Assembly (NCBI RefSeq): GCF_001634285.1
Contig: NZ_CP015438.1
Span: 1,996,001 to 2,060,000, forward strand
Direction of reading: 5' to 3'
Source of the DNA: Anoxybacillus amylolyticus
Lineage (GTDB): Bacteria > Bacillota > Bacilli > Bacillales > Anoxybacillaceae
DNA: 64,000 nucleotides
The position numbers and the translations under genes were made by a program. Shown one piece after another: positions 1 to 64,000 of this stretch (its first letter is position 1; every line of letters starts with the position of its first letter). Below the pieces are notes generated by a model. That model was given only the letters and a program-made list of their open reading frames with translations, was not told where the DNA came from and made no database searches.

Positions 1-965
1 GCCGATAACCCTTCGCGAATATCAGAGCCTTCTAAGTTTTTATCTTTTTCTTTTAGTAGACTTGTTTTGCGTGCATATTCGTTAAAAACGCGGGTCATCG
101 CTGTTTTGGCGCCTGCTTCATGCGTTCCGCCATCTTTTGTGCGAACATTGTTCACGAACGAAAGTACATTTTCCGAGTAGCCGTCATTAAATTGAAACGC
201 AAATTCGACTTCGATTCCGTTTTGTTGCCCTTCAAAATAAACGACGGGATGGAGAACATCTTTTTCTTCATTCAAATAAGCAACAAACGCTTCAATTCCG
301 TTTTCGTAATGAAACAACTCGCGCATATCGGTCCGTTCATCGACTAATTCAATTTTCAACCCTTTTAATAGAAAAGCTGATTCTCGCAACCGTTCACTTA
401 ACGTTTCGTAATTGAACGTTGTCGTGCTAAAAATGGTCGGGTCTGGTTTGAATTGAATCATCGTTCCTGTCTTTTTCGTTGTTCCCATTTTTTCTAATGT
501 CGTGACAGGTGTTCCACCCTGTTCAAACCGTTGTTGATAAATAAATCCGTCGCGGTGAATCGTGACGACGAGCCATTCCGATAAGGCGTTGACGACAGAG
601 GCGCCCACTCCGTGTAACCCCCCGCTCGTTTTATAGCCGCCTTGCCCGAATTTTCCGCCGGCATGCAAAACGGTTAAAATGACTTCCGGCGTTGGTTTTC
701 CAAGTTTATGCATGCCGACTGGCATCCCACGACCTTCATCGAGTACTGTGATGCTGTTGTCTTTATGTATTTTGACGAGAATATAGTTTCCGTATCCAGC
801 GAGCGCTTCGTCGACGGAGTTGTCGACAATTTCATAGACGAGATGATGCAACCCGCGGCTATCGGTGCTGCCGATATACATCCCGGGGCGCTTTCTAACC
901 GCTTCTAGTCCTTCAAGTACTTGGATAGCATCATCGTTATATTCGTATATTTTCTGTTTTGTCAC
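1..965 (-). CDS. parE: DNA topoisomerase IV subunit B, N-terminal part (gene runs off the left edge)
   Basis: This is the ATPase subunit of topoisomerase IV, which with ParC decatenates daughter chromosomes. About 321 codons are visible. The GHKL ATP-binding motifs are clear: EIVDNSVDEAL around residue 45, DEGRGMPVG around 76, and GGLHGVGASVVNAL around 115. I place the start at GTG 965, because an AAGGGG Shine-Dalgarno sits 7 nt upstream; the in-frame ATG at 971 is almost touching that site. The next gene upstream is yneT, as in Bacillus subtilis. The C-terminal part and parC would lie to the left of the window. Confidence 0.97.
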   Translation of the reverse strand, partial: MTKQKIYEYNDDAIQVLEGLEAVRKRPGMYIGSTDSRGLHHLVYEIVDNSVDEALAGYGNYILVKIHKDNSITVLDEGRGMPVGMHKLGKPTPEVILTVLHAGGKFGQGGYKTSGGLHGVGASVVNALSEWLVVTIHRDGFIYQQRFEQGGTPVTTLEKMGTTKKTGTMIQFKPDPTIFSTTTFNYETLSERLRESAFLLKGLKIELVDERTDMRELFHYENGIEAFVAYLNEEKDVLHPVVYFEGQQNGIEVEFAFQFNDGYSENVLSFVNNVRTKDGGTHEAGAKTAMTRVFNEYARKTSLLKEKDKNLEGSDIREGLS

Positions 966-1109
966 GCACATACCCCTTTCAAAAACAAGAACATTTGTTT
1001 CTGTTTTATTTTAGCATAAATTTCGGAAACGTCTATGCCTATTTTGCCAGCTAATCAAACTTCTGAAAATGGAAATGACCATCTTTCGAAAAAGATGGCC
1101 GAGTTTCGT

Positions 1110-1529
1110 TTACCTTTTTTTCGTTAGAGCGTGCTCTACTTTAATACAGCGATCCATCACAACGGTATATCCTTTTTCTTTTAAAAACCTATATACGTCT
1201 TCATGGACAACACCTAACTGCGCCCAAAACACATCGGCATCGATTTGGACGAACTCGCGAGCAACTTCTGGTAAATGCTCCGAACGACGAAACACGTTCA
1301 CAATATCGACATGTCCTTCAATGTCTTTTAACGATTTCATCGCTGGAATCCCTTCCCACTCCTCAATCATTGGATTGACCGGAATAATGTCGTATCCCGC
1401 ATCTTTCATTGCTTTTGCGACCATATACGACGTGCGATCGGGATTATTTGATAAGCCGACAACGGCAATGCGTTTTGCTTTTTGCAAAATCTCAGCGATC
1501 TCTTCGCGACTTGGATTCGTAATTGGCAT
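1110..1529 (-). CDS. yneT: CoA-binding domain protein, YneT/YccU family
   Basis: This 139-residue protein is a single Rossmann-type CoA-binding domain. The glycine-rich nucleotide loop VVGLSNNPDRTSY lies near residue 23, and the family motif VNVFRRSEHLPEVA lies near 77. The family's biochemical role is not firmly known. A good Shine-Dalgarno (AAAGGAG) precedes ATG 1529. The gene is just upstream of parE on the same strand, the arrangement found in other bacilli, although there plsY is next to it and here plsY is 7.5 kb away. Confidence 0.9.
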   Translation of the reverse strand: MPITNPSREEIAEILQKAKRIAVVGLSNNPDRTSYMVAKAMKDAGYDIIPVNPMIEEWEGIPAMKSLKDIEGHVDIVNVFRRSEHLPEVAREFVQIDADVFWAQLGVVHEDVYRFLKEKGYTVVMDRCIKVEHALTKKR

Positions 1530-1698
1530 GTTTTTTCTCCTTTCGAACGCTTTTTTGTAGTATTTCTTTATCCAACAAGGAAAATCCTGCTTATGTCAAT
1601 ATTTTTATGTCTACGATAGCTTAGCTAAACTCAGCTTAAAGTTCGAAAAAAACAATCATACAAAGATAATTTTCTTATCATGTCATCCACTGTATGCG

Positions 1699-1850
1699 TA
1701 TAACCAAGTTGAACAACATAAAATAAAACAAGACATTGGCGGCAACCAATGTCCCATCTATACACAGCTTACTGCAAGAAGTGCAGTGGCCCAAAAAAGC
1801 GAATCGTAACCCACCTTCACTTAGGCCAAGCAGGGTGGGTTACTTTTTGT
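1699..1850 (+). ncRNA. candidate antitoxin RNA convergent with the small toxin gene
   Basis: No reading frame is evident on this strand. A strong hairpin (arms 1806-1815 and 1834-1843, 10 bp) followed by TTTTTGT at 1844-1850 is a good rho-independent terminator for a plus-strand transcript. That terminator contains the toxin stop codon on the other strand. A possible promoter is TTATCA (1675-1680), an 18-nt spacer and TATAAC (1699-1704). The RNA would run about 140 nt and pair with the 3' half of the toxin mRNA, as in TxpA/RatA and BsrG/SR4. The boundaries are inferred. Confidence 0.45.
1732..1753 (-). terminator. terminator of the type I toxin mRNA
   Basis: A perfect 8-bp stem (GACATTGG with CCAATGTC) is followed on the minus strand by a T-rich run. 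It lies about 90 nt past the toxin stop codon, so the toxin transcript would overlap the convergent antisense RNA by more than 100 nt. Confidence 0.55.
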
Positions 1851-1908
1851 CTTTGGATACAGCGACGATAGTTACGATGAGCGAGGCAAACGCAATCATT
1901 AGATTCAT
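1840..1908 (-). CDS. small hydrophobic holin-like / type I toxin peptide
   Basis: A 22-residue peptide with one hydrophobic helix (LMIAFASLIVTIVAV) and a lysine-rich tail ending SKDKK. It matches the core of the 'putative holin-like toxin' family related to BsrG and TxpA (pattern LMxMIxFxxLI). Toxins of this family sit in the membrane and are silenced by an antisense RNA overlapping the 3' end of their mRNA. The start is uncertain: ATG 1908 or GTG 1917 (25 residues). No strong Shine-Dalgarno is visible and the usual N-terminal E-A/S-L is replaced by K-R-M, so the gene may be weakened or decaying. A TTGACA lies upstream without a good -10. Confidence 0.6.
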   Translation of the reverse strand: MNLMIAFASLIVTIVAVSKDKK

Positions 1909-2007
1909 TCTCTTCACTAATGATAATCAACCGGATCGCTTTTTCATTGAATCGAAAGTGTCAATTCCTGCAAAGCACCCGCTTCAACGCTTCGCGAAAC
2001 GGGGAGT

Positions 2008-3090
2008 TCAGTCTTCATCTTTCTTTTTTTGTTGTTGTTCTTCTCGCTTCTCTTCTTTAGGAGCTTTTTCTTGTTTTTCTAACGGCTTAGGCTTTTCTTC
2101 TTCTCGTTCCGTTTTCGACTGCTCTTCCGGTTGTTTATGATTTTCTTGCTCACTATTAGCTTTTTCTTGTTTGTCCAGCTGCTTGCGTTTTTCTTCCGGT
2201 TTTAAAACTTTCTTTTGCTCTTTTTCTAAATGTTTGTTTGGCACTTTAGGTTTTTCCTTTTCTATTTCTTTTCTTCCATATTCTCCTTGAGTTTTATTTT
2301 CGTTTTCTTCTTTAACTTTTCTCTTATTATGATTAGTCTGTTGCTCTTTATGTTCCATTTGTTTATCCTTTTCGGTTAAATTTCCAAACATTTTTTTAAT
2401 TTCTGCTACTGATTTTTCTTTTACTTTTTCGATTGGCACTCCGTTGTTTTCGGCAATCGCTAATTTATTGGGGGAAACGCCTAATTTTTTCGCTTCATCA
2501 TGTGTCCGTTTACTTATTTCAATCATTGTAACCGCTAGTTTTGTTTTTTGTTCAATCATATGGATCGTTTTTTCGATTTGCTCATCAATCGTTTTATTCT
2601 TCTTGTTAATATGGGTGATGGAAATCATCACATCTCGCTCATTTTTTAAATAGCCGTTCTGTTCACTTTGATCAATGATTTCCTCCGTAACATCGGTTAA
2701 CGTTTTACCTCTCCAATCGTCAATCGAACGAACAATTTTCCTGCCGTCATCGTTATATGCTCGCATGTCTGTAACTGTTTGTTTGTCATCGATGGACATC
2801 TCGATGCTTGGATTTATATCGATCGTCACGTATGCATAAGCTTTGCCCGTATTTAGGTTGGTTAATAACGGGATCACAGCTAACAACAAGACTAGCGCCA
2901 TAGAAAACTGAGGGATTTTTCTTGCAAATAGCTTTTGTCCTAAACTTGCTTTTTCTTCTTGGGACGTTGTAAATGAAATCTCCTCGCCAATTTGATATTC
3001 CTTTATTTTCTTTACTTTTAAAAACTCGCCGTCACGGGTCATGACGATATAATAATGTTTATGTTCTTCCATAATAATTCCATTTCTCAT
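2008..3090 (-). CDS. rsgI: anti-sigma-I factor RsgI with lysine/glutamate-rich exported tail
   Basis: A 360-residue single-pass membrane protein that holds sigma-I inactive. Residues 1-55 form the cytoplasmic RsgI_N sigma-binding domain, and residues 62-80 a transmembrane helix. The conserved extracytoplasmic segment YVTIDINPSIEMSI follows at about 88-100; Asn93-Pro94 in it is the bond at which RsgI proteins are known to self-cleave. From about residue 235 to the end the protein is low-complexity and rich in K, E and Q, with no recognisable sensor domain. ATG 3090 overlaps the sigI stop by 4 nt (ATGA) and has a GGGGG Shine-Dalgarno, so the two genes are translationally coupled. Confidence 0.92.
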   Translation of the reverse strand: MRNGIIMEEHKHYYIVMTRDGEFLKVKKIKEYQIGEEISFTTSQEEKASLGQKLFARKIPQFSMALVLLLAVIPLLTNLNTGKAYAYVTIDINPSIEMSIDDKQTVTDMRAYNDDGRKIVRSIDDWRGKTLTDVTEEIIDQSEQNGYLKNERDVMISITHINKKNKTIDEQIEKTIHMIEQKTKLAVTMIEISKRTHDEAKKLGVSPNKLAIAENNGVPIEKVKEKSVAEIKKMFGNLTEKDKQMEHKEQQTNHNKRKVKEENENKTQGEYGRKEIEKEKPKVPNKHLEKEQKKVLKPEEKRKQLDKQEKANSEQENHKQPEEQSKTEREEEKPKPLEKQEKAPKEEKREEQQQKKKDED

Positions 3091-3815
3091 TTTTCCACCC
3101 CCTTTAAATACTCTTTCAAATAAATATAATCTTCTGAAAGAAGGATCACGAGCGCAATTAAATATTTTCGGTTTCTTTCAATTGTTTTACGGCTCACATC
3201 AACTAGATTGGCCACTTCCTTAATCGGTAACTTCTTCGTATCGAACAATTGCTTTTTTAAATTCTCATTCCTTAAGATCGTTTTCGCTATGAGTAAAGAC
3301 GTTTCTCTTGCATCCTTATGCTTGGGGGAATGTTCTGTTAGATCAAGTATTGTAATCCCAAATTCTTTTAATTTTTCAGTATAATGGAAGATTTCTTCTT
3401 TTCGCTGTTCCGTTTCGATTTGTTTTTGATATTGCTCGCTCGTTACTTTGATTTCGTATGGATTTTCCATATCTTCTTCTCTGTCATCGAGCGAATAGCC
3501 GTAATTCTTTTTTTCCTTTCGGATGTAATCAATGACCCGGCGTTTAATCACCAAGCTTGCAAAAGATAAAAAGTTGCTCCCTTTATTGGGCGCATATTTT
3601 TCAATCGCCTCGTTAAAAGCAATTAGTCCTATGCTAAATTCATCATCATATTCTGGATCAATTTTTCTTTTGCATACTTCGGAAACTTTTGTGGCGATAA
3701 ACGGTTTGTATTGTTCGATAAAATCGTTTAATTTTTCTGTTTCCCTGTTTTGGAATTGTTCAATGAATTTTTCTATTTGATCGTCCTTTACCTTCCTAAA
3801 AAAACTGCGAAGCAT
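3087..3815 (-). CDS. sigI: RNA polymerase sigma-I factor
   Basis: A 242-residue sigma-70 family factor of the SigI type (about 250 residues in B. subtilis), linked to heat and envelope stress in bacilli. Region 2-like sequence (FSIGLIAFNEAI, SFASLVIKRRVIDYIRKEKK) is in the first half, and the C-terminal helix-turn-helix (LPIKEVANLVDVSRKTIERNRKYL) near residue 200. The frame is open up to 3935, but I choose ATG 3815: it has an AAGGGGTG Shine-Dalgarno 7 nt upstream, and a sigma-I-type promoter at 3842-3872 would start the mRNA about 20 nt before it. It overlaps rsgI by 4 nt. Confidence 0.93.
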   Translation of the reverse strand: MLRSFFRKVKDDQIEKFIEQFQNRETEKLNDFIEQYKPFIATKVSEVCKRKIDPEYDDEFSIGLIAFNEAIEKYAPNKGSNFLSFASLVIKRRVIDYIRKEKKNYGYSLDDREEDMENPYEIKVTSEQYQKQIETEQRKEEIFHYTEKLKEFGITILDLTEHSPKHKDARETSLLIAKTILRNENLKKQLFDTKKLPIKEVANLVDVSRKTIERNRKYLIALVILLSEDYIYLKEYLKGVEK

Positions 3816-3841
3816 CTCTTCACCCCTTGCCTTCCTTAACA

Positions 3842-3872
3842 TATTCGCCACTCGCGCCATTTTTATGGGGGT
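3842..3872 (-). promoter_or_regulatory. sigma-I-type promoter in front of sigI-rsgI
   Basis: Reading the minus strand, ACCCCC (3872-3867) followed by ATAAA forms the -35 element, then 19 nt, then CGAATA (3847-3842) as the -10. Sigma-I promoters in B. subtilis have an ACCCCC -35 and a CGAA -10. The same elements with the same 19-nt spacing occur upstream of the neighbouring DUF5667 gene at 5217-5247. Confidence 0.65.
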
Positions 3873-3896
3873 GTCATCATTTATAAAAGTATACAT

Positions 3897-3924
3897 CAAA
3901 AAAGCCCTCCGTTGAGAGAGGACT
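3897..3924 (-). terminator. terminator between the DUF5667 gene and sigI
   Basis: A 7-bp stem (AGTCCTC / GAGGGCT) followed by TTTTTT on the minus strand, 11 nt past the stop of the DUF5667 gene. It separates that gene from sigI, in keeping with sigI having its own promoter just downstream. Confidence 0.75.
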
Positions 3925-3934
3925 TGATTGGGCA

Positions 3935-5182
3935 TTATTCATCATCTTCATCTTTGTTTTCTTTATTGCTTCCGTTCCCATTCTTTTTTTCATGTTCTTT
4001 CTTTTCTTTTGCCCGTTTTTCCGCTTCTTTGCTAGCTTTTTCTTCGTGTTTTTGTACTTCTTCACGGGCTTTTTCCTCACGTCTTGGATCTTCTTTTGCT
4101 TTCACTTCGTGTTTCTTAGCTTCGTCTGTTGCCTTTTCTTCATGCGTGCTTGTTTCTTTTTGCTGTTTCTCTACTTTGTTAGCTGGTGATTGGCTTTCTT
4201 CTTTGACGTCTTCTTCCGTTTTTACTTGATTTGTTGCATCCTCCATCGCAGTTTTATCACCATTTTCTTCCGCTTCTGCTTTTTCATCTTTCATGTTATT
4301 TTTATTCTTTTTATTAGCATAGTCCGCTTTTTTCTTTTCTAGTTTCGCTAGCTTTTTCTGAAGCCGTTCTACTTTTTTATCGTCGCCATTTGCTTTCGCT
4401 TCTTCTAACTCGGCTGTTAGCCGTTTTTCTTTTATCATGGTCGTAATTTGTTTAGGGTGAAGACCGTTTTCTTTCGCTAGCTCCCCAAATCCTTTTCCCT
4501 CTTTCACAGCATCAGCGATTTCTTCCACCGTTTTTCCGGTTGCCTCCGCTAATGCGACAATTTTCGCCATTTCGCCATATCCGAATCCTTGATCACGAAG
4601 CGATTGAACGATGTTTTCATCAATACCTTTTACCACATTCGCGACTGCTTTCGTTGTTTCTTGCGTTTCTGTCAACGCCTCTTTTGTACTTTCGTCTAAT
4701 TGCTGTGAGATCGTTTCTTCCGATTTTTCATCGACATTTGCTGTTTCTTCTAATTGATTCGTCAGTTGTTCTTGTTTTTCGCTCGTTAATTCCCCTTCAT
4801 GAATCGCTTCGGACACCTTTTCCTGCGATTGCGCAAGTAGCTGAATATACGCTTCGACAGCTTCTTTCACAAATTGTTGTTTTTCTGATTGTGTCATTAC
4901 TTTCGCTTCGGCGAGTCGTTCTTTCGCAAATTGAAGCAGCAATTCGCTTTCTTTTTCGGAATCGGCTGTAATCGCTAGCTGTAAATCTTCTAGAAATTTA
5001 TCGAATGTATACAAAATACTGTCAGGCGTTGTGCCTGCTTCCGATGCCGTTTGTTCGTCTGAAACTACACTTTGCCAGTCTACTGTGTTTTCACTATTAG
5101 CAGACGCATACGTACCTCCTAACATCGATGTAAACAACACGCTTGTGGCTAAAATGTTCTTCATCTTGAATACTTTGTCCAT
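3935..5182 (-). CDS. exported DUF5667-domain protein with charged C-terminal tail
   Basis: A 415-residue secreted protein. A signal peptide covers residues 1-28 (hydrophobic LATSVLFTSMLGG, cleavage near YASA-N). The DUF5667-like helical region follows at about 45-140 (ILYTFDKFLEDLQLAIT, LLLQFAKERLAEAKVM). A middle helical region contains FGYGEMAKIVALAEATGKTVEEI. The last 150 residues are almost all K, E, A, D and Q. ATG 5182 has an AAGGAGG Shine-Dalgarno 8 nt upstream; the longer upstream reading frame has none. A sigma-I-type promoter precedes it, and its charged tail resembles that of RsgI, so it probably acts in the same envelope-stress response. Exact role unknown. Confidence 0.8.
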   Translation of the reverse strand: MDKVFKMKNILATSVLFTSMLGGTYASANSENTVDWQSVVSDEQTASEAGTTPDSILYTFDKFLEDLQLAITADSEKESELLLQFAKERLAEAKVMTQSEKQQFVKEAVEAYIQLLAQSQEKVSEAIHEGELTSEKQEQLTNQLEETANVDEKSEETISQQLDESTKEALTETQETTKAVANVVKGIDENIVQSLRDQGFGYGEMAKIVALAEATGKTVEEIADAVKEGKGFGELAKENGLHPKQITTMIKEKRLTAELEEAKANGDDKKVERLQKKLAKLEKKKADYANKKNKNNMKDEKAEAEENGDKTAMEDATNQVKTEEDVKEESQSPANKVEKQQKETSTHEEKATDEAKKHEVKAKEDPRREEKAREEVQKHEEKASKEAEKRAKEKKEHEKKNGNGSNKENKDEDDE

Positions 5183-5216
5183 ATGTAACACCCTCCTTTT
5201 GTTCATGACAAGATAT

Positions 5217-5248
5217 CTTTCGGAGACGCTTGACGGTTTGTGGGGGTC
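5217..5248 (-). promoter_or_regulatory. sigma-I-type promoter in front of the DUF5667 gene
   Basis: On the minus strand GACCCCC (5248-5242) followed by ACAAA, then a 19-nt gap counted from ACCCCC, then CGAAAG (5222-5217). It matches the sigma-I consensus and the sigI promoter at 3842-3872 in elements, spacing and the A-Y-AAA extension after the C run. The start of transcription would be about 30 nt before ATG 5182. Confidence 0.65.
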
Positions 5249-5277
5249 AATCCGAAACAAAAAGGAGGGGAGCTTAA

Positions 5278-5425
5278 TTAAGCTATTTTTGTTCGAAATA
5301 ATCTTATGCCTAGCGCTATAAAAATAATCCCCGTTAATTTATTCAATAAATTGGAAATGGAGGCGTTTTTTTCTCAGATTTTCCGTAGCAACCGACGAAA
5401 AATAGGCGACGAGCAAACAAAAGTT
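5278..5425 (-). pseudogene. C-terminal remnant of a LysE/RhtB-type exporter
   Basis: In two shifted frames the translation gives LLVAYFSSVATENLRKKRLHF (about 5425-5345), then NLLNKLTGIIFIALGIRLF (5352-5284), ending at TAA 5278. This is the usual end of a LysE-family amino-acid exporter: a short basic stretch, then a 'N-x-x-TGxxFIxLGxRL' last helix. The upstream 150 residues are missing and the piece merges directly into the yjdJ-like reading frame, so a deletion has probably fused two genes. The assignment rests on motif memory, not a search. Confidence 0.5.
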
Positions 5426-5793
5426 GGAGAATCCGCAACTACTGTTCCTAGTATAAAAAGCAACACACCGAATCCGAAAAGAAGCATGCTCAGTTTTTTT
5501 ACGTTATACCGAAACAGCAAGTCGCTCGTTAAAGTGAAGATATAAATAAGACTCAACACCATAAATATAGGAAAAGTAGGCTTGAATTTGTCTGCGTATA
5601 TAAAGTAGTCGCGTTGTGAAATATCATCACTTCTCGTGATTTGATCGTTGAATATTTTGGAAAACCATGCAGAATGCTTCCATTCCCATGGTCGATCTCT
5701 TCACTCGCTTCCTTCGTACCATGAAGCTAATGCAGCGAAAACTAAAATTACAAGCGCTGATACGTATTGAAAAATCCACAATAGTCTATTCAT
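5374..5793 (-). pseudogene. yjdJ: DUF4306 membrane protein (YjdJ-like), interrupted by an in-frame stop
   Basis: ATG 5793 has a GGAG Shine-Dalgarno. The frame reads a membrane segment ending in SWYEGSE, then TGA (5701-5703), and continues in the same frame as RDRPWEWKHSAWFSKIFN. It then runs through two more hydrophobic helices to 5374. SWYEGSE followed by WEWK-S-x-F is the signature of DUF4306/YjdJ proteins. The final 15 residues look unrelated, and the frame overlaps the LysE remnant, so the 3' end is lost. The in-frame TGA alone could be a point mutation or a sequencing error. Confidence 0.6.
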
Positions 5794-5850
5794 CCCACTC
5801 CTACCTCTTTTCCTGCCTTTCGTGATTTACATCCTCTGTGTGACGTATTA

Positions 5851-6525
5851 TCAGTATGTTTGCACAAACAGTCCGTCCCCTTCGAGCCATTCGGCGACTA
5901 ACACTTCTTGATAACTTGTCACACCGAAAGTACGGAGTTCGCGCTGTAGCCATTCTTCGTCCTTTCCTAACTCCCGAAGTTCGTCCATCAGCACTTCTCC
6001 GTCGCGGATTACCGTTGTTGGGACGCTCACCGCACGGGGAGAAAGTTGAAAATCTTCCCTCGTTGTTTTCTGATAGCGTGATTTTTTCAATACGCTAATT
6101 GAACCGTTTGCTTCTAGATAACAAAAAGCGACTTCCCGCAACGAAAACGTTTCGCTTTGGCGAAGCAAGCTTTGGAGCTGGTTGAGCGTCATACGCGATT
6201 TTTTTAACGCTTCATAATCGATCATTCCGTTGCGAATAAGCACCGTCGGTTTTCCTTCCGCAATGCCGCGAAACCATAGCCATTTTTGGCTCATATATTC
6301 CACTAAAATGAGCAGTGCTCCCCATACGGTGATCGAATAAACGATGTACCAAATATGGACATGGTCATCATATAGCGCATTCCCTAACAATTCCCCTAAT
6401 ACAATCGCCGAAATAAACGTAAACGGTGTAATTTGATGAATTATCTTTTTCCCAGCCACTTTTACGACAAGAAATAACATCATAAACCCAATCACAAGCT
6501 CTGCTGTTAACTCCACTATTTTCAT
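5851..6525 (-). CDS. DUF421 membrane protein (YetF/YrbG family)
   Basis: A 224-residue protein with three N-terminal membrane helices (about residues 5-27, 38-50 and 58-78) and a C-terminal soluble YetF domain. The family motifs GKPTVLIRNG (about 90-99) and SRMTLNQLQSLLR (about 110-122) are present, followed by a region around the VIRDGEV repeat. The family is common in spore formers; YetF-like proteins have been linked to spore germination and envelope functions. I use ATG 6525, preceded by AGGCGGTG at 6 nt, rather than the GTG 9 nt upstream. Confidence 0.85.
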   Translation of the reverse strand: MKIVELTAELVIGFMMLFLVVKVAGKKIIHQITPFTFISAIVLGELLGNALYDDHVHIWYIVYSITVWGALLILVEYMSQKWLWFRGIAEGKPTVLIRNGMIDYEALKKSRMTLNQLQSLLRQSETFSLREVAFCYLEANGSISVLKKSRYQKTTREDFQLSPRAVSVPTTVIRDGEVLMDELRELGKDEEWLQRELRTFGVTSYQEVLVAEWLEGDGLFVQTY

Positions 6526-6697
6526 TGGTTGCACCGCCTCACGATCATCATCACTATTTTCATTATGGGCAAAGCGGGCAAAACATATGTCTCTTCTATC
6601 TCTTTCTACATTGCTTCTTTCATTCCTGCCTCATTCATTGCATCTCTCCCTTTTCCACTGTATGATGTTAGTAAACTAGGTAGAAAGGAGCTTAACA

Positions 6698-7318
6698 ATG
6701 AAAAAGCAACTGCCGCCCGGCCAGTTTGAAACAGACAAATGGCCAATTCTTCACGAAGGTGAAGTGTACGAATTCGATGAAAAAACGTGGACATTCCGGC
6801 TATTTGGCGAAGTGAAAGAAGAAGTGACCCTCTCCTACGAACAAGTGATGAAGCTGCCAAAAACGATCTCGACCATCGATATGCATTGCGTCACAACATG
6901 GTCAAAGTTTGATACAACGTTTGAAGGAATTGCTTTTCGCGAATTTTTGCGCTTCGTTGAACTCGAACCGGATGTGAAATACGTGAAAATTTACGGTTAT
7001 TTAAACAAAAATCCGCTCGGCTATTCGGCGAATTTGCCGCTTGAAGCGCTTATGGGGGATGATGCGCTTTTTGTTTACCGCTGGAAAGATGCGCAACACG
7101 ACTGGCAAGACATTTCGCCAAAACACGGCTACCCGTTGCGCTTTATTCCCCCCGCTTCCTTTTATTTATGGAAAGGGGCAAAATGGGCGACAGGCATTTG
7201 TTTTATGAAAAAAGATGAACCTGGTTATTGGGAACAGCGCGGCTATTCGATGACCGCCAATCCGTTTAAAGAAGAACGCTTTTCCTCGCCAACCGAATGG
7301 CTGCGCTCCTTTTTTTAA
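6698..7318 (+). CDS. molybdopterin-dependent oxidoreductase, sulfite-oxidase-like (YuiH family)
   Basis: A 206-residue single-domain enzyme of the sulfite oxidase molybdopterin-binding fold. Cys64 in DMHCVTTWSK is the expected molybdenum ligand, and KHGYPLRFIPP and YLWKGAKWATGI are conserved cofactor-pocket segments near the end. There is no signal peptide and no dimerisation domain, so it resembles the short cytoplasmic YuiH/MsrP-like forms rather than full sulfite oxidase. The substrate is unknown. The start ATG 6698 has an AAAGGAG Shine-Dalgarno. Confidence 0.88.
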   Translation: MKKQLPPGQFETDKWPILHEGEVYEFDEKTWTFRLFGEVKEEVTLSYEQVMKLPKTISTIDMHCVTTWSKFDTTFEGIAFREFLRFVELEPDVKYVKIYGYLNKNPLGYSANLPLEALMGDDALFVYRWKDAQHDWQDISPKHGYPLRFIPPASFYLWKGAKWATGICFMKKDEPGYWEQRGYSMTANPFKEERFSSPTEWLRSFF

Positions 7319-7399
7319 CTCTGGTTGCATCATAAGCTATCATGCGTATCTTTTATTTTTGTGATATAATACGAGCGAATGAAGTAAAGGAGGCTGCGT

Positions 7400-8641
7400 A
7401 TGAAACAAGAAGTAATCGAACGGTTGACAAGATACGCGAAAATCAACACCCAATCTGACCCAGCAAGCAACACGTGCCCCTCTACCGAAGGCCAATGGAC
7501 GCTTGCCAACATGTTAGTCGAAGAGCTAAAAGCAATCGGCATGGAAGAAGTAGCGGTCGATGAAAACGGGTATGTGATGGCAACGTTGCCAGCGAATACA
7601 GACAAAGAAGTGCCGACAATCGGCTTTTTGGCGCATATGGACACGGCAACAGATTTCACAGGCGCGAACGTCAATCCACAAATCGTCGAATCATATGACG
7701 GTGGGGATATTTTGTTAAATAAAGACTTACATATTATTCTTTCGCCCGCCGATTTTCCGGAACTTTCGCATTACAAAGGACATACATTAATCACAACCGA
7801 TGGCACCACGCTTTTAGGCGCAGACAATAAAGCAGGAATTGCCGAAATTATGACAGCGATGGAATACCTCATCAAACATCCAGAAATCAAACATGGAAAA
7901 ATTCGTGTCGCCTTTACGCCAGATGAAGAGATTGGAAGAGGTCCGCATAAGTTTGATGTTGCTGCATTTGGCGCAAAGTACGCTTACACCGTTGATGGCG
8001 GTCCGCTTGGCGAATTGGAATACGAAAGCTTTAATGCTGCGCAAGCAAAAATTACATTCAAAGGAAAAAACGTACATCCAGGTTCCGCGAAAGGAAAAAT
8101 GATTAACTCATTGAAACTAGCAATGGAATTTCACGCCCATCTCCCTGCGAATGAAGCGCCAGAGCATACCGAAGGATACGAAGGATTTTACCACCTTCTC
8201 TCCTGCCAAGGCGATGTCGAACAAACAACACTCCATTACATTATTCGCGACTTCGACCGCTGGGCATTTGAGGCAAGAAAAACAACCATCGAAGAAATCG
8301 CGGCCAAACTGCAAGGAAAATACGGAAAAGAGCGAATTCAACTGGAAATAATCGACCAGTATTACAACATGCGCGAAAAAATTGAACCGGTCAAAGAAGT
8401 GGTTGACATAGCGTACGAAGCGATGCAAAACTTAGGGATTGAGCCTATCATCAAACCGATCCGCGGTGGAACAGATGGCTCACAGCTATCCTATATGGGG
8501 CTGCCTACGCCAAATATTTTTACAGGCGGCGAAAACTTCCACGGCCGTTACGAATATATTTCTGTCGACAATATGGTCAAAGCGGTGAATGTTATTATTG
8601 AAATCGTGAAATTGTTTGAACAAAAAGCAACAACGGAGTAA
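7400..8641 (+). CDS. pepT: peptidase T (tripeptidase)
   Basis: A 413-residue M20-family metallopeptidase that removes the N-terminal residue of tripeptides in the cytoplasm. The two-zinc site is visible: HMD at 79-81, LLGADNKAG (about 137-145), the catalytic TPDEEIG (about 174), YTVDGG (about 197) and the last ligand in GENFHGRYE near the C-terminus. Length and start match the family; AAAGGAG precedes the ATG. A TATAAT-like sequence lies about 40 nt upstream. It appears monocistronic, with a clear terminator after it. Confidence 0.96.
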
Positions 8642-8647
8642 TCTGTC

Positions 8648-8682
8648 AGCCCTCCCTTCTATATTAGAAGAGGAGGGCTTTT
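8648..8682 (+). terminator. terminator of pepT
   Basis: An 8-bp GC-rich stem (AGCCCTCC / GGAGGGCT) followed by TTTTG, starting 7 nt after the pepT stop. Confidence 0.8.
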
Positions 8683-8738
8683 GTATAACAATCTCCTTTA
8701 TTTCAATACTAAACATAAACTATTGGAGGGGGTGCGTC

Positions 8739-8918
8739 ATGTGAGAGAGAAATGTTACTACGAAAAACCCCTCTTCCAAAAGGCGGTTAGTTAGTGACCA
8801 TCAGCTTGCAATCGCCGCATTGTATGAAATGATCGAATAGCTCGTCGGTGCTAGTGCTAAACAAGTAAAAGCGGTCAAAGATTTTTTAAGAACGCAAGGC
8901 GCCACGTTGGATACATAA
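8739..8918 (+). pseudogene. broken small gene of unknown family, two in-frame stops
   Basis: A strong Shine-Dalgarno (GGAGGGGG) stands 6 nt before ATG 8739, but codon 2 is TGA. After it the same frame codes for ERNVTTKNPSSKRRLVSD, then HQLAIAALYEMIE, a TAG, then LVGASAKQVKAVKDFLRTQG and a TAA at 8918. The 60-codon frame has protein-like codon use and amphipathic helices, so it looks like a real small gene with two nonsense changes. I do not recognise the family. Apart from this and the pepT terminator, I see nothing else in 8642-9085. Confidence 0.4.
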
Positions 8919-9085
8919 CGCGGGATAATTCTTTGCTTCTTTGGGTCTGTTTTTGCTTTATTGTTGCTGACAAACTTGCGTGATACATTGCTCAAAAAAT
9001 AATCATCCTCTGTATCTAGCGTTTTTTTCGTTGCGTGGTAAAATAAAGACATGCACGAAATTGATAAGTAAAGGGTGTATGAAGC

Positions 9086-9673
9086 TTGGTGACAAAACTG
9101 TTGATATTGGCAGCTGCCTACTTACTTGGCTCCATTCCATTTGCGCTCGTTGTCGGGAAAGTCGGATACGGCATCGACATTCGCGAGCACGGAAGCGGAA
9201 ACTTAGGGGGAACGAATACGTTTCGTGTCCTCGGCGTCAAAGCCGGGATGATGGTAACGATTGGCGACATTTTAAAAGGTACGCTAGCAGCTAGCCTTCC
9301 TGTCTTATTTGCGGTCGATATGCATCCGTTATTGGCTGGGATTTTTGCAGTGATCGGGCATATGTATCCACTGTTTGCTGGATTTCGCGGAGGAAAAGCA
9401 GTGGCGACGTCAGGGGGCGTGATATTGTTTTACTCTCCATTTCTATTTTTTACGCTTATCGCTGTTTTCTTTCTGACGCTCTATTTGTCCAAATATGTTT
9501 CCCTTTCCTCCATGATGGCTGGGGTGTATGCCATTATATATACCGTGTTCTTTACGGACGATATCCCGCTTACGATTGTTGTAGCGGTATTAACGACGTT
9601 TATTTTTTACCGTCACCGCGCCAACATTAAACGAATCATCAATAAAACCGAACCAAAAATCAAATGGTTATAA
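9086..9673 (+). CDS. plsY: glycerol-3-phosphate acyltransferase PlsY
   Basis: A 195-residue integral membrane enzyme that transfers an acyl group from acyl-phosphate to glycerol-3-phosphate, the first step of phospholipid synthesis. The three conserved loop motifs are present: [11 protein letters not shown] (about 11), [12 protein letters not shown] (about 36) and [11 protein letters not shown] (about 99), separated by five membrane helices. The start is TTG 9086 or GTG 9089; AGGGTG lies 8 or 11 nt upstream. In many bacilli plsY is next to yneT-parE but here it is separated from them. Confidence 0.95.
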
Positions 9674-9674
9674 T

Positions 9675-9705
9675 AGGCTGTCCTATGTTCGGGCAGCCTC
9701 TTTTG
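9675..9705 (+). terminator. terminator of plsY
   Basis: Imperfect hairpin (AGGCTG / CAGCCT) followed by CTTTT just after the plsY stop codon. It is modest in strength, and the downstream methyltransferase starts within 35 nt. Confidence 0.5.
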
Positions 9706-9738
9706 CGGAATATGAATAAACAGAAAGGAGATTTTTCA

Positions 9739-11088
9739 TTGAAACTGCCACACACATTCGTCGAAAAAATGAACGCCCTTTTACAAGAAGAGGCGCCACG
9801 TTTTTTCGCATCGTATGAAAAAGAAAAAGTAAATGGCTTGCGTTTTAATCCATTGAAAATCGAACGAGATGCGTTTTTAGCGCTCGCTCCGTTTTCGCTT
9901 TCCCCTGTTCCGTTTTGTCCGACTGGTTTTTACTACGAAACGGACGACCAACCGGGAAAACATCCGTATCACGCCGCAGGGCTATATTATATTCAAGAGC
10001 CAAGTGCGATGTTTGTAGCCGAAACGTTGCAACCAAGCCATGGAGAAAAAGTGCTCGACCTTTGTGCTGCTCCTGGTGGAAAAACGACACAGCTCGCTGC
10101 GATGATGGACAATACCGGCTTTTTACTGGCTAATGAAATTCATCCGAAACGCGTTAAAGCGCTATCGGAAAATATCGAACGGCTCGGCATTACAAACACG
10201 CTCGTCACGAACGAAACCCCAGAAAAATTAGCGGAGTATTTTGTCGGCTATTTTGATAAAATTTTAGTCGATGCGCCGTGTTCTGGAGAAGGGATGTTTC
10301 GAAAAGATGAAGAAGCGATTCACTACTGGAGTGAAGAACACGTTCACCAGTGTGCCGTAAAACAGCGCCATATTCTAGACTGCGCCTATCGCATGTTGAA
10401 AGAGGGAGGTATTCTCATCTATTCTACATGCACCTTTTCTCCCGAAGAAAATGAACAGACGATGGAGGCATTGCTACAAAAATACGAAGATCTCGAATTA
10501 GTAGCGATTGAAAAAAGCGCTGGCATTCAACCCGGACGACCGGAATGGACGAAGACAACGTTGACGGCGATCGAACAAACAGCTCGGCTTTGGCCACATC
10601 TGCTACTAGGAGAAGGACATTTTGTGGCCAAATTGCAAAAAGTGAGCCCAGCGCCAACATGGAAAGGAAAAAACGCTACATCTAATGTGACGAAACAAAC
10701 ATTGCGCGAGTATCGAGCGTTTGAACAAGAAACGTTAACGATTAATATCGAAAAAACGATGTATTCGTTTAATCAGCACTTATTTGCCCTTCCGGATGAT
10801 TGTCCTAGTTTTGCTGGACTAAAAATCGTGCGCGCTGGCTTACATTTAGGCGAACAGAAAAAACAGCGGTTTGAACCAAATCATGCACTCGCATTGGCTC
10901 TTAAAAAGGAAGAAATCGTTCATTCGCTCGAATTAGAAGACTATACGAAATATTTGCGTGGGGAAACGATAGAAACAGGCGGCGACCGCGGCTGGGTCGT
11001 TGTAACAATTGACGGCTATCCGCTCGGCTGGGGGAAAGAAGTCAAAGGGACATTAAAAAACTTTTATCCGAAGGGGCTAAGAATATAG
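9739..11088 (+). CDS. RsmF/RsmB-type 16S rRNA (cytosine-C5)-methyltransferase
   Basis: A 449-residue NOP2/Sun-family methyltransferase that uses SAM to methylate a cytosine in rRNA. The SAM motif LDLCAAPGGKTTQLAA lies near residue 112, and the catalytic cysteines are in VDAPCSGEGMFRK and YSTCTFSPEENE. The C-terminal 130 residues form the PUA-like RNA-binding part seen in YebU/RsmF proteins. I choose TTG 9739 (protein begins KLPHTFVEKM after the initiator), because AAAGGAG lies 8 nt upstream and homologues begin with the same KLP; the longer frame has no good ribosome site. Confidence 0.9.
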   Translation: MKLPHTFVEKMNALLQEEAPRFFASYEKEKVNGLRFNPLKIERDAFLALAPFSLSPVPFCPTGFYYETDDQPGKHPYHAAGLYYIQEPSAMFVAETLQPSHGEKVLDLCAAPGGKTTQLAAMMDNTGFLLANEIHPKRVKALSENIERLGITNTLVTNETPEKLAEYFVGYFDKILVDAPCSGEGMFRKDEEAIHYWSEEHVHQCAVKQRHILDCAYRMLKEGGILIYSTCTFSPEENEQTMEALLQKYEDLELVAIEKSAGIQPGRPEWTKTTLTAIEQTARLWPHLLLGEGHFVAKLQKVSPAPTWKGKNATSNVTKQTLREYRAFEQETLTINIEKTMYSFNQHLFALPDDCPSFAGLKIVRAGLHLGEQKKQRFEPNHALALALKKEEIVHSLELEDYTKYLRGETIETGGDRGWVVVTIDGYPLGWGKEVKGTLKNFYPKGLRI

Positions 11089-11101
11089 CCCCTTTATTTT
11101 G
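11073..11101 (+). terminator. terminator of the rRNA methyltransferase gene
   Basis: Stem GGGGCT / AGCCCC followed by TTTATTTT; it overlaps the stop codon of the gene and lies between two convergent genes. Confidence 0.7.
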
Positions 11102-11660
11102 TTGGAATGGTTAATGTTAATGCAATGTTGTCGTGCGCTAAATCGAATGACTGAACGGAAAGACGGTAGCCATTTTTTAAGCGCATATGCGTCACCGCCA
11201 CGTAAATGCGGTTATGATTAGGGTCAATGACTACGTCATCCGGCAAACTCACATGCGTTTGCAAATAGTTTAGCGCATATCGTGCCGGAATGTGTAATCC
11301 TCCTAAGGATAAATCTGGGTCAAGCAACTCTATATCTCCATTGACGACGTTTGGTAAAAACGACATCGTTAATGGAATATTTCTTCCGAACAATTCGATT
11401 TCACTGGCGATATATACGCGGTCATTCACCCAGACGCGATACGAAAGCGTTCCTTTTTTCTTTTTTTTCTGAATGTAATCGTTCATAAACGCATTCACAT
11501 CTTCTTTTGCGGCATGAATAAGAAACGTCGCTCCCTTTGTTGCTTTTGGCTCCGGAATGGTTGATTCAGACGGCTGCATTAAAAAGAAAAATAGACCTCC
11601 GATTATTACGACATGAATCATTACCAACGTAAAAAAAGCAATTTTCCACGGTTTCTTCAT
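11094..11660 (-). CDS. ypmS: DUF2140 family membrane-anchored protein YpmS
   Basis: A 188-residue protein with one N-terminal membrane helix (about residues 7-30) and an extracytoplasmic domain typical of DUF2140, including VNAFMNDYI and the HIPARYALNYLQTHV region. Function unknown. It follows ypmR with a 4-nt ATGA overlap, and the order sco-ypmR-ypmS is the same as in B. subtilis (ypmQ-ypmR-ypmS). Confidence 0.88.
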   Translation of the reverse strand: MKKPWKIAFFTLVMIHVVIIGGLFFFLMQPSESTIPEPKATKGATFLIHAAKEDVNAFMNDYIQKKKKKGTLSYRVWVNDRVYIASEIELFGRNIPLTMSFLPNVVNGDIELLDPDLSLGGLHIPARYALNYLQTHVSLPDDVVIDPNHNRIYVAVTHMRLKNGYRLSVQSFDLAHDNIALTLTIPTK

Positions 11661-12433
11661 TTCTCCATACTCCTTGCTAGTTGTTCGTATACACGCATAG
11701 CAATGAACGCATAGCCTTGTTCGTTCGGATGAAATTGATCGTCATAGAGTAAATCGTCGCGGTCGTCAAAGATATCTTTCACATCGACAAACATCGTTCG
11801 CTCATAGCGGCTTAATACGTCGCGGCTTCCTTTGTTCCACATAACGATGACATCATCGATTTCTGGGATTGTCTGCAAAGAATTAGCAAACGGATTGTAT
11901 AAACCGATAAGCACGATCGTTGCATTTCTGTTTAAAGAGCGAAGCTTCCAAATGAGGTGATCGAGCTTTTGCGCGAACGTTTTTTGTTTTTGCACAAATA
12001 ACGAATACGTTAAATCAAACAAATGGGAGCGAACAATTTCCATCACGTCATTTCCGCCAATGGTGATAAAAATCATATCTGCATCTTTCATCGACTGTTC
12101 GTGCTTCGTAATGACCTTATCAAGCTGGGAAATACGCAACCCTCGTTTTCCTAAATTCGTCACCATTACAGAACGCACCGCTTTATGTTGTAGTAGTTTT
12201 TCCTTTACATCGACAACGTACCCGCCGTTTGTATCGCCAACCCCTTCCGTTAATGAATCGCCAAGCGCCACAATGTGCACATCTTTCGGGACGAAATCAT
12301 CGGGGATGATTAACCGCTTTGGAAGTCCGAGCGGTCTTTGCGGAACGTCCGTTACGTTCGTTGCCGTGGTCGCCGAGCACCCGATTAAAAAGCAACATAT
12401 CAGTGCAATCCCCCATCCTTTCATTTCTTTCAC
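11657..12433 (-). CDS. ypmR: SGNH/GDSL-family lipoprotein hydrolase YpmR
   Basis: A 258-residue lipoprotein: the lipobox LIGC has the lipidated Cys at about residue 19. The esterase blocks are all present: GDSLTEGV with the catalytic Ser near 60, block III GGND (about 127) and block V DQFHPNEQG with the catalytic Asp and His near 240. The natural substrate is unknown; enzymes of this class deacylate lipids or cell-wall sugars outside the membrane. It is translationally coupled to ypmS. Confidence 0.9.
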   Translation of the reverse strand: MKEMKGWGIALICCFLIGCSATTATNVTDVPQRPLGLPKRLIIPDDFVPKDVHIVALGDSLTEGVGDTNGGYVVDVKEKLLQHKAVRSVMVTNLGKRGLRISQLDKVITKHEQSMKDADMIFITIGGNDVMEIVRSHLFDLTYSLFVQKQKTFAQKLDHLIWKLRSLNRNATIVLIGLYNPFANSLQTIPEIDDVIVMWNKGSRDVLSRYERTMFVDVKDIFDDRDDLLYDDQFHPNEQGYAFIAMRVYEQLARSMEK

Positions 12434-12451
12434 CTACCTACAATACGAAAA

Positions 12452-12477
12452 GGCAAAAATGCCAAAACATTTTTGCC
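12452..12477 (-). terminator. terminator of the sco gene
   Basis: 10-bp stem (GGCAAAAATG / CATTTTTGCC) followed on the minus strand by TTTTCG, 5 nt after the sco stop. It separates sco from ypmR-ypmS. Confidence 0.75.
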
Positions 12478-12481
12478 CTTG

Positions 12482-13051
12482 TTATGACGATTGGAGAATT
12501 TTAATATGCTCCAAAATTTGTTTATAAGGAACATTTTCCCATCCGTTATAATACTGAACGATGGTTCCGTGTTGGTCCACCAGATAAAAGTCCGTCCCAT
12601 GAATGACTTGGCTTTGTCCTTCTGGCTTTTGTACGATCGCTTTAAAGTTTTTTTGCGCAAATGTTTCGATGTCTTTTTGTGTATATCCTGTCAACAAATG
12701 CCAATGACGCGTATCGGCGTGAAATTTTTCAATGTACGCTTTTAATTGCTCCGAATGGTCGTTTTCCGGATCGACGCTAAACGAAACAAATTCCACCTGC
12801 AGTCCTTCTTTTTCCGCCATTCGCTGCAATTTCGCCATATTCGCAGTCATCGGCGGACATACATCGGCACAGCGCGTAAAGATGAAATTTGCGACCCACA
12901 CTTTCCCTTTTAAATCGTTCAAACCGAACGGCTGATTGTTTTGGTCGGTGAACGTAAATGAAGCAACCGGCCAGTTTTTCGCGTCTGGAATTTCTTTTCC
13001 GCATGCAGAAACAAATAAGACTACCATGAGCACCATCATCATTTTTCTCAT
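12482..13051 (-). CDS. ypmQ: SCO1/SenC-family copper chaperone lipoprotein (YpmQ-like)
   Basis: A 189-residue lipoprotein (lipobox VSAC, Cys at about 17) with a thioredoxin fold. The copper-binding CxxxC is in FTRCADVCPP (about 60-64), and the distant ligand His is in VIHGTDFYL (about 148). Sco proteins deliver copper to, or keep reduced, the CuA site of cytochrome c oxidase on the outside of the membrane. No oxidase genes are in this window. Confidence 0.93.
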   Translation of the reverse strand: MRKMMMVLMVVLFVSACGKEIPDAKNWPVASFTFTDQNNQPFGLNDLKGKVWVANFIFTRCADVCPPMTANMAKLQRMAEKEGLQVEFVSFSVDPENDHSEQLKAYIEKFHADTRHWHLLTGYTQKDIETFAQKNFKAIVQKPEGQSQVIHGTDFYLVDQHGTIVQYYNGWENVPYKQILEHIKILQSS

Positions 13052-13062
13052 CGTCTACTCAC

Positions 13063-13905
13063 CTATTCTGCGTAATACATAAATCCAATCGCTCCAGGTC
13101 CTGTATGTGTCGAAATAACCGGCGTCGTATAAACGATCTCAATTTGCTCATACCCTGTCGCATCGATAAGCGCTTGTTTTAAGCGATTCGCTAACGATAG
13201 CGCATCGGCATGGGCAATACCAACTGCTCGAATCGTTTTTCCCGCAGTATCTTCGACAAATCGCTCCGTTAAGTACTTGACGACTTGCGAATAGCTTCGC
13301 GCTTTTGTCATCGGCGTATACATCCCGTCAATGAGAGCCGCAATCGGTTTAATATTTAAAAGCGAGCCGATTAACGCTTTTCCGCGACCAATTCGTCCAC
13401 CTTTTACTAAATTTTCGAGCGTATCGACCGTCACATATAAATGGGTATGGCGCTTTATCTTCTCTAGATGCGGCACAATATCGGAAATACTTTTTCCCGC
13501 TTGCGCCAATTTTGCTGCTTCTACTACTTGAAACCCTAGCGCTAGGGAAATAAATTGCGAATCAACGACCGTCACATTCGCTTCTGCCATGCTAGCTGCT
13601 TGTTCGGCAGAACGGACTGTCCCACTCAACTCCCCTGTCATATGAATCGACAGAACATCATATCCTTCTTCTCCTAATCGGTTATAGACTTCTAAAAATT
13701 GTCCTGTCGCAGGTTGAGAACTTTTCGGCAGTTCATTCGCTTTCATCATTTTTTCCATAAACTGTTCCGGCGTTATATCCACACGATCGGTATATGTTTC
13801 ATGTGCAATTGTAAATGTTAGCGGAACGACTTCAATCCCATACGCTTCTAATGTTTCATTTGGTAAATCTACCGTTGAGTCTGTCACAATTTTAACTTTG
13901 CTCAT
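13063..13905 (-). CDS. degV: DegV family fatty-acid-binding protein
   Basis: A 280-residue two-domain DegV protein. The N-terminal TDST motif (VTDSTVDLPNE) that contacts the fatty-acid carboxylate is at residue 7, followed by SSQPATGQF (about 57) and the C-terminal-domain THTGPGAIG. Family members present bound fatty acids to the FakA kinase. Bacilli carry several copies, so the symbol only denotes the family. No fakA is nearby. Confidence 0.9.
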   Translation of the reverse strand: MSKVKIVTDSTVDLPNETLEAYGIEVVPLTFTIAHETYTDRVDITPEQFMEKMMKANELPKSSQPATGQFLEVYNRLGEEGYDVLSIHMTGELSGTVRSAEQAASMAEANVTVVDSQFISLALGFQVVEAAKLAQAGKSISDIVPHLEKIKRHTHLYVTVDTLENLVKGGRIGRGKALIGSLLNIKPIAALIDGMYTPMTKARSYSQVVKYLTERFVEDTAGKTIRAVGIAHADALSLANRLKQALIDATGYEQIEIVYTTPVISTHTGPGAIGFMYYAE

Positions 13906-13980
13906 TCCTTCACTTCCTAATCCAAACTTAATGATTATTATACAATGAAATTCCCCTACTGCCTATAAAAAACGCAAAAA

Positions 13981-14008
13981 AAGTTGTTTTGCCGAAGCAA
14001 AACAACTT
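13981..14008 (-). terminator. terminator of ypmP
   Basis: Perfect 12-bp stem (AAGTTGTTTTGC / GCAAAACAACTT) with a 4-nt loop, followed on the minus strand by TTTTT. It lies 7 nt past the ypmP stop. Confidence 0.9.
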
Positions 14009-14015
14009 GCTGCAA

Positions 14016-14267
14016 TTATGCATTGTTTTTTAAAATATCTGTCTTAAAGATTTGTTCGTAGACAGGCCATTTTAATACTTTTTTCAAATAATCGCGAAAC
14101 GAGTAAACAGAACGAACGTCACGAGACCGATATACTTTCGCAATAAACGTCTCTAAACGCAATTGAATCATAAATCGATACGTGTTATCTTCCTCCAATA
14201 CTGGAATTTCGATAATCTTTACCTTCTGTCCGTAAGCGTTTTTAAACTCCAGACTTTTGAATAGCAA
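14016..14267 (-). CDS. ypmP: DUF2535 family protein YpmP
   Basis: An 83-residue soluble protein matching the YpmP/DUF2535 family in length and pattern (MLFKSLEFKNAYGQK at the start, SFRDYLKKVLKWPVYE near residue 56). Function unknown. It sits between ilvA and the ypmQRS genes as in B. subtilis. Confidence 0.85.
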   Translation of the reverse strand: MLFKSLEFKNAYGQKVKIIEIPVLEEDNTYRFMIQLRLETFIAKVYRSRDVRSVYSFRDYLKKVLKWPVYEQIFKTDILKNNA

Positions 14268-14384
14268 AATATCAATCCTCTTTTTTGACCGATTTATTAT
14301 TATTATACACGAAATCTAGGCGAAAGTATGTCGGACGGTGCGAAATATTTATAAATTTTTTAGCGAAAAAACGCGATTTTTGTG

Positions 14385-15656
14385 TTAAATAAGAAGATGG
14401 AATAAATTAGGATCTTTGTTTACTTCTTGGAATGGGAAGCCTTTTTTCTTCATTCGTTCAATTAACGGAGCATAATCTTCGCGGCGTTTCAATTCGATGC
14501 CGACTAACGCTGGTCCGTTTTCTTTATTGTTTTTCTTCGTATATTCAAAGCGAGTAATATCGTCCGTCGGGCCAAGCACTTCGTCTAAAAATTCGCGTAG
14601 CGCACCGGCACGTTGCGGGAAGCTAACGATAAAGTAATGTTGTAGCCCTTCGTAAATCATCGAACGCTCTTTAATTTCTTGCATGCGGTCAATATCATTG
14701 TTGCCGCCACTAATAATGCAGACAACATTTTTTCCACGAATTTGTTCTTGGTATAAATCTAACGCCGCAACTGGAAGTGCTCCCGCCGGCTCAACGACAA
14801 TCGCATTTTCATTATAAAGCTCTAAAATCGTCGTACATGCTTTCCCCTCTGGTACGATGACAATGTCGTCAAGCATTTCTTTACAAAGGGAAAACGTCGT
14901 TTCTCCCACCGTTTTGACTGCTGCCCCATCGACAAATTTATCAATTTCTTCTAACGTCACGACATGCCCGTGCTTCATCGCTGCTTTCATGGACGGGGCA
15001 CCCTCTGGCTCAACACCGACGAGCTTCGTCATCGGCGAAATACTCTTCATATACGTGCCTACTCCTGAAATCAATCCGCCACCGCCGATGCTCGCAAATA
15101 AAAAATCAATAGGCTCTTCGCAGTCGTTTAATATTTCTACCCCAATCGTCCCTTGACCTGCAATGACGTATTCATCATCAAACGGATGAATGAACGTTCT
15201 CCCTTCTTGCTTCGCGCATTGTACCGCCTCATTGAACGAGTCGTCAAACGTATCGCCGACTAAAATAATCTCGACCATGTCTTTTCCGAATAATTGTACT
15301 TGCGAAACTTTTTGACGCGGCGTGGTCGCTGGCATATAAATTTTCCCATGTACCCCTAGCGTCCGGCACGAATACGCGACCCCTTGCGCATGGTTGCCCG
15401 CACTTGCACATACAATGCCGTTTTTTCGTTCGTCGTCCGTTAAATGTTTCATCCGGTTGTAAGCGCCGCGAATTTTAAACGAGCGAACGACTTGTAAGTC
15501 TTCACGCTTCAAATAGACGTTACAGCCGTAGCGCTCGGATAATAACGGATTTTTTTGCAGCGGCGTGTGATAGACCACGTCTTTTAACGTATGATATGCG
15601 ATTAAAATGTCTTCCACATAGACAGATCCTTGCTTTCGTTTCAATTGTTGTTCCAT
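14385..15656 (-). CDS. ilvA: threonine ammonia-lyase (threonine deaminase)
   Basis: A 423-residue PLP enzyme that converts threonine to 2-oxobutanoate, the committed step of isoleucine synthesis. The PLP lysine is in REDLQVVRSFKIRGAYN (about residue 59), the phosphate-binding loop in ASIGGGGLISGVG (about 185), and a C-terminal ACT-like domain of the short bacillar type begins near 330 (LQHYFIVSFPQRAGALREFL). A CodY-like operator lies upstream. The initiator ATG 15656 has an AGGAG only 3 nt away, a rather tight spacing. Confidence 0.97.
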   Translation of the reverse strand: MEQQLKRKQGSVYVEDILIAYHTLKDVVYHTPLQKNPLLSERYGCNVYLKREDLQVVRSFKIRGAYNRMKHLTDDERKNGIVCASAGNHAQGVAYSCRTLGVHGKIYMPATTPRQKVSQVQLFGKDMVEIILVGDTFDDSFNEAVQCAKQEGRTFIHPFDDEYVIAGQGTIGVEILNDCEEPIDFLFASIGGGGLISGVGTYMKSISPMTKLVGVEPEGAPSMKAAMKHGHVVTLEEIDKFVDGAAVKTVGETTFSLCKEMLDDIVIVPEGKACTTILELYNENAIVVEPAGALPVAALDLYQEQIRGKNVVCIISGGNNDIDRMQEIKERSMIYEGLQHYFIVSFPQRAGALREFLDEVLGPTDDITRFEYTKKNNKENGPALVGIELKRREDYAPLIERMKKKGFPFQEVNKDPNLFHLLI

Positions 15657-15695
15657 AGGCTCCTGTTCCTTCCTTCACGTCTTTTTAATTTGAAC

Positions 15696-15720
15696 ATTAT
15701 ATCACAATTTTCAAAAAAAT
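15696..15720 (-). promoter_or_regulatory. ilvA promoter with CodY-like operator
   Basis: A TATAAT -10 (15701-15696) follows, on the minus strand, ATTTTTTTGAAAATT at 15720-15706. The latter matches the CodY consensus AATTTTCWGAAAATT at 13 of 15 positions and covers the spacer and -35 region. CodY represses branched-chain amino-acid genes in bacilli when isoleucine and GTP are high. Confidence 0.5.
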
Positions 15721-15774
15721 AAAGGTGAAGTAGCAAAAATTTATAAAAAATTTCCCAAATGTGCACCAATAATG

Positions 15775-15807
15775 AAAAAACGTACCCGCTTTACGCGAAG
15801 TACGTTT
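15775..15807 (-). terminator. terminator overlapping the end of dfrA
   Basis: 9-bp stem (AAAACGTAC / GTACGTTTT) whose left arm includes the last codons of dfrA, followed by TTC-rich sequence on the minus strand. Confidence 0.65.
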
Positions 15808-16288
15808 TGTGCTCATAGACAAGGAACGTATAATCGTATGGATTTTTTTCGTCTTTCGGTCCTTTGTTGCTTGAAATCAGTCGCCAGTCGGTCTCAGAAA
15901 ATGGTGGGAAAAACGTGTCCCCAGGAAAATGCGCATCGATTTTCGTAATATATAGCCGGTCGGCAAACGGTAGCGTTGCTTGAAAAATTTCTGCCCCGCC
16001 AATGACAAATACTTCTTCCTTACGTTCGGAAGCGATCGTTTTTATGTCAGCGATCGAATGAATGATTGTACATCCTTCCGCTTGAAACGAGCGATTACGC
16101 GTGACGATGATATTTTCTCTTCCCGGAAGCGGACGACCAATGGATAGAAACGTCTTTCGCCCCATCACAATCGGATGCCCCATCGTTATTTTTTTAAAAT
16201 ATGCTAAATCCGCTGGTAAATGCCACGGCAATTGATTATCTTTTCCAATGACGCGATGGTTGTCCATCGCCACAATTAGCGAAATCAT
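15791..16288 (-). CDS. dfrA: dihydrofolate reductase
   Basis: A 165-residue enzyme that regenerates tetrahydrofolate with NADPH. The signature motifs are LIVAMDNHRVIGKDNQLPWHLP at the N-terminus, the catalytic acid D27-equivalent in PADLAYFKK, GRKTFLSIGRPLPGR (about 45) and VFVIGGAEIF (about 95). ATG 16288 is chosen over the ATG 6 nt upstream because AAGGAG is 7 nt from it. It follows thyA by 12 nt, so the pair restores the folate oxidised by thymidylate synthase. Confidence 0.96.
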   Translation of the reverse strand: MISLIVAMDNHRVIGKDNQLPWHLPADLAYFKKITMGHPIVMGRKTFLSIGRPLPGRENIIVTRNRSFQAEGCTIIHSIADIKTIASERKEEVFVIGGAEIFQATLPFADRLYITKIDAHFPGDTFFPPFSETDWRLISSNKGPKDEKNPYDYTFLVYEHKTYFA

Positions 16289-16300
16289 TGTCATTCTCCT

Positions 16301-17095
16301 TTACACCGCTACCGGCGCTTTAATGTGCGGATGCGGATTGTAATCGACGATTTCAAAATCATCGAATTCATACTCGAAAATCGAATCCGGTTTTCGCTTG
16401 ATGATTAGTTTTGGCAGCGGGCGCGGCTCTCTCGTTAATTGGAGTTTCGCTTGTTCTAGATGGTTCATATATAAATGGACGTCGCCACCTGTAAAAATAA
16501 GTTCGCCGACGTCTAAATCGCATTGCTGGGCAATCATATGCGTGAGCAACGCGTAGCTGGCAATATTAAACGGCAAGCCTAAAAATGTATCGACCGAGCG
16601 CTGTTGCCACATGCAAGATAGCTTACCGTCCGCGACATAAAACTGAAACGCATAATGGCACGGCGGCAGCTTCATATTGTCAAGTTCGGCAACATTCCAA
16701 GCGCTCACCAATAACCGACGCGAGTTCGGATTCGTTTTAATTTGTTCAATCACTTCGCTAATTTGGTCGACCGTCTTGCCGTCGGCCCCTTTCCACGAAC
16801 GCCATTGCGCTCCGTAAACAGGACCGAGTTCCCCATTTTCATCGGCCCATTCGTCCCAAATCGTTACCCCGTTTTCTTGCAAATAGCGGACGTTCGTATT
16901 GCCGCTTAAAAACCACAATAATTCGTAAATAATCGAACGGATATGCAATTTTTTTGTCGTGATTAGCGGAAAGCCTTCTTGCAAATTAAAGCGAAGCTGG
17001 CGTCCAAAGACAGACAGCGTTCCAACTCCAGTACGGTCTTCTTTATGTACCCCGTTTTCTAAAATATCTTGAAGTAACTGCAAATATTGCTTCAC
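16301..17095 (-). CDS. thyA: thymidylate synthase
   Basis: A 264-residue ThyA-type synthase making dTMP from dUMP and methylene-tetrahydrofolate. The catalytic Cys is in the [12 protein letters not shown] block (about residue 146), with [18 protein letters not shown] and the D-x-H-x-Y motif [10 protein letters not shown] following. The length equals the short E. coli-type enzyme (264 residues), i.e. the B. subtilis ThyB type. The start is GTG 17095, with AAAGGATG 8 nt upstream. Confidence 0.97.
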
Positions 17096-17138
17096 TTCTG
17101 CTTCATCCTTTCTATATTACTTCCCCTTATTATATATA

Positions 17139-17163
17139 AAAAAAGCACGGGCAACAAACCCGT
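17139..17163 (-). terminator. terminator retained behind the hypE fragment
   Basis: Stem ACGGG / CCCGT extended by flanking pairs and followed by TTTTTTTAT on the minus strand, just past the stop of the hypE remnant. It insulates thyA from upstream transcription. Confidence 0.7.
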
Positions 17164-17164
17164 A

Positions 17165-17458
17165 CTAACAAATGCGTGGTAATAAAAGTCCGGTTAAGCG
17201 ATACAATCTCCGCGTCGTTCCTAGCGACGTCCGCAATAAAAGCTGCCCCTTTTCGGTAGCGCGTACCGTACCAATTACTGCTGCTTCTTTTCCTTCTTCA
17301 CAGGACCGAATGGCTTGCAATACTTTTTGTTCATCTCCTTTCGCCACAATAAAAATGGCCTTCCCTTCATTTGCCAAATATAACGGGTCAAACCCGAGCA
17401 AGTCGCACGCCCCTTCCACTTCCCGCTTAATCGGAATCGCATCTTCTAATGCTTGTCG
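17165..17458 (-). pseudogene. hypE: C-terminal fragment of hydrogenase maturation protein HypE
   Basis: About 97 residues: AIPIKREVEGACDLLGFDPLYLANEGK, then a ferredoxin-like half-domain, ending in LPRIC. The C-terminal P-R-I-C is diagnostic of HypE, whose last Cys carries the carbamoyl/cyano group made for the [NiFe] hydrogenase active site. Everything before 'ALEDAIPIK' (about 230 residues) is missing. The fragment is joined head-on to a truncated IS110 transposase near 17455-17462. No other hyp or hydrogenase gene is in the window. Confidence 0.8.
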
Positions 17459-17633
17459 ATTCCATCACCACGTGCGTCACACCTTTTTCTTTCAACTAGT
17501 TCACAAACTCCAGCAATTCATCGGTCATGATGCCGAATGTTCGAATTTCTTTTCCTTCAGGGGTGATGGTACAAGCGGTAATGGATTTTTTATGCACGTC
17601 TACTCCACAACAACGTTCATATAATACCTTCAT
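17459..17633 (-). mobile_element. truncated IS110-family transposase, N-terminal part with a nonsense codon
   Basis: From ATG 17633 the frame gives YERCCGVDVHKKSITACTI, the RuvC-like (DEDD) start of an IS110 transposase. It continues with IMTDELLEFVN, then TAG (17496-17498, where relatives have Trp), then LKEKGVTHVVMESTS. The match stops there and hypE sequence begins. About 57 of about 400 codons remain, so it is inactive. Its 5' side abuts a radC-like fragment without an evident element end. Confidence 0.75.
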
Positions 17634-17639
17634 CGCTTG

Positions 17640-17915
17640 ACGGTGTCGGGTCGGTCGATGAATGATTGGGCGCCACGAACACTGACGCCGCATTCGCCAA
17701 AATCGCCGACTGAAACACTTTTGGCTCGCATTCAAACTCCCGATATGGCAGAATTGCCGTCGGCTGGTTTTTCGTGTCCAAACAAACGACCACAAACTTC
17801 TCCCGATCCGCATCCTCCAAAAACGGCTTCAACAGCTTGTACGCATTCCCCGGCGACTTCGCATGCCTTGCTTGTGCAGCACGCTCCCATCCCGAACAAT
17901 GAACGCTTTGCGGGC
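17640..17915 (-). pseudogene. RadC-like JAB/MPN-domain gene fragment, frameshifted
   Basis: Across frames the minus strand reads RHAKSPGNAYKLLKPFLEDA, then DREKFVVVCLDTKNQPTAI, then (shifted) CHIGSLNAS, then (shifted back) FQSAILANAASVFVAPNHSS followed by TDPTPS. This is the core of RadC/JAB-domain proteins. The usual zinc motif HNHPSGD is altered to PNHSSTD, so it would be inactive even if in frame. The reading frame ends where the IS110 start begins (about 17633-17640), suggesting the element entered or recombined here. Confidence 0.65.
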
Positions 17916-17932
17916 AAATGTCATTTGCCCGC
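17910..17932. repeat. perfect 11-bp-arm palindrome
   Basis: GCGGGCAAATG, one T, then CATTTGCCCGC. It sits just upstream of the radC-like fragment within the region of broken genes. It could be a terminator-like hairpin or an element end; no T-run follows on either strand. From here to 18002 I see no gene. Confidence 0.4.
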
Positions 17933-18002
17933 CGGTGTTCTTGTTCGAGGGAAAAGGCAGAAAAGCTTGTGTTCAGCTATATCAAACCACGTTTAATACG
18001 GA

Positions 18003-18042
18003 TGAAAAAAGAAACAGAAAGCCATTCGACTCTCTGTTTCTA
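18003..18042 (-). terminator. terminator behind the Rpn-type gene
   Basis: Stem AGAAACAG / CTGTTTCT, followed on the minus strand by TTTTTTC. It lies about 65 nt past the stop of the nuclease gene. Confidence 0.7.
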
Positions 18043-18106
18043 TCAACCTTCGACAATCTTCGGGGCGTGACACAGACAACTTACCACGCGGGTAGTGACA
18101 GTGCAT

Positions 18107-18925
18107 CTACTTTAACTTCTCAATCTCCTCCACCGGAAGCTCTGTTAATTCGTGGATTGTTTGTACATCGTATCCTTTGGCTAGCATTTTTTTCGCGATA
18201 TTTCGTTTTTCTTTTTTCTCATACGAAATCATTAATTCCAACACTTGTTCTTTTTCTTTCGTTTCCATTTCATTCACCTCGTTTCGTAATTGTTGTTCTT
18301 CTTCATCTGATAATTTTACATACGTTTCAAAAAAGCCGATTAACAATCGCTGCTTTGCTTCGTCTAGTTCCACTCGCACAATCATGCGTAAAAATTGTTT
18401 TTTTAATTCTACTCGTTCACTCTCAGTATACCCCATTTTGCTTAACAACGCAGCGGCGATTGGATTGTCATGGCGAATATAATCACGCCAATTTTGTTTG
18501 CGCAATTCAACGGTAAGAAATCGGAATTGGAGCACATCGAAAAACGGGAATTGAAGGATAAACGATGAAGGTTCATTGCGAAGGGAGTCGTAGCTAAATA
18601 CCGCAATCGGCAGCATGCGCTTTCGGTATTTTTCAAACAAGCGGCTGAAGTAAATAAACATCCGCTCTGGAAACGATGGCTGCACGTAATTTTGGTTTTC
18701 GATATGGACGATAATCAAGCTATCTTCCCCTTTCAACTTCGTTTCGACTAACAAATCGACGCGATACTTCTCCCCCGCCGTCACATCCGTAAACAATTCC
18801 TCCGACAAAAACGACACGTGCTGAAAGTCGATATGCTCATGCACATGCGGGAAAAAGAGAAGAAGGAACTCTTCAAAAAACGTTGTAATCAGCTCCTTAA
18901 ACAACCGATCATGATCAACCGCCAT
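18107..18925 (-). CDS. Rpn family PD-(D/E)XK nuclease / putative transposase-like protein
   Basis: A 272-residue intact protein. The N-terminal HDRLFKELITTFFEEFLLLFFP is the family start, followed by a PD-(D/E)XK-type core: YRVDLLVETKL (about 55) and LIIVHIENQNYVQPSFPERMFIYF (about 71-94). The C-terminal 80 residues are charged and helical. Rpn proteins are DNA nucleases with a recombination-promoting activity and are often mis-called transposases. It lies inside a zone of broken IS and phage-like genes. ATG 18925 has a GAGGTG ribosome site. Confidence 0.85.
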   Translation of the reverse strand: MAVDHDRLFKELITTFFEEFLLLFFPHVHEHIDFQHVSFLSEELFTDVTAGEKYRVDLLVETKLKGEDSLIIVHIENQNYVQPSFPERMFIYFSRLFEKYRKRMLPIAVFSYDSLRNEPSSFILQFPFFDVLQFRFLTVELRKQNWRDYIRHDNPIAAALLSKMGYTESERVELKKQFLRMIVRVELDEAKQRLLIGFFETYVKLSDEEEQQLRNEVNEMETKEKEQVLELMISYEKKEKRNIAKKMLAKGYDVQTIHELTELPVEEIEKLK

Positions 18926-18990
18926 ATATGCACCTCGCTTTCGATTTTATCGCATACTTTTTCGACAAAATCGGCGGTATTCCTGCTTAG

Positions 18991-19221
18991 GAAAGGAAAA
19001 AACAGAGAGCTAAACGACCATTCGCTGCTTCTACAAACCTCAGCAAGCATTGGGGGGCAAACAAAAAATTCCGGAACTTTCATCAGGAAAACGATGCCAA
19101 GGCTTTCTGTGTCATTCGCAGCGTCATTTCCACCCTGCAAAAACACAGGAAACCGGTTTGGGAATCGTTGAAAACACTTCTAAACGGAAAGTCTCTCCAA
19201 ACGATTCCCCACTCTTCCTAG
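18991..19221 (+). mobile_element. C-terminal remnant of an IS66-type transposase
   Basis: The plus frame ending at TAG 19221 reads RAKRPFAASTNLSKHWGANK, then NFHQENDAKAFCVIRSVIST, then LQKHRKPVWESLKTLLNGKS. The pattern 'N-x-A-E/K-R-x-x-R ... F-C-x-I-R-S-x-I-S-T-L-x-K-x-x-x-x-V-x-E-x-L' is the end of many IS66 transposases. The rest of the protein and its partner genes are absent. A small hairpin (GGGCATTT / AAATGCCC) follows immediately at 19221-19248. Confidence 0.55.
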
Positions 19222-19339
19222 GGCATTTTCGATACTGGAAATGCCCTATTGGTGCTGGATTCTGAAAATCCCACTAGTATTGGGCTGAATGAATACTGTC
19301 TTGGATGGTACTATATAAATGCACATTGAAGTGTTAACA

Positions 19340-19477
19340 TTTTTCGACTGTCGGGCGACCGAACAACACCGCTCCCAGACAAATGAATTTGTCTGGGAGG
19401 CGGCTCGTTGTTCGGTTCTCTGTCACGCGAACGCGTGACGCAGGCAAGCCTTTGGCTTGCCTCCGACAGTCGAAAAA
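19340..19477. repeat. 138-bp cloverleaf-like palindromic element
   Basis: An outer perfect 15-bp inverted repeat (TTTTTCGACTGTCGG 19340-19354 with its complement 19463-19477) encloses three arms. Arm 1: a 10-bp stem 19358-19367/19407-19416, topped by a second stem of about 15 bp (19369-19383/19388-19403). Arm 2: 7 bp, 19422-19428/19433-19439, loop GAAC. Arm 3: 9 bp, 19442-19450/19454-19462, loop TTT. Nearly every base pairs. No frame is present. Candidates are a MITE/REP-like repeat or a structured RNA. A related TTTTCGACAGTC lies at 19578-19590. The rest of 19222-19599 holds no gene I can support. Confidence 0.7.
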
Positions 19478-19599
19478 ATAAGTGAAACTCCCCAGTTGCA
19501 TGTATATAGTATAGACAAGGAGGAAAGAAACAAAGCCTCTCTTACAAACTTTTTCTATGTAGGGGCTGAATAGTTACTTTTCGACAGTCTGAAAAGAAC

Positions 19600-20301
19600 T
19601 CATTCCTGAGTTCTTTTCGTTAGTCGTTGGATAAATTCATACGTTTTTGGGGCTTTTTCTTTTAAATAGGCGCGCGTTTCGTCGGTATCGTAGTAATAGG
19701 CGAACGCTTCCGCAAAATATTCTTCCGGATAATCGAGAAAATAGTAGTTGTGAGGGAACAACTGCTTCGCTTCTTCACGCCAGATCGCTAAAAAAGGCGA
19801 TGTTGCGTGAATATGATCAAAAACAATATAGTCAATCGAATGAGCGAGCTCGTGCAATTCCAAATTGACCGAACCATGCCCTTTTCCTTTTTCGCTATGG
19901 CCGATTTTCACTAAGACGAGATGCGATCCGCCAATTCCAGGAACGTCATCCCATGTTGTAACCGTATATCCCCGTGGAGTTTTTCCGCGTAAATACCGAA
20001 CAGACGGCTCGTCGGTGAGCTTTCCCGTAAATAGTTTTATATAAATTTGTTGTTGGGCTACTTTTTTTAATAAGACAGGATCAATATGCGCTAACGTTCT
20101 AATCATTTTTTCCGCTTTCGCGTGATCGAAAGGTGTATCTGGTACAATGACGATTTTTTGCAATGTTTGCTTAGACCGAATATTCCCCAATGAAAGCGAA
20201 CTCGCCTCTAACAATACGCCATGCGTATTTGGATACGGCGAAAATGAAAGAAGCGGAACTATCGCCACAACAAATGCGATACAAATGAGCCATCGTTTCA
20301 T
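19600..20301 (-). CDS. secreted anthrax-lethal-factor-like (ATLF) metalloprotease
   Basis: A 233-residue protein with an N-terminal signal or anchor helix (about residues 4-20). Its catalytic domain has the zinc motif HELAH (about 148-152) and the downstream glutamate helix PEEYFAEAFAYYY (about 190). That is the arrangement of the anthrax toxin lethal factor C-terminal family and Pro-Pro endopeptidases. It is a small stand-alone enzyme without the toxin's binding domains, so more likely a housekeeping wall or surface protease. ATG 20301 has a good AAAGGTGGGAG site. The stop codon lies inside a hairpin. Confidence 0.85.
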   Translation of the reverse strand: MKRWLICIAFVVAIVPLLSFSPYPNTHGVLLEASSLSLGNIRSKQTLQKIVIVPDTPFDHAKAEKMIRTLAHIDPVLLKKVAQQQIYIKLFTGKLTDEPSVRYLRGKTPRGYTVTTWDDVPGIGGSHLVLVKIGHSEKGKGHGSVNLELHELAHSIDYIVFDHIHATSPFLAIWREEAKQLFPHNYYFLDYPEEYFAEAFAYYYDTDETRAYLKEKAPKTYEFIQRLTKRTQE

Positions 20302-20388
20302 GGAACTCCCACCTTTATCCGTGCGCTAGCAACCTATGAATCTCATTTTTACTATAGCACACGCAAAAAAGGAGAGAAATATGTAAAA

Positions 20389-21552
20389 TTAGGAAAAGAG
20401 TCCGCTTCTTTTTATGTTTTGAATGGCTTGTTTGAGTATTTCTTCGTTCTGAACGAGCGCAATGCGGACAAATCCTTCTCCGTTTCGTCCGAACGCCTCC
20501 CCTGGCGTGACGACAACGTTCGCTTTGTCCATTAATGCATACGTAAACGAAAGCGATGTCCATCCTCTTGGAATTTCTGCCCATACAAACATACTTGCTT
20601 TCGGACGTTCAATGTTCCAGCCGATTTCCGCCAAGCCGTCAATGAGCAAATTGCGGCGCGCTTCGTAAATTTGGCGACTTTCTTCACAAAAAGCTGCGCC
20701 TTTTGTTAATGCTTGAACGGCTGCTTTCTGAACAGGTAAAAATACCCCATAATCTAAATTTGATTTAAATTTAGCAAGGACGCGAATGATGTCAGCGTTC
20801 CCACAGGCATATCCAATGCGGCAGCCAGCCATGTTATAGCTTTTCGACAGCGAATTGATTTCAACGCCTACCGTTTTCGCTTCTGGTATCGCTAAAAAGC
20901 TGATTGGTTTATGCCCATCGTAATAAAGCTCGCTATACGCAAAGTCGGAGACAACAAGGATGTCATATCGTTTCGCAAAAGCAACGACTTCGCGGAAAAA
21001 CGATTTGGTTGCTAGTGCTGGAACCGGGTTTCCTGGAAAATTAATAATCATCATAACTGCTTGTTTCGCAACATCTTCCGGGATGGCGTGAAGGTCAGGA
21101 AGAAAATTGTTTTCTTTACGTAATGGCATTAAATACGCTTCTGCTTGCGCCATCGCAATTCCAGCTGCATATGCTGGATAGCCTGGGTCTGGCACTAAAA
21201 TAAGATCGCCTGGATTGGCAAACGCCATCGGCAAATGAACGAGCCCGTCTTGCGACCCCATTAAACAAACGACTTCTTCGTCGGGATGAAGCGATACTCC
21301 ATGCGATGTACGATAATAATAGGCAACCGCTTCATGAAATTCGTTCGTTCCAGCGATTGGATAGCCGTACATGTCTAGTTGGCTCGCGTAAAAAGCGAGC
21401 GTTTCACGAACAAACGATGGCGGTGGCAAATCTGGGCTACCGATGCTTAAATCAATCATTTCATACCCTTCAGAAAGTTTCGACTTTTTATACGCTGATA
21501 GTTCACTAAAAACGGAAGCGCTAAACGCTTTCATGCGCTCTGCTAGTTTCAT
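20389..21552 (-). CDS. class I/II PLP-dependent aminotransferase (LL-diaminopimelate aminotransferase-like)
   Basis: A 387-residue fold-type I aminotransferase. The PLP lysine is in SLSKSYNMAGCRIGY (about residue 232), the ring-contacting NFPGNP (about 167) replaces the usual N-Y-P-N-N-P, and SDFAYSELYY follows. The substrate-binding arginine is in the C-terminal GFVRIALV. Similar Bacillus genes are annotated as LL-DAP aminotransferase or PatA-like enzymes; the substrate cannot be fixed from sequence. I use ATG 21552, preceded by GAGG, rather than TTG 6 nt earlier. Confidence 0.85.
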   Translation of the reverse strand: MKLAERMKAFSASVFSELSAYKKSKLSEGYEMIDLSIGSPDLPPPSFVRETLAFYASQLDMYGYPIAGTNEFHEAVAYYYRTSHGVSLHPDEEVVCLMGSQDGLVHLPMAFANPGDLILVPDPGYPAYAAGIAMAQAEAYLMPLRKENNFLPDLHAIPEDVAKQAVMMIINFPGNPVPALATKSFFREVVAFAKRYDILVVSDFAYSELYYDGHKPISFLAIPEAKTVGVEINSLSKSYNMAGCRIGYACGNADIIRVLAKFKSNLDYGVFLPVQKAAVQALTKGAAFCEESRQIYEARRNLLIDGLAEIGWNIERPKASMFVWAEIPRGWTSLSFTYALMDKANVVVTPGEAFGRNGEGFVRIALVQNEEILKQAIQNIKRSGLFS

Positions 21553-21658
21553 GCTCAAACCTCTTTCTTCTCGTTTTTTTGGTACATATGATCGATATAA
21601 GGAATACTCCTAGTGTATCATATTTCCGAGCAACATGATAGAAAGGTAGGGAGAAAAG

Positions 21659-21718
21659 ATGAATGTGATTTTTTTCGCTGCAAGTCTATTAAGTTGGTTA
21701 CTTTATTTATACTCATAA
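21659..21718 (+). CDS. possible 19-residue hydrophobic peptide
   Basis: ATG 21659 with AGGGAG 5 nt upstream opens a 19-codon frame, NVIFFAASLLSWLLYLYS after Met, one membrane-helix length. It ends at TAA 21718 directly before a strong hairpin. The setting (ribosome site, stop, hairpin) is gene-like, but the peptide is too short to assign. Confidence 0.3.
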   Translation: MNVIFFAASLLSWLLYLYS

Positions 21719-21745
21719 AAAAACTCGCAGGCTGGCTGCGAGTTT
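21714..21745 (-). terminator. terminator of the YuzL-like gene
   Basis: Stem ACTCGCAG / CTGCGAGT with a 5-nt loop, followed on the minus strand by TTTTTTT. It starts directly after the stop codon of the YuzL-like gene. Confidence 0.85.
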
Positions 21746-21868
21746 CTATCGTTTCTTTTTGCGGGCGGAATCAAGCGCATATCCTGTTTCCGTTTCGGTC
21801 GTCCCTTGCCCTTTAACGTTTGGCGCACTTAAGCCGGTTTTGGATGGGTCTTTTTTTCGATTGGACAT
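21746..21868 (-). CDS. YuzL family small basic protein
   Basis: A 40-residue hydrophilic peptide starting SNRKKDPSKTGLSAPNVKG after Met and ending KKKR. It matches the pattern of the YuzL family (KKDPS...GL...VKGQGTT.E), which is small, basic and common in spore formers. GGAGGTG stands 6 nt before ATG 21868, and a strong terminator follows. Function unknown. Confidence 0.7.
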   Translation of the reverse strand: MSNRKKDPSKTGLSAPNVKGQGTTETETGYALDSARKKKR

Positions 21869-21910
21869 TTCCGTCACCTCCGTGCTTAACGTACCCATTC
21901 CTTTCTCTTT

Positions 21911-22693
21911 CTATTCGTTTGCTAATTCAATCGTCGCAAAATGAAACTTCGCCGTTTTGCGAACATAGACGGAAAAGCCGAATGTATAAAAACGCGTGCT
22001 TTGCCAATGATCTTTCAACACGACGCGTTTTCGGGCAACCCGTTTTGCTTCGCGAATCACTTCCTCCGTGAGCTCGGTGTAAAGCGCAAACGATTTGATG
22101 CCTTGAATGCCGTCCGATTCGACAATCGCTTGCTCAAACATCGGGTCAAAATAGACGACATCAAACGAGCGGTCTGGAAGAGAAGATAAAAAAGTACGGT
22201 GGTCGGCAAAAACGACTTGGATGCGCCGCATCGCCTCGTTCATGGCAGGAATCCCCGAATCCCACTGCCGCAGTCCTTGTTCGACTAAATACGCAATATA
22301 GCGATTTCCTTCTAGCCCGACGATCGTTCCGCCTCCGCCGACAACCGTGCTTGCGACAATACTATCGGCCGCAAGTCCGAGCGTACAGTCTAATAACGAC
22401 ATTCCCGCACATAACTTAGTTGCTTCTAAAAACGGGTCTGACTCGCCGCGCAATATTCGTTTGACGCGAAACGTGGCGGAGTTTGGGTGAAAGAAAAACG
22501 ATGGCGACCGATCGAACGGATACATTTCGAGCCTGTTTTTGCCGACAACAATAACATCGTCGACGTATTGCGTTTGGATCGCTTCGACTGACATTTTCTG
22601 CCGCGGCACGTACGGAACGGCCAATTCAGCGGCAATTTGCTTTGCTTTTTGCATCATTTCTTTGTCCGTTCTTCCTGCTGTCGTGACAATCAT
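21911..22693 (-). CDS. ypiP: class I SAM-dependent methyltransferase, YpiP/RsmJ-like
   Basis: A 260-residue methyltransferase. The SAM-binding block is LLDCTLGLAADSIVAS (about residue 100) with a glycine-rich VVGGGGTIVGLEGN following. The catalytic VVYFDPMFE (about 186) is like the DPMFP motif of RsmJ, a 16S rRNA guanine-N2 methyltransferase. The N-terminal 90 residues are specific to the YpiP family. An RNA target is likely but not proven. Confidence 0.82.
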   Translation of the reverse strand: MIVTTAGRTDKEMMQKAKQIAAELAVPYVPRQKMSVEAIQTQYVDDVIVVGKNRLEMYPFDRSPSFFFHPNSATFRVKRILRGESDPFLEATKLCAGMSLLDCTLGLAADSIVASTVVGGGGTIVGLEGNRYIAYLVEQGLRQWDSGIPAMNEAMRRIQVVFADHRTFLSSLPDRSFDVVYFDPMFEQAIVESDGIQGIKSFALYTELTEEVIREAKRVARKRVVLKDHWQSTRFYTFGFSVYVRKTAKFHFATIELANE

Positions 22694-22744
22694 GTTTTCC
22701 TCCGAGAAAAAAGCATGCCTTTATTACGACATGCTCGTCAACTA

Positions 22745-22773
22745 TCCCCACTTAACGAACGTTTGAAGTGGGG
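22745..22773. repeat. hairpin resembling an IS200/IS605-family end or a terminator
   Basis: CCCCACTT ... AAGTGGGG encloses AACGAACGTTTG. It lies between the bacilliredoxin and methyltransferase genes. Without a T-run on the minus strand it is a poor terminator; similar hairpins border IS200/IS605 elements in thermophilic bacilli. No transposase is adjacent. Confidence 0.35.
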
Positions 22774-22783
22774 GTCTCCTCGC

Positions 22784-23221
22784 TCAAGACGATGAACAAT
22801 GAGTTTCCAATGCGTTCATAATGTTTGCCATTACCGCTTCCATCGAATTTCCCTCGATTTCATGGCGCGGAATAAAATGAACGACTTCTTTTCCTTTTAA
22901 CAAAGCCATCGACGGGGAAGACGGTTCGATGCCGACAAAATATTCCCGCATTTTTGCCGTTGCTTCACGGTCTTGTCCTGCAAAGACGGTCACTAAATGA
23001 TCTGGTTTTTTCTCACTTTGAAAAATCGCTTGCGTTGCCGCTGGTCGCGCCAATCCGGCGGCACAGCCGCACACGGAATTGACGACAACAAACGTCGTAC
23101 CTTGCACGTTTTCCATAAAGTTTTCGACTTCCTCGCTCGTTTTTAGTTCTTGAAATCCGGCGCGGACAAGTTCATCGCGCATCGGCTGAACGAGCTGGCG
23201 CATATATTCTTCATAAGCCAT
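22784..23221 (-). CDS. brxA: bacilliredoxin BrxA/BrxB family (YphP/YqiW)
   Basis: A 145-residue thioredoxin-fold protein with the bacilliredoxin CGC motif in VNSVCGCAAGLARPA (about residues 52-56). Bacilliredoxins remove bacillithiol from mixed disulfides on proteins after oxidative stress. The chosen start MAYEEYMRQLV is the standard family N-terminus, at ATG 23221 with a GAGGGGG site 11 nt upstream; the longer frame adds 14 unconserved residues. BrxA and BrxB cannot be told apart with certainty. Confidence 0.93.
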   Translation of the reverse strand: MAYEEYMRQLVQPMRDELVRAGFQELKTSEEVENFMENVQGTTFVVVNSVCGCAAGLARPAATQAIFQSEKKPDHLVTVFAGQDREATAKMREYFVGIEPSSPSMALLKGKEVVHFIPRHEIEGNSMEAVMANIMNALETHCSSS

Positions 23222-23296
23222 GGATATACTAACCCCCTCTACAACACTCAGTGAAACAAGCATACTATTTCAACGAGAAAAAATCAATACAAGGAA

Positions 23297-23680
23297 TCAA
23301 CTGAGCTTAATAGTAACAAATTGAAGCGTAATCGGCGTTCCTTTTGGGGGAACGTCTGTTGATTTTAAAAGGAGCATGCCTTCTTGAACTTCATACAATA
23401 TTTTTGGCTGCAATACTCCGTTAATAAACAAATTGATAAACGACACGTCGTTCGGGTTTAAGATCCCGCGGTCGCCGTATTCTTTTAACTCATCGTCGTT
23501 TGTATATACCGTTTTATATCCATCTGATATCGCATTATATTCGTACGTATCCGCCTGTAAAACACAAGAAGGGAATTGCATCGTTACTTGGAGTTGAATC
23601 GTAGAAGTGGTCTGAATCCAGTCGTATACTTTTGGCACGGCGATGATATGTTTTGCATACCGGTACTTTTTTCTTCCCAT
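23297..23680 (-). CDS. DUF4183 domain protein
   Basis: A 127-residue protein with a basic N-terminus ([16 protein letters not shown]) and the DUF4183 core: [19 protein letters not shown] and a closing [14 protein letters not shown]4183 proteins are found in spore formers, some as exosporium or spore-surface components. ATG 23680 is preferred over GTG 23689, since AGGTG lies 6 nt upstream of it. A second DUF4183 gene is divergently oriented 359 bp away. Confidence 0.75.
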
Positions 23681-24039
23681 CTCAATCACCTAACTTCTCC
23701 GGATGAAGGCAAAAATTTTAACTACATAATATGCAAAACCGTACCGAAGTGTGCAATCACTTGAGCAAATAGTCCATTTTTTCTTTTTTTAGGGTTCATC
23801 ACCACAAAATGTACTTGACGAACACGTAATGTTGTGAAGCAAGGGATACCGCTTATCGTTTATTTAACTTTCATTTACAATTATGTATAAACAAGTATCA
23901 AGTCCGCTTTTATTAAAAAATCAAGCACAACTTTTGGTGAAGAGCCTTTTTTAGATGGTTGTCCATGTCTTTTTCCAAAAGAAATCGTATAATGCATTGA
24001 CGTTATTCATATGAAACATCAAAGAAAGGTGATGAAAAG
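23681..24039. other. intergenic region between two divergent DUF4183 genes
   Basis: 359 bp, AT-rich, without a reading frame I would support. TATAAT-like sequence (GTATAATG) occurs about 55 nt before the right-hand gene. A mother-cell sigma promoter would be expected for spore-coat-like genes, but I cannot recognise one with confidence. Confidence 0.4.
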
Positions 24040-24423
24040 ATGGCGCTTGAAATTATTAAACTGTTAGTGGATGTAACAACAACAACAGATGTTGTGCCTA
24101 CGGTCACTCGTTTTTTCTATAAGACAACAGCCGTCGCTCTGCCAGGATCGACATTAACAATTGATGCTGCGAATTTTAAAGATGATAACGGAAATGCCGT
24201 TACGTCCCTTCCATCTTTAACTTCTAATAATAGCTACTATAATGTATATATTAACGGTGTGTTGCAAATGAAAGGGATTTCGACGTATACCCCAGGCGGT
24301 GCAGGCGTTGGTAAATTACAAATTCAAGTCCCCACGGGAACGATCTCTATTTTAGTTAACACACCTATTACTTTAGAAATTGTCCAATTCGCTCCGTCGT
24401 CCGCAACAACTGTTGCAACATAA
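24040..24423 (+). CDS. DUF4183 domain protein
   Basis: A 127-residue threonine- and valine-rich protein with no signal peptide. The family motif NVYINGVLQMKGISTY (about residue 68) and the ending NTPITLEIVQF match the divergent neighbour at 23297-23680, so the two are paralogues. The composition (T, V, S, A) suits a surface-assembled spore protein. AAAGGTGATG precedes ATG 24040. Confidence 0.75.
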   Translation: MALEIIKLLVDVTTTTDVVPTVTRFFYKTTAVALPGSTLTIDAANFKDDNGNAVTSLPSLTSNNSYYNVYINGVLQMKGISTYTPGGAGVGKLQIQVPTGTISILVNTPITLEIVQFAPSSATTVAT

Positions 24424-24426
24424 ACC

Positions 24427-24454
24427 AATGGCGCAGAATTTTTCCTGCGCCATT
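24427..24454. terminator. bidirectional terminator between the DUF4183 gene and ypgQ
   Basis: 10-bp stem (AATGGCGCAG / CTGCGCCATT) between two convergent genes, with T-rich flanks on both strands. Confidence 0.7.
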
Positions 24455-24457
24455 TGC

Positions 24458-25108
24458 CTATTCCATTGCTTCGTCCCACTCTCGGTAAAATTGGTGTAAA
24501 AATTGTTCAAGAAATTGATGGCGGTGTTCGGCTAGCTTTTTCGCACTTTCGGTATTCAGCAAATCTTTCAACTTCAGCAATTTCTCATAAAAATGATGAA
24601 TCGCTGTACTGCGCCCATGCCGATATTCTTGTTTCGTCATCGTTTCTCTTACAGCAAGCGCTGGGTCATATAAAAGATGCCCCCGATTTCCTGCATACAT
24701 AAACGCACGGGCAATACCGATCGCGCCAAGCGCATCCAATCGGTCGGCATCTTGCACGACCATCGCTTCTATCGTTCGCGGCGGACTGCCGTGTCCACCT
24801 TTATACGAAACAGTGGAAATGGCGGACACGATATGCTCGCTTTCCGCCCGAGAAAGCGGGAGTTGCCAAAGCCATTGCTGCACCGCCTGCATTCCGCTTG
24901 CCTCACTGCCTGCCATTTTTTCATCAGCGATATCATGAAGAAGCACCGCCATTTCGACAATAAACAAATCCGCCCCTTCTTGTTTCGCCAAGTAGCCCCC
25001 TAACCGGCGGACACGTTCGATGTGCCACCAATCATGGCCGCTTGTATCATCATCTAGTTTGTCTTTGACAAAATACTCGGTTTGTCGAATAATCACTTCT
25101 TTTTCCAT
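24458..25108 (-). CDS. ypgQ: HD-domain phosphohydrolase YpgQ
   Basis: A 216-residue HD-fold hydrolase. The metal ligands are visible in order: HDWWHIERV (about residue 25), LLHDIADEK (about 57), SAIS region and VVQDADRLDALGAIGIAR (about 117). B. subtilis YpgQ hydrolyses (d)NTPs to (d)NMP and pyrophosphate. It follows the glutathione-peroxidase gene closely, in the same order as in B. subtilis. Confidence 0.87.
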   Translation of the reverse strand: MEKEVIIRQTEYFVKDKLDDDTSGHDWWHIERVRRLGGYLAKQEGADLFIVEMAVLLHDIADEKMAGSEASGMQAVQQWLWQLPLSRAESEHIVSAISTVSYKGGHGSPPRTIEAMVVQDADRLDALGAIGIARAFMYAGNRGHLLYDPALAVRETMTKQEYRHGRSTAIHHFYEKLLKLKDLLNTESAKKLAEHRHQFLEQFLHQFYREWDEAME

Positions 25109-25120
25109 AAATAAACTTAT

Positions 25121-25597
25121 CTACAATAATTTTTCGATTTCTACTTTCAATTCGCTAGGCTTTGTTTGCGGAGCAAATCGCTCGACTACACGTCCGTTCC
25201 GGTCGATAAGGAACTTCGTAAAATTCCATTTAATCGCCTTCGTTCCGAACACGCCTGGTGCTTTCTCGGTAAGATAAACAAACAACGGGTGCGCTTGTTC
25301 GCCGTTGACATCCACTTTCGCAAACATCGGAAACGTCACCCCGTAGTTTAATTCACAAAACTGAGCGATTTCTTCTTCGCTCCCCGGCTCTTGATGACCA
25401 AATTGGTTGCATGGAAACCCAAGCACGACAAACCCTTTGTCACGATATTGCTCATATAGCGCCTGCAGCTCTTTATATTGAGGCGTAAATCCACATTTGC
25501 TCGCGGTGTTCACAATGAGTAATACCTTTCCTTCATACTCCGCTAGCGTTTTTTCCACTCCTTGAATCGTTTTTACCGTAAAATCGTAAATGCTCAT
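25121..25597 (-). CDS. bsaA: glutathione-peroxidase-type thiol peroxidase
   Basis: A 158-residue thioredoxin-fold peroxidase. The peroxidatic Cys is in [12 protein letters not shown] (about 35), the Gln is in [14 protein letters not shown] (about 69-76), and [12 protein letters not shown] (about 124) supplies the Trp and Asn of the tetrad. Bacterial members normally take electrons from thioredoxin rather than glutathione. ATG 25597 has AAGGAGG at 8 nt. Neighbouring genes match the B. subtilis bsaA-ypgQ pair. Confidence 0.93.
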
Positions 25598-25656
25598 CAA
25601 TCATTCCTCCTTTTCTTCATCTTAAAGAAAAAATGCAACGGTTTCCACTTTTTTGC

Positions 25657-26154
25657 TTAAGCGATATGACACAACTGTTGCAATGATTCAAGCATATATG
25701 GCACCATCTCAAGCAAATCATTCACATTGTCCTCACGAATCAATCGACCGAATTCAATCGTTACGTCATTGTCAATACGCCCGCTTGCGTAATCACGCCG
25801 CAACGTTTGGCGAATGAGCCTCGTTTCCCCCCAAATGTTATGCATCGTTTCTTCGATGTGCGGACAAATGGCGTCCGATTCCACCGGCAAGCAAAACGTA
25901 ATCGTTAACTCGCATCCAGCATCGGCTTGCTGCAACAGCTCCCGGGCAATTTCCTTTAAATGCATATGTAGTACGACCGTACATGTGACATCTGGTGCTT
26001 CCTGCAACCGAAACGATAGCTGGTATGTTCGCGAAAAATGAGCTAAATCTAGCCAATCGCGGCGGTCGGTCACCACGACCGTCCCATCTAAATCAAGATC
26101 GTAAATCGCCCCTTCTACTACCGTCTTCAAATTATCAAACGCCGTTGGGTCCAA
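25657..26154 (-). CDS. protein of unknown function, 165 residues
   Basis: Not recognised. It is a soluble, acidic protein with alternating strands and helices and no clear motif; TTFCLPVESDAICPHIEET-like text near residue 110 includes a lone Cys and His. TTG 26154 with AAGGAG at 9 nt is the likely start. It lies where B. subtilis has ypgR, between bsaA and metA, but is much shorter and I see no sequence resemblance that I can defend. Confidence 0.6.
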   Translation of the reverse strand: MDPTAFDNLKTVVEGAIYDLDLDGTVVVTDRRDWLDLAHFSRTYQLSFRLQEAPDVTCTVVLHMHLKEIARELLQQADAGCELTITFCLPVESDAICPHIEETMHNIWGETRLIRQTLRRDYASGRIDNDVTIEFGRLIREDNVNDLLEMVPYMLESLQQLCHIA

Positions 26155-26225
26155 TTTTCTCAGCTCCTTTTATGAAAACTGCTTATCCACCATTCTACCA
26201 TCGAAAAAGGAAGGAAAAAAATTCA

Positions 26226-26254
26226 TTGAATAATAGTCGCAATATTTTTATAAT
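26226..26254 (+). promoter_or_regulatory. sigma-A promoter of metA
   Basis: TTGAAT (26226-26231), a 17-nt spacer and a perfect TATAAT (26249-26254), 39 nt before the metA start. No S-box riboswitch is present between it and the gene. Confidence 0.75.
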
Positions 26255-26293
26255 GGAATTATTTAAAAAATAACGAAATGGAGGATGAGAACG

Positions 26294-27202
26294 TTGCCTA
26301 TTAACATTCCAAAACATTTACCGGCAAAAGAAGTGTTAGAACAAGAAAATATTTTCGTCATGGATGAAGAGCGGGCGTATTCACAAGACATTCGCCCATT
26401 AAATATAGTCATTTTAAACTTAATGCCGCAAAAAGAAAAAGCAGAAACACAACTATTGCGCCTGCTTGGCAACTCTCCGCTTCAAGTCCATATTACGTTT
26501 TTGCGTCCAGAAACACACGAAACGAAAACGACGAGCCAATACCATCTTGACCAATTTTATACGACATTTCCACTCATTCGCCATCGCAAGTTTGACGGCA
26601 TGATTATTACCGGTGCCCCTGTCGAACATTTGCCGTTTGAAGACGTTACGTATTGGGAAGAGCTCGTCGATATTATGGAGTGGACGAAAACCAACGTTAC
26701 GTCGACGCTACACATTTGCTGGGGGGCACAAGCGGGGCTATATTATCATTACGGAGTGCCGAAATATATGTTGCCGCAAAAATGCTTCGGTATTTTTGAA
26801 CATACATTGGAAGTAAAAAACGTGAAACTATTGCGTGGATTTGACGATGTGTTTCGCATTCCACATTCCCGCCATACCGATGTGCGCCGAGAAGACATTG
26901 AAAAAGTATCGGAATTGACGATTTTATCCGTTTCCGAAAAAGCGGGCGTATGTTTGGTCGCATCTAACGACGGAAAGCAAATCTTTTTAACTGGACATCC
27001 AGAGTACGACGCGACAACGTTAAAAGAAGAATACGAGCGTGATATCGCCAAAGGATTGCCAATTCATCTTCCAGAATCGTATTTTCCAAACGACGACCCG
27101 GCAAACGAGCCGCTAAACACGTGGCGTTCACACGCTAATTTATTGTTTGTCAACTGGTTAAACTACTACGTCTATCAAGAAACTCCTTATATTTGGGAAT
27201 AA
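26294..27202 (+). CDS. metA: homoserine O-acetyltransferase (MetA/MetAA type)
   Basis: A 302-residue enzyme acylating homoserine for methionine synthesis. The nucleophile Cys is in [15 protein letters not shown] (about residue 142), with His and Glu in TGHPEYD (about 235). Bacillar MetA proteins use acetyl-CoA despite the succinyltransferase-like fold. Homologues begin M-P-I-N-I-P, so I take TTG 26294 (GGAGG 9 nt upstream) rather than ATG 26285, which touches the Shine-Dalgarno. Confidence 0.95.
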
Positions 27203-27289
27203 ACCTATTTTTTGCTTGTCCGCCATTGTCCGTGACCGACTTCCCTTGAAACGAATACTATGTACTACGTTGCATTAGGGGGTGAGAAA

Positions 27290-27385
27290 ATGAGCGGACA
27301 TCATGGCGGCAATAACTTCGCGTTAATCGTTGTATTGTTTATTTTGTTAATCATCGTTGGCACAGCGTTTATGAGAGGATATTAA
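27290..27385 (+). CDS. YjcZ family small membrane sporulation protein
   Basis: A 31-residue peptide: short His/Gly head SGHHGGNN, then one membrane helix (FALIVVLFILLIIVGTAFM). This is the standard form of the YjcZ/SscA-like family found in the spores of bacilli, where similar peptides assist coat assembly. GGGGGTG lies before ATG 27290 and a strong terminator follows. Confidence 0.85.
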   Translation: MSGHHGGNNFALIVVLFILLIIVGTAFMRGY

Positions 27386-27391
27386 TAAAGA

Positions 27392-27430
27392 AGGAGTTTG
27401 CTCTGTAAACGAGCAAGCTCCTATTTTTTG
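27392..27430. terminator. terminator shared by yjcZ-like gene and the convergent methyltransferase
   Basis: Stem AGGAGTTTGCTC / GAGCAAGCTCCT followed by ATTTTTTG on the plus strand, lying between convergent genes. Confidence 0.85.
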
Positions 27431-28098
27431 CGCAATAGAAACAGCCACATAAACGTTAGCGCCTGTTTGAGTTCGCGCGGGAGATGGATAAGCAGGCAGT
27501 CATTGACTTCTTTTTTATAGACCCCTTGACCATCGACAAGCTCCCAGCCGTTTTCTTGTGCCAGCCGTTCAAATTCCCACGGCATCATCGTATTACAAAT
27601 GACTGGCTTCCCGTATAACCGTTCATAGCTATTCACGCGTGGAGCGGCTGTCGGTCCAAGCAACCCAACGCATAAATAATGCCCTTTCTTCAACACCCGT
27701 CTTATTTCATCGAGCGCTTTTAACGGTTCTTCCGTCCATTCGAGCGAATTAATCGCTATCGCTCCAGAAAACGTTTCTCCCGCAAATGGCAAATTGGTTA
27801 AATCGCCTTGGAGAAACTGAAGCGGCTCTCCTTCTCCACGCTCTTTTGCTTTTTCCACCATTTCTTGCGACAAATCAATCCCGACAACACGATAGCCAAG
27901 TTGCGACAGCTTCCACGCTCCATATCCGTCACCGCATCCTAAATCAACGACCGTACTTCCCTTTGGAACATACGATGTGAAAAACGGCAAAATCGTTTTG
28001 CGGCTGCCGCGCTCCCACATTTCTTCGCTATTTTGCTGCCAAAACGCTGCTCGTTCATCCCACTGCTTTTTTGCTTCTTCATGCCAAATAAATTCCAT
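27421..28098 (-). CDS. class I SAM-dependent methyltransferase (UbiE/COQ5-like)
   Basis: A 225-residue methyltransferase: motif I VVDLGCGDGYGAWKL (about residue 53), acidic loop GIDLSQEMVEKA (about 76) and the downstream LEWTEEPLKALDEIRRVLKKGH. There is no domain that indicates the substrate. ATG 28098 has GAGGTGG just upstream; the longer frame adds 37 unconserved residues. Confidence 0.82.
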   Translation of the reverse strand: MEFIWHEEAKKQWDERAAFWQQNSEEMWERGSRKTILPFFTSYVPKGSTVVDLGCGDGYGAWKLSQLGYRVVGIDLSQEMVEKAKERGEGEPLQFLQGDLTNLPFAGETFSGAIAINSLEWTEEPLKALDEIRRVLKKGHYLCVGLLGPTAAPRVNSYERLYGKPVICNTMMPWEFERLAQENGWELVDGQGVYKKEVNDCLLIHLPRELKQALTFMWLFLLRKK

Positions 28099-28167
28099 TT
28101 TCTCCACCTCTGTTTGCATAAAAATCTTCCCAACCGACCAAGCTGTATATAAAAGGAGTGAGTAACG

Positions 28168-28392
28168 ATGAACGAACAAGAAACGTTTGTCGCGGTGCAA
28201 AAAAACCACGAAGGGGCAATTATCAACTTTAAAACGTCAACAGGGCGTGTATTGTCGTACCGAAAAGCAATGATGGAAATCGAGAACGGGCTTATCGCTA
28301 ATGCGTCCATTTTTAGCGACGAAACCGGTGAATGTTCCATCTGCGCTACTTCGAGCGACCGCTCGATTGACGAATTGCCATTATTTTTTTAA
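28168..28392 (+). CDS. DUF3892 domain protein
   Basis: A 74-residue protein with the DUF3892 pattern: an N-terminal strand (FVAVQKNHEG), strands over IINFKTSTGRVLSYRKAMMEIENGLI, and a closing S-x-D...LP. The family is small and of unknown role. It is followed 16 nt later by another small gene on the same strand. Confidence 0.7.
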   Translation: MNEQETFVAVQKNHEGAIINFKTSTGRVLSYRKAMMEIENGLIANASIFSDETGECSICATSSDRSIDELPLFF

Positions 28393-28408
28393 CGAAAGGA
28401 CGTTGACA

Positions 28409-28555
28409 ATGACAAAAAAGTACAACCGTAAAGGAAGCAACAACCAAAGCGGACCGACAGAACCCTCATTGACCGAAGAAGTACGTAGCGGCGACAATAG
28501 CAAAGGAAACAAACGAAAAAAATCACAAAACGATAAAACAGATCTTGCGGAATAA
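28409..28555 (+). CDS. small hydrophilic protein of unknown function
   Basis: A 48-residue, highly charged and serine/asparagine-rich peptide starting TKKYNRKGSNNQSGP. It begins at ATG 28409 behind GAAAGGA and follows the DUF3892 gene closely. The composition is like small spore-associated peptides, but I do not recognise the family. Confidence 0.5.
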   Translation: MTKKYNRKGSNNQSGPTEPSLTEEVRSGDNSKGNKRKKSQNDKTDLAE

Positions 28556-28563
28556 ACTGCACC

Positions 28564-29097
28564 TTAATATTCAATTCCTTTTTTCGCCGATACCCCTTCG
28601 TGATAATCATGTTTCACCGCCTGCATGTCGGTGACAATATCGGCAATGTCGATCAGTTCTTGTTTCGCCGCCCGCCCTGTAATGACGATGTGAAGCGATG
28701 GCGGGCGCATCTTTAACAACTGAATCACGTCATTTACTGACACGATATCGTCGACCGGAAAACGGTCAATGGCGAGCACATTGTTCAGTTCATCTAATAC
28801 AATCATATCATACATACTAGACATTATTTTTTCTTTTGTAAATTGCCATGCTTTTTTTAGTGCTTGGCGGTGTATTTCTGGCGTTTTCGTCCATGTAAAC
28901 CCAGCGCCAAGTTGGTATATTTCCATTCCTAGCTTCTTGAGCATAATATGCTCGCCGTACGTCCGCTCTGGAGATTTAATAAACTGAATAACGAGTACCC
29001 GTTGTCCTCTGCCAGCCGCTCTCAGCACTAAGCCAAGAGCGGCGGTCGTTTTTCCTTTGCCCTCTCCTGTATACACAATTAATCGCCCATTACTCAA
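28564..29097 (-). CDS. cobO: cob(I)yrinic acid a,c-diamide / cob(I)alamin adenosyltransferase (BtuR/CobO)
   Basis: A 177-residue P-loop ATP:corrinoid adenosyltransferase that attaches the 5'-deoxyadenosyl group to cobalt. The Walker A motif YTGEGKGKTTAALG starts near residue 9, with VLVIQFIKSP and MIVLDELNNVLA following. It is the last gene of the cobalamin operon. The frame overlaps the end of cobA: TTG 29097 with GAAGGTGA 6 nt upstream (or GTG 29106). In B. megaterium btuR also ends the cob operon. Confidence 0.94.
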   Translation of the reverse strand: MSNGRLIVYTGEGKGKTTAALGLVLRAAGRGQRVLVIQFIKSPERTYGEHIMLKKLGMEIYQLGAGFTWTKTPEIHRQALKKAWQFTKEKIMSSMYDMIVLDELNNVLAIDRFPVDDIVSVNDVIQLLKMRPPSLHIVITGRAAKQELIDIADIVTDMQAVKHDYHEGVSAKKGIEY

Positions 29098-29857
29098 TAA
29101 CGTCACCTTCTCGTTCAGGAAACCATTGAATACGTTCGCGCAATTGAACGACTTCGCCCACAACGATTAACGCCGGGTGCGAAATATTCGCACGTTTTGC
29201 GATTTCGGTAATTGTTTGTAGCGTCCCTGTTACGGTTCGTTGTTTTTCTGTTGTTCCCCATTCAATGACCGCAACGGGCGTATCGGCATGTTTTCCGTGC
29301 GCGATTAGTTGCTCGCAAATGTACGGCAAATTGCCGACCCCCATATAAAAAGCAAGTGTATCACTTTTCACAAGCGCTCCCCAGTCAAGATGATCGTCCC
29401 CTTTTTCTTTTCTGCCATGACCAGTGACGATCGTAAACGAAGTAGCGATGTTTCGGTAAGTAACGGGAATGCCAGCAAATGCCGCTGCCGCAATTCCTGC
29501 AGTTACCCCTGGGACGATTTCAAACGGAATATGATGTTTTGCCAGTATCTCTGCTTCTTCCCCGCCGCGGCCGAAGACGAACGGGTCTCCTCCTTTTAAG
29601 CGTACGACCGTTTTCCCTTCGTTTGCTTTTTCTACTAGCCAATGATTAATTTGTTCTTGAATGGTGCCATGCCGGCCTGGTTCTTTTCCAGCATAAATTA
29701 ACTCTGCCTCTTTTTTCGCATATCGAAGCAACTCGCTACTGACGAGCCGGTCGTAAATAATAACGTCCGCTTTTTCCATACATTCCAATCCATAAACGGT
29801 AATTAACTTCGGGTTACCTGGGCCTGCCCCGACTAAATACACCATCCCTTTTTCCAT
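29090..29857 (-). CDS. cobA: uroporphyrinogen-III C-methyltransferase (precorrin-2 forming)
   Basis: A 255-residue SAM-dependent methyltransferase, SUMT, methylating uroporphyrinogen III at C2 and C7 to give precorrin-2, the entry point to cobalamin and siroheme. Motifs: YLVGAGPGNPKLIT (about 6), RLKGGDPFVFGRGGEE (about 84) and VPGVTAGIAAAA (about 115). There is no oxidase/chelatase domain, so it is not a full CysG. ATG 29857 follows AAGGCGGTGA at 6 nt; ATG 29863 overlaps the cobT stop but is too near that site. Confidence 0.95.
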   Translation of the reverse strand: MEKGMVYLVGAGPGNPKLITVYGLECMEKADVIIYDRLVSSELLRYAKKEAELIYAGKEPGRHGTIQEQINHWLVEKANEGKTVVRLKGGDPFVFGRGGEEAEILAKHHIPFEIVPGVTAGIAAAAFAGIPVTYRNIATSFTIVTGHGRKEKGDDHLDWGALVKSDTLAFYMGVGNLPYICEQLIAHGKHADTPVAVIEWGTTEKQRTVTGTLQTITEIAKRANISHPALIVVGEVVQLRERIQWFPEREGDVIE

Positions 29858-29859
29858 GC

Positions 29860-30891
29860 TCATTCACCGCCTTGTGACACTTGCGCAGAGGCAAAAGTCG
29901 CCATTTTCAACATCGTCACTGCCGACTGCAAAATCGGGAATGCAACCGCTGCCCCGCTTCCCTCCCCAAGTCGCATATTTAAATCGATGAGCGGTTCTTT
30001 TTCGAGCAAATCAAGCGCTATACGATGTCCTGGTTCTTGGGAACGGTGACCGGCAATCATATAGTCAACGACACGTGGATGTAATCGTTCGGCAACGAGC
30101 GCGGCAACTGTACAAATAAAGCCATCTAGCAAAATCGGCAAGCGAGCCTCGGCAGCTGCTATCATCGCTCCAGCCATCGCGGCAATTTCTAACCCACCGA
30201 TTTTCGAAAGAAGCCCGATCGGGTCAGAAGCGTCTGGCTGATGGAGCGCCAATGCTCGTTCGATGACGGTTCGTTTATGAAGCACCGCTTCCGCTGCAAT
30301 ACCTGTTCCTTTGCCAACGAGCAACTCCACAGGTTTACCGCTAATGGCAGCTAACAACGCACTTGCAGTCGTCGTATTTCCAATCCCCATCTCTCCCACA
30401 ATGAGACAACGAATTCCTTGGTGAATCATCGCTTTTGCTTGTTCGTAACCGACGGAAACGGCTTGTTTTGCTTCGTCTCTTGTCATCGCTTCTTGTTCAC
30501 AAAAATTGTTCGTCCCATACTTTACTTTTTCCTGCACAAATCCTTCCCCTGGAATATCGGTCGCCACTCCAACATCAATGACGGCAAACAATGCACCAAT
30601 TTGTTCGCTAAAAACGTTAATTGCCGCACCACCATTGACAAAATTTAATACCATTTGCGCTGTCACTTCTTGTGGAAACGCAGAAACGCCTTCTTTGGTG
30701 ACCCCGTGATCTGCGGCAAACACTAGTACGCCTGGAGGAGTGACGACCGGAAAGTGTGCTTCTGTCATTTCACTTAACGCAATTGCCAATTGCTCTAGCC
30801 GGCCAAGGCTTCCGGCAGGTTTCGTTAATTGATCGATGTAGTTACTTACTTCTTTGCCAATTTGTTTGTTTAACGCTGGAATATTGTACAT
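29860..30891 (-). CDS. cobT: nicotinate-nucleotide--dimethylbenzimidazole phosphoribosyltransferase
   Basis: A 343-residue CobT that makes alpha-ribazole phosphate, the lower ligand of cobalamin. Conserved segments: the N-terminal DQLTKPAGSLGRLEQLA, VFAADHGVTKEGVSA (about 83), GEMGIGNTTTASALLAA (about 170) and the catalytic-glutamate region LGEGSGAAVAFPIL near 310. It starts 50 nt inside the end of the cobyric acid synthase gene, behind AAGGGGGAA. Confidence 0.96.
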   Translation of the reverse strand: MYNIPALNKQIGKEVSNYIDQLTKPAGSLGRLEQLAIALSEMTEAHFPVVTPPGVLVFAADHGVTKEGVSAFPQEVTAQMVLNFVNGGAAINVFSEQIGALFAVIDVGVATDIPGEGFVQEKVKYGTNNFCEQEAMTRDEAKQAVSVGYEQAKAMIHQGIRCLIVGEMGIGNTTTASALLAAISGKPVELLVGKGTGIAAEAVLHKRTVIERALALHQPDASDPIGLLSKIGGLEIAAMAGAMIAAAEARLPILLDGFICTVAALVAERLHPRVVDYMIAGHRSQEPGHRIALDLLEKEPLIDLNMRLGEGSGAAVAFPILQSAVTMLKMATFASAQVSQGGE

Positions 30892-32401
30892 GATCGTTCC
30901 CCCTTTGAAATTCGCTCATTTTTTGTTCGATTCGTTCGATTTGGACGTTTCGTTTGACACAATCCGCAAGCTGATGAAAAGCTTGTTCGCGTAGTTCCCT
31001 ATACGACGGACGCTCGATCAGCGGTGGCAGCCCTTTTTTACGGCGAATCGCATTTAAGAAATGGTGACGAAAGCGATCGTTATGAAACAAATCGTGAAAA
31101 TAGGTGCCGAGGATGCGTTCATCGCTCGTTTTGCAGCCATCTGTTCGTCCACCAGATATTTGAATAAACGGAATTCCACCTGTTCGCACGGAACGTCCCA
31201 TATGCAGCTCATACCCTGTCACCGAAAAAGATTCGCCGGCAAACAGAGCCGTTCCTCCTGACCAAATGGTTGTTTTTTCTTTTTCGAGCGTCGTATCAAC
31301 GGGAAGCAATTGCAGTCCTGTCGCTTCACCGATTGAAGTTTCAACGTGAAACGGGTCGATGATGCGTCGGCCAAGCATTTGATAGCCGCCGCAAATCCCA
31401 ACAATCACTGCATCTGTCTGCTTATATAACCGACCGATTTCTGAGGCAATTCCACTTTCTTTTACGTATAGCAAATCTTCAATCGTATTTTTGCTTCCTG
31501 GCAAAAGAAATACATCCGGTTCACCGATTTCTTCTGCTTTGGTGACAAAACGAACGCTGCAATCCGGTTCAGCCATCAATGGGTCAATGTCAGTAAAATT
31601 AGAGATTCGTGGGTATTGTACTACTGCGATATCAAGTGCTTTTTCTGCTTTTTTCGCAGAAAAGCGCGCGAGCGACACCGAATCTTCCGCATCAATATGT
31701 AGCTCGTGCATATACGGAATAACCCCGAGCACTGGCACACCGGTATACTCCTCAAACCAATCAAGCCCTGGCTTTAAAAGCGTGTAGTCCCCGCGAAATT
31801 TATTAATAATCACCCCAATAACGCGCTTCCGATCCGCTTCTTCTAACAACTGCAACGTTCCTACTAAACTAGCAAACACACCTCCACGTTCAATATCACC
31901 AACTAACACAACCGGTGCATTCGCCATGCGGGCTACCCGCATATTGACGAGTTCTCGGTCGTTTAAATTTACCTCCGCCGGGCTGCCTGCTCCTTCGATG
32001 ACAAGCCGGTCGTATTCGTTCATGAGCGTCTTTAGCGAGCGCTCAATCACTTGCAACCCAAGCGAAAAAAATTCCTCTCGATATTGCCCTGCTTTCATAT
32101 TCGCATACGGTCGACCATGTACGACAATTTGCGCTTCATTTTCCCGGCTTGGCTTAATTAAAATCGGGTTCATATCCGTTGTTGCCCTTACTCGAGCCGC
32201 TTCTGCCTGTATCCCTTGGGCTCGGCCAATTTCTTTTCCATCTGGCGTTACATACGAATTTAACGACATGTTTTGCGATTTAAACGGAGCCGTTTTCCAC
32301 CCATTATCGGCAAAAAGGCGGCAAAAGGCGGTCGTTATAATACTTTTTCCCGCGTCAGAATGCGTCCCTTGAAACATAATCGGCAGCGCTCTACGCATCA
32401 T
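30842..32401 (-). CDS. cobQ: cobyric acid synthase (CbiP/CobQ)
   Basis: A 519-residue glutamine-dependent amidase that amidates four carboxylates of adenosyl-cobyrinic acid a,c-diamide. The N-terminal synthetase has a P-loop-like MFQGTHSDAGKS and KSQNMSLNSYVTPDG; the C-terminal class-I glutaminase has the nucleophile Cys in VGICGGYQMLG (about residue 333) and the His in GTYFHDLFH. It overlaps cbiA by 11 nt and cobT by 50 nt. Confidence 0.96.
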   Translation of the reverse strand: MMRRALPIMFQGTHSDAGKSIITTAFCRLFADNGWKTAPFKSQNMSLNSYVTPDGKEIGRAQGIQAEAARVRATTDMNPILIKPSRENEAQIVVHGRPYANMKAGQYREEFFSLGLQVIERSLKTLMNEYDRLVIEGAGSPAEVNLNDRELVNMRVARMANAPVVLVGDIERGGVFASLVGTLQLLEEADRKRVIGVIINKFRGDYTLLKPGLDWFEEYTGVPVLGVIPYMHELHIDAEDSVSLARFSAKKAEKALDIAVVQYPRISNFTDIDPLMAEPDCSVRFVTKAEEIGEPDVFLLPGSKNTIEDLLYVKESGIASEIGRLYKQTDAVIVGICGGYQMLGRRIIDPFHVETSIGEATGLQLLPVDTTLEKEKTTIWSGGTALFAGESFSVTGYELHMGRSVRTGGIPFIQISGGRTDGCKTSDERILGTYFHDLFHNDRFRHHFLNAIRRKKGLPPLIERPSYRELREQAFHQLADCVKRNVQIERIEQKMSEFQRGNDHVQYSSVKQTNWQRSK

Positions 32402-33752
32402 GCTTCACCTGCACACATCGCGTAAGCCAGCGGTCAACCATTTCCGGACAAGATGGAAAATAAAAATGAACGTATCCGGCCACAACGTTTTTCGTCATAT
32501 AGCCGTCTTTTTTCGCCCCACGCAGCCCTTTTGTTTCGTAGGCAAAAGACGTATCACTGCGGGTAAACGTCGAGTAATGAAATTCGTGACCTTTTGCTAC
32601 CGCCCCAAGCGGCAATAAAAAGTTTTCTTCTTCCCCGATCACTTCACGGTATCCTAGCGCTGCTAATTTCGTATGCATGCGAACCGTTCCTGGAATGACA
32701 CCAACCATTTCGTAAAAGCGGCCATCCGTCGTTTCAATTCCTTCCGTTAAATACATAAACCCTCCGCACTCCGCAAGCGTTGGTAATCCTCGGTCAATCG
32801 CTTGGCGAATCGATTGGTTGACATCTGTTTGTCGCGCTAACTGTTCAGCAAACTCTTCTGGAAATCCTCCTCCAATATACAATCCGTCTGCGTCACTCGG
32901 AAGCGGTTCACCCGCAAGCGGGGAAAAGAACACGAGTTTGGCCCCATATGCCTCGAGCATTTCTAAATTTTCCGGATAGTAAAAATGAAACGCGGCATCT
33001 TTCGCAACTGCGATGCAAACGTCATATTGGTTGCTAGCCGTTGGATACGACCGTCCGATTTCTAAAGGCGGTGCTTCCGCCAAACGCCAAACGGCATCAA
33101 GGTCGACTGTTTGTGCTATTTGTTCGCCAAGCGCTGTAAAAAAGTCTGCTAATTCTCCGCGCTCAACCGACGGAACGAGTCCTAAATGACGCTCTGGAAT
33201 TGAAAATTCGCCTGTTTTTGGCAAGAATCCGACAACGGGAATGCCGCACATCTGCTCGATCGCCGATTGAACTAAACGAAAATGCCCTTCGCTGCCAACG
33301 CGGTTAGCGATGACACCAACAATGTTCACACGCGGATCGAACTGTTGAAACCCGCGAACGACCGCAGCAGCGCTCCGTGCCATCCCTGCACAATCGACAA
33401 CTAATAGTACTGGACTGTTAGTGATGGTGCTAATTTCCGCGGTCGACCCTTCATTGGTTGTCGGTCGTTTTCCATCAAATAGCCCCATCACTCCTTCGAT
33501 AATAGCGATGTCCGCACTTTCGCATCCCCTTTGGCATACCGCTTTCACAACCTCTTCTCCACCCATCCAGCTATCTAAATTGCGCGACGGGCGTCCGGTT
33601 ACCGCTGTATGGTACGTCGGGTCAATATAGTCTGGGCCACATTTAAATCCTTGTACCGCATAGCCACGGGTAGTAAACGCCGCCATTAGTCCGATGGTCA
33701 CCGTTGTCTTTCCAACGCCGCTTCCTGTTCCTGCGATGACAATTCGGCGCAT
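32391..33752 (-). CDS. cbiA: cobyrinate a,c-diamide synthase (CbiA/CobB)
   Basis: A 453-residue glutamine amidotransferase acting before adenosylation. Walker A motif IAGTGSGVGKTTVTIG lies at residue 5, and ATP-site segment FKCGPDYIDPTYH near 37. The glutaminase nucleophile Cys is in LAECGGFMYLTEG (about 330). ATG 33752 with AGGAGGGAT just upstream is preferred to the frame start 27 nt earlier. It is directly downstream of cbiG. Confidence 0.96.
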   Translation of the reverse strand: MRRIVIAGTGSGVGKTTVTIGLMAAFTTRGYAVQGFKCGPDYIDPTYHTAVTGRPSRNLDSWMGGEEVVKAVCQRGCESADIAIIEGVMGLFDGKRPTTNEGSTAEISTITNSPVLLVVDCAGMARSAAAVVRGFQQFDPRVNIVGVIANRVGSEGHFRLVQSAIEQMCGIPVVGFLPKTGEFSIPERHLGLVPSVERGELADFFTALGEQIAQTVDLDAVWRLAEAPPLEIGRSYPTASNQYDVCIAVAKDAAFHFYYPENLEMLEAYGAKLVFFSPLAGEPLPSDADGLYIGGGFPEEFAEQLARQTDVNQSIRQAIDRGLPTLAECGGFMYLTEGIETTDGRFYEMVGVIPGTVRMHTKLAALGYREVIGEEENFLLPLGAVAKGHEFHYSTFTRSDTSFAYETKGLRGAKKDGYMTKNVVAGYVHFYFPSCPEMVDRWLTRCVQVKHDA

Positions 33753-33753
33753 T

Positions 33754-34830
33754 TTATCCCTCCTTCTCGATGACGGCAACGGAAATCGTCACATTGCCTA
33801 ATTTTTTCTTCACAAGCGCTAACTTCGCACCGCTATATAATTTCGCTGCCGGCTCGCTAACGCCGTATGCCCCCGTATAGCGAAAGACCGTTTCCGAAGG
33901 CTGCTCGATTGGCACGCGGTTTAGTTGTTCCGGTGTATAATAGACAAATTCCCAGCCATATTTTTGTACGACTTCTAGTAGTCCTGCTTCGTCTTTTTTT
34001 AAATCAATCGTGCAGAGCGCTTTGACACTTTTTATCGAAAACTGTAGTTCTGTTAACGTTTCGCCAATCACCGTTTCGATTTCTTCTGCCGATGTGCCGC
34101 GATTGCAGCCAATCCCAAGCACAATCACTTTCGGACGATATAGGACGCCATTTTGTAAAATCGCTTCTTCTTCTTTCGTTAACAGCCGATGTGTCACTAC
34201 TAAAGCAGCGTCTGGTTTTGCCGCAAGCGCTGCAGCAATTGTTGGATAGAGGCGGATATTGGCAGGGAGCGGCGCGTCATACTGCCACCAGTTGCGTTCT
34301 CCCGATTCTTGCACAATCGCGACGTGTTGTTCGTTAACAACCGCTGCGCTTACAGGTGTTAACTTTTCTGCTGATTCCCATACCCAGCCGAATGACCGTC
34401 CGAATAAATCCACCGCTATTGTTTTTTGGACATCCGACGCTGTCGTAATGACTGGATGTGCTTGTAATAACTGGGCAATTCGGCGCGTCAATTCGTTTGC
34501 CCCGCCAAGATGCCCAGATAAAACGCTAATGACATGTTCCCCTTTGTCATCGATGACGACGACTGCTGGATCCGTTTTTTTATCTTTTAAATGCGGAGCA
34601 ATCATGCGGACGACCGCTCCGAGGGAAACAATGAAAATAAGTCCACGATACGACGTAAAAAGTGTGGGCACTAACAACCGAACATTTCCGGCAAACAAAC
34701 GAATTCCTTTTTCTTTTTCATCGCCTTTTGCAAATTTGTCGGTATAGTAAACATGCACGTCTGGCATTTGCTCGCCAAGACGGCGGGCAATTTCGACGCC
34801 ATGTTTCGTAATCGCAACGACCGCGTACAT
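33754..34830 (-). CDS. cbiG: cobalt-precorrin 5A hydrolase CbiG
   Basis: A 358-residue CbiG that opens the delta-lactone of cobalt-precorrin-5A, releasing acetaldehyde; this step marks the anaerobic route. Segments: the N-terminal domain with SLGAVVRMIAPHLKDKKTDPAVVVIDD (about residue 62), LSGHLGGANELTRRIA, and the C-terminal domain starting VIVLGIGCNRGTSAEEIE (about 230). ATG 34830 has GAGGGGA upstream. Confidence 0.94.
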   Translation of the reverse strand: MYAVVAITKHGVEIARRLGEQMPDVHVYYTDKFAKGDEKEKGIRLFAGNVRLLVPTLFTSYRGLIFIVSLGAVVRMIAPHLKDKKTDPAVVVIDDKGEHVISVLSGHLGGANELTRRIAQLLQAHPVITTASDVQKTIAVDLFGRSFGWVWESAEKLTPVSAAVVNEQHVAIVQESGERNWWQYDAPLPANIRLYPTIAAALAAKPDAALVVTHRLLTKEEEAILQNGVLYRPKVIVLGIGCNRGTSAEEIETVIGETLTELQFSIKSVKALCTIDLKKDEAGLLEVVQKYGWEFVYYTPEQLNRVPIEQPSETVFRYTGAYGVSEPAAKLYSGAKLALVKKKLGNVTISVAVIEKEG

Positions 34831-34834
34831 CGCC

Positions 34835-35599
34835 TCACTCCCCTCGTCGATAGCCGTGCGTAAACGTTTTATCATACAATTTCGAGCGATACGACCGTTC
34901 GGTAATCGCCGAATCTAATGCCCATCCAGCGAGGATTAACGCATGTTGGCGAATGCCGTTTTCCCGCATCGCTTCATCCAATGTCCCGACAGTAGCACGA
35001 ATGATTTTTTCATCCGGCCATGTCGCTTTGTAGACGACGACAACAGGGGTATCCTCGCTCCAGCCTGCTTCAAGCAACGCGTTTGTCACTTTTTTCGTTA
35101 ACGTCGCACTTAAAAATAGCGCGATCGTACAATGATGTTTCGCCAATTGTGCTAATTTTTCCTTCTCTGGAACTGGCGTGCGTCCTTCCGCGCGCGTTAA
35201 AATGACCGTTTGCGTTAAATCAGGAACTGTCAATTCCACTTGCGCTGCCGCTGCCGCCGCAAATACAGAGCTAACACCTGGGACGATTTCCACCTTAATG
35301 CCTTCTTTTTTTAATAACGCGATTTGTTCAAGCGTCGCTCCATAAATGGATGGGTCGCCAGTATGAAGGCGTACTACCGTTTTTCCTTGTTTGACGCGTT
35401 CGACCATTTGCGTTACGATTTGTTCTAAATGCATCCCTGCCGTTTGAAAGATTTCCGCTTCTTGTTTGGCGTATTGTAAAAGCGCATCGTTGACGAGCGA
35501 ATCGGTATAAAAAATCGCATCTGCCCGTTGTAAAAGCAACATCCCTTTGACCGTAATTAATTCAGGGTCGCCTGGACCGGCACCAACAATGTAAATCAT
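34835..35599 (-). CDS. cbiF: cobalt-precorrin-4 C11-methyltransferase (CbiF)
   Basis: A 254-residue SAM-dependent tetrapyrrole methylase. Motifs: YIVGAGPGDPELITVKG at the N-terminus, VVRLHTGDPSIYGATLEQ (about 78) and VPGVSSVFAAAAAAQVELT (about 107), where the aromatic-free pocket text and order fit CbiF/CobM. It overlaps the preceding cbiL stop by 4 nt. Confidence 0.95.
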   Translation of the reverse strand: MIYIVGAGPGDPELITVKGMLLLQRADAIFYTDSLVNDALLQYAKQEAEIFQTAGMHLEQIVTQMVERVKQGKTVVRLHTGDPSIYGATLEQIALLKKEGIKVEIVPGVSSVFAAAAAAQVELTVPDLTQTVILTRAEGRTPVPEKEKLAQLAKHHCTIALFLSATLTKKVTNALLEAGWSEDTPVVVVYKATWPDEKIIRATVGTLDEAMRENGIRQHALILAGWALDSAITERSYRSKLYDKTFTHGYRRGE

Positions 35600-36297
35600 T
35601 TTCTCACCACCATAAGCGTTAAATATTCGAGCTCCGTTCCGTCAAGCTTCTCAATGTCCCAAATGATTTCTTCATTGGACGTTGCTTTCGTTACAACCGC
35701 TGCACGGTTCACTAAATCTAATTCGCGCAGTAACTGCACCATCTTATCCATCACTTTCGCGACTTTTAAAAAGATGACGCAATCGTGCGCTTCAATCGCT
35801 TTTTTCATCGCATCATAGTCGTCGCGCGCTGGGATGATGGCGACATGTTCATCCCCATCAGCAAGAGGCAACTGTAAACGGGCAGCAGCACCGTTAATCG
35901 ACGAAATGCCTGGTACAATCTCTATCGGAACGTTGGGATAGCGTTGTTGCATCGTTCGCATAAAATGAATGAAGGTACTATATAAAAGCGGATCTCCTTC
36001 TGTAACGAACGCAACATGTTTTCCGTGTGAAAGATGTGCCCATACAGCGTCTACCGTTTCGTCCCATCTTTCTTGTAACAGCGCTTTATCTTTTGTCATC
36101 GGAAAAATAAGCCCGAGCATTTCTTTTTCTTCTGGTGAAAAGTACGCTTCGACAATTTGTTGGGCGTAGCTTTTGCTGCCGCGTCCCTTTTTCGGATAAG
36201 CGATGACATCCGCTTCTTTTAAATAGCGAAACGCCTTAATCGTTAACAATTCAGGGTCGCCCGGACCGACACCGATGCCATATAACGTTCCAATCAT
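35596..36297 (-). CDS. cbiL: cobalt-precorrin-2 C20-methyltransferase (CbiL)
   Basis: A 233-residue tetrapyrrole methylase of the CbiL/CobI type, adding the C20 methyl group after cobalt insertion. Motifs: [21 protein letters not shown] (about 5), [17 protein letters not shown] (about 98) and [23 protein letters not shown] (about 125). It overlaps both neighbours by 4 nt. Confidence 0.95.
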
Positions 36298-37505
36298 TTG
36301 CTGTCGTCCTTTCTATATGCAGAAATAATAAAAATCGGATTTAACGCATCAAAGCGCGTCAGTTGCAAAATCGGTTTGCTTCTTGCAAATTGGGCAAGCG
36401 TTACGTCTGTATGAAACCCGCGGTTCTTTAACCCTTCGAGCGCTTCATGCAGCGTATCGAGCGTCACGGCATTGATGACCATTCGTCCGTTTTTCTTTAA
36501 CCGCTTGCAACAAACGTCAAGAAGCGGCGCCATTTCACCGGACGTTCCGCCGATAAAAATAGCGTCGGGGTCGGGAAATTCATGCAAATGATCTGGTGCT
36601 CGCCCGTGAACGAGTGTAAAATCGGTACGGAATTTTTGCATATTTTTTCGGCAAATGGCAATATCATGTTCATTTTTTTCAATCGCAAACACCGCCCCGT
36701 CGCGCGCGATTTTCGCTGCTTCAATAGCGACTGAGCCAGTGCATGTCCCAATATCCCAGACGGTGCTCGTCCGCTCTAGCTTCATTGCGCTAATGCTCAA
36801 CACCCGGACTTCTTTTTTCGTAATCAACCCTTTTTCTGGTTTGCGCTGAAAAAATTCATCGTCTTCAATACCTAAAGACCAAGTAGAACCTTCTTTTGTT
36901 TTTTGCAAAATAACTATATTTAAAGGAAGAAACTCGGTATTCACCATCTCTTCTAACGAAAAAAAGCGACAGCGCTCATCCGGTGCACCTAAATGCTCAC
37001 CGACAAATGCGCGATATTCCGTCATTCCGTACGAAAGTAAATAATTAGCAATGACGGCTGGCGAGTTTGCCGCATCGGTTAAAATCGCTACTTTCTCCAA
37101 TCCGTCAATCCGTTGTGCCAATCCTTTGAGCGGGCGGCCGTGGACGCTAATAAAAGCTGCATCATGCCATTTTTCGCCCATTTTGGCAAATGCCCATTGC
37201 ACTGAGCTAACGGCTGGATACACTTCGATTGGAAGTTTGCTTGATAAATAGCTGCCAATGCCATAAAACAACGGGTCGCCAGAAGCTAAAATGACCGTTC
37301 GTTTCATTTCTTGGCGCAGTCGCTCGACAAGGGAAGCAAGTCCACTTTGAATGACGATTGTTTCTCCTTGATAATCTGGAAAAAATGAAAGATGACGCTC
37401 TCCTCCAATTAATAATTCGCTTTCGTAAATCCACTGCTCGTATAACGGAGGCAAGCTTTGTTTTCCATCTGCTCCGATTCCGATGAGTTTAATCGGCTGC
37501 ATCAT
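36294..37505 (-). CDS. cbiET: fused cobalt-precorrin-7 C5- and cobalt-precorrin-6B C15-methyltransferase/decarboxylase (CbiET)
   Basis: A 403-residue fusion. The N-terminal 200 residues are CbiE, a tetrapyrrole methylase ([47 protein letters not shown]). The C-terminal 190 residues are CbiT, a class I methyltransferase with [18 protein letters not shown] (about 250) and [11 protein letters not shown] (about 320). Fusion of these two is also seen in CobL and in B. megaterium CbiET. Starts ATG 37505 or 37502, overlapping cbiD by 17 nt. Confidence 0.95.
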
Positions 37506-38583
37506 GCCGCACCGCCTTTCCTAACCATTGACCATCTAACGTATATAGCGTTGTTTCGATCGTCAGCCCGCCGCCAACTTCTTTTAATGCCGACTGACAG
37601 CAGTAATCGCACAGCTTGTCAAAAAAGCGCAAATGGCCAGCTGCCTGCATCCAATCGCCGACTTGTGAAGCTGTATTTGCTTCACGTATCGCTTGTATGA
37701 GTTCTGACGGAGCCCCTGCTTCTTCAGCGACTGCGGATAAAAAGTGGAAGTCGACAGGTGCACTTTTGGCGTGCACCATCATCACCCCTTGCGCCACTTT
37801 TGAAAACTTCCCCATCATTCCAACCATCGACACCGTTTTCATCTGATGCTTTTTGCATTGTTTGAGCGTAAAGCCGACGAAATCGCCCATTTCAATAAAC
37901 GCCTCTTCTGGCAAGTGAGCGTACTGCTTCATCGCATATTTTTCACTTCGCCCTCCCGTTGTGATGACAACATGGTCACAACCAGTTGCTTTCGCTACTT
38001 CAATAGCGCGAACAATACTTGCTCGATAGGCAGAAGTCGAAAATGGAACGACAATGCCGCGCGTCCCTAAAATCGAAATGCCGCCAATAATTCCAAGCCG
38101 AGCGTTTAATGTTTTTTTCGCAATTTCCACTCCATTCGGCACGGAAATGACGATACGCACCCCGCTTGTTATTTCGTATTGTTCTAGCACTTGGCGAGCA
38201 GTTTCTGTAATCATTTTGCGCGGCACGGGATTGATGGCTGCTTCTCCAACCGGAACAGGGAGGCCTGGTTTGGTCACCCGTCCAACCCCTTCTCCACCAT
38301 CTAGCTCAATGCTCGTTCCAGTCGTCCATGATACTGTCGCAACGATCGACGCACCATGAGTTGCGTCCGGGTCATCCCCACCGTCTTTTATGACAACGGC
38401 CGTTGCAGAAGTAGCTTGAAGATCGCATCGTTCGATGGAGAAGGTCACCCATCGTCCGACTGGCAAATAAATCGTTGCTTCCGTTGGCGGGATTCCGGTG
38501 ATGAGGGCTGTTAGCGCCGCTTTCGTTGCCGCCGTGGCGCAAGCACCTGTCGTATAGCCTTCCCGCAACTGTTTTTCCCCCAT
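37489..38583 (-). CDS. cbiD: cobalt-precorrin-5B C1-methyltransferase (CbiD)
   Basis: A 364-residue CbiD, specific to the anaerobic route. Diagnostic segments: [19 protein letters not shown] at the N-terminus, [15 protein letters not shown] (about 66) and [23 protein letters not shown] (about 165), then [14 protein letters not shown] (about 255). No homology to SAM methylases outside this family is visible. Confidence 0.96.
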
Positions 38584-38586
38584 TAT

Positions 38587-39234
38587 TTACCCTCGCTCTG
38601 CTAAAATCGAAAGCGCATTAAGTGCCGCAACCGTCACGGTGCTTCCACCTTTGCGACCGATGTTCGTAATGAACGGAACGTCTAGTTTCGCCAGCTCTTC
38701 TTTTGACTCTGCAGCCGATACAAAACCAACCGGTAGCCCGATGACTAGTCCAGGGCGCGCCTCTCCTTCTTTGATTAAGCGAATGAGTTCTAATAACGCC
38801 GTCGGAGCGTTGCCGATGGCAAAAATCCCTCCCTCCGCTTCTCTCACCGCTTTTCGCATCGCAACAATCGCGCGGGTAGTGTTTAATCGTTTCGCTTCTT
38901 CGATAACGTCTGGGTCGGAAATGTAGACGTGAACGCTTCCGCCGAACTTTTCAATTCGCGCTTTGTTCACGCCGACTTGTACCATTTGTACGTCGGCAAC
39001 GACTTTTTTGCCTGAACGGATCGCTTGAATCCCTGCTTCGACGGCGTTTGGATGAAACAGTAAGCTTTTTCCTAATGCAAAATCAGCTGAAGCATGAATG
39101 ACTCGTTGAACGATTGGATATTGGTCATGCGTAAAAGCATGCTCGCCAATTTCTTCATCAATGATTTGGAAGCTTTTTGCTTCGATTTGTTGCGGTTGGA
39201 CGGTGAGTGGACGAAACTCGGTACGAAAATCCAT
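38587..39234 (-). CDS. cbiC: cobalt-precorrin-8X methylmutase (CbiC)
   Basis: A 215-residue isomerase moving the C11 methyl to C12 to give cobyrinic acid. The catalytic His is in RVIHASADFALGKSL (about residue 46). Other family segments are VVADVQMVQVGVNKARI (about 77), FAIGNAPTALLELIRL (about 138) and GLPVGFVSAAESKEEL (about 165). Confidence 0.95.
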   Translation of the reverse strand: MDFRTEFRPLTVQPQQIEAKSFQIIDEEIGEHAFTHDQYPIVQRVIHASADFALGKSLLFHPNAVEAGIQAIRSGKKVVADVQMVQVGVNKARIEKFGGSVHVYISDPDVIEEAKRLNTTRAIVAMRKAVREAEGGIFAIGNAPTALLELIRLIKEGEARPGLVIGLPVGFVSAAESKEELAKLDVPFITNIGRKGGSTVTVAALNALSILAERG

Positions 39235-39236
39235 AA

Positions 39237-40013
39237 TTACAACTCCTCTCTTGGTACAAGTTGACGTATTGCGGAAATGATGTCGGGAAATTCCGAGTAT
39301 ACGGTGCCATAGTCAATCGCTGGGCGGCGAATCACGACCGTTTCGATGCCCAATTCTTTTGCCGCGGCAATTTTTTCATAGACAGAACCAATTTGTCCGC
39401 TTTCTTTTGTAATAACTAACGTCACGCCAAAATGTTTGAATAGTGCGAGATCGAGCTCTTTTGTAAACGGTCCTTGCATCGCGACAATGTTTTCTTGTGG
39501 AAAATGTAGCTGTTCGCATTTTTCCATGTTATCTTTCCGTGGAAGCATCCGGGCAATGACGCGCACATTTGGCAACCCGAGCAAACGGTTGGCGAAAATG
39601 TGCAACGTCTTGCTTCCGGTGGTGAGCATCACCACTCCTTTTTTTTGTGCCGCATATTCGGCAGCTTCTTCATAATTATCGACAAACGTCACTTGTTCGG
39701 AAATAACCGATGCCGCTTTTCGCTCATAGCGAATGTATGGCACGTTGGCAGCAGAAGCTGCCTGCATAGCGTTTTTCGACGCTTCTTCGGCAAACGGATG
39801 GCTCGCATCGACGACTGCTTTTGCTTTTTTCGCTTGCAAAAGCTCAGCTAGTTGTTCTGCGGTTAACCTCCCCACATGGACAGATAAACCAGCTTGTCGC
39901 AATTGTTCTGCTGCATGTTCCGTTACGACAGTCGCCATGACAGGATACCCTTCGGTTTGAATCGCGAGCGCCAGCTGCCTCGCATCGCTCGTTCCTGCTA
40001 AAACGATAATCAT
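39237..40013 (-). CDS. cbiJ: cobalt-precorrin-6A reductase (CbiJ/CobK)
   Basis: A 258-residue NAD(P)H-dependent reductase of the macrocycle. Family segments: VLAGTSDARQLALAI at the N-terminus, VVDASHPFAEEASKNA (about 70), LTTGSKTLHIF (about 128) and a final VIRRPAIDYG. AGGGGGGATTGG precedes ATG 40013. It lies 2 nt upstream of cbiC. Confidence 0.93.
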   Translation of the reverse strand: MIIVLAGTSDARQLALAIQTEGYPVMATVVTEHAAEQLRQAGLSVHVGRLTAEQLAELLQAKKAKAVVDASHPFAEEASKNAMQAASAANVPYIRYERKAASVISEQVTFVDNYEEAAEYAAQKKGVVMLTTGSKTLHIFANRLLGLPNVRVIARMLPRKDNMEKCEQLHFPQENIVAMQGPFTKELDLALFKHFGVTLVITKESGQIGSVYEKIAAAKELGIETVVIRRPAIDYGTVYSEFPDIISAIRQLVPREEL

Positions 40014-40025
40014 CCAATCCCCCCT

Positions 40026-40856
40026 TTAATGATGATGGTGATGATGATGGTGGTGCTCCGCCATATGAAGCCGGTATTGGCAAAGATCACAGTTCATGGA
40101 CACCGTTTGACTGAGCGCCTCCTCTACCCGATCCAATACAATCGTCTTTAGCTTTGGATGAAAACCGAAATATTCCGCTAATGAAAATTGTATGTCCGGA
40201 TAGCGGAGGCGAAGCTCTGACACGTTTCGTTCTAGCCGTTTGATAAGCACACCCGTAAATAAAAAGTATGGTAGAATTACAATTTTTTTAGCGCCAAGCT
40301 TTATACAACGTTCAACCCCTTCCGCGAGCAATGGATTGGTTACTCCCATAAATGCCGGCTCCACAAGCGAATAGTTCGTTTGTTCCCAAAATAGGCGAGC
40401 GATTTTGTATAAATCGCTATTCGCATCCGGGTCGCTTCCTCCGCGCCCGAGCAAAAGAATGGCTGTGTGCGGGCCAGGTGCTTCCACTTGTTCGCCAATT
40501 TCTTGCAATCTTTCTTGTAAAATCGTAAACGTTTGCTCATGAATGCCAATGGGGCGTCCATAGATGATGTTTACGTGCGGATACCGCTCTTTTGCTTCAT
40601 CGATCGCTTGAGGAATATGTAGCTTCGAATGACCTGCCGAAAGCAAAATAAGTGGAATGACCACGATTTTCTTAGCACCTGCCTTGACGCAGTTTGTCAT
40701 CCCTTCGGCGATTGTCGGCAAGCCAAACTCTAAAAAACATGTTTCGATATGAAATTGCGCATCGATATCCAAACGAAGTTGTTCGACAAACTGAACGACT
40801 TGATCGTTCCCTTCTTGGTCACGGCTTCCGTGCCCGACAAATAAAATGGCTTCCAC
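40026..40856 (-). CDS. cbiX: sirohydrochlorin cobaltochelatase CbiX, long form with Fe-S motif and His9 tail
   Basis: A 276-residue early-cobalt chelatase. Two tandem CbiX/CbiK-like halves are visible (VGHGSRDQEGN at residue 5; LLLGRGGSDPDANSDLY near 135). The C-terminus has MNCDLC, the M-x-C-x-x-C iron-sulfur motif reported for B. megaterium CbiX, then ends in nine consecutive histidines. Both features are thought to hold metal. GTG 40856 with AGGGGGA at 6 nt is the likely start. Confidence 0.94.
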   Translation of the reverse strand: MEAILFVGHGSRDQEGNDQVVQFVEQLRLDIDAQFHIETCFLEFGLPTIAEGMTNCVKAGAKKIVVIPLILLSAGHSKLHIPQAIDEAKERYPHVNIIYGRPIGIHEQTFTILQERLQEIGEQVEAPGPHTAILLLGRGGSDPDANSDLYKIARLFWEQTNYSLVEPAFMGVTNPLLAEGVERCIKLGAKKIVILPYFLFTGVLIKRLERNVSELRLRYPDIQFSLAEYFGFHPKLKTIVLDRVEEALSQTVSMNCDLCQYRLHMAEHHHHHHHHH

Positions 40857-40867
40857 ACACTCTCCCC

Positions 40868-42409
40868 CTATTCTCCGCAAACAGGCACTTCTAATGGCAC
40901 CGGTTGTTTTTGGTACATAAATCCGCCTACTTGCTTGTTTCGTTCAAAAAATTTATGAAATCGCTCGTTCGGGTGACCATGTTCTTTATATTGTTGAATA
41001 ATACAAGCCACGGTTGCTACGATTTCATGCGGCGGAATGCCTTCTGCGACAAGTTGACCTGGATGAGCGTTCCGTCCAATCGTTTTCCCGCCTAAAAATA
41101 AGTCAAATGCTCCTTTTCGGTAAACGATGCCAATATCTTCACGCACTGCTCCATAACATGCCATGCCACAGCCGTTAAATCCGATTTTTAATTCTTTCGG
41201 AAGCGCCATGCCGCCAAATTGTGCGTGCAGCTTTTCTGCGTATGGAATCGCCTCTTTTTTCTCGCCATCGCAAAAGTCGCACGCTTTAATGGTTAGAACA
41301 TCACCAACTGGCGCAAGCAAAAACTGTGCCTCTTTTAATCTATCGACGATATACGCAGGGTCGTCCGTTTGTATTTCTAGTTTTATATAATGCTCTGGTG
41401 TATACGTTATCGTTCCTTTGTCGCCGACAAGTTCGGCTAATACGAGCAGTTGTTGCGACGAAAACGTTTTGTTCGCTACTCCTGGACTGACGGCTACTTC
41501 AAAAATGGAAGTAGGTTGTTTTTGTTGGCGAGCGAATTTTTGGACTGCTTCTTCTGCTATTGCACGGACGTTCGGTTTTGTTTGGTCAAGCGCCCACGGC
41601 TCTGCTTCTTTGCGCAACCGTTCATGCGGTTTGAGCGGTTGTTCAAGGGCAGTTAACGTATATTTTCGTTGATAGCCGCGCGGGGTAATCATCAAGCCGT
41701 CGTGCACAAATGTTGACGAGTTGCCGATAATTACAGTAGTTAACATGCCGATGTCGTGCTCAAGCATATGTTCTAGGTCGGTTAAAACAATTTGTTGCCG
41801 TTCGCGATAGGCGCTTTTCACTAGACCAACCGGTGTGTTCGGGCGGCGGTAGCGCAGCAAAATCTGTTGCGCTTCGACGATTTGCTGCGTTCGTCGGCCG
41901 CTTTTCGGATTGTACAGGGCGATGACAAAATCTGCCGCCGCCGCTGCTTCGATGCGTTTTTCGATGAGCGTCCACGGTGTTAAGTGGTCGCTTAAGCTAA
42001 TCGTGCACGCATCGTGCATAATCGGTGCGCCTAATAGTGCACCACATGAGTGAATGGCGGAAATGCCAGGAATGACTTCGACTTCGATACGGCTATCTTT
42101 CGTCCATCCTTTTTCAATTAATACTTCATAAATAAGACCTGCCATTCCGTATACGCCCGCATCCCCGCTTGAAATGACCGCTACTTTTTTTCCTCGTTCT
42201 GCCCATTTTACTGCTTCTTGCGCCCGGCTTACTTCTTCTGTCATCCCTGTGCTAATCACCGGCTTGTCACCGATTAAATCAGCAACAAGCTCCACATACG
42301 TTTTATATCCGATGATTACATCGCTTTCTTCAATCGCTTCCCGCGCTCGCTTTGTCATATGGTCAACACTGCCTGGGCCAAATCCGATGACGAGCAGTTT
42401 CCCGCGCAT
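40868..42409 (-). CDS. cbiH60: cobalt-factor III methyltransferase CbiH60 (CbiH fused to a 4Fe-4S reductase-like domain)
   Basis: A 513-residue fusion. Residues 1-240 form the ring-contracting C17 methyltransferase CbiH (VIGFGPGSVDHMTKRA, ISSGDAGVYGMAGL, VIPGISAIHSCGALLG). Residues about 300-490 resemble nitrite/sulfite reductase domains, with KACDFCDGEKK and GFNGCGMACYGA giving a four-Cys [4Fe-4S] site. Such a fusion is the CbiH60 of B. megaterium, which works on cobalt-factor III. ATG 42409 has GAAAGGTGG at 8 nt; it is 1 nt from the transporter stop. Confidence 0.93.
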   Translation of the reverse strand: MRGKLLVIGFGPGSVDHMTKRAREAIEESDVIIGYKTYVELVADLIGDKPVISTGMTEEVSRAQEAVKWAERGKKVAVISSGDAGVYGMAGLIYEVLIEKGWTKDSRIEVEVIPGISAIHSCGALLGAPIMHDACTISLSDHLTPWTLIEKRIEAAAAADFVIALYNPKSGRRTQQIVEAQQILLRYRRPNTPVGLVKSAYRERQQIVLTDLEHMLEHDIGMLTTVIIGNSSTFVHDGLMITPRGYQRKYTLTALEQPLKPHERLRKEAEPWALDQTKPNVRAIAEEAVQKFARQQKQPTSIFEVAVSPGVANKTFSSQQLLVLAELVGDKGTITYTPEHYIKLEIQTDDPAYIVDRLKEAQFLLAPVGDVLTIKACDFCDGEKKEAIPYAEKLHAQFGGMALPKELKIGFNGCGMACYGAVREDIGIVYRKGAFDLFLGGKTIGRNAHPGQLVAEGIPPHEIVATVACIIQQYKEHGHPNERFHKFFERNKQVGGFMYQKQPVPLEVPVCGE

Positions 42410-42410
42410 G

Positions 42411-43115
42411 TTATACGCCACCTTTCCACGTTTCGATAATGATTGATGCCCCTAACCATAAACTGTAGACACTTGTCAATGTGCCAAGAAGGAAAAATAA
42501 CGTTTCTCGCATTCTCGCTTTCATAAATCCCCATGATAAGCAAAACGTCATCGCAATCGTTGCCGCTAGCAATCCGAGGACAAATAAGCTTAGCTGCAAC
42601 ACGGCAATGCTCTCTTCTTTTCCTGCCGCATGTGTTAAAATAGCAAGCTGCGTCGGGCTTTCAACGCCAATGCCGTGAATAATGCCGATGACAAAAGCGC
42701 TAATCCAGCCGAAACGAAGCAAAGACATCGAACGAATAGAGTCGTTCTTTTTCGAAAATCGCCGAGCGAGCGAATGAACGAGTTCATAGATTACTTGCAA
42801 GCGACTTTTGGCTTCATTTTTATAAAAAAGGGAAAACAGCATCATCCCGCCAAGAACGATTAATGTGAAGCCGACGACCCGTTCAATCATTTGCGCAGCC
42901 GCCGCCGGTAAATGGAACCCGATAAAAATTGCAATCATTCCCATCAAAAAAACGATAAGGCCGTGTCCAATGGCGTACATGATGCCTAACGACACTTGTT
43001 TTTTGCGCTGTGTTTCGCTTCCGACCATATCGGCAATCGCCGCGACATGGTCGCTATCCATTCCATGTCTCATTCCGAGAAAAATAGCTAATACCGCATA
43101 TGCCATCCACTCCAT
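42411..43115 (-). CDS. nickel/cobalt transporter, NiCoT-type
   Basis: A 234-residue protein with six or more membrane helices. The metal signature LGMRHGMDSDHVAAI (R-H-x-x-D-x-D-H form) is in the first helix (about residue 12), and a second metal-site helix reads GIIHGIGVESPTQLAI (about 150). It is short for NiCoT (about 330), nearer to the HupE/UreH-like end of the superfamily. Its place in the cobalamin operon points to cobalt uptake. Confidence 0.88.
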   Translation of the reverse strand: MEWMAYAVLAIFLGMRHGMDSDHVAAIADMVGSETQRKKQVSLGIMYAIGHGLIVFLMGMIAIFIGFHLPAAAAQMIERVVGFTLIVLGGMMLFSLFYKNEAKSRLQVIYELVHSLARRFSKKNDSIRSMSLLRFGWISAFVIGIIHGIGVESPTQLAILTHAAGKEESIAVLQLSLFVLGLLAATIAMTFCLSWGFMKARMRETLFFLLGTLTSVYSLWLGASIIIETWKGGV

Positions 43116-43117
43116 TT

Positions 43118-43486
43118 CTATCTCCTCCCAATCCCTTTAGCAACATCTGTCCGTGTCAACACAAGTCCTTTCGTTTGTTCGTATCGGTATGTTATTGCTT
43201 CCGTTATCGGTTCGCTACGCAACAAATGGTGGTGTACGAGTTGTTTGCCAAGTTCAGGTGTGACTGCCTGATACCAAATACCTTCGGGATACACAATCAC
43301 CACACACGCATCTTCACAACGACCGTTGCAGCGTGTCCGCGTTGTATGCACGTCGCTATGTAGTTCAAGCCGTGCAATTTCTTCGCGAATGGCATTCGTG
43401 ACTTCCTCTCCCCCTTTCCGCATGCAGCTTCCACCATTGCAAATCAATACGTGGTGTTTTATGCCTGTTAAGTTCCATGTTGTCAT
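43118..43486 (-). CDS. cbiW: thioredoxin-like [2Fe-2S] ferredoxin CbiW
   Basis: A 122-residue ferredoxin of the thioredoxin-like 2Fe-2S family. Four cysteines are placed as expected: VLICNGGSCMRKGGEE (about 15-21) and RCNGRCEDACVV (about 53-63). CbiW is the first gene of the B. megaterium cob operon and is thought to supply electrons or Fe-S handling to the early steps. ATG 43486 has GGAGG 6 nt upstream; an extra ATG lies 3 nt earlier. It follows the B12 riboswitch. Confidence 0.9.
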   Translation of the reverse strand: MTTWNLTGIKHHVLICNGGSCMRKGGEEVTNAIREEIARLELHSDVHTTRTRCNGRCEDACVVIVYPEGIWYQAVTPELGKQLVHHHLLRSEPITEAITYRYEQTKGLVLTRTDVAKGIGRR

Positions 43487-43517
43487 CATGCTCCTCCTTT
43501 TTTTAGCAAAATAAAAA

Positions 43518-43818
43518 GCACCTCTATAGGTAGAGGTGCAGAAAAAATGCATACAAAAAGACCGTATACGATTTCCCCGCACGTCTACCTATAGTCCCGT
43601 AGGCAGCCGGCCGAGCAAATAAGGCAGGTCTCCTGACTTAGGATCATCGCTTCATTGCGTCTTCCCGAAGTGTCCTTCAGTGACATCGTTGCAATGAAAC
43701 TCCCCATCACAGTGGCGGGTACCGTGACGGCTTTTCACCGTACTTCCCTTTTAAGCCTCCTTAAAAGAGGCACCTTACTTGCTGTTATTTTCAGTTGTAG
43801 AGTAGCTACTCACCCACA
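43518..43818 (-). promoter_or_regulatory. cobalamin (B12) riboswitch with terminator/antiterminator switch
   Basis: Minus-strand aptamer at about 43800-43610: paired GGTGCCTC region, GCCACTG core, and the B12 box AAGTCAGGAGACCTGCC near 43640-43620. Downstream is a terminator hairpin (GCACCTCTACCTATAGAGGTGC, 43539-43518, followed by TTTTTAT). Its left arm TCTACCTATAG (43534-43524) is exactly complementary, 11 bp, to CTATAGGTAGA at 43594-43584, which therefore forms the antiterminator. Cobalamin binding should end transcription before cbiW and silence the 16-gene operon. Confidence 0.93.
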
Positions 43819-43848
43819 ATAGTAAGCCAAACAACGAAAAATAGTCAA
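43819..43848 (-). promoter_or_regulatory. sigma-A promoter of the cobalamin operon
   Basis: TTGACT (43848-43843), 18-nt spacer, TACTAT (43824-43819) on the minus strand, directly ahead of the riboswitch. It lies within 10 nt of the end of rraA. Confidence 0.7.
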
Positions 43849-43855
43849 CCATTTT

Positions 43856-44335
43856 TTATTTTTCAGAAATTTGTGTTTGAGAAATAACGATGCCATCGCT
43901 GTCGGCGTACACATAGGCACCTGGCTCCCAGAGCACGCCACCAAATTCAAGCACCACATCGCGCGAGCCTTTTCCTTCTTTTTTGCTCTTTACTGGGCAC
44001 GTCCCAATCGCCATGACACCAAGCGGCATGGTAGAAATTTCTGCTGAGTCACGAATACAGCCGTTGATAATCACCCCTGCAAGACCGCGCGCGCATGCAA
44101 TTTGCGCGAGGCGATCTCCAAGGAGCGCGCAATTCCGCGATCCTTTCCCGTCAACGACTAACACCGTTCCATTTGGAACTGTTTCCAGCGCCTCGCGAAC
44201 GAGTACGTTATCTTCAAATACATCGACTGTCGCAATCGGACCGGAAAATTCTTTTTTTCCTCCATACGAATGCAACGGCAACTGACAAACTTGCAACTTT
44301 TCTACATATTGATCGCATAAATCCGCTGTTTTCAC
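43856..44335 (-). CDS. rraA: RraA family protein
   Basis: A 159-residue protein of the RraA/HMG-aldolase fold: GDRLAQIACARGLAGVIINGCIRD (about residues 72-95) carries the G-D-x-L and R-D motif. In E. coli RraA binds RNase E, but Gram-positive members lack that partner and some are 4-hydroxy-4-methyl-2-oxoglutarate aldolases, so the true role is unclear. GTG 44335 has AAGGGGA upstream. Separate from the cobalamin operon, it ends just before its promoter. Confidence 0.88.
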   Translation of the reverse strand: MKTADLCDQYVEKLQVCQLPLHSYGGKKEFSGPIATVDVFEDNVLVREALETVPNGTVLVVDGKGSRNCALLGDRLAQIACARGLAGVIINGCIRDSAEISTMPLGVMAIGTCPVKSKKEGKGSRDVVLEFGGVLWEPGAYVYADSDGIVISQTQISEK

Positions 44336-44537
44336 CAAAATCCCCTTCCCCCATTTTCTTGTCTTTATTTATTATTTGACACCAATCGGCAAACTCCTGC
44401 TAAAATGCAGATTTTTTAAGTTTACATAATATAATTATAGTAAATATTAATAAGGGTGTCCAAAAGTAATAGAACACCCTTTCTTATCCCCATATATACG
44501 CGCGAAACAACTTTACAAAAAGACCTAAAAAAAGGCG

Positions 44538-46688
44538 TTAGTTTTTCGAAAATGAGAAAGTAACCTTTTTTTGGTTGTCGTCCCAGACGAGAGCAGCATC
44601 AAACGTTTTTTCGCCTTTTTTAAAGCCTCTAATGACATCTGTTTTGCCATGCTGCAACAGCTTTTTGACGTTTGTTTGGGAAATTTTTTTACCGAGAATG
44701 GTTTTCGAAATGGTAAATGAGCATTTCGTTTTCTTATAGTTGGCACATCCGTAAAACTCGCCTTTGTCAAGCACCGTTCCTCCGCAATATTTGCACGTGC
44801 CAACTGATTTTCCGAGCGTCGTTTTTGACGTCGTTCGCTGAATAGAGGCGGTATCAATCCCTGTAAACTCCCACGTTTTTGACGTTTCGAGCGCATCGGC
44901 AACGATTTTTGCCGCCAGTTTTTTCACTTGCTCCATAAACGAAGAAGCGGACGCCTTTCCTTCGCCAATCTCGTTTAGCCGCTGTTCCCATTTTGCTGTC
45001 ATTTCCGGTGACGCTAAAATTTTATCGCCAATCGCCTCGATCAACACTTTCGCTTTATCGGTGGCGTATACTTGGTTTTTCTTCACTTCAATATATTTTC
45101 GTTCTTTCAGCATCGTAATAATGCCTGCCCGCGTGGCTTCCGTGCCAAGCCCTTCCGTTTTCGCAAGCACTTTTTCTAACGCTTCGTTTTCTAAAAATTT
45201 CCCAGCTGTTTTCATTAGCGTGATAAGTTGTCCTTCCGTATACCGCTTTGGCGGCTGCGTTTTGCTCTCTTTGACACGAACATCGACGACCTTTCCGCGC
45301 TCTCCTTCTGTAAGCGATGGAAGCAAGAAGTCGTCTTCCTCGTGCAGTACAATTATTTTGCGCCATCCTTCTTGAATTTGCTGTTTTCCTTTGGATAAAA
45401 ACGTTGCGCGCCCATCAACGAGCGTCGTCACCGTTGTGTAGTCAAAAATAGCATCGTCGTAATGTGCTGCTAATAGCCGCTTGACCACTAAATCATAGAG
45501 GTTGCGCTCATCGGCAGATAATTTGTCGGGATCAACTACTTGTTCCGTCGGAATAATTGCGTAATGGTCGGTTACTTTCTTTTCGTTTACATAACGTTTA
45601 TTATGTAAAATCGTTGTCGTTGGCAGCGGAAAAAATGGCTTGTAGGCTGGCAACTGGCTTAGTTTTTGCAAAATGTCTGGGAACGTTTCTGCCTCCCCTT
45701 TTGTGACATAGTTCGAATCCGAGCGTGGGTAGGACAAGATTCCTTTTTGGTATAACTTCTGTAAAACATCTAACGTCTTTTGCGGCGAAAATTGGTACCA
45801 TTTATTTGCCGTTGCTTGTAGTGACGATAAATTAAACAGTAGCGGCGGCTGAAATACTTTCCGCTCTGTTTTTACGTCAAGCACCTCTGCTTGTTTTTGT
45901 GCGCAAAACAAGGCAATTTTTTCTGCCAATTGTTGGTCGTTCACTCGCGATTCTCCGTCTTTCACCCATTTTCCTTCATATTGTTTGCCGTTGATAGCAA
46001 ATGTCGCCAACACTTCCCAAAACGGTTCTGGACGAAATTGTTCAATTTCCTTTTCCCGCTTCACAATGAGCGCCAATGTTGGCGTTTGCACCCGTCCGGC
46101 GGAAAAAACATCGTTCATGCCTTTTTGTTTTAATAAAATGCTATACACACGGGAAGCATTCATGCCGACAATCCAGTCTGCGCACGCGCGCGCATACGCT
46201 TCTTCGTATAACGGTCGCGTGGCATTTTCTTCTAAAAGCGCGCGAAAGCCCGCTTCGATTGCTTTTGGCGTCAATGACGAAATCCATAGCCGCTTCATCG
46301 GCTTTTTCACACCGCTCATTTGAATAATGTTTCGGACAATTAATTCCCCTTCCCGTCCAGCATCGCCTGCATGAATAATTTCCGTTACTTCTGGCTTGCG
46401 CAGTAGTTCTTTTACGATATGAAACTGCTTTGCTTTCGCTTTTTCGACTTCGTATTGAAAACGGTCGGGGATAATCGGGAGCGTCTCCAGCTTCCATTGT
46501 TTCCATTCGGGGCGGTACCGCTCAGGTGGGGCAAGCTGTAATAGATGGCCAACCGCCCATGTCATATACGCCCCTTTTGGGAATAATTCATTTGGCAAAA
46601 TTTCCAGATACCCTTGCTTTTTTTTCGTAGAAAAAATGGACGCTAACGTCACACCTTGGTCTGGTTTTTCTGCAATAATTACTTTCAC
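44538..46688 (-). CDS. topB: DNA topoisomerase III
   Basis: A 716-residue type IA topoisomerase. TOPRIM motif IIAEKPDQG lies at residue 4 and HAGDAGREGELIVR near 102. The catalytic Tyr is in GILSYPRSDSNY (about 314), and the GTEATRAGII block follows near 490. A C-terminal zinc-binding four-Cys domain (CKYCGG ... CANYKKTKC) begins near 625. It resolves recombination and replication intermediates. GTG 46688 has GAGGGGG upstream. No good terminator follows the stop; a hairpin without T-run lies at 44453-44483. Confidence 0.96.
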   Translation of the reverse strand: MKVIIAEKPDQGVTLASIFSTKKKQGYLEILPNELFPKGAYMTWAVGHLLQLAPPERYRPEWKQWKLETLPIIPDRFQYEVEKAKAKQFHIVKELLRKPEVTEIIHAGDAGREGELIVRNIIQMSGVKKPMKRLWISSLTPKAIEAGFRALLEENATRPLYEEAYARACADWIVGMNASRVYSILLKQKGMNDVFSAGRVQTPTLALIVKREKEIEQFRPEPFWEVLATFAINGKQYEGKWVKDGESRVNDQQLAEKIALFCAQKQAEVLDVKTERKVFQPPLLFNLSSLQATANKWYQFSPQKTLDVLQKLYQKGILSYPRSDSNYVTKGEAETFPDILQKLSQLPAYKPFFPLPTTTILHNKRYVNEKKVTDHYAIIPTEQVVDPDKLSADERNLYDLVVKRLLAAHYDDAIFDYTTVTTLVDGRATFLSKGKQQIQEGWRKIIVLHEEDDFLLPSLTEGERGKVVDVRVKESKTQPPKRYTEGQLITLMKTAGKFLENEALEKVLAKTEGLGTEATRAGIITMLKERKYIEVKKNQVYATDKAKVLIEAIGDKILASPEMTAKWEQRLNEIGEGKASASSFMEQVKKLAAKIVADALETSKTWEFTGIDTASIQRTTSKTTLGKSVGTCKYCGGTVLDKGEFYGCANYKKTKCSFTISKTILGKKISQTNVKKLLQHGKTDVIRGFKKGEKTFDAALVWDDNQKKVTFSFSKN

Positions 46689-46758
46689 TGCTTTCCCCCT
46701 CTCATAAATTACATCATTTCGTACATACTACCAATAAAATAAGGAAAGGAGCTTCTTG

Positions 46759-48603
46759 ATGAAACAACTATGGCTCATTTTAGCGCTAGTCTTCCTCTTT
46801 GCCTCTGAAACAAAAGCTATGGAACGGACACCGTATACTTGGAATCTTGCCGACATTTATCGTTCCGAACGCGAGTTTACAAAAGATTATACTTTTGTTT
46901 CCGACATGCTTCCAATACTATCATCGTACCAAGGAAAACTGAAGAAGGAAAGCACGGTCGCTGAACTATTTTCCACCCACGAACAAGTCGCACGAAAGCT
47001 AGAGAAACTATCCCTATACGCCCAACTGCAACAAGATTTAAACATTGAAGACGAAAAGGCGGCACGCTTCAAAGCAAAAGTCGAAACGCTTGCTGCTCAT
47101 TATGCCACTACCGTCGCCTTTATCGAACCAGAGCTTTTATCGCTTCCAAAAGAAACGTTAGAAAAATGGAAAAAAAGTAAGCCGCTAAAAACATATGCCC
47201 GCTATTTTTCGGAACTGCTCGAACGAAAAGCGCATACGTTATCCAAAAAAGAGGAACAGCTGCTCGCCAAACTTTCCCCGCTCGCCGATGAAGCAGAAAA
47301 CATTTATAACTATGCGGCGCGCGGCGATTACACCCCTCCAGTGATGAGAATCAACGGAAAAACGGTATCGTTGACAAGCGGGAATTTTTTAAAGGCGTTA
47401 GAGCACCTAGACCGTACATACCGCAAGCAAGCGTTTCAAACGTTTTTCACAAGCTTTGAAAAAATCCAGCATACCGCAGCAGCAACTTTATATGCTTCTG
47501 TGAAAGCAGATGAACTATACGCACAAGCACGGCGATATCGTTCTAGTCTTGAAGCGGCACTCGCTAATGACGACGTACCAAAACAAGTGTTTGACAATTT
47601 GCTTTCAACTGTCAACGAACGATTGCCGTCGCTGCATCGTTATATTGAGCTAAGAAAAAAGGCGCTGCGACTCAAAGAAGTGCATAGTTACGACTTATAC
47701 GTCCCGCTTACCACAACAACTGTAACGAAAACATTTCCGATTGAAAAGGCAGAAGCCCTTATTCTTGAAGGACTAAAGCCTCTCGGAAACGATTATGTGA
47801 AACAAGTGGAATACGCTTTCCATCACCGTTGGCTCGATGTGTATCCTCGCCCAAAAAAATATACTGGCGGATATAATATCGGTGCGTACGATACACATCC
47901 GTTCATTTTATTAAACTACGATCAATCGCTAGATGAGGTGCTCACCATCGCCCATGAAATCGGTCATGCGATGAACTCCGTCTTGACGAACAGAACACAA
48001 CCATACCATTATTCCGGCCAATCCATTTTTACTGCCGAAGTTGCCTCGACCGCCAACGAATGGCTGATGATGGATTATTTATTAAAGCAAGCAAAAACGG
48101 ATGAAGAAAAACTGTACCTCCTGAACCAACAAATTGACCAGATTCGTGGGGCACTCTATACACAAGTGATGTATTCCGAATTTGAACAAGCCATTCATGA
48201 AAAAGTAGGGAAAGGAGAAAGTTTGACAGCAGAAGAATTGAACGACATGTGGCTTCGGTTGCTAAAAAAATATTACGGACCTGCGTATGCCGCTGATTCC
48301 GAAGCTGCACTCGGCTGGTTGCGCATCCCTCACTTTTACGATGCGTTTTATGTCTATAAATACGCCACCTCGCTAGCTGCTTCGTTTGAACTGATGAAAC
48401 AAATAAAAGAAGACAAAACTGGCAAAGCAACAGAGCGCTATTTGCAGTTTTTAAGTGCTGGCACATCGGACGACCCGATTCCGCTATTGCAAAAAGCTGG
48501 GGTCGATATGATGTCACCAGAGCCGCTCAACAACTTGCTTGCTTATTTTGACTCGCTCGTTACGGAAATGGAACAACTTTTGCAGAAACAAGGAAAAATA
48601 TAG
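46759..48603 (+). CDS. pepF: oligoendopeptidase F with an N-terminal signal peptide
   Basis: A 614-residue M3B zinc metallopeptidase; the active site is TIAHEIGHAMNSV (about residue 397) with the third ligand Glu in FTAEVASTANEW. Unlike the common cytoplasmic PepF, it starts with a hydrophobic segment (LWLILALVFLFA) and a possible signal-peptidase site ETKA-M near residue 21, so it is probably exported. AAAGGAG lies 7 nt before ATG 46759. The gene is divergent from topB. Confidence 0.93.
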   Translation: MKQLWLILALVFLFASETKAMERTPYTWNLADIYRSEREFTKDYTFVSDMLPILSSYQGKLKKESTVAELFSTHEQVARKLEKLSLYAQLQQDLNIEDEKAARFKAKVETLAAHYATTVAFIEPELLSLPKETLEKWKKSKPLKTYARYFSELLERKAHTLSKKEEQLLAKLSPLADEAENIYNYAARGDYTPPVMRINGKTVSLTSGNFLKALEHLDRTYRKQAFQTFFTSFEKIQHTAAATLYASVKADELYAQARRYRSSLEAALANDDVPKQVFDNLLSTVNERLPSLHRYIELRKKALRLKEVHSYDLYVPLTTTTVTKTFPIEKAEALILEGLKPLGNDYVKQVEYAFHHRWLDVYPRPKKYTGGYNIGAYDTHPFILLNYDQSLDEVLTIAHEIGHAMNSVLTNRTQPYHYSGQSIFTAEVASTANEWLMMDYLLKQAKTDEEKLYLLNQQIDQIRGALYTQVMYSEFEQAIHEKVGKGESLTAEELNDMWLRLLKKYYGPAYAADSEAALGWLRIPHFYDAFYVYKYATSLAASFELMKQIKEDKTGKATERYLQFLSAGTSDDPIPLLQKAGVDMMSPEPLNNLLAYFDSLVTEMEQLLQKQGKI

Positions 48604-48634
48604 CCGCTCCCTTTGGAAGCGGCTTATTTTTATG
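48602..48634. terminator. bidirectional terminator between pepF and yidC
   Basis: Stem AGCCGCT / AGCGGCT followed on the plus strand by TATTTTTAT; it lies between convergent genes and overlaps the pepF stop. Confidence 0.75.
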
Positions 48635-49391
48635 ATACTTGTCCGTTTTCTGCGGCTTTTGCTGCTTTAAAATGCATGCGAAAAATCAATGATTGGATAA
48701 TCGAAAAACATCCCCCAACAACCCAATAAAGCGACAATGCGGACGGAACAGAACTTGCCCCCATAAAAATCATGAGCGGCATAATATAAATCATCATCGC
48801 CATTTGCGGCATTTGTTGCTCCGTCATCGACGGTGACAGCTTCATCGAAATAAACGTCGTCACTGCCGCTAAAATCGGTAAAATAAAATACGGATCACGA
48901 TGGCCAAGTTCTACCCATAAAAACGAATGCGTCGTAATTTCTTCTGTACGCCGAATGGCGTAATAAAGCGCCATAAAAATCGGCAGTTGAATAAGCGCTG
49001 GCAAGCAACCGCTCATCGGATTTACCCCATGTTTTTGATATAGTTGCATCATTTCTTGTTGCAGCTTTTGTTGTGTTTCCATATCTTTTCCTTTGTATTT
49101 TTCTTGCAGCTTTTGCATTTCCGGACGAAGTTTTTGCATCGCTAGCGACGCTTTAAACTGCTTTAACATTAACGGCAATAACGCAAAGCGAACGACAAGC
49201 GTCAACGCAATAATCGCTAGTCCATAATTTCCGCCAAGCGCATTGCCGAGCATTAAAAGCAACTTAGACATCGGATAAACAAAATAATGATCCCACACAC
49301 CTTGGCTATGTTCATTAATTGGTGCAGTGCGGTTGCAACCACTCAGCAGTATAGCAATCGTTAATAAAACGAACATCCATTTTTTCTTCAT
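48630..49391 (-). CDS. yidC: YidC/OxaA family membrane protein insertase (SpoIIIJ/YqjG type)
   Basis: A 253-residue lipoprotein insertase that helps membrane proteins fold into the bilayer. The lipobox LLSGC puts the lipidated Cys at about 19. The Oxa1 core follows: GLAIIALTLVVRFALLPLM with the hydrophilic-groove Arg near 64, a basic coiled loop (KLRPEMQKLQEKYKGKD), then NPMSGCLPALIQLPIFMALYYAIR. ATG 49391 has AAGGAGG at 6 nt, but that site is covered by a predicted stem-loop starting at the stop codon of the upstream leader ORF. Confidence 0.94.
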   Translation of the reverse strand: MKKKWMFVLLTIAILLSGCNRTAPINEHSQGVWDHYFVYPMSKLLLMLGNALGGNYGLAIIALTLVVRFALLPLMLKQFKASLAMQKLRPEMQKLQEKYKGKDMETQQKLQQEMMQLYQKHGVNPMSGCLPALIQLPIFMALYYAIRRTEEITTHSFLWVELGHRDPYFILPILAAVTTFISMKLSPSMTEQQMPQMAMMIYIMPLMIFMGASSVPSALSLYWVVGGCFSIIQSLIFRMHFKAAKAAENGQVS

Positions 49392-49397
49392 TTTGCT

Positions 49398-49433
49398 CCT
49401 CCTTGTTTGTTTCATTTATTGCGCAACAAGGAG
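49398..49433 (-). promoter_or_regulatory. stem-loop hiding the yidC Shine-Dalgarno
   Basis: CTCCTTGTT (49433-49425) starts right after the leader stop codon TAG (49436-49434) and pairs over 9 bp with AACAAGGAG (49407-49399), which contains the yidC ribosome-binding site. The loop is 17 nt. A ribosome paused at the end of the leader ORF would cover or melt the left arm and free the site. Confidence 0.7.
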
Positions 49434-49688
49434 CTACCTTCCTTCCTCATCGGAAACATGGGGACGTTCCCACGCTGGAATTTTCCGTTGGTTCGTAACA
49501 AATAACAAGCGAAACGAAAACGGAACTCCCTGATTTCCTCGGTGTTCACCATATTGCTCCGTTTCATATAACATCACATGATGTAAAAATGATTTATATG
49601 TTCGATGGCGATTCATATAGCATTTCATCGCCATAAAAAACGCACCTATCACTAACACATATGGCAATAAATCCACGGGTGTTTCCAC
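49434..49688 (-). CDS. MifM-like leader peptide upstream of yidC
   Basis: An 84-residue protein. Residues 5-24 form a single N-terminal membrane helix (VDLLPYVLVIGAFFMAMKCY); the middle is basic and histidine-rich; the C-terminus reads RKIPAWERPHVSDEEGR. B. subtilis MifM is 95 residues, has an N-terminal membrane helix, lies directly upstream of yidC2, and stalls the ribosome through C-terminal residues that include I-x-x-W and an acidic D-E-E stretch. Here IPAW and DEE occur in the same order, though closer together. GTG 49688 has GAGGTGG upstream. The function is inferred from position and pattern. Confidence 0.65.
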   Translation of the reverse strand: METPVDLLPYVLVIGAFFMAMKCYMNRHRTYKSFLHHVMLYETEQYGEHRGNQGVPFSFRLLFVTNQRKIPAWERPHVSDEEGR

Positions 49689-49762
49689 TCAGCCACCTCT
49701 TTTCGTCCAACAATCTTACATACATAAACATAACAAATTCATGCACGAAAGAAAAGCAAATA

Positions 49763-50269
49763 TTATCGATCGAAAGAAAGCGACTTCATCCATTCGTAAA
49801 ACAGCTGATGCTCGTTTCCAATATAAACAAGTAGTGCAAACGAGCTGTAAAACAACAGCTTTTCGACAAAGTTCCCCGTCCGATAGAGCGGAAGTTTATA
49901 TCTTTTTGTTTGCAACGGCCAAAGTAGCGGCACGCCTTGCACAGATAAAAAATCTTCGAGGATATGAAACAAATACCCTAACACAAAACCGAACGAAAAC
50001 GAAGAAGAAGACTCAAAAAGCACAATGGCCGCAATAACGCCCCACACAACGAGGGAATGCGTCATCCCTCGGTGACCAAACGCCTCTTTCACTTTATTTG
50101 CCATCCCGAACGAACGACGACCAACGTATGATTTCGGCTCATCAATATCTGGGAGTAAACTCCCGATCACGACTCCTGCCGTGTAGCTAGCTGTAAATGG
50201 TAAAGCTGTATACGCAGCAGCGGCTGCTCCGATACAGAGCGAAACTATAACATGGGAATGATAGCGCAT
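49763..50269 (-). CDS. YdjM/YfhO-type membrane-bound metal-dependent hydrolase (DUF457)
   Basis: A 168-residue protein with about four membrane helices. The family's histidine/aspartate motifs are present: HSHVIVSL at the N-terminus, GSLLPDIDEPKS (about 38), FGHRGMTHSLVVW (about 63) and LGYLFHILEDFLS (about 97). YdjM is a LexA-regulated inner-membrane protein in E. coli; the substrate is unknown. ATG 50269 is preferred for its AGGTG site at 6 nt. Confidence 0.82.
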   Translation of the reverse strand: MRYHSHVIVSLCIGAAAAAYTALPFTASYTAGVVIGSLLPDIDEPKSYVGRRSFGMANKVKEAFGHRGMTHSLVVWGVIAAIVLFESSSSFSFGFVLGYLFHILEDFLSVQGVPLLWPLQTKRYKLPLYRTGNFVEKLLFYSSFALLVYIGNEHQLFYEWMKSLSFDR

Positions 50270-50422
50270 TTTCATCACCTACAACATCGTTTCGTTTATT
50301 ATATCACAAAAAGAATGTTTGTTCGTTTTTTTTTATTTTCAACATTTTTCATCATCTTTTGACAGTTTTGTGACAATCACTTGAAATGTGATGAAGTTAA
50401 CATCGATTCGTTTTCATTATGT

Positions 50423-50662
50423 TTATTGCTTTGCTTGGTCATGTTCGTATTCCATTACGGCAATCGATCCGGGCGTTCGCCCGATATATTTTGCCATCAT
50501 CGGAAATAAAACACCCGCTTCTCCTTCAAAGTGCGGGTCTAAGTTTGCTAAAAACGATTGAACGTGTTCTCGCAACGCAAGCAACGCTTCTTTCCAATCC
50601 GCTATGTCGTTATTTTCGCCAATTTGCTGTGCTAGGTCTGCCAACTATTGCTTTTGTTCCTT
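50423..50662 (-). pseudogene. hemerythrin-like (HHE) gene fragment
   Basis: After LKEQKQ and an in-frame TAG (about 50645), the frame reads LADLAQQIGENN ... DWKEALLALREHVQSFLANL, DPHFEGEAGVLFPMMAKYIG and VMEYEHDQAKQ, then stops. These are the middle helices of bacillar hemerythrin-domain proteins, with iron-ligand candidates H and E in HFEGEAG and EYEHD. The first helix with its His and the last helix are missing, so it is a remnant. From 50663 to 50877 I see no gene. Confidence 0.65.
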
Positions 50663-50877
50663 TAACGGCCATGCTCGTCTCTTGCACTAGGCATAGTTGC
50701 ACGTGGCCGTCATGCGCCATCATACAAGATGAAAATCCTATCTTATCATCTCTTTTCAAGTATTATTCTATCGCTATATGTGGACAAGTGACGTGACATG
50801 CATCTTAACTTTTTTTCTCAGGAAAGAAGGCTATTTATCAAGTACGTTCATAATATATAAATGAAAGGGGGGATCAT

Positions 50878-51213
50878 ATGCTGCCAAATTTTGAAGAGTT
50901 TTATCCAATCGCCGTTATTCCCATGGGGGAAAGCGACCGTGCTACCTTTCACGAAATGTGGACAAAAGGAGGAGCGACTGCCACTCATTGGCTGATCGCG
51001 TTAGAAGGAATACCACTTGATCATGTATATCACTGGAAGGTCATCGTATATCCAGCTAGCACTACCGTTGCGTTTTATTTTGACTGCGTGCGCTTTAGCT
51101 CTCCGCCGCTTTGCTCGTTCCATGAAGCATCATCGTTAGCAAGCGATATTAAATTACAAATAAAAACCGATGAATTTTTAGCAAAAAAACAACTTTCGTT
51201 ACAAATGAAATAA
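50878..51213 (+). CDS. protein of unknown function, 111 residues
   Basis: Not recognised. A soluble protein starting LPNFEEFYPIAVIPMGESD, with a central THWLIALEGIPLDHVYHWKVIVYPAS and two cysteines late in the chain (DCVRF, PPLCSF). AAAGGGGGGATC stands directly before ATG 50878, and the frame is clean, so it is probably expressed. It lies between two decayed genes. Confidence 0.55.
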   Translation: MLPNFEEFYPIAVIPMGESDRATFHEMWTKGGATATHWLIALEGIPLDHVYHWKVIVYPASTTVAFYFDCVRFSSPPLCSFHEASSLASDIKLQIKTDEFLAKKQLSLQMK

Positions 51214-51294
51214 CCTCCATCTGTTCTTCTCTTTTTTGCCGCTTCTTGTGAAAACACATACATAAGCCAACTCCATAAACGGATCTACCTCTTC

Positions 51295-51576
51295 CTAATT
51301 ATAGAGCGCTTCATGGAAAACGCCGATAACGTGCGGTTCTTCCATCGGGCTATGGGCGCGGATTTCTATGTCTCGGTCACAGAAACGGATAAAACTTTTT
51401 ACTGGCGATCCTTTTTTCTCAGAACCATAAGAAGAAAAGTTAGAACCGTTTAAACCAAGCCCTAATACGCCCGCTTCGGCAAGCATTTTTCCAGCTAAAT
51501 TCGCTCCAAGCCCCCCAATAGACTCTAAGCGAATTTCAAAAAACCCGAGTTCATTTTTTTTTGGTAAAATCGACAT
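51295..51576 (-). pseudogene. 2-oxoacid:ferredoxin oxidoreductase gamma subunit, N-terminal half only
   Basis: A 93-residue frame: FEIRLESIGGLGANLAGKML, FSSYGSEKKGSPVKSFIRFC and PHVIGVFHEAL are the catalytic-gamma (PFOR_III) signature of pyruvate/2-oxoacid:ferredoxin oxidoreductases. The usual domain is about 180 residues, so the second half is missing. The protein stops at TAG 51295, and no alpha or beta subunit gene is adjacent. ATG 51576 has a strong AGGGGGGAT site. It may be non-functional, or a very short free-standing form. Confidence 0.65.
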
Positions 51577-51634
51577 GTTATCCCCCCTACTGGAATAGAT
51601 GGGTATCCCCCTTCTTCACATTTTAATCAAAAAA

Positions 51635-51654
51635 TTGTCAAAAAGATGTGACAA
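51635..51654. promoter_or_regulatory. inverted repeat TTGTCA-N8-TGACAA upstream of the gamma-subunit gene
   Basis: A perfect 6-bp inverted repeat with an 8-nt gap, about 60 nt before ATG 51576. The pattern is like a dimeric redox-type operator but does not match the Rex, Fnr or Fur consensus exactly. Confidence 0.3.
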
Positions 51655-51769
51655 AAATCAAACATTTAAAAAATTATTAGTAGTACACAAAAAAACACCT
51701 TTATTTATCAGGCTTTTTATTTATATAACAGATATTTTGTTGTATTACAACAGAAAAACCTAGCAAGCG

Positions 51770-52576
51770 TTACTTGCTAGGTAAAGAAGCAAAATATTTT
51801 GCGAGTGTGACAATCATCGCCCCCATTCGTTCGAGCTCTGGGGCGACGATGCGGGTCACCCCTTCTTCGAAAAGCGCTTCGGCTGTCACTTTGCCGACTG
51901 CGCATGCGACGACATGTTCGTTAAAGGCGCGGCATAACGGCGCGATTGCTTGTTTTTCTTTCGCAAACGAAAAAAGAAACCGAACTTGCATAGCTGTCGT
52001 AAAGCAAACGGCATCGACTTGCCGCTCGACAATTTCACTGTATAGCAGTTTCAAGACGTCCTCATCCGGTGCGATATGCCGATATGGAAGCAATTCGGTG
52101 TACGACGCGCCGCACTCAAGCAAAAATTGCTTTAACGTCGGTGCTGTATCGCCATGCAATTGAACAACCACGCGCTTTCCGGCAAACGGAAACGAGGCGA
52201 GCGAGCGAAGCAGCCCTTTCGTCGTTCCATCATCGCTCTCTGCAACAATCGGGATGCCAATTTTTTTTAGCGCCGCTACCGTTTTGTAGCCGCGGACGGC
52301 GACGTTTGCTGTTTGTATTGTTTCTAGCCATTGTTCTTTCATCCCGCCTCGTTCCGCAGCTTCGGCTAGCGCTTCCACCCCAATACCAGTTGTAAAAATG
52401 AACCAATCCGGTTTTTGGGAAAGGACATCGCGAATTTCATCAATAAGCGCTTCGTCTTTAGCAAACACAGTCCCTTGCGCAGGACGAACGATGGCAATTC
52501 CCCCTTGCTTTTCAATAAGTGCCGTCATCTCTTCTAACTTCCGTGATGCACATAAGACAATTCGTTTTCCTTGCAT
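51770..52576 (-). CDS. uroporphyrinogen-III synthase (HemD-like)
   Basis: A 268-residue two-domain HemD fold: LCASRKLEEMTALIEKQGG at the N-terminus, FTTGIGVEALAEAAERGG (about 60), YKTVAALKKIGI (about 95), then VCFTTAMQVRFLFSFA (about 190) and AVGKVTAEALFEEGV near 230. It cyclises hydroxymethylbilane to uroporphyrinogen III, the substrate of CobA. It stands alone, outside a hem operon, so it may be a second copy serving corrin or siroheme synthesis. ATG 52576 has GGGGGA upstream. Confidence 0.82.
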   Translation of the reverse strand: MQGKRIVLCASRKLEEMTALIEKQGGIAIVRPAQGTVFAKDEALIDEIRDVLSQKPDWFIFTTGIGVEALAEAAERGGMKEQWLETIQTANVAVRGYKTVAALKKIGIPIVAESDDGTTKGLLRSLASFPFAGKRVVVQLHGDTAPTLKQFLLECGASYTELLPYRHIAPDEDVLKLLYSEIVERQVDAVCFTTAMQVRFLFSFAKEKQAIAPLCRAFNEHVVACAVGKVTAEALFEEGVTRIVAPELERMGAMIVTLAKYFASLPSK

Positions 52577-52656
52577 CCAAAGTCCCCCTTCGCTTTTTCC
52601 CCATTTTAAAATAGAAAATGATGCCCGGCAATAAAAAAAGAACGGCAAAAGCCGTC

Positions 52657-52902
52657 CTAACGTGTATGTATGAGCTGCTCTCTTTTATCAAACGAACCGT
52701 AAATGCGGGTAGGTTGAATCGATACGACGTCGTCTAGCGCAATGTTTATTAGCTGCATATTTCGGTTATAGACAAATAATTTTTTTACGTCCTTATAAAG
52801 CTTTACCGGCAAAAACGTTGCCTCTCCTTTTATCGTTTTAATTTTGACAGGCTGTTTTTGTTGAATCCATTTTCGCAATTCTTTATATTGCTCCCCCGTC
52901 AT
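52657..52902 (-). CDS. small protein of unknown function, 81 residues
   Basis: Not recognised. A basic, soluble protein: a helix TGEQYKELRKWIQQKQ, then strands PVKIKTIKGEATFLPVKLYKD and LINIALDDVVSIQPTRIYGSF. The strand-rich second half looks like an SH3- or Sm-like barrel. ATG 52902 with GGGGGAG is chosen over the frame start 18 nt upstream. Confidence 0.55.
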   Translation of the reverse strand: MTGEQYKELRKWIQQKQPVKIKTIKGEATFLPVKLYKDVKKLFVYNRNMQLINIALDDVVSIQPTRIYGSFDKREQLIHTR

Positions 52903-53142
52903 TCCGACTCCCCCTTCCATTCCGTTACACTATTATTATAAAAAAGCAAAAAGGAACAATAAATAAAAAAAAATCAACAAATTACCAGAAAAAACTTGCA
53001 AATGGTGTCGTTTTTTCAAAAAATGTTGAAAAAACAAGATTTATGTCAAAAAAACGCTAATGCTTTTTCTTTTCAGCCGACAACATTTTCATTTACAATG
53101 AAAGCGGTGTTCATCAATGGTAGCGCAAGGAAGGTGTGGCCG

Positions 53143-54435
53143 ATGCTTAGTCTGTTCAAAGACAGCTTATTAAATATATTTTTTCTTTTTCTCCCTGTGT
53201 TCGTTCTACCTTTATGGCTAGAAGAACGAAACGTATTAGAACAACTTAAAAAACTGCTGACGGTTGTGTCGATTCTGTTGGCGATGTTTTTATGCATTAC
53301 CTTTCCCATTAACGTCGGCAATAGCCATGTATATGACCTCCATCAAGTGCTCCTTTGGATGGGAAGCCTATATTACGGACCAGTGGCAAGCTTGTTTCTT
53401 AGTGTATTGACGATTAGCTATTATGCGGTGTTTGGCAAAGGGGAGTGGATGGTCGTCGTGCTGTCTTCCCTTGTCGTTATGTTTATTAGTATTCTATTAA
53501 TGAAACCGTTTTTATCGTTGACGCCGAAGCAGCGCGTCTTACTTCTCTTTTCATTAGCCGCATTTTCCGGATTGTTGACGTTTAGCTTAAGCGGCATTCC
53601 GCTCACTTGGTTTTCATGTGGAATCGTTTATTTTGTCATTCAGCCGCTCAGTGCAGCGATAGCTTGTTATTTAAAAGAAATAATGGAGCAAACAATCGGT
53701 CTACGAAAACGGCTGATGCGCGCGGAAAAAATGGAAGTGGTCAGCCATCTTGCCGCATCTATTTCTCACGAAGTGCGCAATCCGCTAACCGCAGCGCGCG
53801 GGTTTATGTAGCTACTTGCACAAAGCCAATTACCATTGGACAAGCGGAAACAATATATGCAAATTGCGATCGAAGAAATTGATCGGGCAGAAGCAATTAT
53901 TACTGATTATTTGACGTTTGCTAAACCGTCACCCGAACAAGTCGAAAAGTTAAACGTAAAAGTAGAAATTGAGCGGGTCATTGATATATTGCGGCCATTT
54001 GCAAACATGAACAGCGTCGACATTCGTTCGTCGCTTATTCCGTTTCATGTGTTAGGCGAACGGGATAAGTTCCAGCAATGTTTACTGAATATTATGAAAA
54101 ACTCTATCGAAGCGATGCCGACTGGCGGCACGCTTGATGTGTACGTATCAATCGGACAAGATGAGATAATTATTCGTATCACAGATACAGGGATCGGCAT
54201 GACAAAAGAGCAAATCGAGCGGCTTGGAGAGCCGTATTTTACGACAAAAGGAATGAAAGGGACAGGGCTTGGCATGATGGTCGTCTATCGCATTATTGAA
54301 TCGATGGGCGGTTCGATTGAAGTGATGAGCGAAGTGAACAAAGGGACGGAAATTTCCCTTTCGCTTCCGCTCGCAAAAACAGTGCCTACATCGGCAAAAC
54401 CCGTTCGTTCTCTAGCGCTAAAAGGAAAGGGATAA
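53143..54435 (+). pseudogene. kinB: KinB-like sporulation sensor histidine kinase interrupted by one TAG
   Basis: From ATG 53143 (GGAAGGTG at 6 nt) the 430-codon frame has six membrane helices in the first 180 residues and the H-box MEVVSHLAASISHEVRNPLT near residue 205. At codon 223 it meets TAG (53809-53811) in GFM-TAG-LLAQSQL, where CAG (Gln) would fit. It then stays in frame for 208 codons with the N box (CLLNIMKNSIEAM), G1 (ITDTGIGM), F and G2 (GTGLGMMVVY) boxes. The length matches B. subtilis KinB (428). A single nonsense change, readthrough or a sequencing error are all possible. Confidence 0.75.
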
Positions 54436-54444
54436 TCTTTCCTT

Positions 54445-54843
54445 TTAGCCCCATACTTTGACATAAAATGTTCGTTGGCGTGGGCCGTCATATTCGCAAA
54501 AATAAATGCCTTGCCACGTTCCTAAAAGAAGCTTTCCATTGGTAATAATGACGTGCTGAGAAACACCGACTGTACTTGCTTTTAGGTGTGCCGCTGTGTT
54601 TCCTTCCGCATGGCGGTCCAATGGATGTGTCCATGGATACGTTTCATCGAAACGGCGAATCATGTCGCGTTTGACATCTGGATCTGCGTTTTCGTTAATG
54701 GTAATTCCCGCCGTTGTATGCGGGCAATACACGAGGGCGACCCCTTCTTTAATCCCCGATGTTTGCACGGCTTCTTCCACTAAATGCGTAATATCGAGCA
54801 TTTCGTCTCGCTTTGTCGTCCGAATGGAGAACGATTGCAACAT
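54445..54843 (-). CDS. YjbQ family protein (secondary thiamine-phosphate synthase type)
   Basis: A 132-residue protein of the UPF0047/YjbQ family: [24 protein letters not shown] (about 36) and [18 protein letters not shown] (about 76), ending [19 protein letters not shown]. Family members have weak thiamine-phosphate synthase activity in E. coli; the physiological role is unsettled. ATG 54843 follows GAGGGA. Confidence 0.9.
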
Positions 54844-54932
54844 CTTTTTTCCCTCCCGAATCAATGGTTTGTCAGAAAAGTACGGTTTTTGTTACTCTAA
54901 CATTATACCGTATAAAAAAGGAAGGACGAACG

Positions 54933-55880
54933 ATGAAGCGTTTTGAAAACTTAGATGGTGTTTCGACGAAAAAAACGTTTGCCGATTTCCGCCGTTGGCA
55001 ACAAGAACGAAAACAAAAGAAAAAAGATCTTTCGTACAGTGTTCCGCACGTTGAGCGACCGGAATATGCGCAGCTTCATACGAATCAGTCACACCCACTA
55101 TTGGCATGGGTCGGTCATTCGACGTTTGTCATGCAAATAAACGGAATCACGATTGTTACCGATCCTGTTTGGGCGCTAAGAATGGGAACAGCTAAACGGC
55201 TGACTGCCCCAGGAATTACGATCGAAGAGATGCCGCCTGTCGATGTTGTTCTCATTTCCCATGGGCATTATGACCATTTGCATTTTGCCAGCATAAAAAA
55301 GCTGAAAGGCAATCCTCGCTTTTTTGTTCCGGTTGGGCTTGGCCGCTTATTTCGGCGAAGAGGATATCAACATGTGACGGAATTTGCTTGGTGGGATGAA
55401 AAAGAATACAAAGGAGTGACGTTCACGTTTGTCCCTGCTCAGCATTGGACGAGACGGACGTTGTTTGATACGAACACTTCTCATTGGGGAGGATGGGTCA
55501 TGCAAGCAACGGGACAGCCGACAATTTATTTTGCGGGCGACAGCGGCTATTTTCGCGGCTTTCGCGACATTGGCGAACGGTTTGCGATTGATTATGCCCT
55601 TTTGCCGATTGGCGCGTATGAACCAGAATGGTTTATGGGGCCGCAACATACGACCCCTGAAGAAGCGGTCCAAGCGTTTTTAGACTGTCGAGCAAAAACG
55701 TTTATCCCAATGCATTACGGCGCCTTTCGCCTCGCAGACGATACCCCGAAAGAAGCGCTTGATCGCTTAATGGCAGAATGGCAGCGTCGTCAGCTAGAAC
55801 ATGATCGATTAATATGCTTAAAGTTGGGAGAAGTTCTCCATTGTGTCACTTCTTCAAAGGAAAAAGCACCGATTTTTTAG
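54933..55880 (+). CDS. metallo-beta-lactamase-fold hydrolase (NAPE-PLD/YtnP-like lipid-hydrolase type)
   Basis: A 315-residue MBL-fold protein of the UlaG/NAPE-PLD branch. Metal ligands are in HSTFVMQINGITIVTDPVWA (about 61), the canonical ISHGHYDHLH (about 100), FVPAQHWTRR (about 158), FAGDSGYF (about 190) and PMHYGAF (about 270). The substrate is unknown; relatives act on phospholipids or phosphorylated sugars. ATG 54933 has AAGGA upstream. Confidence 0.87.
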   Translation: MKRFENLDGVSTKKTFADFRRWQQERKQKKKDLSYSVPHVERPEYAQLHTNQSHPLLAWVGHSTFVMQINGITIVTDPVWALRMGTAKRLTAPGITIEEMPPVDVVLISHGHYDHLHFASIKKLKGNPRFFVPVGLGRLFRRRGYQHVTEFAWWDEKEYKGVTFTFVPAQHWTRRTLFDTNTSHWGGWVMQATGQPTIYFAGDSGYFRGFRDIGERFAIDYALLPIGAYEPEWFMGPQHTTPEEAVQAFLDCRAKTFIPMHYGAFRLADDTPKEALDRLMAEWQRRQLEHDRLICLKLGEVLHCVTSSKEKAPIF

Positions 55881-55893
55881 GTGCTTTTTTTAA
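55864..55893. terminator. terminator between the MBL gene and ycgQ
   Basis: Stem GCACC / GGTGC followed by seven T on the plus strand; it overlaps the MBL stop and lies between convergent genes. Confidence 0.7.
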
Positions 55894-56735
55894 TTATCGT
55901 ATCCACGAAAAACGTACGGTTCTTTTGGCTGTTTAATCGAATGCCACGATTCGACTTGCACATACGGAATCGTCGCATTGTACGGTTGATAATAAATCGT
56001 CGATAACTTTCCTTTTACATGAATCCAATCGTCATTTTTTAGCTTCGCTGCGTCTGGAAATTGGACGAGCAATCCATAAACACCGGAGTCCGCAATACAA
56101 TGAATGATGCCAAATCTCAACAAAAATAGCTCGTTTTTGTTCGTCGTGTCATCGTGATAAACGAAGCCGTCCATCTCAATTTCTTTATCGCTAAACTCCC
56201 CTGGAAATTGATAAATCGTTTCGATTCCTTTCAAATAATTTTGATCGTTTAACACAAGAGAAGGTGCCTGAGAAAACCGTTTTAGTTCCTTCCGCATTAA
56301 ATCATCGTAATCGTCTTTTCCATAATAAATGCTCGTATCTGGCCGAAGAAATTGCCGCTGAACGAATGGATCTTCGCTTTTCGTATCAAAACCAGGAATA
56401 TGAAATCCTTTCGCCTTCACAATGTTTGAGTCAAGCGTCGCAATCGGGAATAAAAGCGCAGAGACAATCGGAAAGATAAATACAACATAATGAAGCGCTT
56501 TTTTCCAAGTTGCTCGTTGTTCTTCGTGCGGATGGCAACATCCGTCATGGCAATGGTGATCCGGTTTTTTTCGATTTGCGATTATCAATTGCACAATTGT
56601 TAAAAACGCGAATAGAAAAATCGCGCTGAACGATAGATACCAGTAGCGCATATTAATGTATTTGCTGATGTCGCCAGTAATATGCAAATGAAAAAATAAA
56701 AACGCAAACCCCAGCAAAATATAAAATCGTAACAT
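55890..56735 (-). CDS. ycgQ: TIGR03943 family permease-associated membrane protein (YcgQ)
   Basis: A 281-residue protein with three N-terminal helices (FYILLGFAFLFFHLHITGDI, YLSFSAIFLFAFLTIVQLII, VVFIFPIVSALLFPI). A His/Cys-rich cytosolic loop DHHCHDGCCHPHEEQ lies near residue 60. The C-terminal domain is outside-facing and OB-like (about 180-270), including GKLSTIYYQ. It is paired with ycgR, as in B. subtilis. The His/Cys loop suggests metal binding. Confidence 0.87.
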   Translation of the reverse strand: MLRFYILLGFAFLFFHLHITGDISKYINMRYWYLSFSAIFLFAFLTIVQLIIANRKKPDHHCHDGCCHPHEEQRATWKKALHYVVFIFPIVSALLFPIATLDSNIVKAKGFHIPGFDTKSEDPFVQRQFLRPDTSIYYGKDDYDDLMRKELKRFSQAPSLVLNDQNYLKGIETIYQFPGEFSDKEIEMDGFVYHDDTTNKNELFLLRFGIIHCIADSGVYGLLVQFPDAAKLKNDDWIHVKGKLSTIYYQPYNATIPYVQVESWHSIKQPKEPYVFRGYDN

Positions 56736-56745
56736 CCAACCCCTC

Positions 56746-57609
56746 CTAAATCAGCAACGAGCCGAGAAAAACGAATATTGAAATATAAGCAATAAGCATA
56801 ATAACAAAACGCGTTTTAAATGATTGGAACAACATAAGCGTATTTTTAATATCAAGCATTGGACCGAAAACTAAAAAAGCGGTCAGCGCTCCGAACGAGA
56901 ACGTATTTTGAAATGATGACGCAATAAACGCGTCCGCTTCGGAACATAACGATAACACAAACGCGAGTGCCATCATGACGAGAGTAGACGTTACTTTCCC
57001 TTGGCCAATTGCTAACAGCGTAGACGTTTTAACATACGTTTGCATCGCTGAAGCGATAAAGGCGCCAATAATTAAATATTTTCCTGAGGAAAAAAACTCG
57101 TCGATCGTATGCTCAAGCGTTCCGATCCATTTTTCTTTCAATGACCGTACCGATGCCGTATGAACAATTTCTTTTTTCCGCAATTGATCGTCTTTGTATT
57201 GTACCGATAAAATCAACCCGATGGCGACCGCAACAATCACTGCGAAAATGGAACGATAAAGCAACATGTTGAGGTTGCTGCCAAAGGCGATATATGTCGC
57301 AAATAACACAACCGGATTAATAATTGGACCTGTGAGCATAAACGGAACTGCGGCATGTAACGGCACTCCTTTTGCCACAAGCCGGCGCGTAATCGGAACA
57401 ATGCCGCACTCACACGCCGGAAATAACGCGCCGATTAGCGCGGAATATAGCACTGCCAGCACGTTATTTTTCGGCACCCATTTTTGTACCATTTCTTCCG
57501 TCACAAACATTTGAATAATTCCCGAGATAAAGACACCAATTAACACAAACGGCATCGATTCTATTAAAATACTAATAAAAATCGTATTCAGCTGTAAAAA
57601 CGACTTCAT
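56746..57609 (-). CDS. ycgR: DUF318 permease (YcgR)
   Basis: A 287-residue permease with eight predicted helices and the family motif LFPACECGIVPITRRLVAKG (about 62-80), plus LSLCSEADAFIASSF near 225. Members of this family are putative efflux or uptake permeases of unknown substrate. It is 10 nt upstream of ycgQ, so both are probably one complex. Confidence 0.88.
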   Translation of the reverse strand: MKSFLQLNTIFISILIESMPFVLIGVFISGIIQMFVTEEMVQKWVPKNNVLAVLYSALIGALFPACECGIVPITRRLVAKGVPLHAAVPFMLTGPIINPVVLFATYIAFGSNLNMLLYRSIFAVIVAVAIGLILSVQYKDDQLRKKEIVHTASVRSLKEKWIGTLEHTIDEFFSSGKYLIIGAFIASAMQTYVKTSTLLAIGQGKVTSTLVMMALAFVLSLCSEADAFIASSFQNTFSFGALTAFLVFGPMLDIKNTLMLFQSFKTRFVIMLIAYISIFVFLGSLLI

Positions 57610-57687
57610 CCTTTTTCTCCTTTTACCTAAAATAACGGCTACAACCGTTTATTTTATCATGAATGAGCGTTTCTTTGAAAATGAAAA

Positions 57688-57710
57688 AACGAGGCATTTT
57701 CTGCCTCGTT
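57688..57710 (-). terminator. terminator of the fru operon
   Basis: 9-bp stem (AACGAGGCA / TGCCTCGTT) followed on the minus strand by TTTTTTC, just after the fruA stop. Confidence 0.9.
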
Positions 57711-57722
57711 TCTGCAATTCTA

Positions 57723-59582
57723 TTATTCTTTCACTTCTTTTTTCCAAAAACCGACCATTAATGCGGTAACGATTGATCCGATTAAAATGGCTAGTACATA
57801 TAACCACGGATTTCCTTTCACAATCGGGATGACGAAAATACCACCGTGCGGTGCTGGGAGACCGATGCCAAACAACATCGTTAACGCGCCAGCAATTGCC
57901 GAACCGACGATGATAGACGGAATGACGCGCACTGGGTCGGCTGCTGCGAATGGAATCGCTCCTTCGGTAATGAACGATGCCCCCATAATATAGCACGTTT
58001 TTCCTGCTTCGCGCTCTGCTTTTGTAAATTTGTTTTTAAAGAAGGTTGTTGCTAACGCCAATCCTAATGGAGGAACCATCCCGCCTGCCATAATCGCCGC
58101 ATGCGGCGCATAGTTTCCAGCATCAATCATCGCTAGACCAAACGTAAAGGCTGCTTTGTTAATTGGACCACCCATATCGACCGCCATCATGCCACCAAGA
58201 ATTAATCCTAAGACGACAAGGTTTCCTGTCCCCATATTCGAAAGCCAATGTTTCATCCCATCGTTTAACGCTTTCACTGGATCAATGACGACGTACATCA
58301 TTACAAGCCCTGTTAACAATACCCCGAATAATGGATAAAGGAGAACCGGTTTAATTCCCTCAAGTGATTGCGGCAACCCACTAAACGCTTTCTTTAACCC
58401 AACGACTAAATACCCAGCAAGAAATCCAGCGATAAGTCCACCTAAAAAGCCGGCACCACCATTTGCCGCCATAAATCCGCCGACCATCCCTGGCGCAAAT
58501 CCCGGCCGGTCTGCAATACTCATTGCGATAAATCCAGCAAGCACCGGAACCATTAAAGCAAACGCACTGCCGCCACCAATGTCCATCAACGCTTTTGCAA
58601 TTGGATTAAACGACGGATCTTTCGGGTCAAACGCTTTAATACCGAAAATGAACGAAATCGCAATCAAAATCCCGCCGCCAACAACGAACGGAAGCATGTT
58701 CGATACGCCGTTCATTAAATGTTTGTAAAACCCGGTGCGTCCTTTCGCTTGCGGTGTTTCGATTTTCGTTCCGCTTCCTTGATAAATCGGTGCCTCTTGT
58801 TTTAACGCTTGCTCGATTAGTTGTTCTGGCTTGCGAATCGCTTGTGCTACTGGTACTTGAATGACATGTTTCCCACAGAATCGTTCCATTTCCACTTGTT
58901 TGTCAGCGGCAACAATGACGGCGACTGCTTCCTCAATTTCTTTCGCTGTTAGCTCGTTTTTCACTCCGCTTGAACCGTTCGTTTCGACTTTGATGTCGAC
59001 ATTCATTTGCGCTGCTTTCGCTTTTAACGCGTCTGCTGCCATGTACGTATGCGCAATTCCTGTTGGGCAGGCTGTGACCGCGACGATTTTCTTTTTCCCT
59101 GAAGCTGTAGTGTGCTCTGTTTGTCCTTCCGCTTCTTTTTTGCGAATCATCGCCAACAACTCCTCTCCGCTTGAAGCGCTTTCAATTTGCTTACGAAACG
59201 AGGCATCCATTAACATCGACGACAGCCGAGCAAGCGCTTCTAAATGGGTATTATCCGCTCCGACAGGCGCTGCGATCATAAAAAACAAGTGGCTCGGTTT
59301 TCCGTCTAGCGCATCGTAATCAATTCCGCGCGTCGAGCGACCGAACGCCACCGCAGGGCGCTTTACTGCCGCTGTTTTTGCGTGCGGAATCGCAATCCCA
59401 TCACCAACACCTGTTGTGCTTTGTGCTTCGCGAGCAAAAATCGCCTCTTTAAACGCTTTCAAATCGCTCAACACGCCCGCTTCATTCAGCTTGCGTGCTA
59501 ACTCATCAACCACTTCTTCTTTCGTTCGCGCTTGAAGGTCGAGAACGATTGTCTCTTTCGTCAATAAATCGGTTATTTTCAT
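57723..59582 (-). CDS. fruA: PTS fructose-specific transporter EIIABC
   Basis: A 619-residue fusion that imports fructose as fructose-1-phosphate. EIIA is at 1-145, with the phospho-His in GIAIPHAKTAAVKRP (about 62). EIIB is at about 165-265, with the phospho-Cys in VTACPTGIAHTYMAADAL. EIIC is at about 285-615, with eight or more helices (LPFVVGGGILIAISFIFG at the start). It lies 13 nt after fruK in the same operon. Confidence 0.97.
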   Translation of the reverse strand: MKITDLLTKETIVLDLQARTKEEVVDELARKLNEAGVLSDLKAFKEAIFAREAQSTTGVGDGIAIPHAKTAAVKRPAVAFGRSTRGIDYDALDGKPSHLFFMIAAPVGADNTHLEALARLSSMLMDASFRKQIESASSGEELLAMIRKKEAEGQTEHTTASGKKKIVAVTACPTGIAHTYMAADALKAKAAQMNVDIKVETNGSSGVKNELTAKEIEEAVAVIVAADKQVEMERFCGKHVIQVPVAQAIRKPEQLIEQALKQEAPIYQGSGTKIETPQAKGRTGFYKHLMNGVSNMLPFVVGGGILIAISFIFGIKAFDPKDPSFNPIAKALMDIGGGSAFALMVPVLAGFIAMSIADRPGFAPGMVGGFMAANGGAGFLGGLIAGFLAGYLVVGLKKAFSGLPQSLEGIKPVLLYPLFGVLLTGLVMMYVVIDPVKALNDGMKHWLSNMGTGNLVVLGLILGGMMAVDMGGPINKAAFTFGLAMIDAGNYAPHAAIMAGGMVPPLGLALATTFFKNKFTKAEREAGKTCYIMGASFITEGAIPFAAADPVRVIPSIIVGSAIAGALTMLFGIGLPAPHGGIFVIPIVKGNPWLYVLAILIGSIVTALMVGFWKKEVKE

Positions 59583-59594
59583 CTGGTTTCCCTC

Positions 59595-60506
59595 CTATAA
59601 ACGAGTGACTTTCACGTGCTGAAGCAACTCGTCTACTTTTGCTTTCGTGCATAAATCATCAGAAAACGCTGTTGCGCTTCCAGTAGCGACGCTATAAGCA
59701 AACGCCTCTTCGATTGGCTTTCCTTGTGTATATGCAGCTAAAAAACCAGCGACCATCGAATCGCCTGCACCGACAGAATTGCGAACGACTCCTTTTGGCG
59801 CTTCAGCAAACAACGTTACTTCTTTGTTAAAAAAGAAAGCGCCGTCACCTGCTAAGGACACAATGACATTTTCTACGCCTAGCTCAACAAGCCGACGTCC
59901 GTATAAGATAGCGTCCGCTTTCGCATGCAAAACGGTATCAAATAGCTCACCAAGTTCTTTATGGTTCGGTTTGATGAGAAACGGCTTTGCTTCGATCAAT
60001 TGTTTTAAAGCCGGACCGCTCGTATCTACTACTACTTTGACGTTCGCTTCTTTCGCCACTTGGACGATTGTACGGTAAAAATCGCTTGGAAGCGACGACG
60101 GAATACTTCCAGCTAAGACGAGAATGTCACCTTGGCGCAATGATTGAACTTTTCCCATCAACTCAGCAGCGAACGGTGGCGCAATCGTCGGACCTTGCCC
60201 GTTAATTTCCGTTTCTTTTCCCGACTTTAATTTAATATTAATTCTCGTCGTTTCAGGTACTTTCACAAAGTCAAATGGAATGTTTTCTTGCGTTAGCGCC
60301 TGCTCAATAAACGCCCCTGTAAACCCGCCGATAAACCCTAAAGCGACGTTATCCATCCCGAGCCGCTTTAATACGCGGGAGACGTTAATGCCTTTTCCCC
60401 CAGGGAAGACGGCAGTTTTCGCTGCTCGGTTCAGTTCTCCGAGCCGAAAGTCATCGACTTTCACGATATAATCAACAGAAGGATTAAGTGTGCATGTATA
60501 AATCAT
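59595..60506 (-). CDS. fruK: 1-phosphofructokinase
   Basis: A 303-residue PfkB-family kinase converting fructose-1-phosphate to fructose-1,6-bisphosphate. Motifs: TCTLNPSVDYIVKVDDF at the N-terminus, PGGKGINVSRVLKRLG (about 34) and the anion-hole/catalytic VRNSVGAGDSMVAGFLAA with Asp near 250. It overlaps the fruR stop by 4 nt. Confidence 0.97.
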   Translation of the reverse strand: MIYTCTLNPSVDYIVKVDDFRLGELNRAAKTAVFPGGKGINVSRVLKRLGMDNVALGFIGGFTGAFIEQALTQENIPFDFVKVPETTRINIKLKSGKETEINGQGPTIAPPFAAELMGKVQSLRQGDILVLAGSIPSSLPSDFYRTIVQVAKEANVKVVVDTSGPALKQLIEAKPFLIKPNHKELGELFDTVLHAKADAILYGRRLVELGVENVIVSLAGDGAFFFNKEVTLFAEAPKGVVRNSVGAGDSMVAGFLAAYTQGKPIEEAFAYSVATGSATAFSDDLCTKAKVDELLQHVKVTRL

Positions 60507-61255
60507 TTTTTCACAACCTCGATTGCTGTTTTAGCTTCGTATAGCGCTAGTAGTTCGTCATCTAGTTCGTCTGTGACAATCGTTGCCGCCTCTAAATCGG
60601 CAATTTTCGCAAACGTGCTTTCGTTCATTTTCGAATGATCGGCTAATACGTATGCTTGTCGCGAAAGTTTTAACGCCAAACTTTTGACCATCGCCTCTTC
60701 CGGGTCTGGTGTCGTATACCCGAAGTCAAGATGAATGCCGTTTACGCCAATAAAACATTTATCAAAGCTATAATGTTCCAATGAGTTCAATGCTCCGCGA
60801 CCGATTAATGCTTTCGTTTTCTTCTTAATAAAGCCGCCAAGTAAATACGTTGGAATGTTTTTTTCTAATAACGCTTCTAGATGGGTAATCCCGTTCGTGA
60901 CAACGACGATGTCTTTTGCATTTAAATACGGTATCATTTCCAGCGTCGTTGTTCCAGCGTCGAGATAAATGCAATCGCCATCTTGCACAAAACGAGCAGC
61001 GTATTGCGCAATTAGCCGTTTTTCTTCCATGTTTTTCGTCGATTTTTCCAATACGCTTAACTCTTCGCGCTTTTGGTGTAATAAGGCAGCTCCACCGTGG
61101 ACGCGGCGCAGCTTCTTTTCTTTTTCGAGCTGGCTTAAATCGCGGCGAATCGTCGACTCCGAAGAAGAAGTTGCCTCGACTAATTCCTGCAATTTCACCA
61201 CTTTTTTTTCCGCCAATAGTTCTAAAATGAGGCGATGCCTTTCTTCCGTCAGCAC
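60503..61255 (-). CDS. fruR: DeoR-family regulator of the fru operon
   Basis: A 250-residue repressor. The N-terminal helix-turn-helix contains VEATSSSESTIRRDLSQLEKE (about 25-45), and the C-terminal sugar-phosphate-sensing domain has YLDAGTTTLEMIPYL (about 96) and FIGVNGIHLDFGYTTPDPEE (about 170). It is the first gene of fruR-fruK-fruA and probably responds to fructose-1-phosphate. AGGAGGTGAAAAGG precedes it. Confidence 0.94.
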   Translation of the reverse strand: MLTEERHRLILELLAEKKVVKLQELVEATSSSESTIRRDLSQLEKEKKLRRVHGGAALLHQKREELSVLEKSTKNMEEKRLIAQYAARFVQDGDCIYLDAGTTTLEMIPYLNAKDIVVVTNGITHLEALLEKNIPTYLLGGFIKKKTKALIGRGALNSLEHYSFDKCFIGVNGIHLDFGYTTPDPEEAMVKSLALKLSRQAYVLADHSKMNESTFAKIADLEAATIVTDELDDELLALYEAKTAIEVVKK

Positions 61256-61280
61256 CTTTTCACCTCCTCATCGTATCAGA

Positions 61281-61328
61281 ATGAACCGTTTACATCTTCA
61301 TCATATCGCAAGACTTTTCAAAAATCAA
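61281..61328 (-). promoter_or_regulatory. fru operon promoter with possible cre site
   Basis: TTGATT (61328-61323), 17-nt spacer, TATGAT (61305-61300). Right after it, near the expected transcription start, ATGTAAACGGTTCAT (61295-61281) resembles the CcpA cre consensus with a few mismatches. Repeats of TTGATT upstream may bind FruR. Confidence 0.5.
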
Positions 61329-61406
61329 TCAAAATCATTCATTTTAAATCAAAAAAAGTCACTTTTTGTTTGTTTTTCAACCAAAAACACTCATATTCAA
61401 CAAAAT

Positions 61407-61439
61407 AAAAACACCTGCCCCCCACTGGCAAGTGTTTTT
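61407..61439. terminator. terminator of the GGDEF/HD-GYP gene
   Basis: Stem AAAACACxTGCC / GGCAxGTGTTTT, T-rich on both sides; it directly follows the stop codon of the minus-strand gene. Confidence 0.8.
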
Positions 61440-61441
61440 GG

Positions 61442-63286
61442 TTAGCCGGACATTTGTTCGTTAATGCGCGGCAAATATTTTGTTTCGATCAATTCGATAA
61501 ATTTTTCGGCATAGATAGGGTCAAACTGCGTACCAGCGCAGCGTCGCAATTCAATAATTGCTTCTTCGAACGTTTTTGTGCGTTGATACGGCCGCTCGGT
61601 CGTCATCGCGTCAAATGAGTCAATGACACATAACACACGCGCTAATTTCGGAATCTCTTCGCCTTTTAGTCCGTACGGGTAGCCTTTCCCATCATAACGT
61701 TCATGGTGCAATTCGACAAGCGGGAGTACGTCTTCAAATCGCTTCTCTGTCGATAAAATTTCCTTTCCCCAAATCACATGCTTTTTAATAATTTCCCATT
61801 CGTGTGGTTCGAGTTTTCCTTTTTTATTCAAAATGTCGCGTGGAACTTCTAATTTTCCAATATCGTGGATAAGTGCTCCTAAAATCAATGTTTGCTTTTC
61901 GTGGTCGGTTAAATCTAACCGGTCGCTCATTTCAAGCGCATACGTAAACACGCGTTTGCTATGGCGATACGTGTACACATCTTTGGATAGAAAAATTTTC
62001 ACTTGTTGTTCTAACGCATCTAAGTCTTCTTTAAATTCTAGTGCGTTTAACGAAATGTTATGTTCATCAAAAATTTGCACGTTGTTTTTCCCTTGTGCTT
62101 TCGCATAATACATCGCTTGGTCTGCTTTATGAATCAACTCACCGCAGTCATGCATACCTTTCTCCATTTCGGCAACGCCACATGAGAAAGAAAGACAGCG
62201 GTAAGGAATATATTCGACGCCAGTAAAATATGTGTCATTGATTTGTTTGCGCAACCGATTCATAAACAAAAACGCTTCTTCTTTTTTCGTGTTTGGCATT
62301 AAAACCGCAAACTCTTCACCGCCGTAACGCGCTACGACATAGCCTTTTCCTTCCGCTCCCTTCTGGAGCAAATCGCCAAAAAACTTCAATAGCTTGTCCC
62401 CTTGGAGATGACCGTTGCAATCGTTATACTTTTTGAAATCGTCTAAATCCAATAGCGCCAAACTAAGCGGCTGCTGAAGCAACTTCGCATCCGAAAACTT
62501 TTCCTTTAACGTTTCTTTAAAAAATCCGTGATTATAAAGGCCGGTTAAATGGTCTTTAATCGCGCGTTCTGAAACATCTTGATATAGGTATAAAAATTTC
62601 CGAAATGCAAATGATAATAATACTACTAAAATTGTAAACAAAAACAACCCGAAATATTTTTCTTCTTTCAGCAAAATAACTAATACAAGAGAAAGCAACA
62701 AAGAAAAGATGTAACTAACAAGTGACTCTTTTAAAATACCTGTTTTTATTATTTTTTTAAAGGCCTCAAATAAACTATTTGGAGAAAAAAAGATAAAAAA
62801 TAACGATATGAGTAAAGTATTTAATATAAAATAAACCATTAGGCTAACTATATATGAAGAAATATTATGAATATCTATTACGCCTGCATCCCCACCTAAA
62901 CCCAAAAACGAATAATAAGTTCCCACTAACATCAAGCAATACATAGAAAAATTAAAGAGATGTTTCCACCATACTACTTTTTTATTATACATTAAGTAAA
63001 TAGTACTACTTAAAAATAGAACTTTTAGCGTCAACTCAATCCCAAAAAGAAATAGACATGCTAAGTAAATTGCTGAATCCATAGAAATAGAGTTCCCTTT
63101 AGGGGGAATATGCACTACAAAGTAATTAACGAGTAAAATTGATGCTGTAAAAATGTAAATTAAAACCCATTCTTTTAAAGTATGATTAAAAAAATTTCCT
63201 TTTAAAAAAAAAATAACCAAACCAGATATAACAACCAGTGACGTATACACAATAAAATAAGATTTAAAACTACGTTCATTGTTCAT
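61442..63286 (-). CDS. membrane GGDEF / HD-GYP dual-domain c-di-GMP protein
   Basis: A 614-residue protein. Residues 1-230 hold about seven membrane helices of a 7TM sensor type. GGDEF follows at about 240-395 (HLTGLYNHGFFKETL, ALLDLDDFKKYND and an intact active site RYGGEEFAVLMP). HD-GYP covers about 430-600 (GALIHDIGKLEVPRDIL, HHERYDGKGYPYGL). It could thus both make and break c-di-GMP. The 5' part (62600-63290) is far more AT-rich than the rest. The upstream Shine-Dalgarno is weak. Confidence 0.92.
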   Translation of the reverse strand: MNNERSFKSYFIVYTSLVVISGLVIFFLKGNFFNHTLKEWVLIYIFTASILLVNYFVVHIPPKGNSISMDSAIYLACLFLFGIELTLKVLFLSSTIYLMYNKKVVWWKHLFNFSMYCLMLVGTYYSFLGLGGDAGVIDIHNISSYIVSLMVYFILNTLLISLFFIFFSPNSLFEAFKKIIKTGILKESLVSYIFSLLLSLVLVILLKEEKYFGLFLFTILVVLLSFAFRKFLYLYQDVSERAIKDHLTGLYNHGFFKETLKEKFSDAKLLQQPLSLALLDLDDFKKYNDCNGHLQGDKLLKFFGDLLQKGAEGKGYVVARYGGEEFAVLMPNTKKEEAFLFMNRLRKQINDTYFTGVEYIPYRCLSFSCGVAEMEKGMHDCGELIHKADQAMYYAKAQGKNNVQIFDEHNISLNALEFKEDLDALEQQVKIFLSKDVYTYRHSKRVFTYALEMSDRLDLTDHEKQTLILGALIHDIGKLEVPRDILNKKGKLEPHEWEIIKKHVIWGKEILSTEKRFEDVLPLVELHHERYDGKGYPYGLKGEEIPKLARVLCVIDSFDAMTTERPYQRTKTFEEAIIELRRCAGTQFDPIYAEKFIELIETKYLPRINEQMSG

Positions 63287-63401
63287 CTCTAATCACTCTC
63301 ATTTTTCTGTGAAAATAACGGGCTCATGAACGGTTATTTTCATGCTTGGGTGGCGAGAAAAACTTGCTCATGGATGTTTTATTAAAAAATAAAGACTAGC
63401 T
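63287..63401. other. leader region of the GGDEF/HD-GYP gene
   Basis: Contains a 9-bp inverted repeat GAAAATAAC / GTTATTTTC (63311-63343). It is T/A-rich; I see no clear promoter and no match to a known c-di-GMP riboswitch. Confidence 0.4.
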
Positions 63402-63432
63402 CATAAAAAAGTTTAGCTCTCTCAAGAGAACT
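63402..63432 (-). terminator. terminator of the DUF5317 operon
   Basis: Stem AGTT-AG-TTCTCT / AGAGAG-CT-AACT with one mismatch, followed on the minus strand by TTTTTT. Confidence 0.7.
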
Positions 63433-63471
63433 GAACTCTTTTTTGAGTCAGCGCCTTTATTTATTATTTAT

Positions 63472-63561
63472 TTATACTACTTTCCATCCCGACGTCAACG
63501 CAATGATGACTGATCCGATGATGAATAAGTTGATTAATACCTTTTTCACTGTAACGTTCAT
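63472..63561 (-). CDS. 29-residue hydrophobic peptide downstream of the DUF5317 gene
   Basis: A very strong ribosome site (GGGAGGTG, 6 nt) precedes ATG 63561. The peptide NVTVKKVLINLFIIGSVIIA and LTSGWKVV is a single membrane helix with basic N-terminus. It starts 6 nt after the DUF5317 stop, so it is co-transcribed. I do not recognise it; the terminator follows 40 nt later. Confidence 0.55.
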   Translation of the reverse strand: MNVTVKKVLINLFIIGSVIIALTSGWKVV

Positions 63562-63566
63562 CGCGC

Positions 63567-64000
63567 TCACCTCCCCACGTGCGCTGGTTTAGATGATGTT
63601 TCGCTCTGCCCATCTACCATAAGATGTTGAATGAAGATAAACGCTCCTACGTTCATCACGACATCACCGATGCTGATGACTTGCTGGCGTGGGTATGGCG
63701 GCGATAGCGGAATGATGTCGCCTAAAAACGGAAGCCATGTCGACGATGTAATCGCTTCATGTTTTCCGTATACCCCTGCCTTGAGCGCTTCTATATACTC
63801 ACGGCCCAGAAATTGCGCTGCTTCGACCGAAACAGGCATTCTTCCACCGTTAAGTAACATAACGATAAAGTTTAGCAAAACCCCGGCAAAAATGACGGTG
63901 AACCCTGGTTGATGGCGGTTCAGCCATAGAAAAACGAGTCCAGTTGCATAAATCGCTATAAACATGCCGTTGCTTAATTTTGCAACGATCTCTATTTTAT
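63567..64000 (-). CDS. DUF5317 family membrane protein, C-terminal part (gene runs off the right edge)
   Basis: 144 codons are visible and the frame is open to the edge. It has two or three membrane helices (FIAIYATGLVFLWLN, FTVIFAGVLLNFIVMLL, SIGDVVMNVGAFIFIQHLMV) around the DUF5317 motif LNGGRMPVSVEAA. Members occur in Firmicutes and often accompany signalling proteins; function unknown. The adjoining GGDEF/HD-GYP gene on the same strand fits this. Confidence 0.8.
   Translation of the reverse strand, partial: KIEIVAKLSNGMFIAIYATGLVFLWLNRHQPGFTVIFAGVLLNFIVMLLNGGRMPVSVEAAQFLGREYIEALKAGVYGKHEAITSSTWLPFLGDIIPLSPPYPRQQVISIGDVVMNVGAFIFIQHLMVDGQSETSSKPAHVGR

Follow-up and report, generated by a model that had tools for sequence, protein, structure and literature searches.

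The accessible text of the 2026 CliM paper names MifM, ApcA and CliM as arrest peptides encoded upstream of yidC (PMC13183943), and that of a 2024 survey names MifM, ApcA and uC_KYxIW before the same gene (PMC10987492). MifM (YqzJ), encoded upstream of yqjG (yidC2) in Bacillus subtilis, has an N-terminal type I transmembrane (TM) segment, a spacing of ~54 residues and an acidic cluster at its end. A stem that overlaps the MifM arrest site hides the yidC2 Shine-Dalgarno (SD) sequence and is opened by the stalled ribosome. MifM stalls at consecutive codons of the acidic cluster, and insertion of the leader by YidC ends the stall. CliM (uC_KYxIW), from Clostridia, is presented in the accessible text as a YidC-monitoring upstream ORF (uORF) of yidC with a TM segment, a C-terminal motif and an SD-masking stem (PMC13183943). 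ApcA of actinobacteria is encoded upstream of yidC2, its motif being given as RAPG in the accessible survey text (PMC10987492).

We have analyzed a leader ORF from Anoxybacillus amylolyticus, located in a stretch of 64,000 nucleotides that we refer to as the window (Table 1). Like MifM, it is a same-strand uORF of a second yidC gene, with the same type of TM segment, spacing and terminal acidic cluster, and with a stem predicted to hide the yidC2 SD and to overlap the proposed arrest site; opening of this stem by a stalled ribosome is our proposal. With CliM it shares the uORF position, the TM segment plus C-terminal motif, the predicted SD-masking stem and, in our reading, the monitoring of YidC, and with ApcA the place upstream of yidC2. 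The motif sets it apart. We have named P-type the leaders with a K-x-P and an acidic end (KIPxxE or KxPxxxD, then DEE or DDE), and W-type those resembling MifM (W[IL]....[RK]RKESPDDD). The MifM motif RIxxWIxxxxxMNxxxxDEED is absent from the P-type, which has no MN, a different spacing and only the acidic cluster in common; its K-x-P stands mostly 9-12 residues before the acids, without a W. By inspection, the K-Y-x-I-W motif of CliM and the RAPG/RAPP/RGPP-like end of the ApcA/RAPP type are likewise absent from the P-type alignments (A1 and A2). The comparison argues that the leader is very probably a MifM-like, YidC-sensing arrest peptide with a motif of its own, acting via an SD-hiding stem.

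The leader C-terminus reads ...QRKIPAWERPHVSDEEGR-stop, and 42 nt separate the leader stop from the yidC2 start. Purine-rich stretches occur in relatives also at the place of the leader SD-like stretch, and the TM segment has acidic residues ahead and basic residues behind. The original prediction had pointed to the 84-residue ORF upstream of yidC, its N-terminal TM helix, its C-terminus and a 9-bp SD-hiding stem, and all of these were located as described. The gene 5' of the leader is YdjM-like, and no sigma-70-like promoter was found 5' of the leader. Beyond the terminator-like hairpin lies a convergent pepF (oligoendopeptidase F; window 46756-48603, + strand) with a signal-peptide-like N-terminus, which is unusual for PepF. 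A sub-threshold Rfam Thr_leader match over the yidC2 end and the terminator (25.3 bits vs 55) was rejected as chance. An in-frame ATG lies in the stem loop at window position 49415 and would lengthen YidC2 by 8 N-terminal residues, to 261 aa; since it lies upstream of the SD, it is probably unused as a start.

Table 1. Features of the leader-yidC2 locus, in window coordinates.
Feature	Position	Strand	Evidence
Leader ORF, 84 codons, GTG start 49688, TAG stop 49436-49434	49434..49688	-	translation, homologues, alignment, regional pN/pS
Leader SD-like stretch AGAGGTGG	49693..49700	-	sequence
Leader hydrophobic segment, codons ~8-26, predicted N-out/C-in	49611..49667	-	alignment, charge and spacing statistics
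Proposed arrest motif KIPAWERPHVSDEEGR, codons 69-84, K-x-P-x-x-[ED]...D-E-[ED]-G-R	49437..49484	-	alignments, pN/pS, geometry
Stem left arm CTCCTTGTT	49425..49433	-	complementarity, folding
Stem right arm AACAAGGAG	49399..49407	-	complementarity, folding
yidC2 Shine-Dalgarno AAGGAGG, mostly within right arm	49398..49404	-	sequence, pairing computation
yidC2 (second yidC gene), ATG 49391, ORF to 48630	48630..49391	-	family models, tree
Intrinsic-terminator-like hairpin 3' of yidC2	48602..48624	-	sequence

Of the 41 family genomes, 40 contained leader homologues; Anoxybacillus, Parageobacillus and Geobacillus are among the members of this family. A same-strand yidC lay directly 3' of the leader in 40 of the 41 family loci; in the remaining one (L040, genome G022) yidC2 is interrupted by an insertion a few codons in, and the leader and the stem stand. 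The insertion, found from ~1201 onward in L040, carries by eye a transposon-type ORF, and G022 has a single other YidC. The family alignment (40 rows, with L025 left out for its premature TGA) starts with ME..[DE]...Y, followed by the TM segment and an unconserved linker, and ends with RKIPxxE....xDE[ED]GR. K69, P71 and G83 were invariant, as were E2 and Y10, and R68, I70, E74, D80, E81 and R84 were conserved in at least 90% of the rows. The I-x-x-W likeness to MifM on which the original prediction leaned did not hold, with the W of IPAW being found in 2 of the 40 rows (the window species and L021) and the conserved stretch being RKIPxxE...DE[ED]GR. One genome (G007) has two leader-yidC loci, the leader of L025 carrying the premature TGA and that of L039 a D80G change in the acidic motif.

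We have estimated pN/pS from 15 pairs of close relatives; 14 of the pairs share a genus code and one (L009-L017) spans two. The values were 0.17 for the TM segment, 0.44 for the linker, 0.18 for codons 69-84 and 0.76 for the tail beyond. Seven of the 16 motif codons (69, 71, 74, 80, 81, 83 and 84) showed no amino-acid replacement; since codons 74, 80, 83 and 84 had no synonymous change either, these four cannot separate protein from RNA constraint. The recurring tail residues PFLL and LLV are most simply taken as a side effect of the RNA arm encoded by the same codons. The purifying selection on the TM segment, together with a yidC directly downstream at every family locus but the one carrying the insertion, would also suit a stable small membrane protein working with YidC2, whose co-expression would be the point. 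We hold this to be highly improbable: the linker and the tail are variable and the sole soluble stretch that is conserved stops right at the left arm, while no second leader copy was found in the A. amylolyticus genome and neither Pfam nor NCBIfam matched the leader up to E 1. A search of PDB sequences with the leader gave no match.

In the window species a TAG is found where the two nearest relatives have CGG, so that its leader ends right after DEEGR. The claim that the ORF ends exactly at the start of the stem is thus correct for this species, while the other six of the seven same-genus copies read 5-9 codons into the left arm. If the window copy works, all needed parts lie at or before codon 84, and the truncated leader sets a natural bound on the possible arrest site; being an ORF that ends at R84, it would fail if the relatives stall beyond codon 84. 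In a working window copy, stalling at R84 would amount to termination arrest, such as the accessible text describes for CliM homologues (PMC13183943).

With the stop codon adjoining the left arm, a terminating ribosome would cover the arm in the window species. Plain translational coupling, in which the stem is opened by any ribosome that passes through the leader or terminates there, whatever the peptide sequence, would accommodate this arrangement. We consider such coupling improbable, given that codons 69-84 show few protein-level changes against a drifting linker. Moreover, the leader ORFs of L008 (1360-1749), L013 (1378-1752) and L041 (799-1167) have no stop before yidC2 and end 77-86 nt inside it, in another frame, which rules out termination at the stem as the general mechanism.

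The two stem arms are exact 9-bp complements, with the right arm holding six of the seven SD bases. Folding of 49388-49454 returned this 9-bp stem (-16.8 kcal/mol, z = -3.43), and none of 200 dinucleotide shuffles folded as stably. In 12 sequences covering the family genus codes g1, g2 and g6, all 108 cells were standard pairs (108/108). A single compensatory (double) change was observed within the stem, a count reached by 35 of 500 shuffles; covariation is thin because the SD itself cannot vary. The same SD is hidden by different arms and in different registers in other genera: Parageobacillus and its relatives use GAGACCTC with GAGGTCTC, Geobacillus has GGCCCTTTCC-type arms, and the f44 family has CCTTTCCTTC before AGGAGGAAAG. 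These differing solutions are stronger support for SD hiding than the covariation count. The C-terminus and the stem, whose loss in relatives would have spoken against the original prediction, are both kept.

The predicted probability of the SD pairing upstream exceeded 0.8 in 64 of 70 distinct P-type loci (a set without L025, L039 and L040), in 26 of 33 W-type loci and in none of 30 SpoIIIJ-type control loci, near copies having been merged here as in the geometry and spacing counts below. The median pairing was 0.91 for the P-type, 0.95 for the W-type and 0.41 for the SpoIIIJ-type, against shuffle means of 0.57 (fairly high), 0.62 and 0.38, respectively. Some of the P-type loci folded poorly (such as L110, 0.29, and L235, 0.34).

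The distance from the TM end to the first acid had a median of 54 residues in the P-type (62 distinct motifs; 10-90%, 49-58) and 51 in the W-type. A median of 54 is also given for MifM in the accessible survey text, where the end point is the arrest site and not the first acid (PMC10987492). As calculated from sequence only, the net charge in the P-type is -2 before and +2 after the TM segment. The K of K-x-P stood 9-12 residues before the first acid in 59 of 61 P-type loci (11 residues in 32). The offset from the first acidic codon to the first SD-pairing base was 16-18 nt in 46 of 62 P-type loci and 20-22 nt in 16 of 28 W-type loci, with five of the 33 W-type loci failing the acid rule of this count. 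The P-type offset roughly matches the expected front of a stalled ribosome. If this front edge lies some 15-16 nt from the P-site, it would be at ~49430 with the P-site at codon 82 and at ~49424 with the P-site at codon 84, so the left arm would be partly or fully covered.

According to the accessible texts, MifM stalls mainly at codons 89-92 (PMC6037786), with R79-N81 touching the tunnel constriction and W73-I74 and R69-I70 lying lower (PMC4423224). Counting as in MifM, we infer that E74 would come close to the constriction, with K69-P71 immediately beneath. MifM needs Met90 of uL22, as the accessible text reports (PMC4423224). The uL22 tunnel loop of A. amylolyticus reads RAMGRASAINKRTSHI, with the Met present as in two MifM genomes; of 14 genomes checked, this one included, 12 have the Met, and one P-type and one W-type genome have Gln. 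We take Met90 to be the Met of RAMGRAS.

The 40-row family profile, run over 397 genomes of the order, matched 11 more genomes outside the family at E < 1e-3. All 11 loci, five of which are near copies of each other, had a same-strand yidC directly 3' of the leader. Matches of this profile at E 1e-3 to 0.1 were not counted, and two of them (L071, 0.003; L072, 0.008) had no yidC in the piece. Wider profiles run over 318 genomes matched 47 (P-type) and 94 (W-type) at E <= 1e-5, counts which include the genomes that supplied profile rows, yidC having been checked for only part of the W-type matches. None of the 318 genomes matched both models at this threshold. Another 20 P-type matches, with E up to 2.2e-3 and none of them a profile row, were all followed by a same-strand yidC (20/20), although several are near copies of profile rows (e.g., L216 of L125, L235 of L110). 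Outside the family of A. amylolyticus, 31 of 31 checked matches at E 2.2e-3 or better stood directly upstream of yidC. Weak matches of the wider profiles, many of them inside unrelated long frames, were not counted. The P-type matches span eight family codes (f1, f3, f6, f11, f28, f35, f42 and f44), which is at odds with the suggested restriction to thermophilic bacilli.

We have also surveyed yidC in 63 genomes from the other 46 families of the order, obtaining 111 yidC hits and reading 80 upstream pieces; those left out mostly had the genomic placement typical of SpoIIIJ genes. Among the 80 pieces, 29 carried an rnpA or yidD as recognized by eye (SpoIIIJ-type), 8 a P-type leader, 33 a W-type leader, 3 an odd leader (L111, L115 and L127), 1 a W-type leader missed by the reading rule and picked up by the W-type profile (L139), and 6 none by the reading rule (L132, L138, L155, L171, L178 and L184). 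Five of these six are probably SpoIIIJ genes; the sixth, L155, is a second yidC without a recognized leader. Most of the other second yidC genes read carry a W-type leader. From the chosen start to just past the acids, the leaders measured 83-89 codons in 13 P-type pieces and 88-107 codons in the 33 W-type pieces. In genome G353, a TM-bearing uORF precedes both YidC genes found (L110 and L111), neither with an rnpA- or yidD-like ORF seen upstream; in genome G051, the only YidC gene found (L181) has a W-type leader.

The W-type set includes L128, a near relative of the B. subtilis MifM with 92% identity across the 24-residue end (the MifM end sequence having been checked against PDB 3j9w). This end matched 10 of the 397 genomes at E <= 0.0011, all within one genus code, and gave no match at E <= 1 in the A. 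amylolyticus genome.

The likeness in place before a second yidC, in TM segment and spacing, and in SD-hiding stem could also mean that the leader is a diverged MifM ortholog, that is, the same gene with the same stalling mode and a drifted spacing. Such descent finds further support in the comparison of the P-type and W-type profiles, which align with 94.9% probability over the N-terminal 29 columns, and in two P-type genomes (G184 and G208) whose leader ORF also gives a weak match to the W-type model (E 7e-4 and 3e-4). However, the C-terminal motifs fall outside the profile alignment returned. A W at -9 to -16 from the acids was found in 23 of 28 W-type vs 1 of 62 P-type loci, and K-x-P in 0 of 28 vs 61 of 62, the latter figure being partly circular since the labels were given partly by eye on the motif. 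The 40 family rows and the 20 later loci were found by homology and not by motif; the rows of the wider P-type profile were chosen for the motif. Alignment A3 was built without L161. Together with the separation of the two models among the 318 genomes, and with the different clades of the YidC proteins described next, this leaves descent from MifM a conceivable but doubtful explanation.

Two YidC genes are encoded in the 3.16-Mb A. amylolyticus genome (3 contigs). The one outside the window passes the cut-off of the SpoIIIJ model (482.7 bits vs 377) and has jag as its downstream neighbour; the window gene is therefore the second YidC, as in B. subtilis. With the same model, the window YidC2 scored 335 bits, two other P-type proteins 323 and 330, and two W-type proteins 188 (the second YidC of a MifM genome) and 250. 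In a tree of 76 YidC proteins, the SpoIIIJ clade was supported at 100/100 and the W-type YidC, with two odd rows, at 94/97. The YidC of the P-type leaders formed one side of a branch with 77/74, which is not decisive. The four labels needed 4 changes on the YidC tree vs 35.9 in shuffles, which, with the SpoIIIJ-model scores, indicates that the leader class travels with the YidC lineage. This tree is the second of two and was built without L277, the second G353 YidC protein, which forms a very long branch; if it is kept, the P label needs two changes instead of one. On protein sequence, the P-type YidC clade is closer to SpoIIIJ than the YqjG type is, and in this unrooted tree the window yidC2 does not appear as the counterpart of yqjG, the ortholog of which is the MifM target.

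These data shift the original prediction of a MifM-like arrest leader that opens an SD stem. Its core finds support by comparison, the I-x-x-W resemblance does not, and its alternative of an independently shaped arrest peptide fits better, the MifM end being matched at E <= 0.0011 in 10 of 397 genomes, all of one genus code, and the W-type YidC lying in another clade. The leader would be best placed among the YidC-monitoring arrest leaders of Bacillales as a second motif class. Its newness is judged against the descriptions of known leaders. In the accessible survey text, the MifM cluster comprises 572 sequences from 592 genomes, with an acidic stretch as the selection rule (PMC10987492); P-type leaders would probably pass that rule too and may already be among its members. 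Among the literature matches listed, a set that leaves supplements and most subscription journals outside, there was no description of a K-x-P motif or of such a leader in Geobacillus or Anoxybacillus.

The position, the architecture, the constraint on the motif, the predicted sequestration of the SD and the spacing all agree, by comparison, with the following mechanism, from which stalling, the stall site, release by insertion and induction of yidC2 are what we infer. The stem would hide the yidC2 SD and keep yidC2 normally off. A ribosome translating the leader would reach the acidic end of the motif, where the nascent K-x-P-x-x-E...DEEG segment in the exit tunnel may hold it near codons 82-84; its leading edge would then cover the left arm and free the SD. 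With ample YidC, the N-out/C-in TM segment, ~54 residues before the acids, would be inserted, and the pull on the chain would end the stall. When YidC is short, the stall would persist and yidC2 would be made.

On the wider scale, we lean towards the view that Bacillales have two separate kinds of YidC sensor, W-type leaders before YqjG-type genes and P-type leaders before the other YidC clade, built on a common plan with different contacts between chain and ribosome, and that nearly every second yidC read is so controlled. If true, the P-type would be a fourth motif class before yidC, in the order of MifM, with a different insertase paralog and a like uL22 loop. Such a class would naturally test the fixed parts of these sensors (TM segment, spacing and RNA stem) against the free part (the tunnel-binding motif). 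The P-type reading predicts which residues would bind the tunnel and, for Geobacillus and Parageobacillus, a signal of YidC shortage.
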